Source: a virus. From it: a stretch of DNA of 29,674 nt. Below, piece by piece: positions 1-29,674 of this stretch; position 1 is the first letter of the stretch, and each line of letters begins with the position of its first letter. The stretch spans positions 1 to 29,674 of IMG/VR virus record IMGVR_UViG_3300042892_004349. One strand, written 5' to 3'. Position numbers and translations under genes: made by a program. The notes below the pieces were generated by a model, which did not search any database, was not told where the DNA came from, and saw nothing but the letters and a program-made list of their open reading frames with translations.

Positions 1-3000
1 CAACGGCCTTGGTTGGCTCAATGGCAACATCTACATATAATTCATTACGATCAATTCTACTTGGTGTGTTGTTGGTTTCGTCGCATACTACTGCAAAGTC
101 ATAGATAGCTCTTAGACCCACTAGTTCTAGCATCAAACTTTCTACAGCTTGTTTAATTTCATCACGAGTGATAGAATCGTTTGGCTCAAAGATATATGGA
201 CGAGCTAGTTTTGTCAACTGACTGCGTAGATATACAACTAGACGTGCCACATTGATACGATCCAGTGATGATGCATTTCTTGCACGAGTCTTTTGACCAT
301 AAGCTACCAATCCTGTGCCTACAAAGAACGGAATTGGATTGACTTTTAGATCATACAGTGTGTCACGCTGTCCGTTGTTTAGGGCAACGCTTTGGAATTC
401 ACCTGTCAACGAATCAATGTATCCCACTGCTGTGGCATTGGTAATACCGCCACGACGTGTTCCTGCCGGTGCAAACCAAGGGAAGCTCACTTGGTCGCTT
501 AGAGCAATAGTTCTCAGCATCATGTGACTGGCCGGAACCACAGCGTTAGCACCTGTAAGATCAGTGGTAAATCCATTTGGATAATAAACCGCTGCATATT
601 CGTCATAGGTAACAATACCGTTGTCTCCGTTGTCCAGTGCTAGGTTAGCGTTGGTACCCCAGGTTGTTAGGCTTGTTGCATCGCTCTTTAGACGCAATGG
701 TGTATCGCCAACCACAAAAGCTGTGACCTTGCGATCCAGATTCAAGTTGATCAAATTGCTAAGTGCTTCTGGATATCCAGGGCAAGCAATTATATTGAAG
801 TTTCTGCGTTCTTCGTCACGTGCTTCTTCGCTGGTGTCAATAGCACTCTTTAGTGCAGCAACCACAGCTGATCTTTGTGCCTTGCGACCAAAGCTGCCTG
901 AACCATCTTCATTGTTAGGACTAGCTGTGGTCCAACGATCTGGCCAGTATGCTTCCATACTAGGTGATCCAGATTGTCTTTCGTTGTCTGCTGTGGTGTC
1001 AATATAACCATTGTTGTATTTCTTGACATTTCCACCACTTCTACGTAGGTTCCATAGCAACATACCCTTGGGATATAGATCTGGATCTGGCGAGTCTGGA
1101 TCTAAGAAGTTGTTGGTCAACAAGTCTTTGATTGATCCAGTGGGTGCAGCAGTAGCTGATCCACCGGTAGTACCTGCACGAGCATCTGCAAATAAAACAC
1201 CTTCTTCTGTAGTTTGATCAGTCTTGTCAACTAATACCCATTTTTGTGCAAGTTTTGTACCTGCATCAGGATTGAATTTGTATATGCTTGGGAAATTTTC
1301 TAGATCAGCTGTGCTGATCCAAATGTCACCGCTGACTAGTGCAGTACTGTCAGTTTGTGTTTCTGGCATTGAAGCAGATACAATCGGCCCTTCAGGATCA
1401 GTACCAGTGTATCCTGTAAAGTTTTGATAACCTACCCAGGTTGTGCCATTGTGTATCATTAGATCCACATCGCCAAACGCAGGATTATACCATAGTTGAC
1501 CATCTGCTGGTTCTTCTAATGGAGCATCTGGGGTAGCGGCAAACACATCATTGACCAGTGGGATCCACAAAGAAGCCAAATAACTTTCTGGTGCACCTGT
1601 GGCCAACCCACTTGACAATGCATAGAAATTACTAGTTCCAGCACCTGTTGCTAGATTGTAGGCTGCAAACAATGTACCAATACAAGTGCCTGTGACATCA
1701 GTTAGTCTAATGTCGCCACCTGTCTTGTGTGTGAGTACCAATTCGTTATTGGTAGTAACACTGGCCACTACATTATTTGTGATAGCATCGCCAGCACTGT
1801 CAACATAGTTAGCACCATTAATCAATCCTGCAATAGTGAATGCATCATCGGCTGTAGCTGCTGCTGTAAATGTAAATGTACTTGCTGCACTTAGTGCCGC
1901 ATCGCCAACAATTGACTGTTTGATTGTGAAAGTTCTTGATATTGCACTCAGTGTGCCTGTAGTAACAATTTTAGATTTAATTGCAGTTGTGCCGCTGGCT
2001 GCTCTTTTCCACAATCTAAATGTAGTAGTAGCCAATGTTTCATCCATGGCATCAAAACCATTCACTGCCCCAGTGGTAGCAGAATATGATCCTGCATCTT
2101 CTCTAGCATTTGTTTGTACAAATAATGCATCTTTAGGAAGATTTGCGCCGCCACCGGATTTATCTAGAAAGTATAGTGCAGAGTGCGGGGTTGCATACAG
2201 GGGTGCTTCATTAGCCATCCACGAATCAGTAGTTTGATTGTAACGTTTTACTCTCCAACGAGATCCGTTGTTTGGCTCAGTTGTTTTTAACCATACAGAA
2301 CCTGTAGGACGAGCATTTACAGTAGATCCAAAATCTGATCTCTTAAACAACGGTATGCTGGTGTGTGGTTGTTGGGCAAGTACTGGGCACATATATGTGC
2401 CGGCAACAATGTTCAATTTACCAGTACCAGTACCCAGTGCTGTTCCACTGATAACAATACTACCTGTTCCGCCTGCGGTCGCAGTGGAATCACCGTCTGT
2501 GGCTGTGGAAGTACCGTCGCTGTATAGATACAATCTGTTGTTGCTGACAGTGGCTGTGATACCGCTGCCGTTCATTAGAGTATTGATGCTGGAAAGACAG
2601 GCAGCAAGACTAACACCCACTGTGATGCTTACGTCATTGATAATCAATGTACCTGATAATGTACCAGTCACTGCTGCAGAACTGAATGCTGTGGGATGAC
2701 TAGCTGTCCAGTTAGGACTACCAACTAGTACCCATGTACCGGCTGTGATACCAGCAGTGGCATTGCCTGCACTCTTGTAGTACATTCTTACCAGTTCATC
2801 ATCAGCTAAAAATGTTCCGTCGCCTGCGGCTGTTTGAAACACCACAGCATAATCACCTATTGTGCCTACCGATGTTTTTGGAGCATTGCTGTTGATGTTG
2901 TCAAGATCAGCGTCTGTGAGTACCAATGGGGTTTTAGCAGTAAATTTTTGACCGCTGTCTGCTAATGCCAAGCCATTCCATTCGTTGATTCCCCAAGTAG

Positions 3001-3424
3001 TAGTTTGTGTGTCTACCCACCACTTGCCGTCAGCTGGATCCGCTCCCGGTGCATCTGTTTGACCTTCTAATTCATTTAGGTTGATATCTGCACGTAGGAT
3101 AAATGCAGAATTTGAAACGCCCAACAAGCTGTAAGCAGCTAGTAGACCGTATTCGTTTCTTTCGCCACCGTGTATAGGACTAGCCGATACTGTCTTTTCA
3201 AAGAACGGTGAACCAAATGTGTCAACAAGTTCTCGTTGACTGGTCATTTTGAATACCTTGCCTGCATTGGCTGCAGTGGTACCTGAAGCTGTGCCTGTGC
3301 CAGCTCCGTTTATTTTGTTTTCAGCAGTGGCTACAACAATTAACGGAACCGTACCTGGTTCAGCTGGAGTATAAAAACTCTCGTCAATTACTTGTACTTC
3401 TACGCCTGGTGATGTTAGTGCCAT
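1..3424 (-). CDS. 18: Tail sheath protein gp18 (partial, 3' end outside window)
   Basis: Contractile tail sheath subunit, which polymerises around the tail tube and contracts at infection. The reading frame is open from ATG at 3424 to the left edge with no stop, about 1141 codons. The N-terminus (MALTSPGVEVQVIDES) and the last visible part (YDFAVVCDETNNTP, then RIDRNELYVDVAIEPTKAV) are the typical sheath start and C-terminal core. T4 gp18 is 659 residues, so this one is much longer. The extra length is a Ser/Thr/Gly-rich middle with short structural-protein motifs (DGKWWVDTQTTTWG; DGQLWYNPAFGDVDLMIHNG). The start is supported by AGGAGA seven bases upstream and by a late promoter element at 3459-3466. 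It lies downstream of gp13 and the dNMP kinase on the same strand but has its own promoter. Family assignment is firm; the middle insert is unassigned. Confidence 0.93.
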   Translation of the reverse strand, partial: MALTSPGVEVQVIDESFYTPAEPGTVPLIVVATAENKINGAGTGTASGTTAANAGKVFKMTSQRELVDTFGSPFFEKTVSASPIHGGERNEYGLLAAYSLLGVSNSAFILRADINLNELEGQTDAPGADPADGKWWVDTQTTTWGINEWNGLALADSGQKFTAKTPLVLTDADLDNINSNAPKTSVGTIGDYAVVFQTAAGDGTFLADDELVRMYYKSAGNATAGITAGTWVLVGSPNWTASHPTAFSSAAVTGTLSGTLIINDVSITVGVSLAACLSSINTLMNGSGITATVSNNRLYLYSDGTSTATDGDSTATAGGTGSIVISGTALGTGTGKLNIVAGTYMCPVLAQQPHTSIPLFKRSDFGSTVNARPTGSVWLKTTEPNNGSRWRVKRYNQTTDSWMANEAPLYATPHSALYFLDKSGGGANLPKDALFVQTNAREDAGSYSATTGAVNGFDAMDETLATTTFRLWKRAASGTTAIKSKIVTTGTLSAISRTFTIKQSIVGDAALSAASTFTFTAAATADDAFTIAGLINGANYVDSAGDAITNNVVASVTTNNELVLTHKTGGDIRLTDVTGTCIGTLFAAYNLATGAGTSNFYALSSGLATGAPESYLASLWIPLVNDVFAATPDAPLEEPADGQLWYNPAFGDVDLMIHNGTTWVGYQNFTGYTGTDPEGPIVSASMPETQTDSTALVSGDIWISTADLENFPSIYKFNPDAGTKLAQKWVLVDKTDQTTEEGVLFADARAGTTGGSATAAPTGSIKDLLTNNFLDPDSPDPDLYPKGMLLWNLRRSGGNVKKYNNGYIDTTADNERQSGSPSMEAYWPDRWTTASPNNEDGSGSFGRKAQRSAVVAALKSAIDTSEEARDEERRNFNIIACPGYPEALSNLINLNLDRKVTAFVVGDTPLRLKSDATSLTTWGTNANLALDNGDNGIVTYDEYAAVYYPNGFTTDLTGANAVVPASHMMLRTIALSDQVSFPWFAPAGTRRGGITNATAVGYIDSLTGEFQSVALNNGQRDTLYDLKVNPIPFFVGTGLVAYGQKTRARNASSLDRINVARLVVYLRSQLTKLARPYIFEPNDSITRDEIKQAVESLMLELVGLRAIYDFAVVCDETNNTPSRIDRNELYVDVAIEPTKAV

Positions 3425-3458
3425 TCGACTGTCTCCTAGGGTTAAATCAATGTACTAT

Positions 3459-3466
3459 TATTTAGC
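3459..3466 (-). promoter_or_regulatory. T4-type late promoter element for gp18
   Basis: GCTAAATA on the minus strand followed by ATAGTAC resembles the T4 late promoter octamer TATAAATA. It lies about 34 bases before the gp18 ATG, leaving room for the AGGAG ribosome binding site. Confidence 0.55.
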
Positions 3467-3529
3467 GCCATCACAAAAAAACCCCAGGATATACAAGATG
3501 GCAAAGGGGCTGAAAAGGCTTACTTCTTT

Positions 3530-3535
3530 TAAATA
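3530..3535 (+). promoter_or_regulatory. Late promoter-like TAAATA, near-leaderless, for the HNH-like gene
   Basis: TTTTAAATAACTAT directly precedes ATG 3541. Only five bases separate TAAATA from the start codon, so a transcript starting at the usual late-promoter distance would have almost no leader. No Shine-Dalgarno sequence is seen. Confidence 0.4.
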
Positions 3536-3540
3536 ACTAT

Positions 3541-3876
3541 ATGAGACCTTTGTGTAAATGCGGTTCTAGACCCCGTGCTGTTAACTATAAAAAGAACAAC
3601 AAGATCTATTATCGAAGCCTGTGCGAAATCTGCATGGCTAATGGTCTAGGTTTTGGTATTCCTAGATGGTATCGCTCCGGGTATCGAATTAAAAATCAAT
3701 GCGACAAATGTGGATTTCGTTGCGCCCACAAAGAAGTTTTTAAAGTATTTCATATGGACGGCAATCTAGACAACTGTCGTCATAACAATTTAAAAACTGT
3801 GTGTTCAAACTGTGCTCAAATACTAGGCAAAGAAGGAATCACTTGGCGACAGGGCGATCTTGTCGCTGACTACTAG
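3541..3876 (+). CDS. Small Cys-rich HNH/zinc-ribbon-like protein
   Basis: 111 residues with two zinc-ribbon-like Cys groups: CKCGS near the N-terminus with CEIC at about 32-35, and CDKCG at about 54-58 with a C-terminal CSNC. The segment VFHMDGNLDNCRHNNLKTVC has the spacing of an HNH-type beta-beta-alpha metal motif (H-x-D-x-N ... NNL-x-T-x-C-x2-C), but the last His of classic HNH nucleases is not evident. Similar short proteins occur in T4-like cyanophages and are often annotated as HNH endonuclease-like; this rests on memory of the family. It may be a nuclease or only a nucleic-acid-binding relative. Its 3' end overlaps the convergent dNMP kinase gene by 54 bases. The Cys pattern makes it a real gene despite the overlap. 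Confidence 0.75.
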   Translation: MRPLCKCGSRPRAVNYKKNNKIYYRSLCEICMANGLGFGIPRWYRSGYRIKNQCDKCGFRCAHKEVFKVFHMDGNLDNCRHNNLKTVCSNCAQILGKEGITWRQGDLVADY

Positions 3877-4479
3877 ACTGGCTGACTGTCTGTAAAGATC
3901 ATCAATAGTACTGTTGTTGTCAATGACCACATCAAAATCACTACCTAGCCAAGCCCACTCGCTGGCGTGTATCTTGCGCATTTTCATGGCATTCAATCCC
4001 ACATTGTTGCCTTGATTAGCACTAACTGCATCTGCATACCAGGTAGGCAGTATGCCTCTTTGTACCCAAACAATGCTGCCTCCTGCACGTTTTAGTGATT
4101 CAATTTCATTGGGGAATCTGCAATCTGAAATAACAATATTATCTCGACTGTTACGCAGTTTGTTTTCTAGGCTAGAAATCCAGATATCATCGTGGAATGC
4201 CTTACGACAAACTTCAGTACCCCAGTATTGCAACACCCATCTCGGAGTCAATGTAGGCATATCAAGTCTAGCGGCCCACCATGGATCAACCTGCTCGCGC
4301 CATTCTCTAGCTTCTTTGGTACGGCCTTCGAGCATGACTCGATCCCAGCCAAAAACTGCTGCCACTGCATCTTTAAGAGTTGATGCAAAACTTTCTCTAC
4401 GGAACTCGTGAAAATTCACTAGGTAGTCTGCAACTGTGTCTTTTCCTGAGCCAATAAAACCGCAAATTCCAATAATCAT
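3823..4479 (-). CDS. 1: Deoxynucleoside monophosphate kinase (T4 gene 1-like)
   Basis: Phosphorylates dNMPs to dNDPs to supply phage DNA synthesis. The N-terminal P-loop GFIGSGKDTVADYL, the mid-protein LQYWGTEVCR with a following W segment, and ISDCRFPNEIE (DR-type motif) match the phage dNMP kinase family. At 218 residues it is close to T4 gp1 (241). I choose ATG 4479 (MIIGICGFIG) because GGAG lies six bases before it; an in-frame TTG at 4491 would add only four residues. The ribosome binding site lies inside a strong hairpin (4480-4517). It follows gp13 by 45 bases on the same strand, an unusual place for a nucleotide enzyme amid neck genes, and its 3' end overlaps the convergent HNH-like gene. 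Confidence 0.88.
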   Translation of the reverse strand: MIIGICGFIGSGKDTVADYLVNFHEFRRESFASTLKDAVAAVFGWDRVMLEGRTKEAREWREQVDPWWAARLDMPTLTPRWVLQYWGTEVCRKAFHDDIWISSLENKLRNSRDNIVISDCRFPNEIESLKRAGGSIVWVQRGILPTWYADAVSANQGNNVGLNAMKMRKIHASEWAWLGSDFDVVIDNNSTIDDLYRQSASLVVSDKIALSPSDSFFA

Positions 4480-4517
4480 AATATTCTCCAACTGTATAAA
4501 GTATACAGGAGAATATT
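4480..4517 (-). promoter_or_regulatory. Hairpin sequestering the dNMP kinase ribosome binding site
   Basis: The arms 4480-4498 and 4502-4517 pair as a 16-bp stem (AATATTCTCC ... CTGTATA and its complement) with one 3-base bulge and a 3-base loop. In the minus-strand mRNA the 3' arm contains the GGAG (4486-4489), and the ATG starts directly after the stem. Readthrough mRNA from gp13 would hide the ribosome binding site. This is the arrangement known for several T4 genes such as e, where long transcripts are translationally silent. A TATACT hexamer in the stem could be a promoter -10 element giving a shorter, open mRNA, but that is inference. Confidence 0.7.
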
Positions 4518-4524
4518 GCTGCGG

Positions 4525-5283
4525 TCAACCTATAATAAAAGTATATCCCTGGCCGCCTGGTACTAATTTTATCAAATCATCTGTGAGTTTTTCAATTTCA
4601 GCCGTGGCTTCTGCTTTCATTGCTGCACCGTTTAGGCTGCTTCCGCCTTGAGGTCCAGCAATTTGAGCAAACTTTTCACGGGCTTGTCCTAGCATCATCT
4701 TGCAGTTGGCCAAACTATAATCTTTGATCCATTGTCCAGCATAGGTATCGTCAATGATGGCAAAATCTGGCTTGGTGTTATAGACCCATAACATTACTTC
4801 TTCGTCGCCTCTAGGACGCTGTTGAATCATTATCTTGCGACTCTGCGGTTGCCAAGTAAAATTGATGAAAGATCCAAACATCTTGCCCACTAATTCTTGA
4901 TAACCACTGAACAATTCGTAGGTCAGTAGTCCTCCCATATTTGTTGAACTCAACAAATAGGTGTTGGTATAGGCCATGTTGAATGGCTCAAATACTGTGC
5001 CGCCTGTGCCGTTGCCGCTTCTTGAACCAACTGATCTACGAAATATCTGTCGCACCTGTTGTACTTCTTTTGGCAAAATATATTCTTGCTGGTTTTCTCT
5101 CAGTGTTAAAAACGCATAACTTTCTTCAACAGCATTGTCTGAACGCTGTCGAAACACGCCTAATGCTCTGTTTAGTGCAGTTTCGTAATGTACGGGATCT
5201 AGTTCTACATCAATCATGCCGTCGCCCAGCATGGCTTTGCAATAACTAAAAACTTCTTGCTTGGATTGGTCTATTTGGCTCAT
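4525..5283 (-). CDS. 13: Neck protein gp13-like
   Basis: 252 residues. The N-terminus (MSQIDQSKQEVFSYCKAMLG, then DVELDPVHYETALNRAL) and the body (LPKEVQQVRQIFRRS; TYELFSGYQELVGKMFGSF; CKMMLGQAREKF; GPQGGSSLNGAAMKAEA) match the gp13-type neck/head-completion proteins of marine T4-like phages. In T4, gp13 and gp14 form the neck that closes the filled head and joins it to the tail. T4 gp13 is 309 residues. The gene is divergent from gp14 across 33 bases, although the two usually lie side by side on one strand. No Shine-Dalgarno sequence precedes the ATG; a late promoter element ends five bases before it. Function is assigned by family resemblance and by the neighbouring gp14 and gp15. Confidence 0.8.
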   Translation of the reverse strand: MSQIDQSKQEVFSYCKAMLGDGMIDVELDPVHYETALNRALGVFRQRSDNAVEESYAFLTLRENQQEYILPKEVQQVRQIFRRSVGSRSGNGTGGTVFEPFNMAYTNTYLLSSTNMGGLLTYELFSGYQELVGKMFGSFINFTWQPQSRKIMIQQRPRGDEEVMLWVYNTKPDFAIIDDTYAGQWIKDYSLANCKMMLGQAREKFAQIAGPQGGSSLNGAAMKAEATAEIEKLTDDLIKLVPGGQGYTFIIG

Positions 5284-5288
5284 ACTGT

Positions 5289-5296
5289 TATTTATC
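5289..5296 (-). promoter_or_regulatory. Late promoter element for gp13, near-leaderless
   Basis: GATAAATA on the minus strand, five bases before the gp13 ATG at 5283. It lies within the 33-base divergent gp13/gp14 spacer, and no Shine-Dalgarno sequence fits between. Confidence 0.5.
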
Positions 5297-5301
5297 GTAG
5301 C

Positions 5302-5309
5302 GGTAAATA
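5302..5309 (+). promoter_or_regulatory. Late promoter element for gp14, near-leaderless
   Basis: GGTAAATA followed by TACTACT and then ATG 5317. TAAATA ends seven bases before the start codon, so the mRNA would begin at or very near the ATG. It is almost back to back with the gp13 element. Confidence 0.5.
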
Positions 5310-5316
5310 TACTACT

Positions 5317-6708
5317 ATGCCAAGACTAAGTCTTTACCGTCCCGAAAAGGGCAATGATTATAAATTTATAGATAAAAATATCTGGGAAATGTTCCAGGTT
5401 GGAGGTACTGATGTTTTTATACATCGATATCTAGGACCCGGATCTACAGGTAATCCAGCCTCGCCTACTCTACCCGTGTATAACACAAGCGATCCTACAC
5501 AGATACAGGATTTGCTGTTCCTAGAAAATAGAGATCGCAAATACGATCCCGACATTTACGTAATGCGAGGTGTGTACAGTCTACAAGATCTAGATTTCAA
5601 TCTCAGTCAGTTTGGATTATTTTTACAAAACGACACAGTTTTTATAACCTTTCACATCAACGATACTATTGAAAAATTAGGTCGTAAATTGATCAGTGGG
5701 GATGTTATTGAACTGCCACATCTCAAAGACGATCATGCTCTCAATGATTTTCAATTTGCTCTAAAAAGATTCTATGTGATTGAGGAAGTAAATCGAGCCG
5801 CGGAAGGATTTTCAGTTACTTGGTATCCGCATCTATATCGTGCCAAATGTAAACCACTGGTTGACAGTCAAGAATTCAAAGAAATACTAGATCAAGTTGC
5901 CAACAAAGATGCAATGGTTGGCACATACAATGCAGCTGTGACCTACTATCCAGGCGATGTTGTTACTGGACTGGATGGAAAACATTATACAGTGCTACAA
6001 GAAGTTACCGGAGTTGCGCCTCCTAATGCTGTCTATTATGAACTAGCCGACAGCCTACGAAACATAATGAGCACCTACGAAAAAGAAATGCAGATCACTC
6101 AGGCAGTTCTCGATCAGGCTGAAGCAGATGCTCCGAGAAGCGGCTCGGATACCACACAGTTTTACACGTTGACAGTGGATGAAAATCAATTGCCGGTATT
6201 AGTCAGCGCAGATACCAGTCAATTAGACGCTAGTCTAGAAACTCAGGCCACTGATGAAGACGGCAATCTCTTGTACAACACCGATGGTACTCCCGTATAT
6301 GTAGGGGCCACTGCTGCCACTGCTCTGTTATCATCAGAAGTATCTGGTTATAACGGATACCTAGTAGGCGGCGGAGTTCCTCCAAACGGTGCGCCATTCA
6401 CAGCCGGTATAGCCTTTCCGATAGCTCCTGCAGATGGTCAATTCTGTCTACGTAAAGATTACTTCCCTTATAGGTTGTTTAGATACAACGGATCAAGATG
6501 GGTCAAAGTTGAAGACAAGGTGAGAATGACCATGAGCAATCTCGGACCAAGTGATGTTGGAGTGAGCGATCAATTTGAAGGCAAAGATGTTCGCCTGACA
6601 CAAAAAGCTGGGTTCATCAATAATACAAATACAGCCACAATAGATGGACACACTGTGAAAGAAAGACAGAGTCTCAGCAAGGCTCTTAGACCAGAGGCAG
6701 ATGAATAA
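5317..6708 (+). CDS. 14: Neck protein gp14-like, with C-terminal extension
   Basis: 463 residues from the ATG at 5317; an upstream in-frame start would run back into gp13. The N-terminal half (MPRLSLYRPEKGNDYKFIDK; WEMFQVGGTDVFIHRYLG; GVYSLQDLDFNLSQFGLFL; RFYVIEEVNRAAEGFSVTWY) is characteristic of phage gp14 neck proteins. T4 gp14 is 256 residues. The excess here is C-terminal: at about residues 203-245 there is an AVTYYPGDVV...G.HYTVL segment like the small carbohydrate-binding-type modules often seen in phage structural proteins, followed by an Ala/Thr-rich region and a Trp-containing YNGSRWVKVED segment. The stop codon overlaps the gp15 start (TAATG), so translation is probably coupled. 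Confidence 0.85.
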   Translation: MPRLSLYRPEKGNDYKFIDKNIWEMFQVGGTDVFIHRYLGPGSTGNPASPTLPVYNTSDPTQIQDLLFLENRDRKYDPDIYVMRGVYSLQDLDFNLSQFGLFLQNDTVFITFHINDTIEKLGRKLISGDVIELPHLKDDHALNDFQFALKRFYVIEEVNRAAEGFSVTWYPHLYRAKCKPLVDSQEFKEILDQVANKDAMVGTYNAAVTYYPGDVVTGLDGKHYTVLQEVTGVAPPNAVYYELADSLRNIMSTYEKEMQITQAVLDQAEADAPRSGSDTTQFYTLTVDENQLPVLVSADTSQLDASLETQATDEDGNLLYNTDGTPVYVGATAATALLSSEVSGYNGYLVGGGVPPNGAPFTAGIAFPIAPADGQFCLRKDYFPYRLFRYNGSRWVKVEDKVRMTMSNLGPSDVGVSDQFEGKDVRLTQKAGFINNTNTATIDGHTVKERQSLSKALRPEADE

Positions 6709-8192
6709 TGGATTATTTTTACGATGCGCAAGTAAGACGATATGTCACCCAGTTTATGAGAATCTTTATAGGATTCAAATATAAAACTGGAGGCGATGTT
6801 CCTGAAGAGCGACACGTGCCTGTGTTGTACGGTGATATGACTAGACAGGTTGCTAGCATGATCAAAGACAACAGTGAAAACAAACTGTCAACGGTACCTA
6901 GAATAGCCTGTTATATTAGCGGACTTGAGTTAGATAACTCTAGAATTAGTGATTACAGTTTTGTTAGTAAACTATCTGTGAGAGAACGGCAGTACACCAC
7001 CAATCCAGCAGGTGAAAGAGAATACGGCGGTGTACAAGGCGGTGGTTACACCGTGGAAAGACTCATGCCCACTCCATTTAAACTGTCTATGAAAGCAGAA
7101 ATTTGGACCAGTAACACAGATCAAAAACTTCAATTGCTGGAACAAATTCTAGTATTGTTTAATCCCAGTCTTGAAATTCAAACCACAGACAATTATGTTG
7201 ACTGGACCAGTATCAGCGTGGTAGATCTCAGCAGCATAAATTTTAGTTCAAGAACTATTCCTCAAGGTACAGAAAGTGATATTGATATCTGTACTCTAGA
7301 TTTTCAAACTCCTATCTGGATCAGTCCGCCCGCCAAGGTCAAGAAAATGGGCATCATTAAAAACATCATCATGAATGTTTTTGGAGAATCAGGTCAACTG
7401 TTGGATCTAGAAGATCTCATATTTAACGGTGACGGTGACGGTGCAACCACTCAAATACGAAACACCGTGGATCGATTTGGTGTATTGCTGATCTTGAACA
7501 AGGCCACAGGATTCTATGATCTCACAGTGTTAAATGTCTATGAAGCAGTGATAGCCTTGGGTCTAGATGAGACTCTTTACAAAGGCAATCAACAAAGACT
7601 AGATTGGTATAAGGTCTTGGAGCTTCACGGTGGATATACTGGTACCAGTAGAATACATTTTACACAACCTAGTGGCTACGAAGTCACTGGTACATTTACA
7701 GTAAATGAAATTGATCCCACATATCTAGTGATCGATCTCGATATGGACACCGTACCTTCCAATACAATATCACCCGTTACTGCCATTGTTGATCCCTACA
7801 AGTTTAGTCCTATTGAAAAATTTGGAAGTATTGCTGCCATACCTGTAGGCACAAGATATCTAGTATTAGACGATGTCAATCCTAGTGCCAATGTTGGACA
7901 GCACGTGGAAGACGCTGGATGGAACAACTTTGATTCTGGTTCAACTGCCTACGATGGCCCAGATGCTTGGAAAGATCTCATAGGCAACGATACAGTGATC
8001 AAGGCCAATTCCATAATTCAATGGACTGGTGCTGTGTGGCAAGAAACTTTTGATCCTGCCACTGTTACTGCTATTCAATATTTTACTAATTTGACCACCG
8101 GTGTGCAATACAAGTGGGATGGCACACAATGGTTAAGATCGTTTGAAGGTGAATACGCTGCCGGATATTGGAGATTTGATCTAAATGCTTGA
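6708..8192 (+). CDS. 15: Proximal tail sheath stabilisation / tail terminator gp15
   Basis: 494 residues. The N-terminal half (MDYFYDAQVRRYVTQFMRIF; GFKYKTGG; VPVLYGDMTRQVASMIKDNS; STVPRIACYISGLELD; ERLMPTPFKLSMKAEIWTSN; IDICTLDFQTPIWISPPAKVKKMG) is the typical gp15 fold, which caps the tail tube and sheath and binds the neck. T4 gp15 is 272 residues. The added C-terminal half contains AWKDLIGNDTVIKANSIIQW and YKWDGTQW modules like those in cyanophage tail proteins. The start overlaps the gp14 stop by one base. The gp13/14/15 grouping supports a neck and tail-completion module. Confidence 0.87.
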   Translation: MDYFYDAQVRRYVTQFMRIFIGFKYKTGGDVPEERHVPVLYGDMTRQVASMIKDNSENKLSTVPRIACYISGLELDNSRISDYSFVSKLSVRERQYTTNPAGEREYGGVQGGGYTVERLMPTPFKLSMKAEIWTSNTDQKLQLLEQILVLFNPSLEIQTTDNYVDWTSISVVDLSSINFSSRTIPQGTESDIDICTLDFQTPIWISPPAKVKKMGIIKNIIMNVFGESGQLLDLEDLIFNGDGDGATTQIRNTVDRFGVLLILNKATGFYDLTVLNVYEAVIALGLDETLYKGNQQRLDWYKVLELHGGYTGTSRIHFTQPSGYEVTGTFTVNEIDPTYLVIDLDMDTVPSNTISPVTAIVDPYKFSPIEKFGSIAAIPVGTRYLVLDDVNPSANVGQHVEDAGWNNFDSGSTAYDGPDAWKDLIGNDTVIKANSIIQWTGAVWQETFDPATVTAIQYFTNLTTGVQYKWDGTQWLRSFEGEYAAGYWRFDLNA

Positions 8193-8203
8193 TAAGTATC
8201 TAG

Positions 8204-8602
8204 ATGCAACAACGTGCCGGTTTACTGTTTCTAAGCAAAAATACCAAGAGAATTCTTCTTATTTTAGAAGATGCCAAATGGACTGTGCCTACCTTTGTGA
8301 GAAATAGCAGTCTATTGGAAGATGCTGAACCGTTGTTAAATAATTTCTCAGTGGGTAAAATTTTACCCATAGAATTGTATCTCAGTGAGGACCGTGGATT
8401 TGAATATGGAACATATATCTGTCTAGTTGATGATGAATTTCTCACAACATCAGCTGCTACTATATGTTGGGCTGCATTGAATCACTTGCCTAAACAATTA
8501 CATACCGGTTTAAAAAACACGCTGAGCAATACCATAATTCGTACAAAAATTGAAACCATATTGGAGTTAGAAAATGTCAAGCATACTGCAAAAATCTACT
8601 AG
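8204..8602 (+). CDS. Degenerate Nudix-fold-like protein
   Basis: 132 residues. The first strand (RAGLLFLSKNTKRILLILED), then W.VP, a GTYICLVDDEF strand and the end CWAALNHLPKQLHTGLKNTL follow the outline of phage Nudix hydrolases. The Nudix box itself (G-x5-E-x7-R-E-x2-E-E-x-G) is absent: the matching stretch reads NSSLLEDAEPLLNNF. It is therefore probably a non-catalytic relative, or the similarity is only to the fold. It follows gp15 by 11 bases and overlaps the next gene by 29 bases. No Shine-Dalgarno sequence is seen; a TAAGTA hexamer ends five bases before the ATG. Confidence 0.7.
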   Translation: MQQRAGLLFLSKNTKRILLILEDAKWTVPTFVRNSSLLEDAEPLLNNFSVGKILPIELYLSEDRGFEYGTYICLVDDEFLTTSAATICWAALNHLPKQLHTGLKNTLSNTIIRTKIETILELENVKHTAKIY

Positions 8603-8852
8603 ATTTATCAAAGACTGTGAAAGATATGAATCAGTGATAGCCACCATGCCCGAGGGCAGTGTAAAAAATGAAACTGTGCAATTATTGCAAAAGTTAACCT
8701 ACAGCATTAAAAAACTTGATAACATGCATCTAGAAATGATATACTCTAGACAGTTACCAACTATGGGCAACGAAATGAAAGATGAAATATCAGATTTGCG
8801 AAAAAAATTAGAAACTAGAATCAGAGACTGGGCACAGGCACAGAAAAGTTAA
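8574..8852 (+). CDS. Small helical conserved phage protein
   Basis: 92 residues, almost entirely predicted helix (ERYESVIATMPEG; SIKKLDNMHLEMIY; EISDLRKKLETRIRDW), with a heptad-like C-terminal part that could form a coiled coil. GGAG lies seven bases before the ATG, which is inside the preceding gene. Similar short proteins occur near structural genes in marine T4-like phages, but I know no function. It is the last gene of the gp14-gp15 operon, and the next gene converges 12 bases away. Confidence 0.7.
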   Translation: MSSILQKSTRFIKDCERYESVIATMPEGSVKNETVQLLQKLTYSIKKLDNMHLEMIYSRQLPTMGNEMKDEISDLRKKLETRIRDWAQAQKS

Positions 8853-8864
8853 ATCTTAAATTAA

Positions 8865-9551
8865 TTATTTTTGCAATCTTTGTCGTTCTATCAACACATT
8901 AAGATTGTCTTTGGGCTCAAATTTCAATGTCGGATCATCTAAATTTAGAAAACTAGTTTTATCTAATTGACCTATTGTTCCGTCTATCCAAGTATTAAAA
9001 GATAAACTTATTCTATCGGTATCTGCCACAGATCTCATTACAGAATGTTCTAGATAGGACGGAAATATTAATAATGTTCCCTGTTTGATTTCAACAGTAG
9101 TGCTATGAGTGTTATATTGATTATATTTGGTAGGAAACATCTTTAATGGGCCCCAAACACAATTTTTGTCTGTGTGAAATTCAATAGGGGCAGGATCTTC
9201 TGTAAAATATAGAACTCCGCTGACAATACTGTTTACATGATGATGTTGATAATGATATGCGCCTGTTGTGGTGCGATTCAACCAACTGATAGTAGGAAAC
9301 AACTGATTAGGTATAGACATTACCTCTCGAGCATATAGATTCAACTGTGTTTGCACAAAATCACATACTCTCGACATTTCAGGTAAATGTATAATATCAA
9401 ATCTATCCGATCCTACACATCTTCCTGGTTCATCTTTGTATCGAGCATACAAAGATGGTTGTTTTACAAATTCTAATTCTTCGTTGGTAAATCCTTGTAT
9501 TTCTGCAACAAACAACGGTGTTGGAAATAACGGAATAACTTCGTGGGCCAT
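8865..9551 (-). CDS. Putative 2OG-Fe(II) oxygenase (TIGR02466-like)
   Basis: 228 residues. The start (HEVIPLFPTPLFVAEIQGF) and the core GAYHYQHHHVNSIVSGVLYF, then a GTLLIFPSYLEHSV strand and RISLSFN, follow the TIGR02466/2OG-FeII_Oxy_5 pattern. The proximal His residues lie in HYQHHH, the distal His in LEHSV, and the 2OG-binding Arg in DRISLSF. Such proteins are predicted cytoplasmic hydroxylases using Fe(II), O2 and 2-oxoglutarate; no substrate is known. AAGG seven bases before the ATG is a fair ribosome binding site. It is the last gene of a minus-strand run headed by the rubrerythrin-like gene. Confidence 0.8.
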   Translation of the reverse strand: MAHEVIPLFPTPLFVAEIQGFTNEELEFVKQPSLYARYKDEPGRCVGSDRFDIIHLPEMSRVCDFVQTQLNLYAREVMSIPNQLFPTISWLNRTTTGAYHYQHHHVNSIVSGVLYFTEDPAPIEFHTDKNCVWGPLKMFPTKYNQYNTHSTTVEIKQGTLLIFPSYLEHSVMRSVADTDRISLSFNTWIDGTIGQLDKTSFLNLDDPTLKFEPKDNLNVLIERQRLQK

Positions 9552-9561
9552 TGAATATACC

Positions 9562-10083
9562 TTATTTAAATTTTAAATCAAAGCCAATTATAGTTTTGAT
9601 TTTGTGTGAATTATTAGGCAACGTATAGTGTAAAATATTACTGGGTACAATAATCATTGATCCTTCGCTGGCTTTAATTTGCTTTATCTCTGTTTGATCA
9701 GTTATGGGGTCATTTGTAGGGTTAATGAAATAAGTCGGGCTGTGCAAGGTTTCATTGTAATCTAAATATATGATTCCGGAATAGCCCACACCCGAATGAT
9801 TGTGAGGGATATGAAAATCTCCTTTTGCATAAGATACTGTCCATACGTCGCCTATATCTAATGAGTCTACTTTAATTTCATTTGAAAATAGTGCTAACTC
9901 ATTCTTAAAAATTTCAACAAATTCAGACTGATAGTTGTTATTACCTCGATCGCTTGTGAACAATTGATCAGGTTTTCTTATCAATGATGTGATATTAATT
10001 TTTTCAGAAATTTTTTCTTTCTTTAATTCCCAATCATTTATATAATATCCATAAAATTTTGTTTCAAATAATGTACTTTGCAC
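9562..10083 (-). CDS. Putative 2OG-Fe(II) oxygenase, GTG start
   Basis: 173 residues. The core GDFHIPHNHSGVGYSGIIYL supplies candidate iron ligands (H-x2-H-x-H), followed by a GSMIIVPSNILHYTLPN strand with the distal His and a Lys/Thr-rich last strand. This is a compact double-stranded beta-helix related to its neighbours. It starts with GTG (10083), whose G is shared with the TAG stop of the upstream gene (TAGTG); AGAGG upstream serves as ribosome binding site, indicating translational coupling. It is AT-rich compared with the virion genes. The substrate is unknown. Confidence 0.72.
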   Translation of the reverse strand: MQSTLFETKFYGYYINDWELKKEKISEKINITSLIRKPDQLFTSDRGNNNYQSEFVEIFKNELALFSNEIKVDSLDIGDVWTVSYAKGDFHIPHNHSGVGYSGIIYLDYNETLHSPTYFINPTNDPITDQTEIKQIKASEGSMIIVPSNILHYTLPNNSHKIKTIIGFDLKFK

Positions 10084-10811
10084 TAGTGATTCCTCTGAAA
10101 AAATGATTTGATCTTGGCATAATTTCTTACGAAACTATTGTTCATCAATATATAATTTATCGTTAGTTCTTCTTTGCCAATATCAGTTCTGATTTCTAGT
10201 TCCAAAGAGTCTTTAGGAACTGCAATTAATTGCGCAAGAGGAGTACCAGCTTTGATTACCGTTTCCTCGTTGAGATTATGCCAAAATACCGGAACATTGA
10301 TATTATTGATTCCATAGTCACTTGAATAAATCCCACTCAGCGCAGTGAATCGATTTTCATCTGCATAAAACACAGGAGTTTGTATCAACATATAATCATT
10401 TGGAATCTTACAGCACCAGCCGGTTATAAACTTTATTACAGATCGACTAGAGTGGTGCGGCCAGTATTGAAATGTTTTAAACAGACTATCTTGATGTTCT
10501 TCAATTGCCGGACTGCCGTTAATTTTCTGCTGATCAATGGGAGTACGCCATTGTATTTTATCGTGCGGTGAACCTGCGTTGATATAGATATCTTGCCACG
10601 CTCGCACCACATATCCTTGGCTCTGTAGAGTATTGATTCCAGGACAATTAGAAATACTGTGTATAGTATGGCCAAGATTATTTTTTTGATTTTTAAATTC
10701 TCTAGCTGCTTCCTGTTTCCAATTATGCACGATTTTATCTGCAGATAAAATCGGCATTGTCTTATCGATGCCAGGTATAGTGGGATAAAATATAATCTTT
10801 TGTGCAGTCAT
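10083..10811 (-). CDS. Cupin-like DUF6065-type protein
   Basis: 242 residues. It has an N-terminal region (KIVHNWKQEA; SNCPGINTLQSQGYVVRAWQ) and a C-terminal beta-rich part (GIYSSDYGINNINVPVFWH; AGTPLAQLIAVPKD). The same plan appears at 19927-20718 and 20719-21447, so the window holds three divergent copies. The family resembles DUF6065 as I remember it, with no established function. The beta pattern suggests a double-stranded beta-helix fold; a clean H-x-D metal motif is not visible. It sits inside an oxygenase operon and is coupled to the downstream gene by a one-base overlap. Confidence 0.62.
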   Translation of the reverse strand: MTAQKIIFYPTIPGIDKTMPILSADKIVHNWKQEAAREFKNQKNNLGHTIHSISNCPGINTLQSQGYVVRAWQDIYINAGSPHDKIQWRTPIDQQKINGSPAIEEHQDSLFKTFQYWPHHSSRSVIKFITGWCCKIPNDYMLIQTPVFYADENRFTALSGIYSSDYGINNINVPVFWHNLNEETVIKAGTPLAQLIAVPKDSLELEIRTDIGKEELTINYILMNNSFVRNYAKIKSFFQRNH

Positions 10812-10854
10812 GTCTTTGAGTATAACACATTAACACAGATTTTACAAGCAATCA

Positions 10855-11409
10855 TTAACTCAAAACAGAGTTGTTGTCAACACCCCAGACATTTTGACAA
10901 ATAATTTCCATGTTAATAGAAACTCTATAATCTAAAGAGAATGATTGATGAGGCTGATGGTTAAGATATCCTGGAAAAATAATCAAATCACCAACTTCGG
11001 GTTTTATATTATAGATTTCATGAAAGTTATTATCATAAAAACTTAGAGACCCTTGATGTCTATCTGCAGTCTCGGGTATATTCAAATAGTAAACAGCATT
11101 AATTACACAGGTATTTAGGTGATTATGGATGCCGCCTTTATAAAAAAATTTATTTGTAACATATCCCCAGCAGTTGGCAAGATTTCTTTGATCTAGTTGT
11201 AGTGGACCAAAATGCTGACTGGCAATGCGAAAAAAATCTTTGTATAAGGTATAAAATACACCGGAAGAATCTTTGATTTGAAAATTGTTTCCGGTTGTAT
11301 AATTAGCCGTTTGGTGTGCTGCTAACACCTGAGTCTTCATCCAATCAATTGGATAAGATTTTAAACCTTGGTGTAGAAATATTGGTAGATTTAAGTCTAT
11401 TTGATTCAT
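10855..11409 (-). CDS. Putative 2OG-Fe(II) oxygenase
   Basis: 184 residues. It has the metal-site pattern KGGIHNHLNTCVINAVYYLN, followed by GSLSFYDN, then GDLIIFPGYLNHQPHQSF and YRVSINMEI. The HNH and distal NHQ histidines and the closing Arg fit the Fe(II)/2OG family. It follows the rubrerythrin-like gene by 30 bases and precedes the DUF6065-type gene by 43 bases. No good ribosome binding site precedes ATG 11409. The substrate is unknown. Confidence 0.75.
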   Translation of the reverse strand: MNQIDLNLPIFLHQGLKSYPIDWMKTQVLAAHQTANYTTGNNFQIKDSSGVFYTLYKDFFRIASQHFGPLQLDQRNLANCWGYVTNKFFYKGGIHNHLNTCVINAVYYLNIPETADRHQGSLSFYDNNFHEIYNIKPEVGDLIIFPGYLNHQPHQSFSLDYRVSINMEIICQNVWGVDNNSVLS

Positions 11410-11439
11410 GCAAACAGATTATATAACCCATTCGCAGCT

Positions 11440-11985
11440 TTACCAATCTGCGCGAAGTTCTGGATTCGGTGTAGCAGGATCGTAGTATTTTAATAGGTCT
11501 TCAAATGATTTTTTATGGGCAGCTGATCTTCTTGATACTTCAATAAACCATTCTGCTAAATGCAGTAAATTTTCTTCTCGAGCATCGTTTGCATATTTTA
11601 TATACATCTCAGCCGATGCTTGCATTTCAGCAGCAATTGCAGTTTCTAATACCTGGGTAATATGTGTAGATGGTTTTCCGGTATCCGGGTCTCCTAACCC
11701 ACCCAATATGGCTTCTTTTAAATGTCCTTGAGCAAACGTGTGTTTGTCTTCAGCAATCTGTTTAAAATAGGCTGTGGCATTTGCATCTTCATGTTTTTCA
11801 GCTACGGTGGCGAAATAATGATATCTATCATTAGATCGTGCCTCGGCAGCAAATGCCAGTTTAAGATTAGCTGCCGTTTTGCCTTCTAAAGGCACCGGTA
11901 TAGCCAACGGTGTATTTGGATTAAGATCTGGAGGTGCAACTAGTGGTTCTTGGTAGCCTTCTGGGGCTGGTAATATTGTGTTCAT
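11440..11985 (-). CDS. Rubrerythrin-like ferritin-fold protein with altered diiron ligands
   Basis: 181 residues: a Pro-rich 35-residue N-terminus, then four ferritin-type helices. Helix 1 (FAAEARSNDRYHYFATVAEK) closely matches rubrerythrin, with Glu48 in the first ligand position, and helix 2 has E79-x2-H82. Helix 3 keeps Glu120, but the rubrerythrin partner three residues on is Ala123. Helix 4 keeps His157, but the expected Glu three residues before it is Ser154. No rubredoxin domain is present (no CxxC). Rubrerythrins reduce peroxide or bind iron; with two carboxylates lost, peroxidase activity is doubtful and iron storage or delivery is possible. AGGAG nine bases before the ATG and a consensus TATAAATA make it the best-expressed-looking gene of the cluster and its likely first gene. 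Confidence 0.85.
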   Translation of the reverse strand: MNTILPAPEGYQEPLVAPPDLNPNTPLAIPVPLEGKTAANLKLAFAAEARSNDRYHYFATVAEKHEDANATAYFKQIAEDKHTFAQGHLKEAILGGLGDPDTGKPSTHITQVLETAIAAEMQASAEMYIKYANDAREENLLHLAEWFIEVSRRSAAHKKSFEDLLKYYDPATPNPELRADW

Positions 11986-12021
11986 GTAAATTAACTCCTA
12001 AATGGTTGAAATTATATAGTA

Positions 12022-12029
12022 TATTTATA
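12022..12029 (-). promoter_or_regulatory. Consensus late promoter TATAAATA for the rubrerythrin-led operon
   Basis: Exact T4 late octamer on the minus strand, followed by TACTATA. It lies immediately downstream of the stop of the preceding oxygenase gene, 36 bases before ATG 11985, and an AGGAG lies between. Confidence 0.7.
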
Positions 12030-12629
12030 TTACGCACTGATCACAAGAGTGTTATTATTGAAATTACCTTTGATGAAAGTATTAAAAGAAATACTCAATC
12101 TTTCATTGTTTGTGGTATTTACAGGCACGCTGTGATAAAGGTTAGAAGGAAAAAGTATTAACATTGCATCTTCAACAGGAATCTGCCATTCTATGCTGTT
12201 AAATGGTGTGCGTTCGCTGCACTCAAACTCCATGAAAAACGGTGATGTTAGCCTGTTGAAACAAATAGAATTTTCACTATCTGCAACATTCACGTAGTAT
12301 ACTCCTGAAATCACGCTATTCCTGTGATTGTGCAGATCGTGCGGTTGTCCTTTTTTATTTTGATTTTTCCAAGAATTTGTCATATAGAATTGACAGTCAG
12401 TTTTGATCACTTCTCTAGCATAATTGTGTACGTGTTCCATGAATATGTTTTTCAAATCTGAGAATACCGTGTCATCAAGTAGAGAGGAATTAACAGATGT
12501 TTGATTGCCTTGTCTACTTATAGAGGTTACATTATTAGTGTCATACGCAATTCGTTCAGGTGCTGATAACTTTCTAAGATTGATTCTATAGATAGCTGCA
12601 GGAAAAATTGGAATAATTTGTGGATTCAT
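12030..12629 (-). CDS. Putative 2OG-Fe(II) oxygenase (TIGR02466-like)
   Basis: 199 residues. The start NPQIIPIFPAAIYRINL, the metal site HDLHNHRNSVISGVYYVN, a LILFPSNLYHSVPVN strand and ERLSISFNTFIKG match the TIGR02466-type oxygenase and resemble the genes at 8865-9551 and 22137-22736. All three expected elements (His pair, distal His, closing Arg) are present. A TAAATA element at 12654-12659 may be its own promoter. The substrate is unknown. Confidence 0.8.
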   Translation of the reverse strand: MNPQIIPIFPAAIYRINLRKLSAPERIAYDTNNVTSISRQGNQTSVNSSLLDDTVFSDLKNIFMEHVHNYAREVIKTDCQFYMTNSWKNQNKKGQPHDLHNHRNSVISGVYYVNVADSENSICFNRLTSPFFMEFECSERTPFNSIEWQIPVEDAMLILFPSNLYHSVPVNTTNNERLSISFNTFIKGNFNNNTLVISA

Positions 12630-12653
12630 GATCTCAGATACTTTACAAACAAG

Positions 12654-12661
12654 TATTTAAT
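12654..12661 (-). promoter_or_regulatory. Late promoter-like element for the 12030-12629 oxygenase
   Basis: ATTAAATA on the minus strand, 24 bases before ATG 12629. The region is AT-rich, so chance occurrence is possible. Confidence 0.35.
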
Positions 12662-12694
12662 ACAACAATTTTAGATTCAAAAATAAATCAGCTA

Positions 12695-12719
12695 TTCGAT
12701 TTATAATTTTAGAATCGAA
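12695..12719 (-). terminator. Hairpin after the cupredoxin fibre gene
   Basis: A perfect 7-bp inverted repeat (TTCGATT / AATCGAA) with an 11-base loop lies just downstream of the fibre stop at 12726. On the minus strand a T-rich stretch follows about ten bases later, not directly, so this is at best a weak terminator; it may be an mRNA 3'-end stabiliser instead. Confidence 0.35.
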
Positions 12720-12725
12720 GAAAAA

Positions 12726-14372
12726 TTAAATACTGCCGAAGTTCTTGATTGTAATGACACCTATCATGCTAGGATGAGCACTGCACTGATATCTATAGTT
12801 GCCACTAATACTATCCGGAATTTTCCAGTATAGTGTTCCTGCAGTTTTACCTTGAGCAGATGATTCTGTAGTCACTGTTCCTCCTGCGGTTACGTGAATT
12901 AACCCAGTGTTGTAATTGGCGCCTGCACTATCCTGTATCAAGAAAGGATGACCCCCTACATTGAGATTGAATGCTATGGTAGTGCCGTTGATAGCATATA
13001 TTGTAGGATCGTCAGTAGTGCCATATTGATCAAATCTGTATGCAGTAGCACCGTTGTTGGTAACTGTTAACATTGTAATTGCAGGCAGATAAATTTTGTC
13101 TATGGTAGTACTGGCGACATCAGTCAGTGCGGCAAATGTAGTGGCTCCTGAACTTACTGTGCTGGTGATTGTTACAGTGTCTGTGCCAGCATTGGTAGTT
13201 ATTGAGATACCAGTGCCAGCCGCTAGGGTCAATGTGTCTGTAGCGGTATCTGCTTCAACATTTGACTGTCCAGCCACTGCCACAATGCTAAAAGTATTTT
13301 GACTCGAACCCGAATTGGTTATAGTGATAGAATCTGTGCCAGCATCTGTTGTGAGAGTTATTCCAGTACCCGCTACCAGTGTTAGGGTATCTGTGGCCGA
13401 ATCTGCCACTACTGAACTCTGTCCTGCGACAGCTATGGTGGCAAAACTGTCTGATGTTGCGCCACCAGAAACTATAGCCCACGTGTTATCTCCTCTTAGA
13501 TACGTAGTAGCATCTCTTGTACCCGATGAGCCTAATCTCAAAACCGGAACCGTGCCGCTGCCTAGATTTGTGGCATTTAGGGCAGTGAGATTTATGCCAC
13601 TGGCGGCTGGCAGTGTAGCTGGAAAACGTGCATCAGGCACAGTACCACTAGTAAGTTGATTAGCGTTGAGTGCGGTTAAATTAATACCTGAACTTGCAGG
13701 TAATGTGGCTGGAAAACGTGCATCAGGTATAGTGCCACTAGTAAGTTGAGTAGCGTTGAGTGCAGTTATTAAACTGCCATCACCACTGAAGTTGGTAGCA
13801 GTAAGTAATCCTGCATCGTTGATACTGGCTGAGCTGACTTTGATAGTTGTGCCGCTAGTGCCACTGTATCTAACTATGGCATTATCAACATAGCTACCTA
13901 ACACAGAATTTACATCGCCTGAACCGCTACCACTTGCGCCGGGTGGTCCTTCTGGTCCTGCTGGTCCTTGCACTGTGGCTGTGGTTTGAACAGTATTATC
14001 TGGAAATCTCAAGGTGCCGCCTAACACCAGATTAGGAGTTATGGTTATGGGATTGGCATTAGTAACGTTGAGAGTAGTGTTTACGATGGTTATATTACCA
14101 GTGGAAGCCACGGAAGTCAAAGTTATAGTATCAGTAGATGCATTAGTTGTGATAGCAATACCAGTACCTGCTACTAGTGTTAGTGTATCAGTGGCTGTAT
14201 CTGCTATCACAGTTGGTTGTCCTGCTACGACCAAGTTGGTAAAACTAGGCGAAGTTGAAAAATCAAATCCACTGCTGATCACATTCCAGGCAGTGCCGTT
14301 ATAACGCCACGATTTTTGATCAATGGTATAGACTTCGTTGAGTGCTGGGCTATTAGGAAAATTTATAGGCAT
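12726..14372 (-). CDS. Repeat-rich tail fibre with collagen-like stretch and C-terminal cupredoxin domain
   Basis: 548 residues. The N-terminus (PALNEVYTIDQKSWRYNG) is a short structural-protein motif. Three copies of a ~44-residue beta repeat (AGQ..V.AD.ATDTLTL.AGTGI) lie at about 44-87, 310-352 and 361-403. Residues 136-147 are Gly-X-Y triplets (GPAGPEGPPGAS), a collagen-like trimer element. Two 30-residue repeats (TSGT.PDARFPATLPA) lie at about 204-263. The C-terminal ~115 residues look like a blue-copper cupredoxin: His475 (GGHPF), then Cys530, His533 and Met536 in YQCSAHPSM, with amicyanin-like C-x2-H-x2-M spacing. Similar C-terminal domains recur in marine phage fibre-like proteins. It is probably a distal or side fibre. 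Its promoter element overlaps the subtilase stop. Confidence 0.85.
   Translation of the reverse strand: MPINFPNSPALNEVYTIDQKSWRYNGTAWNVISSGFDFSTSPSFTNLVVAGQPTVIADTATDTLTLVAGTGIAITTNASTDTITLTSVASTGNITIVNTTLNVTNANPITITPNLVLGGTLRFPDNTVQTTATVQGPAGPEGPPGASGSGSGDVNSVLGSYVDNAIVRYSGTSGTTIKVSSASINDAGLLTATNFSGDGSLITALNATQLTSGTIPDARFPATLPASSGINLTALNANQLTSGTVPDARFPATLPAASGINLTALNATNLGSGTVPVLRLGSSGTRDATTYLRGDNTWAIVSGGATSDSFATIAVAGQSSVVADSATDTLTLVAGTGITLTTDAGTDSITITNSGSSQNTFSIVAVAGQSNVEADTATDTLTLAAGTGISITTNAGTDTVTITSTVSSGATTFAALTDVASTTIDKIYLPAITMLTVTNNGATAYRFDQYGTTDDPTIYAINGTTIAFNLNVGGHPFLIQDSAGANYNTGLIHVTAGGTVTTESSAQGKTAGTLYWKIPDSISGNYRYQCSAHPSMIGVITIKNFGSI
13561..13770 (-). repeat. 90-bp tandem repeat in the fibre gene
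   Basis: Bases 13618-13678 and 13708-13768 are nearly identical at a 90-base offset, with only a few mismatches, and a third, more diverged unit lies towards 13561. They encode the 30-residue fibre repeat and could change copy number by recombination. Confidence 0.8.
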
Positions 14373-14390
14373 TTTTTAATCTCTGTAAAA

Positions 14391-14398
14391 TATTTATC
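14391..14398 (-). promoter_or_regulatory. Late promoter element for the cupredoxin fibre gene
   Basis: GATAAATA on the minus strand overlaps the TGA stop (14397-14399) of the subtilase gene, 18 bases before ATG 14372. GAGA between them may serve as a weak ribosome binding site. Confidence 0.5.
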
Positions 14399-16427
14399 AA
14401 CGACCTAATCTCAGTTTTAGACCGCTGGTAATATTGAGATTAGACATAATTTTTCTTGATCCTAGTTTAAATCTAGCGTCAATCTGCCCTTGGTAAATCA
14501 CTCGAGCATCGCCTCCTTCGAGACTTTCGTAGTCCAACCAATTGGCTGTATTAACTGTGGTTGATTCTGTACCAAAGTAAAAATCGGCAGCGTCCTGTGT
14601 TTCTAGCGATTGTAACCAGGTTTTGACTTCCACCCAGGTCCAGTCCCTATTCCATTCCAACACTGTGGCTATAAACCCTGTGGCTACAGGACAGGCAGCA
14701 CTGGTGCCGCTAAAAGCAGCGTCAGTGGTATTGCCGGAATTGTAACTTAGAGCAGCATAGGTATCGGGTCTTGGCCAGTTTGTGGCATAGCCTCTATTGG
14801 CTGCCAAGGTGCCATCTGCAGGGGCATACACATCTATGCTGTTTCCTCTATCGCTGTAAGAAACTTTGGCTTCTTTTGAAGTTTTATAATCGTCGTCTAG
14901 TGCTCCAATGTTGATCACAGGATAAATCACTGTGCCATTGGCATCGGTGTATTTGCCGCCTTGTTGGGGGAATCCTCGGCGATTTGTTGTGCCAAATACT
15001 GGAATCCCAAACTCACTGAACGTGGAATTGGCCAGCGTTCCTCCAGGAGCATTAGTAATAAAATTGTTGTAGTCAGGGTGACTGCTGTTGACCTGTTTTT
15101 GATTGCTGTTACCGGAAGCTGCAACAAAAATTACTCCGGCAGTAATCAGTTCCTCTTGCGCTGTGGTCAGTGAATTTGTTTTCATTTCACTTTTCCATCG
15201 GCCGCTATCGCCCTGTGTGCCCATGTGGCTTAACCAATTTATACCTGTTTCAGTGGTGTAGGAAGTGTTGCTTGTTGATCGATGAGTGTAATAATATGTT
15301 AGCCCGCCGGGGGCTTTGTCAGCACGATAACCCCAGCTATTGCTTGTTATTGTGGGATTTCTAGTGTTAAAAAGAGTGTTCACTGGCTTCACACTATGGA
15401 ATATTTTCATTATATCGAATCCCTGTTCTATTCCCGAACCATAACTACCGTAAAGATCCAATACCCATTTGTTAGAGTTATACGCCCACCCTTGTGTTCT
15501 TCCATAGGTCAGTGCAGCACAACAAGTTCCGTGGTCGCCTTCGTTAGATAATGCAGCATTAGTACCATTGCAGTTTGCTCTAGTATAATTAGAAGTAACA
15601 CTCACTGTTCCTGCATTCGCAAACTGTGCGCTACGCAGAATGTTACTTGACCACCACGATCTTGCCACTGACTCCACAGGGACCGTGGTGCCGTCCCATC
15701 TAGTGATTAATCTTGTGGCAGGATCAGCATTGAACCAATCAGGATCAATATAATATGGAGCATCTAGAACTAGATCTAATAAATCACAGGTGCCGTTGCC
15801 TGGTAGAACATTGCCGCCTGTGTATCCGCTGGGTTTTGGCACAGCAGCAAAAGGACTAGAATCAGACAGAGAATTGTTTTGAAATTCTGGGTGGCCGATC
15901 CAGGTGCCGTCATCTGCAACTATGACATCCACGTGCTTGCCCGTGCCGTATTGTGGAATATTGGTATTGACCACTGCGTTGTCAGCCAGTGAATTATCTA
16001 CCCAAGGATCTAATTTCTGTGTGCATCTATACAGCTGATATCCGGTTCTGTTGACATCCGAAGTATCTGGTGTCGCTGCCAGTGTGCCAGAAGCTTCAAA
16101 TTCTCTGTAATTTTTTACAGCAGCAGTATATCTGTTTACTAAATCTGGTCTTACTGAATGTAGTTCGTCAGGCGGTGGCGTAAATTCAGCGTAGCGTTTG
16201 TAATCTATATTGATAAATTTTATTCTTGAATCAGTTTTCAACAGTTCTGCTTCTGCATCTGTGAGTAGATACGTGCCTCGAGTCAAACTGTGCAATTGGT
16301 CATCTACACAGTCTACGGTTCTGTCAGGCACATATTCACTGACTTGACCCGGGCTTGTTAATTCTTCATTTAGCTCATCCCATTCTGCTTCAGTATGAGT
16401 TGCCAGTTGATAATATTTTTTTTCCAT
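14397..16427 (-). CDS. Subtilisin-like serine protease (S8 family), virion-associated candidate
   Basis: 676 residues. The full catalytic set is visible: Asp172 in VIVADDGT, His299 in GDHGTCCAA, oxyanion Asn440 in VAASGNSN and Ser576 in FSGTSAACPVATG. A ~150-residue N-terminal part before the Asp may act as a prodomain. About 125 residues separate Asp and His, longer than in typical subtilisins. The last ~80 residues follow the protease core and end in a basic tail. No signal peptide is seen, so it likely acts in the phage particle or the lysing cell. It follows the upstream fibre-like gene by three bases (TAAGCCATG), implying coupled translation, and precedes the cupredoxin fibre. Possible roles are fibre maturation, cleavage of host surface protein, or self-processing. 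Confidence 0.88.
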   Translation of the reverse strand: MEKKYYQLATHTEAEWDELNEELTSPGQVSEYVPDRTVDCVDDQLHSLTRGTYLLTDAEAELLKTDSRIKFINIDYKRYAEFTPPPDELHSVRPDLVNRYTAAVKNYREFEASGTLAATPDTSDVNRTGYQLYRCTQKLDPWVDNSLADNAVVNTNIPQYGTGKHVDVIVADDGTWIGHPEFQNNSLSDSSPFAAVPKPSGYTGGNVLPGNGTCDLLDLVLDAPYYIDPDWFNADPATRLITRWDGTTVPVESVARSWWSSNILRSAQFANAGTVSVTSNYTRANCNGTNAALSNEGDHGTCCAALTYGRTQGWAYNSNKWVLDLYGSYGSGIEQGFDIMKIFHSVKPVNTLFNTRNPTITSNSWGYRADKAPGGLTYYYTHRSTSNTSYTTETGINWLSHMGTQGDSGRWKSEMKTNSLTTAQEELITAGVIFVAASGNSNQKQVNSSHPDYNNFITNAPGGTLANSTFSEFGIPVFGTTNRRGFPQQGGKYTDANGTVIYPVINIGALDDDYKTSKEAKVSYSDRGNSIDVYAPADGTLAANRGYATNWPRPDTYAALSYNSGNTTDAAFSGTSAACPVATGFIATVLEWNRDWTWVEVKTWLQSLETQDAADFYFGTESTTVNTANWLDYESLEGGDARVIYQGQIDARFKLGSRKIMSNLNITSGLKLRLGR

Positions 16428-16430
16428 GGC

Positions 16431-17939
16431 TTAATGCAGATCTACCCAAGCGCCTCCGGCACGTCCTTGAAACTTGCTTGTTGTGGTATTATAGATCATA
16501 TCGCCGTTGACTGCTGTTAGAAGATCTCTTGCTGTAGATGTAAAAGATGCCATTTTCAAAGGACTTGCTGTTATCTCTACACGAGTACCAGCTGTTAATT
16601 GTATTTCATTATCTGAAAATAGTTCAGGTGTTCCAGATCCCTGACTTGAAAAATTGCCAGTCAGTATGATGTCTTTCACAGTCAATCGATTATTCACTGA
16701 CAGATCCAATGCAACGTTGACACTGTTATCTATCACAAGATTATTTTGCACTGTGACATCAGATTCATAAATCACTGCGGGCGTAAATATTATGGCAGAA
16801 GAATCCGATGAGTCTATGGTGGTCACAGCAAAAGTAATGTTACCTGTGGTGCCACCGCCGATGATCGTGATATTGCCTGAGCTGTCAGAGGTAGTAGTTA
16901 TGCCGCCTGAGCCGTTGAATTGCACTGTGCTGCCGGTTGGAATAGATCTTGTTGTAGAGTCATCTGCTTGAACATTTAATACAAACGCACCAGCTGACAC
17001 AGCCGAGGTTACAAATGATGTTGTGGCCAGTCCTGCCGTAGCCGGCAGTGCTGCCACTGTGGAATTTACATAAGATACTGTGGCTAAATTTGTAGTGTCA
17101 GGATAGGGAAATACTGGCTGGATCCACTGTTCAGAATCACCGTCGTCATAGTAAACATACAGTATACCAGTATTGGTATCTAGCCAAAGATTGCCTGGAC
17201 TAGGAGAACTCGGCGCTGTGTCATCTACAGATACACTAGTTCCTCCGCTGGCCTGGCCTGCCCCGTCTTGATATAACACTGTAGGTGCTAAAGGGTCACC
17301 TGAATAGTCTGCAGGAAGATCTGCGGTTGCCGGTACCCAATAAGGATTTGTGCTAAGGGCATATTCTGTAATGTTTGATCCGGTTTGCTGAATCCACACA
17401 GTATATGTAGTGTTTGCTGCCAATGTGACAGCACCGGGATGCAATGGGTTGCCGGCTAATACGTTACTTCCAACAGCAAGCGATGGGTCCCATGGACCAA
17501 GATGTCCGTAGGTTAACATTTGATTTACATCTTGACCAGCAGTCCATGCTGTGCCTTGTTGAATAGCAAAGAATGCTTTTAGGTCAACCCCTACGTATTT
17601 TGTTAGATACAATGCTGCAATGCTATTGGTACCCACTGTAAATGTTACATAGTCTTTGTCGCCCGAAATCAAATTGCTATTTACAACAGTATTATGTATG
17701 TGAATATTTGGGCCAAACAGTCTAGAGCTACTAGCTAGACTCACAAAGTCTGTTTCTAAAATATTGGACAGATCGCCTTTGGCTAAATTTAGTCCGCCAA
17801 CGGTGGATCCGTTATAAATTCTAAGAGTATTAGCTGTTTGATCGTAGAAAATTTCACCTCTTAAACCTGATTTTCTGTTAAGGAAATCAGCTTCTCTAGG
17901 GATTATTCTCACTGCATCGGATACGGTTATTTTGGCCAT
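16431..17939 (-). CDS. Tail fibre / virion structural protein
   Basis: 502 residues from ATG 17939 (MAKITVSDAVRIIPREADFL). A start at 17981 would place the late promoter element inside the coding region, so the shorter form is preferred. The N-terminal segment RGEIFYDQTANTLRIYNG and the mid segment SPGNLWLDTNTGILYVYYDD are modules typical of marine phage fibre and baseplate-associated proteins. The rest is Ser/Thr/Gly/Val-rich beta-repeat sequence, and the C-terminus (DLLTAVNGDMIYNTTTSKFQ, then GRAGGAWVDLH) is another common fibre motif. It is first in a minus-strand unit with the subtilase gene. No receptor-binding domain is recognised. Confidence 0.75.
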   Translation of the reverse strand: MAKITVSDAVRIIPREADFLNRKSGLRGEIFYDQTANTLRIYNGSTVGGLNLAKGDLSNILETDFVSLASSSRLFGPNIHIHNTVVNSNLISGDKDYVTFTVGTNSIAALYLTKYVGVDLKAFFAIQQGTAWTAGQDVNQMLTYGHLGPWDPSLAVGSNVLAGNPLHPGAVTLAANTTYTVWIQQTGSNITEYALSTNPYWVPATADLPADYSGDPLAPTVLYQDGAGQASGGTSVSVDDTAPSSPSPGNLWLDTNTGILYVYYDDGDSEQWIQPVFPYPDTTNLATVSYVNSTVAALPATAGLATTSFVTSAVSAGAFVLNVQADDSTTRSIPTGSTVQFNGSGGITTTSDSSGNITIIGGGTTGNITFAVTTIDSSDSSAIIFTPAVIYESDVTVQNNLVIDNSVNVALDLSVNNRLTVKDIILTGNFSSQGSGTPELFSDNEIQLTAGTRVEITASPLKMASFTSTARDLLTAVNGDMIYNTTTSKFQGRAGGAWVDLH

Positions 17940-17961
17940 TGATGTTTTTATATTAGTAAAG

Positions 17962-17969
17962 TATTTATT
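17962..17969 (-). promoter_or_regulatory. Late promoter element for the fibre-subtilase unit
   Basis: AATAAATA on the minus strand, 22 bases before ATG 17939 and inside the alternative longer reading frame. This supports the shorter start. Confidence 0.5.
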
Positions 17970-17990
17970 GAAAAATGTCATCTATGTGTC

Positions 17991-17998
17991 AATAAATA
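17991..17998 (+). promoter_or_regulatory. Late promoter element, near-leaderless, for the small gene at 18003
   Basis: AATAAATA, with four bases between its end and ATG 18003. No Shine-Dalgarno sequence is present. Confidence 0.45.
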
Positions 17999-18002
17999 TA
18001 CA

Positions 18003-18230
18003 ATGACCGGTACTATCAAAATAATACAAGATGACTTTTCTATGAGTTCTATTTTTCTAAAGGCCTTAGAATATCTTATAGAAAACCAAAATCAACTATC
18101 TGTTGTTGATCAGTCTGTAATTAGACAACTTTGGCAAAAAGAATTTAAATCAACAATTTCTGAAGACTGGAGTTACATTGAATTTCCAAATAGTTTTGAT
18201 CAATTGACATTTTCACTGAAATTTAGTTAG
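18003..18230 (+). CDS. Small hypothetical protein
   Basis: 75 residues (MTGTIKIIQDDFSMSSIFLK ...), acidic, probably mostly helical, with no recognised motif. It lies between divergent promoter elements on the left and a convergent gene on the right that it overlaps by eight bases. Support is limited to the promoter-like element and the tight fit in the gene layout. A later in-frame ATG at 18042 is an alternative start. Confidence 0.5.
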   Translation: MTGTIKIIQDDFSMSSIFLKALEYLIENQNQLSVVDQSVIRQLWQKEFKSTISEDWSYIEFPNSFDQLTFSLKFS

Positions 18231-18567
18231 TTTCATCTACCCATATATTGTTAGTAACGAGCTGTATATCATATTTTGTAAGTAATTTCTGCACCTTGTC
18301 CGAAGCATCAACCCCAAAAAATGTCAACGAATGAAAATTTGTTTCTGACAAAACAGGATAGTACACAAGATAAAATTCACAGTATGGATCCCAGGCAGCA
18401 TATACTCCTATTACACCTGGTTTAAAATATATTTCTTCCCAAACTTCTATGTCTGCAACACTGGGATCCGTAGTAATTTGCAAGTTTTTAGACGAGATAT
18501 GTTGACAATATTTCTTATCAAATTTGTGATTGAAAATTTCTTCACTGGAAATAAAACGTGTGGTCAT
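18223..18567 (-). CDS. Small phage protein, paralogue of 22745-23173
   Basis: 114 residues from ATG 18567; a TTG two codons earlier is possible, but the TAAATA element ends only six bases before the ATG. The core DIEVWEEIYFKPGVIGVYAA, then DPYCEFYLVYYP and a C-terminal WVDE, matches the 142-residue protein at 22745-23173 (DVEIWEQICYKSGGVGLYAA; PYAEFYIV; WVDDKD). Proteins of this kind occur in marine T4-like phages without known function. The two copies bracket the plus-strand oxygenase operon. Confidence 0.68.
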   Translation of the reverse strand: MTTRFISSEEIFNHKFDKKYCQHISSKNLQITTDPSVADIEVWEEIYFKPGVIGVYAAWDPYCEFYLVYYPVLSETNFHSLTFFGVDASDKVQKLLTKYDIQLVTNNIWVDETN

Positions 18568-18573
18568 AATCAA

Positions 18574-18581
18574 TATTTATG
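18574..18581 (-). promoter_or_regulatory. Late promoter element, near-leaderless, for 18223-18567
   Basis: CATAAATA on the minus strand, with six bases between its end and ATG 18567. No Shine-Dalgarno sequence is seen. Confidence 0.4.
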
Positions 18582-18599
18582 AAATAATTTTCTTGCGCT

Positions 18600-18607
18600 C
18601 TTAAATA
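18600..18607 (+). promoter_or_regulatory. Late promoter-like element for the plus-strand oxygenase operon
   Basis: CTTAAATA, 23 bases before ATG 18631, with AAGGA (eight bases before the ATG) between them. This is a conventional leader, unlike several other promoters here. Confidence 0.45.
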
Positions 18608-18630
18608 GCTAGTGTAAAAGGATAAACAAT

Positions 18631-19260
18631 ATGACCGTGATAATAAACAATTTTTTCCCTGGAGAACTACAACCTAGCACAATAATAGGAGGTTGTATTG
18701 CTATTTACGAAAATGTTTGGCCGAATCCAGAGAACACTATCAAGATGGTAGAAAATGCAGCGTCTGATTCAGATTCCGGAGTGCATTGGCAACGAGCCGA
18801 AACCACCCAGGAAGGAGCAAATCAAACTCACAGAACAAACAAAATGATGGGTATTACACATTTAGCAGGAATTACCAATAACGCTGTATTACAAAATGTC
18901 CATAATCAGTTCTATATGTTGTTGTTGGCGGCATCAATTCCCTATGCCAAAAGATTTAATATCAAAGAAGGTCTATGGCACGAACATTATCAAATGTTAA
19001 AATATGATCAAGGCGAGGAATATAAAGGTCACTATGATGGTGGGACTCCAATAGGAAGATCAATATCTTGCCTATGCTATCTAAACGACGATTTCGAAGG
19101 CGGTGAATTAGAGTTTCCTAATTTTCACGTGAAAATCAAACCCGAACCCGGAATGTTAGTTTTGTTTCCGTCTAATTATGCTTATCTACACATTGCACAT
19201 CCAGTAACTGCTGGCACAAAATACAGTATGGTAACGTGGATCAAGGATAGAGAAATATAA
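18631..19260 (+). CDS. Prolyl-4-hydroxylase-like 2OG-Fe(II) oxygenase
   Basis: 209 residues. It carries the clearest oxygenase motif set in the window: the H-x-D pair in YKGHYDGGTPIGRSISCLCY, the GGELEFPNFHVKIKPEPGML strand pair, the distal His in LHIAHPV and the 2OG-binding Lys in TKYSMVTWIKD. This is the layout of the P4H-type superfamily, whose members hydroxylate proline or other protein residues. The substrate here is unknown. It is first in a six-gene operon, with its own late promoter-like element and an AAGGA ribosome binding site, and one base separates its stop from the next ATG. Confidence 0.85.
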   Translation: MTVIINNFFPGELQPSTIIGGCIAIYENVWPNPENTIKMVENAASDSDSGVHWQRAETTQEGANQTHRTNKMMGITHLAGITNNAVLQNVHNQFYMLLLAASIPYAKRFNIKEGLWHEHYQMLKYDQGEEYKGHYDGGTPIGRSISCLCYLNDDFEGGELEFPNFHVKIKPEPGMLVLFPSNYAYLHIAHPVTAGTKYSMVTWIKDREI

Positions 19261-19261
19261 T

Positions 19262-19930
19262 ATGTATTTTCCCTCGTTGTGTGTAGATAATTTTTATAAC
19301 AATCCCGATGTAATTAGAGAATTTGCTTTGTCTTTGGAATTCAAATCAACTTCTAATATGCCATGGCCTGGCAAAAGATCACCTTCTCTGGATTCTGTAA
19401 ATCCTGCATTTTTTAAAAATTTCTGCGATAAACTATTTTCTCTAACCTTTGATTTTAAAAAAACCAGCAGTGTTAAATGGGCTGTAGAAACTTACTTCCA
19501 AATTGTAGAACCAGATCAATACTCATCAATCAACCAAGGTTGGATTCATGCAGACTATCGGCCATATGCGGGTGTGATATATCTCACTCCCGGTATAGAT
19601 ACAAGCTGCGGCACATCGTTGTTCAGACCAAAAAACCCATTTGACGTGCCTATCAATCTAGAAGAAAAACAAGATATGTTTTTAAATTTTGATAGATCTA
19701 AAACTAATTTCTACAATGAAAAGCTAGAGAAAAACAACAGTCTATTTGAAGAAACAGTGAATTTTAAAAACATCTACAATAGAATTATTGCCTATGACGG
19801 GTCACAGTATCACGGTGTAAATAAATTCATAGGCCATGATAACAGGCCCAGACTTACACAGGTATTTTTTATCCAAGAAGTAAGTTCTGATTATTTTCCC
19901 ATTCCTGCATCGAGACAAATACTATTATGA
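19262..19930 (+). CDS. DUF6445-like putative oxygenase
   Basis: 222 residues. It starts with a VDNFYNNPDVIREFAL segment typical of the DUF6445 type. An H-x-D pair in GWIHADYRPYAGVIYLTP, a later CGTSLFRPK strand, YDGSQYHGVNKF with a possible distal His and RPRLTQVFFIQE with an Arg fit an Fe(II)/2OG double-stranded beta-helix. The family is uncharacterised. Its stop overlaps the next start by four bases (ATGA), so it is translationally coupled. Confidence 0.75.
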   Translation: MYFPSLCVDNFYNNPDVIREFALSLEFKSTSNMPWPGKRSPSLDSVNPAFFKNFCDKLFSLTFDFKKTSSVKWAVETYFQIVEPDQYSSINQGWIHADYRPYAGVIYLTPGIDTSCGTSLFRPKNPFDVPINLEEKQDMFLNFDRSKTNFYNEKLEKNNSLFEETVNFKNIYNRIIAYDGSQYHGVNKFIGHDNRPRLTQVFFIQEVSSDYFPIPASRQILL

Positions 19931-20718
19931 AATTTCCATATTTTTTTACCAAACAAGAAGAAGTGGTGTTAGACTGCTTTACTCATCTCGCACATGCCTA
20001 CGACTACGCTAAAATTGACTGGGCAATGAAATATGTCCCAGATTGGTGGAAACAGTTGCCATCAAAAGTTCCAGATTCTGATCCCCCTTTGGTAACCATA
20101 AAACATTGTAACGCAATTATAGAATACTATAAAAAAGGCATAGCTATTCCTTCATGGTTTGAAATGAACTTGATGGTAAATCCCATAGGATCTGAACGAG
20201 AGTGGGAATGGGTGAGTTCTAACGGGGACGTTTCTACTCCTACTAATCATCCAGGTGTGCAATTTCCTGGCTTTGCTGGCCGGCATGGTCATAATGTAAA
20301 ACTTATTTCTCCTTGGGCAATTAGGACCAAAGAAAATATAAATTTCACCTGGACTGAACCTCTATGGAATATGCAAGACACCCACGGTATTATATCAGTA
20401 TTACCTGGTCTAGTCAATTATAAATATACTCATGCTACTGAAATCAATCTATTTGTAAAACAAACTGAGCAACAACAAGTTTGCAATATATTACCGTTGA
20501 CACCATTGGCCATTCTACACCCTATGTCAGAAAAGCGTATCAAAATTGTGCAGCATTTGGTCACGCTGCCCGAATATCAAAGAATATTTGGCATTGATAA
20601 ATTTGTTATGCGGAGAGATCAATATCGTGATTCTACTCAGATTTATAGCAACAAAAAAAGACTACATGAAAAAATAGAACAACAAGCAAGTGGTTGTCCT
20701 TTTCATCGAGGAGAATAA
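19927..20718 (+). CDS. DUF6065-like cupin-fold protein
   Basis: 263 residues. The N-terminal WAMKYVPDWWKQLPSKVP, then PLVTIKHCNAIIEYYKKG and IPSWFEMNLMV, followed by beta-rich sequence (SPWAIRTKENINFTWTEPLW; GIISVLPGLVNYKYTHATEI; PLAILHP) and a C-terminal GCPFH, resemble DUF6065 as I recall it. It is the fullest of three related proteins in the window. No biochemical function is known. It ends next to an excellent GAGGAG ribosome binding site for the following gene. Confidence 0.65.
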   Translation: MKFPYFFTKQEEVVLDCFTHLAHAYDYAKIDWAMKYVPDWWKQLPSKVPDSDPPLVTIKHCNAIIEYYKKGIAIPSWFEMNLMVNPIGSEREWEWVSSNGDVSTPTNHPGVQFPGFAGRHGHNVKLISPWAIRTKENINFTWTEPLWNMQDTHGIISVLPGLVNYKYTHATEINLFVKQTEQQQVCNILPLTPLAILHPMSEKRIKIVQHLVTLPEYQRIFGIDKFVMRRDQYRDSTQIYSNKKRLHEKIEQQASGCPFHRGE

Positions 20719-21447
20719 ATGAGTCAAACAGTGTATTACAGTCCTTGGAATGACTCAGCTGCCGAGCGTGCAGCCATGTTTTTGGCATTTCAACCTCCGG
20801 TGAGTGTGCTAACAGACATGACAAAGAAAATTCAGAGAGAAAATAATCGTGACAATTTTATTAATTGTCCTGCATTTATTAATTCAATCAAAAACACATT
20901 TCTTCTTTCAAGTCCAACCAACTGTGCTGTTGAAGTTCACGGAAATACAATTATAGACACAGCAGCTGAAAAACAAATGCTAGGTTATCTTGCTCCTACA
21001 TTGAAAGCGCCGTCTATGTTAAGTTCATATACTATAAATTTAGGCACTAATTGGATTTTTTTTAGCGAACACGATCAAGAAATAGAAACAAGACATCCCT
21101 TCTTGCATCATAGTCCTATAAGTAACTATGGATATTATGTGCCTGGTAATATGAATATAAGTTCATGGTTTAGACCGTTAGAGTATGCTTTTCAAAGTTG
21201 GCCCAATGTGCAAGAGTTCAAAGTTACTCAAGGCGATCCTTTGCTTTATGTAAATTTTCCTAGTGATGAGAAAATCGTCCTAAAAAGATTTCGTCTTACT
21301 GATGAATTATTCGATGCATCAATAAGTTGTATAAGATTAAAATTTTATTGGCGTGAAAAAAATCTTAAAAAGTTATACAATATATTTCGTGCTTCTAAAA
21401 TACATAAACATATAATTCGTGAGATTAAAAAAAATATTATGGAATAA
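20719..21447 (+). CDS. DUF6065-like cupin-fold protein, divergent copy
   Basis: 242 residues. The start YYSPWNDSAAERAAMFLAFQ, the segment INCPAFINSIKNTFLLSSPT and the beta part YGYYVPGNMNISSWFRPLEY, then GDPLLYVNFPSDEK, align in order with the previous gene and with 10083-10811. The C-terminus is Lys-rich and helical. ATG 20719 directly follows the upstream stop, with GAGGAG before it. Function is unknown. Tandem placement suggests an old duplication. Confidence 0.62.
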   Translation: MSQTVYYSPWNDSAAERAAMFLAFQPPVSVLTDMTKKIQRENNRDNFINCPAFINSIKNTFLLSSPTNCAVEVHGNTIIDTAAEKQMLGYLAPTLKAPSMLSSYTINLGTNWIFFSEHDQEIETRHPFLHHSPISNYGYYVPGNMNISSWFRPLEYAFQSWPNVQEFKVTQGDPLLYVNFPSDEKIVLKRFRLTDELFDASISCIRLKFYWREKNLKKLYNIFRASKIHKHIIREIKKNIME

Positions 21448-21453
21448 CCAATT

Positions 21454-22140
21454 ATGAATAATTTAACTACTCAACTTGATTTTAAAAACAACGGATATTG
21501 CATAGTTCGATCTGCAATTTCTACAGAACTAAGAGATTTTGTTACTCAATATGCGCTGTTTGACGAAATGCAGGATTTTACTCCGGAAAAGGCCATGATG
21601 GGCAACGGAGCTCAGTGTGCTGAAGCTCATTCAAAATACTGTGATCCTGCAATGGAAAGCATGTTGTTGCATCTGCAACCTGTGCTAGAACAAGCAGTGG
21701 GATTTTCTCTGTTTCCGACTTATTGCTATTATAGAATTTATAGAAACGGTGACGAACTTACTCCTCATGTAGATAGACCGGCCTGTGAAATTTCTGCAAC
21801 TCTGTGTTTCAATTTCAATTACAATGTTGACAACGTTTGGTCAATATACATGGGCGGTAATCAAGTAGATCTACTACCCGGTGACCTAGCAATTTATCGA
21901 GGCTGCGATGTCCCTCATTGGCGAGAGCCGTTTGATAAAGGTCAAGATGCTTGGCAAGTGCAGGCTTTCTTTCATTATGTAGATGAGCATGGACCAAATG
22001 CAGAATGGAAATGGGACAAACGTGATTCTCTAGGTATGCTAGGCTCAGGTCCTAGTCTAGAACTGCTGCAGGAATATAAAGCATCTACTAAACCTAATGA
22101 TGCTGCGGCTGAGAAATCCTATATAACATACACCAAATGA
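21454..22140 (+). CDS. 2OG-Fe(II) oxygenase-like protein
   Basis: 228 residues. The N-terminus NGYCIVRSAISTELRDFVTQ is typical of phytanoyl/prolyl-hydroxylase-like proteins. The metal site is H-x-D in ELTPHVDRPACEISATLCF, with the distal His in YRGCDVPHWREPF and a closing QVQAFFHYVDEHGPN strand. The usual Arg/Lys that binds 2OG is not obvious in that strand (Gln present), so the 2OG pocket may differ. It lies six bases after the previous stop and overlaps the next gene by four bases (ATGA). Confidence 0.8.
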   Translation: MNNLTTQLDFKNNGYCIVRSAISTELRDFVTQYALFDEMQDFTPEKAMMGNGAQCAEAHSKYCDPAMESMLLHLQPVLEQAVGFSLFPTYCYYRIYRNGDELTPHVDRPACEISATLCFNFNYNVDNVWSIYMGGNQVDLLPGDLAIYRGCDVPHWREPFDKGQDAWQVQAFFHYVDEHGPNAEWKWDKRDSLGMLGSGPSLELLQEYKASTKPNDAAAEKSYITYTK

Positions 22141-22736
22141 TTGACGGTTGGTTTCCTACACTGATCTACAATGATACATTGAATTTTCAACATAGACAGT
22201 ATCTTGTAAACAAGGCAAAGACTATATATTCTCAGACTCAGGGTCATACTGTTACTAAGTGGGCGTGTGATACCTACAATACTGTGGGATTTTATGATCA
22301 TAGATCTGATCAAGACACTGTGGTTCTATCCTTGATTGAACTGCTTCGAACCAAAGTACACGAATTTGGTAAAAACTACGGCATTAATCTTCCCATCGAA
22401 ACTCTTTACTGCAAAGACTTTTGGTTTAATCTTGCAGAACCGGGTGCTTATCAAGAATATCATCAGCACACACGATCTCATTTCAGTGTTAGTTACTATC
22501 TGTCTGTGTTAGAAAATTGTGGGAAAATTCGGTTTAGAAGCATAGAAGCTATGACTGACATGTATACTCTTCCGGTGGAAAGCAATCTTGAAAATTTTGC
22601 TAGCAGAAAAACCTGTGCATATGAACCAGTAGAAGATTTGCTTTTGATATTTAGATCTAATGTTCCGCACATGGTGGAAAAAAATCACAGTGAAGATCTC
22701 AGGATCAGCATTAGTGCAAACTTTGAATATGCCTAG
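22137..22736 (+). CDS. Putative 2OG-Fe(II) oxygenase (TIGR02466-like)
   Basis: 199 residues. The start DGWFPTLIYNDTLNF, the core GAYQEYHQHTRSHFSVSYYL, LLLIFRSNVPHMVEKN and LRISISANF match the TIGR02466-type oxygenases seen on the other strand at 8865-9551 and 12030-12629. The iron His pair is in EYHQH, the distal His in VPHMV and the Arg in LRISIS. It is last in the operon, and the next gene converges eight bases away. Confidence 0.8.
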   Translation: MIDGWFPTLIYNDTLNFQHRQYLVNKAKTIYSQTQGHTVTKWACDTYNTVGFYDHRSDQDTVVLSLIELLRTKVHEFGKNYGINLPIETLYCKDFWFNLAEPGAYQEYHQHTRSHFSVSYYLSVLENCGKIRFRSIEAMTDMYTLPVESNLENFASRKTCAYEPVEDLLLIFRSNVPHMVEKNHSEDLRISISANFEYA

Positions 22737-22744
22737 TGCCGGTA

Positions 22745-23173
22745 TCAATCAGACAGTATGATATTGCCTTCCTGTTTAGTTTCGGTAGGTTGATATAACC
22801 ACAGATCTTTATCGTCTACCCAGGTTTTTTGCACAGCGACTATCATTCCTAGTTCTTTGGCTCTGTGATATGCGGCCTGCATGGAACCGGGTCCATAAAA
22901 ACATTCAATATTACCGGGCTTTGCCTGTACCCATTTACCTGTGACAATATAAAATTCAGCGTAGGGTAGATATGCAGCATATAACCCTACGCCTCCAGAT
23001 TTGTAGCAAATCTGTTCCCAGATTTCTACATCTTCAATCCTCATTTCTCTATCATACTTCCAATTCACAGTAGGCGGCGCATAGGGAACATCATGATCCA
23101 TCCAATTTTCATCGAACAGTTCATCTTCCCAAGGAGTTATGAATATGTCTCGATAAGTTTTAAAAATCGCCAT
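22745..23173 (-). CDS. Small phage protein, paralogue of 18223-18567
   Basis: 142 residues. An acidic, Trp-rich N-terminus (FITPWEDELFDENWMDHDVP) is followed by the shared core DVEIWEQICYKSGGVGLYAA, PYAEFYIV and a C-terminal KTWVDDKDLWLYQP. Its ATG shares one base with the stop of the adhesin gene (TAATG), so it is translated in step with it. Function is unknown; the coupling hints at a role linked to the adhesin. Confidence 0.72.
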   Translation of the reverse strand: MAIFKTYRDIFITPWEDELFDENWMDHDVPYAPPTVNWKYDREMRIEDVEIWEQICYKSGGVGLYAAYLPYAEFYIVTGKWVQAKPGNIECFYGPGSMQAAYHRAKELGMIVAVQKTWVDDKDLWLYQPTETKQEGNIILSD

Positions 23174-24117
23174 TAGCTAGGATACCTCACTACCACTAGA
23201 CCGCTGGCGCCATATCCGCCTCCAGCATACCAACCAATGTTTGGAGCCCAGTATGAGCCAGCACCACCACCTGCACCGGAATTGGCAGTATAGGCATGAG
23301 TAACACCCCATCCTCCACGAGGATCTTGACTGTATGAGTAGTAACTGTATCCCCAATTTGGAGCACTGCCGTGTCCTCTGCCGCCGCCATCGGCTCCGTC
23401 GCCACTATACTCTGATGAGTTTCCTCCACCTCCGCCTCCACCTGCTCTAGCTACACTAGTACCTGTGATTGAGCTAGAAGTACCCCTTCCGGCTTGCACA
23501 CCAGAACCTGCCGTAGATGCACCTCCACCACCATACCCTGACCAATAATAACCGCCTGGTGCACCGGGATTACCTTGGCCGGGAACACCGCTACCAGCGC
23601 CATATCCTGCGGCCGATCCGCCGCCGCTGCCGCCATAACCACCGGCTGAGCCGTAGTAGTAGCCCCCCTGACCGCCATAGACGGCTGAGATTGGTCCTAG
23701 GTTACTAGGACTACCTGAAGTACTGCCGTTGTAGGGATATGGACCAGCGCCACCACCGACCGTGACAGGTGTTGTTCCGCCGAGTGGTGTGCTACCGCTG
23801 AGATAGCCTCCTGCACCACCTCCACCATTGCCGTTGGTACTTACTCCCATTCCGCCGCTGCCGCCACCGCCAATTACTAGATACTCTACAGTAGCACTTG
23901 TTGGCGCAGGGCCCTTTAAGGCAATTGCTGAATTTTTGTACTTGTCTTTGACTTTGACAGTTATCTCGTGTTCGCCTACAGTGGTAAACATGTGTATGGT
24001 ATATCCACCAGCAGTGTATACTTTATCTCCACCGGTGATTTCAAAAATAGATTCCGAAATTTCTTTTTCGGGCTGTTGAACATTTGATTGACTTCTTATT
24101 GAACTGATAAAAGGCAT
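23173..24117 (-). CDS. Glycine-rich tail fibre adhesin
   Basis: 314 residues. A short N-terminal part ends in GGYTIHMFTTVGEHEITV, followed by ATVEYLVIGGGGSGGMGVST, and then ~220 residues are dominated by Gly with Ser, Tyr and Ala in blocks of GGGGAGG, GGSGGG and GGGGGG. It closes with GGYGASGLVVVRYPS. This is the glycine-rich receptor-binding layout of phage adhesins, in which polyglycine blocks form a sandwich and the variable loops contact the host. AGGAG precedes ATG 24117, 15 bases after the upstream fibre gene. The loops are the likely host-range determinants. Confidence 0.85.
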   Translation of the reverse strand: MPFISSIRSQSNVQQPEKEISESIFEITGGDKVYTAGGYTIHMFTTVGEHEITVKVKDKYKNSAIALKGPAPTSATVEYLVIGGGGSGGMGVSTNGNGGGGAGGYLSGSTPLGGTTPVTVGGGAGPYPYNGSTSGSPSNLGPISAVYGGQGGYYYGSAGGYGGSGGGSAAGYGAGSGVPGQGNPGAPGGYYWSGYGGGGASTAGSGVQAGRGTSSSITGTSVARAGGGGGGGNSSEYSGDGADGGGRGHGSAPNWGYSYYSYSQDPRGGWGVTHAYTANSGAGGGAGSYWAPNIGWYAGGGYGASGLVVVRYPS

Positions 24118-24132
24118 ATATTTCTCCTATGC

Positions 24133-25029
24133 TTAAGATATTACAAAACTCGAGCTGCCCGACGTGTACGAGTGGATGTTAAATCCACCACTCGTGGTGA
24201 CCGACCCGCCCGAAGCGTTTAAGGTGCCGGCGGAAAATGTGTTAACAGCAAACCAAGTGTCGGTGCTGCGTTTTCTACACAAGATCTGTTCATTACTAGA
24301 AAACGCACCGGATGCTATTCCGGTGATGGTTACTCCAGAGCCTGCTTGTAAAGTTACAGCGCCACTGTTAATTCTAGCTATGCTGATTACTGTGCCTATG
24401 GGATACGCCACACTGCTATTGGGGGGTATAGTAACTGTTGCTGTGCTGGTGTTGTTCATGGTTACAACTTTTCCGGCATCATCCAGCACACAGGTATAAC
24501 TGCTTGTCTGCACGTTTTCTACTGCATAACTTGTGGCCAGGCCTGCTACTCTTAGCTCTGTGATACTTAATGTGCCTGTGCTAGGCTGAAATGTCAATTT
24601 TGAAGAGCTACGTCTAATACCGGTGATTGATCCATCTGTGGTAGCTGTGGTCAAAGTCACAAAGTGTGTGGCTGCGTCGCTGGTGTTGTCTACTAGATTC
24701 ACTCCAGCAGTAGCCCAACTTATTGTCCCTGATCCATTGGTTGAAAATAACTGTCCACTTGAGCCGTCTGTGGCAGGCAGTGTCCAGGTTATGTTTGATG
24801 CTATGGTAGCTGGAGCTTGAAAAGCTACCCAATTTGAACTATCTGAATCTGCAAATCTCAAATCGCCTTGAGCTTGTATCTGTGCATCACCGGCCACTTT
24901 GAATATACCAGTGCCGGCAGGATCTATAGTAATGTCTAGATCGTCAGCAGCAGTTAGAGTGGTGTTATCTATATTAAAACCACCAACTCCCGAGCCGCCT
25001 GCTGTTCCTGCTGTATGTTTTCTACCCAT
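24133..25029 (-). CDS. Tail fibre protein ending at an adhesin linker
   Basis: 298 residues. The N-terminus GGFNIDNTTLTAADDLDITI, then DPAGTGIFKVAGDAQIQAQG and RFADSDSSNWVAFQAPAT, is a standard marine phage fibre shaft. The middle holds TLPATDGSSGQLFSTNGSGT and SSYTCVLDDAGKVVTMNNTS motifs. It ends in SGGFNIHSYTSGSSSFVIS, which resembles the linker that opens the glycine-rich domain of the next gene (GGYTIHMFTT). The adhesin domain itself is missing here. A good AGGAG lies before ATG 25029. Confidence 0.8.
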   Translation of the reverse strand: MGRKHTAGTAGGSGVGGFNIDNTTLTAADDLDITIDPAGTGIFKVAGDAQIQAQGDLRFADSDSSNWVAFQAPATIASNITWTLPATDGSSGQLFSTNGSGTISWATAGVNLVDNTSDAATHFVTLTTATTDGSITGIRRSSSKLTFQPSTGTLSITELRVAGLATSYAVENVQTSSYTCVLDDAGKVVTMNNTSTATVTIPPNSSVAYPIGTVISIARINSGAVTLQAGSGVTITGIASGAFSSNEQILCRKRSTDTWFAVNTFSAGTLNASGGSVTTSGGFNIHSYTSGSSSFVIS

Positions 25030-25042
25030 GGTATTCTCCTAG

Positions 25043-25363
25043 TTACGCGGTTGCAGTTTCAATGCCATAGACTACTGCATTAACACTAGCAGCACTGGAA
25101 CGTACTACTAGTAATTTTCCAGTGTCCATGACGATACCGGTGCGTTCTAGCACACCTTTAGGGGATAGACTCACGTCATATTCCAGCCATTCTGCGTCTG
25201 ATGGTGTAGCACTGCTTGCTACTGCTATTCGTATCAGTGCTGCACCTACGCCTCGATTTACCACACTGACTGTTGCCACTGTGAATGTTGTAGCAGGCAC
25301 TGTATACACTGTTGTCAGTGTTACCGCTGATAGATCTGCTGTTCCTAATCTTCCTGTTGCCAT
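25043..25363 (-). CDS. Small beta-rich virion-associated protein
   Basis: 106 residues, Ala/Val/Thr-rich and predicted to be beta-stranded (TTVYTVPATTFTVATVSVVN; AEWLEYDVSLSPKGVLERTG; GKLLVVRSS). Similar short proteins accompany fibre genes in marine phages and may be fibre chaperones, hinge proteins or head decorations; the role is not established. CGGAGA lies nine bases before ATG 25363. It heads the fibre/adhesin operon and follows the giant structural gene by 20 bases. Confidence 0.72.
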   Translation of the reverse strand: MATGRLGTADLSAVTLTTVYTVPATTFTVATVSVVNRGVGAALIRIAVASSATPSDAEWLEYDVSLSPKGVLERTGIVMDTGKLLVVRSSAASVNAVVYGIETATA

Positions 25364-25380
25364 AATTTATTTCTCCGTTA

Positions 25381-25388
25381 TATTTAGT
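25381..25388 (-). promoter_or_regulatory. Late promoter element for the fibre/adhesin operon
   Basis: ACTAAATA followed by TAACGG on the minus strand overlaps the TAA stop of the giant structural gene (25384-25386). It lies 17 bases before ATG 25363. Confidence 0.5.
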
Positions 25389-28300
25389 TCAAAAAGTAAT
25401 TGAATGCCAAAGGTATTCCTATAACACCCCCTCTGAATTCAAAGACTGCATTCATTTTAATTGGGCCTGTTGTAGTAGTAGTGATAACGTTTGAACTGAT
25501 AAACACACTACCTGCTGTGATTGAGTTAACATTTAAACTTGCGCCACCTCCGCCAATTTGTCCAGCAATATAAGCCTTGATAGCTCGCTGTGTAGGCACT
25601 ATGTTGTCCGAATCTGCTGTAAAGAACGGATCTGTGGAAAATTCAGTAATTGTTGCTGATCCACCACCTAGCGTCACGTTGCCCAAATTAAGTTCTTGCA
25701 AGCCTGAAATGTTAAATGCATCGGCGTTTAGCGTAGCAATACCAGTTGACTGTTCAATGGCAAACAAATCTCCCACTCGGAAGTTTCCGTCCTGGTCAGT
25801 TGATGTAAAGAACACCCTGCCGCCGCCGTTATCCACTGCTTCATTGGCAGCGATAGTGGGCTGAGTAGCTAGTCCGGGGTAATTGGTATCAATAAAACTG
25901 CCTGTGCCAATGTCCAAGAAATCGTGTCCGGTCAATCTAACCTGACTGTATCTAATCCTAGTTTCAACACTAGTTCCGTCTGTTGGCGCTTCTGACCTAG
26001 TCAGCTGTGGGCTGATTTGGAAAAATGCTGTGTAGCCTCCGTCGTTTAATCCCAAGAATGTAACCACGTTGACCAACTTGAACGTTCTGTCAGGTAAATG
26101 ACTGAACACCACATTGGCTCCGGGCACTGGTTGAACGCTGATTTGTCTCATGGCCACAAACGAACCAGGTTGGAACAGATTGGAATAACCGTCTCCTTGA
26201 TCTACTTCTCCACTGCCTGTGACATACGATGCACCTCTGTTTACAAAACTTGGATTAGCCAACACTCCACTGCCTGTTCTTACTGTCACAGGAGATTCAA
26301 ACGTGTTGTTAGGATCGGTAAATGTGATTGTAGGCACAGTAGCGTAGCCTGATCCAGGTTCTGTGATATTGACCTGGAACAATTTGTCTGCAGCCACTTT
26401 AGCACGACCTCTAGCGGTAGCGCCGGTTCTAATATAAGTAGCTACATCGCCTGTACCACCGCCAACTCCCACAAACAAACCGTATCTATTTCTGTTACCA
26501 AAAGTAATTGCTGAAAAGCCGCTGGCCGCTGTAGAAGTAGTTCTAGTTGTCCATGTTACTCCATCTGGTGATGTGGCTGCTGCTGTGGTTGTGCTTACAG
26601 CAAGGAATACTCCTTGACCGTATGTGACTTCGGTCCATTGTGCTGTGGCAGGTAATGTACTAGCTGTCCAAGTAATACCGTCCAAACTATATGCAGCTAC
26701 AGTTCCGCTGGTATTTGAAACAGCAACAAATCTATTGTTACCATAGGCAATACTGTTCCAGTTTGAGCTAGAAGGCAATGTACCTGCTGTCCAAGTGCCT
26801 GTGACTGTAGTTGAAGTGGCATAATTAGTCACGTTAGTACCACTCTTGATAGTAACAAATCTGTTTTTGCCGTAGGCAATAGCAGTGAATCCAGTTGTGG
26901 TCAATGTGCCTGTTTGATCCCAGATTTCACCGTCATTACTGATTCTCACTGTGGTTACATCACTACTGACTGCCACAAACTTTTGCTTGCCAAAAGCTAC
27001 ATCAACCCATGTAGCAGAAGTCTGCATGCTAGTTGCTGACCAAGTGATACCGTCTTCACTGTATGCGCCTGTGGTGTTAGCACTGGTACCTGCTACTGCT
27101 ACAAATTTGCTGACCTTGCCTACTGAGGATCCATCGTCAAAAAGACCTGCAGCCATTGCAGACCAGTTTGCTGCGCTTGGCATCAAACTAGTTTGTGAAG
27201 TCCAATTAACGCCATCTTCTGATGTTGCACCAGCGGTAACTCCATTGCGTAGAGCTACATATCTACCGCCTATACCGTAACCAGTGTGATCAAATTCTAA
27301 GATAGCGCCTGTGGTAGAATTTACTGCGGTGATAGTGATTACCAGATCATTAGCCGTTGTGGTGCCGCCAAGGCTGGTGCCTAGTATGGTTATAGTCTGT
27401 AGTCTAGAATAACCTGTACCAGCTCCTTGAATAGAAGGTATGTATTTCCATCCATTGCGTATCACTGTAAATGTGGCTCCCGAGCCGGCGCCCGTATAGG
27501 TGCCTGTGACTGTGGTGTACACAGCAGCAGTTTCACCGTATTTCACTGCGGTCCAGACACCTGAAGTTGGCAGTGTTGCCGCTGTGCTGGCATATCCAGG
27601 TGCCGCAAATGTTACTGTAGGTTCAATAACATAGGTAGTAGAAGCATCTGGCGCTACAATTGCGGTACCTGCTATCAAGTGATCAAATCCTGCGGTGCCA
27701 TCTGATTCTTTGACCAGTCCCGCCAACTTTGTACCTGAATTATAAGTAGTAATTATACCAAATTGTCCTGCACCTGCGCCGCCTGTAAGCACAATTTTCA
27801 TACCTATATAGGCAGTGCTGGACTCACCGTCTGTGGCAGCTATGGTTACAGTGGTTGATGTTCCGCCTTGAGCAGTGCTGGAAGCAGTTTTATAACCAAA
27901 TCCGCCAAGATTTCCTTCTGCTTCTGGAGCATTTGTGCTGTCGTCAACTAGGTCCAACATGCGAACTTCAAACACCGCCTCGTCACGGAATTCATCTGCT
28001 TCAACAATAGCGCCTGTGCCGCCGCCTGTGAGAGTGTAAGTGACTTCTGTATAGTCAATGCCTGCGTTGGTAAATTCTAATTGTGTCAGTGCTGATCCGT
28101 CAGTGATCACACGATCAATCTCTGCGTCAAATTGCAAGCGGTTGTCAACTATGGCTGTGCCGGCAGTTTCACTTGCGTCAAAGCCTTCTGCTACTGAACC
28201 AAAGTCTCCGTATGAGTTGTTGCCGTTAGTTGCTCGTATACGTCCACCGTTTTCTGCTAGATATGCTATGTGATTGTAGTAAGCAAACACAGAAACAAGT

Positions 28301-29674
28301 TCTGCACGACCGTTATTGGTAATCCAGGCGCCGATACCGTCGCTGAGCACCTGTGTAAAGTCATTACTAACTATAGAATCGTTACCACCATTATGTAATG
28401 CACCGTCAATTTTTTGACCAACACAGGCTGTACCCAATGTGGTCACACCCTGTACATATGGCGAACGTGTTATAATCCAAGTGCGATAATCTTCTGGACC
28501 CCAACCTGGATCCAATGATGCATATGCTCCTGCACTCACTCTAGAAGTACCGTATTCATTTTCAGCTAGTAGATCACCTGTAAGTCCTTCGAGTGTATGA
28601 TCTCGTAGACCGGTGCTATCTCTGAGATAGTACATATCTTCTTCCAAGCTGCCCATTACACTGTTTGCATAGTATCTGGCTGCGTATCTGGATTTGTAGT
28701 TGCCTGGATATTTTAGATCATACTTGAGTGCATCAATATAGGTGTTAACGTCTCTGAGACAGGCTGTACTGCTATAGTAAAGAGCCACTGTCATTGAACC
28801 ACTAGCATTGCTAGCAATATTAAACGCTGTGTTTGAATTTCTTGTGGTAGCAATCTTAAAGGTCGTTGAGCTAACCACATTTTGTACATAGTAGGTAGTA
28901 GTTGTGCTGATTCCACCAAATACAGTTCCTGTAAATCTAATAGCTGCATTACGTTTCATCCAGCTAGTGCTAGTACAGGTGAATACATCTGTGGCTGCTG
29001 TAGCGGTTGTAACTGTGGTAGTGTATGTTGAGTCAATATAAGCATCAATTTCTGCTACTATATAATCTCTGTTGCGCTCTAATTGCAACACAGCATAGTC
29101 AACCATTCTATTGCCTGTGGCACAGCGACTGCCTTCATTAGTAGCACCGTAGACAATGTCATCCAACAGTGTCATCAATGTTTCAATACGAGCCTGTGCA
29201 GTTGCATCGCCACCTACGTTGGCCAGTGCTTCTGCCTTGGCATTAGCTAATGCATCTCTAGTAATGGTTTTTTGATTGCCTACAAATACATCTGATGCTG
29301 AAGCTCTTAGATAACTGTATGCTGCTTCTCTAGTTTTAAAGTTGCTGTTGAACATAAAGTCAAACATCACAGCTTCTAGTATCAATCGAGTATCTCTAAT
29401 ACACTTGGTTTGGAGATATCGAATCTTAGGAGTAACCCCATCAGTTTTGTAGGCACTTGGGAATATTGCATTAACAGGTGATCCGCCTGATGATAAGCAA
29501 GATACAATAATGGCTGTTATGTTAACAATATCACCCGCTGCTAAATTGTGTGTTGCAGTAGTTACTACCGCATATCCTGTGGAGTTATTATAGACAAAGT
29601 TGCTAACTGCTAACTCTGTCCCGCTGGCTTTAGTTACAATTCCGCCACTAACATAGGTATGTGCTAGAGTATGC
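25384..29674 (-). CDS. Giant virion structural protein with beta-propeller (partial, 5' end outside window)
   Basis: The frame is open from the right edge to TAA 25384-25386, at least 1429 residues. No convincing start is visible, because the frame continues unbroken upstream of the first internal candidates near 29385. The N-terminal visible part has repeated RDTRLILEAVMFDFMFNSNF-type and LQLERNRDYIVAEIDAYIDS-type helical segments. The segment AELVSVFAYYNHIAYLAENG, then IRATNGNNSYGDFGSVAEG, is highly characteristic of large cyanomyovirus structural proteins. Bases 26440-27280 encode W/F-rich repeats (DG..W ... IAYG..RFVAV) forming a predicted seven-bladed propeller. The C-terminus has TSTDQDGNFRVGDLFAIEQS and NIVPTQRAIKAYIAGQIGGG, a fibre or baseplate attachment pattern. 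It is probably a long tail fibre or baseplate-associated protein; the exact particle position is unknown. Confidence 0.82.
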   Translation of the reverse strand, partial: HTLAHTYVSGGIVTKASGTELAVSNFVYNNSTGYAVVTTATHNLAAGDIVNITAIIVSCLSSGGSPVNAIFPSAYKTDGVTPKIRYLQTKCIRDTRLILEAVMFDFMFNSNFKTREAAYSYLRASASDVFVGNQKTITRDALANAKAEALANVGGDATAQARIETLMTLLDDIVYGATNEGSRCATGNRMVDYAVLQLERNRDYIVAEIDAYIDSTYTTTVTTATAATDVFTCTSTSWMKRNAAIRFTGTVFGGISTTTTYYVQNVVSSTTFKIATTRNSNTAFNIASNASGSMTVALYYSSTACLRDVNTYIDALKYDLKYPGNYKSRYAARYYANSVMGSLEEDMYYLRDSTGLRDHTLEGLTGDLLAENEYGTSRVSAGAYASLDPGWGPEDYRTWIITRSPYVQGVTTLGTACVGQKIDGALHNGGNDSIVSNDFTQVLSDGIGAWITNNGRAELVSVFAYYNHIAYLAENGGRIRATNGNNSYGDFGSVAEGFDASETAGTAIVDNRLQFDAEIDRVITDGSALTQLEFTNAGIDYTEVTYTLTGGGTGAIVEADEFRDEAVFEVRMLDLVDDSTNAPEAEGNLGGFGYKTASSTAQGGTSTTVTIAATDGESSTAYIGMKIVLTGGAGAGQFGIITTYNSGTKLAGLVKESDGTAGFDHLIAGTAIVAPDASTTYVIEPTVTFAAPGYASTAATLPTSGVWTAVKYGETAAVYTTVTGTYTGAGSGATFTVIRNGWKYIPSIQGAGTGYSRLQTITILGTSLGGTTTANDLVITITAVNSTTGAILEFDHTGYGIGGRYVALRNGVTAGATSEDGVNWTSQTSLMPSAANWSAMAAGLFDDGSSVGKVSKFVAVAGTSANTTGAYSEDGITWSATSMQTSATWVDVAFGKQKFVAVSSDVTTVRISNDGEIWDQTGTLTTTGFTAIAYGKNRFVTIKSGTNVTNYATSTTVTGTWTAGTLPSSSNWNSIAYGNNRFVAVSNTSGTVAAYSLDGITWTASTLPATAQWTEVTYGQGVFLAVSTTTAAATSPDGVTWTTRTTSTAASGFSAITFGNRNRYGLFVGVGGGTGDVATYIRTGATARGRAKVAADKLFQVNITEPGSGYATVPTITFTDPNNTFESPVTVRTGSGVLANPSFVNRGASYVTGSGEVDQGDGYSNLFQPGSFVAMRQISVQPVPGANVVFSHLPDRTFKLVNVVTFLGLNDGGYTAFFQISPQLTRSEAPTDGTSVETRIRYSQVRLTGHDFLDIGTGSFIDTNYPGLATQPTIAANEAVDNGGGRVFFTSTDQDGNFRVGDLFAIEQSTGIATLNADAFNISGLQELNLGNVTLGGGSATITEFSTDPFFTADSDNIVPTQRAIKAYIAGQIGGGGASLNVNSITAGSVFISSNVITTTTTGPIKMNAVFEFRGGVIGIPLAFNYFLN

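Follow-up and report, generated by a model that had tools for sequence, protein, structure and literature searches.

A candidate type-1 copper domain of the cupredoxin fold at the C terminus of a T4-like phage tail adhesin

The window analyzed here, a virus record of 29,674 nucleotides (29.7 kb), carries a tail gene whose product raises the question of whether a phage adhesin ends in a blue-copper domain, and what such a domain would do there. Genes for tail sheath, neck, and sheath-stabilizer-like proteins assign the fragment to a T4-like contractile-tailed phage; the nearest database relatives of its tail sheath were from large phages such as Atu_ph07, and window-related contigs reached up to 282 kb. 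The 548-aa tail protein is composed of N-terminal repeats, a short collagen-like stretch, and the C-terminal cupredoxin domain, which makes up its last ~115 residues. Its best stretch of similarity to phrog_677 ("baseplate wedge tail fiber protein connector") spans residues 355 to 545. The residue numbers H475, C530, H533, and M536 assigned to the copper ligands in the preliminary description, and their C-x2-H-x2-M spacing, are exact on the translated open reading frame 12726-14372. None of the other long open reading frames of the window carries a C-x(2-4)-H-x(2-4)-M motif. The features are listed in Table 1.

Table 1. Features of the tail adhesin locus, with positions in the window
Feature	Position	Strand	Basis
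Tail fiber/adhesin protein, 548 aa	12726..14372	-	ORF and translation; PHROG phrog_677, E 7.5e-42
Collagen-like stretch, short, GPAGPEGPPGASG (residues 136-148)	13929..13967	-	Sequence
Cupredoxin domain, candidate type-1 copper domain (residues 425-548)	12729..13100	-	AlphaFold2, Foldseek, VIA
His475, first candidate copper ligand (GGHPF)	12948..12950	-	Invariant column; profile alignment
Cys530, candidate thiolate ligand	12783..12785	-	Invariant column
His533, second candidate His ligand	12774..12776	-	Invariant column
Met536, candidate axial ligand	12765..12767	-	Invariant column
S8 subtilase gene, directly upstream of the tail gene	14397..16427	-	PF00082, E 2.4e-20
N-terminal half of split adhesin (tail fiber gene)	16431..17981	-	Homologous to part of ~700 aa genes

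The AlphaFold2 model of the domain (pLDDT 93.9, pTM 0.87) was a cupredoxin, i.e., a Greek-key beta-sandwich. Foldseek searches with this model retrieved amicyanin, rusticyanin, plastocyanin, CuA domains, and laccases, all with probability 1.00. The best VIA-align match was NirK (Z 12.1; rmsd 2.7 Å over 112 residues), although a type-2 site is not expected in the window domain; identity to the NirK cupredoxin domains was ~9 to 15%. The profile built from 14 relatives matched NirK (E 5e-7), amicyanin (E 1.6e-5), and plastocyanin (E 7e-5) in the PDB, as well as pseudoazurin and rusticyanin, with E values from 5e-7 to 1e-2, and nearly all of its matches were type-1 or CuA copper proteins. With the single sequence, phmmer gave a weak match to amicyanin (E 0.017), and the match to Pfam PF00127 (Copper-bind; E 0.056, 14.3 bits) was below the gathering cutoff of 21.2, so the assignment is based on profile and structure. 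Judged by fold and ligands, the domain belongs to the cupredoxin superfamily; its score is too low for formal membership in PF00127. The cupredoxin fold proposed in the preliminary description is thus supported by the model, the structure searches, and the PDB profile matches. In BFVD, giant-virus proteins named "beta-sandwich" and "blue type 1 copper" matched the domain model as well.

In the profile alignments, the histidine of the window HPF motif (His475) matched, without gaps, the copper-ligand histidine of pseudoazurin 3tu6, and also that of the NirK entries 2vmj and 6hbe; the amicyanin alignment slipped by ~2 residues. Cys530 is located at a strand end in the AlphaFold2 model, His533 and Met536 lie within the next loop, and His475 stands just ahead of a strand. 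The ligands of blue-copper proteins are placed in the same way relative to the strands and the loop. Neither the profile alignments nor the strand topology indicated a fold separating His475 from Cys530, His533, and Met536. The complete candidate type-1 site described earlier was therefore recovered, with four ligands at homologous positions and His475 aligned to a known copper histidine, and it is very probable that the domain is a cupredoxin with the type-1 ligands intact. It has the fold and the four ligands in common with amicyanin, plastocyanin, pseudoazurin, and rusticyanin (PF00127), and its C-x2-H-x2-M spacing is that of amicyanin. In contrast to these type-1 cupredoxins, it ends a virion tail protein, has "HPF" in place of "PHN/GHN" and a longer His-to-Cys loop, and scores under the Pfam cutoff.

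Conservation was evaluated in the unfiltered alignment of 14 diverse relatives, which are 31 to 43% identical to the window domain except for one close relative, and in a set of 240 domains; the alignment A3, whose members had been filtered on the motif, was left out. Just eight columns were invariant among the 14 relatives, and all four ligands were within them (hypergeometric probability of ~1e-5, with columns that are not strictly independent). The complete H-C-H-M set was present in 191 of the 240 distinct domains of the unfiltered set. About 47 others represent an internal paralogous domain from which Cys, His, and Met have gone together, and a single one (L009) is without both Cys and His, which could be due to a degraded sequence or a sequencing artifact. 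The 47 distinct close relatives had a median dN/dS of 0.10, which indicates purifying selection on the close family. In these 47 relatives, the Cys530 codon changed only synonymously between TGT and TGC and the His533 codon between CAT and CAC, with one exception each (TCT and GAT, respectively, both in L009), and Met536 was kept in all 47. The possibility that the C-x2-H-x2-M motif arose by chance in a common Ig-like fiber domain, for which the sub-threshold Pfam match of the single sequence speaks, was rejected as having a negligible probability, since profile, structure, and conservation all indicate a copper-protein fold.

By tblastn, the domain was found in 287 phage records, nearly all from Synechococcus and Prochlorococcus phages and mostly annotated as gp9 baseplate proteins of T4-like cyanophages, which bears out the recurrence in marine phages that the first reading of the sequence had described. 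In cyanophage isolates, the domain terminates gp9 (baseplate wedge tail-fiber connector) and other tail proteins, and the tail-protein context claimed for the window domain agrees with these annotations. The N terminus of gp9 from phage S-SSM5 is T4 gp9/gp10-like. The gp9 connectors of phrog_677 end in a homologous domain that carries these four ligands too (E 8.5e-30 for the match of the domain alone). The window protein is a different adhesin, with an N terminus that by inspection seems unlike that of T4 gp9; the cyanophage gp9 is ~410 aa long. Cellular homologs were sparse. The genome collection contained five such loci, at least two of which lie among phage-like genes, and one bacterial family had homologs in 2 of 120 genomes. 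Distant relatives within large proteins of Bacteroidetes, Rhodobacteraceae, and Porticoccaceae genomes (L176, L177, and L178) indicate that the domain is not restricted to phages. The gene psbA, a possible clue to the host, was sought in eight related records, which are fragments of little weight, and none was found. Cyanophages carry the plastocyanin gene petE as an auxiliary metabolic gene (PMC2984593). Its product is a type-1 copper protein too, but acts as a free, host-derived electron carrier, while the window domain is part of a virion protein. Hitchhiking of a host-derived plastocyanin was not supported, as the relatives sit in tail and baseplate genes and the sequence is divergent.

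Copper is fairly likely to be bound by the domain in life. Most likely, one copper ion per subunit would be held at His475, Cys530, His533, and Met536. The protein folds in the cytosol, which has little free copper, and for this reason extracellular uptake is proposed, i.e., the site would be loaded outside the cell. The same scarcity, together with the loss of ligands in some family members, would also suit a cupredoxin-fold adhesin that no longer binds copper and whose residues persist through loop packing; this is improbable, considering that the ligand quartet is kept at 31 to 43% identity while most other columns have changed.

The domain has about an even chance of serving the tail protein as a terminal docking or adhesin module, and the same balanced judgment applies to the reading as a whole, namely, a domain with an intact type-1 site serving as the copper-carrying docking module that ends a T4-like myovirus tail adhesin. 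The domain would most likely act as a rigid module, the loop face of which, with its His, may touch a host-surface component or an adjacent part of the tail fiber. Its C-terminal placement suggests a distal ("tip") position. Because the relatives are mostly gp9 baseplate proteins, a receptor-binding tip is just one possibility, and in the gp9 relatives the domain could equally be located at the joint of baseplate and fiber.

The ligand-free paralog sits inside the gene that follows gp9 in cyanophages (e.g., 8020-8424 in L094, and its paralogs). In this internal domain, Cys, His, and Met are missing and a Trp-His pair is invariant; its model was a cupredoxin all the same, at reduced confidence (pLDDT 87.3, Foldseek probability 1.00, VIA Z of 8.7 at best). 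Since the fold is kept here without ligands, the ligands retained elsewhere were probably preserved for more than the fold alone. This independence of fold and site speaks against a purely structural copper site, where the ion or the packing of the Cys/His/Met loop would confer stability on the terminal domain in sea or lake water. Such a site would be in line with the C-terminal placement (172 of the 289 domain matches reach to 15 aa or less from the end of the protein) and with the structural use of metal in the tail fibers of other phages, the T4 gp37-type tips of which bind iron via HxH (cited in PMC11705849), and it is regarded as rather unlikely. Metal binding in a tail protein would be common to the two cases, but the metal, fold, and ligand set predicted for the window differ from those of the gp37 iron tips.

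A second cupredoxin-like domain, N-terminal and with the motif HPLNF...YYWC-x2-H-x2-M, was observed in the relatives L057 (from 6063 onward), L005, L014, L026, L027, L047, L056, and L067. The window gene at 16431-17981 is without it and has another N-terminal domain, and these N-terminal differences between the window and the L057-type relatives point to apparent module swapping.

Many of the relatives infect cyanobacteria, which possess copper redox partners, and the full type-1 ligand set including the axial Met is conserved. Both observations would fit a function in redox chemistry or metal delivery, either as an electron-transfer copper center or as copper offered to a metal-uptake receptor of the host, a "Ferrojan/Trojan horse" with copper; the iron version of this hypothesis has already been proposed for phage tails (PMC11705849). 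Neighboring 2OG-Fe(II) oxygenase genes and a rubrerythrin-like one, with an unproven link, were the sole candidate redox partners identified in the window, and this function is doubtful. There is a similarly slim prospect that copper-loaded tail tips are functional, with copper gained after lysis and either its occupancy or redox state controlling attachment or triggering at the host surface, or the tail mimicking a copper protein toward a host uptake system.

A literature search in open-access papers returned no report of copper or of a cupredoxin domain in phage tails. With this analysis, a probable fold and homology can be given to a domain for which annotation pipelines offer just the labels "tail fiber connector" or "hypothetical protein." If copper is bound, hundreds of sequenced marine cyanophages would have tail domains of the blue-copper type, copper would join the discussion of iron in phage tails, and copper, chelators, and ligand substitutions would offer a simple handle on the attachment and assembly of abundant viruses.

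The subtilase encoded next to the tail gene has kept the candidate catalytic motifs D172/H299/S576. Subtilase and cupredoxin domain are fused in phrog_9158, whereas the same two modules are encoded by separate neighboring genes in the window; the subtilase gene adjoins the cupredoxin gene in the same order in the isolates S-SSM6a and Sf-CH8. Two layouts were found in the window family: a single gene of ~700 aa with the N-part joined to the cupredoxin C-part, and the window's own arrangement of two genes with the S8 subtilase gene in between.

Six 2OG-Fe(II) oxygenase-like genes form a cluster around the tail fiber genes (8865-9551, 9562-10083, 10855-11409, 12030-12629, 18631-19260, and 22137-22736), and the collagen-like stretch of the fiber is a possible, speculative substrate type for such enzymes. 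The gene at 11440-11985 encodes a rubrerythrin/ferritin-like protein (PF02915, E 1.5e-8). The order of cupredoxin fiber, 2OG oxygenase, rubrerythrin-like, and 2OG oxygenase genes was conserved in the relatives L001, L006, L052, and L057.
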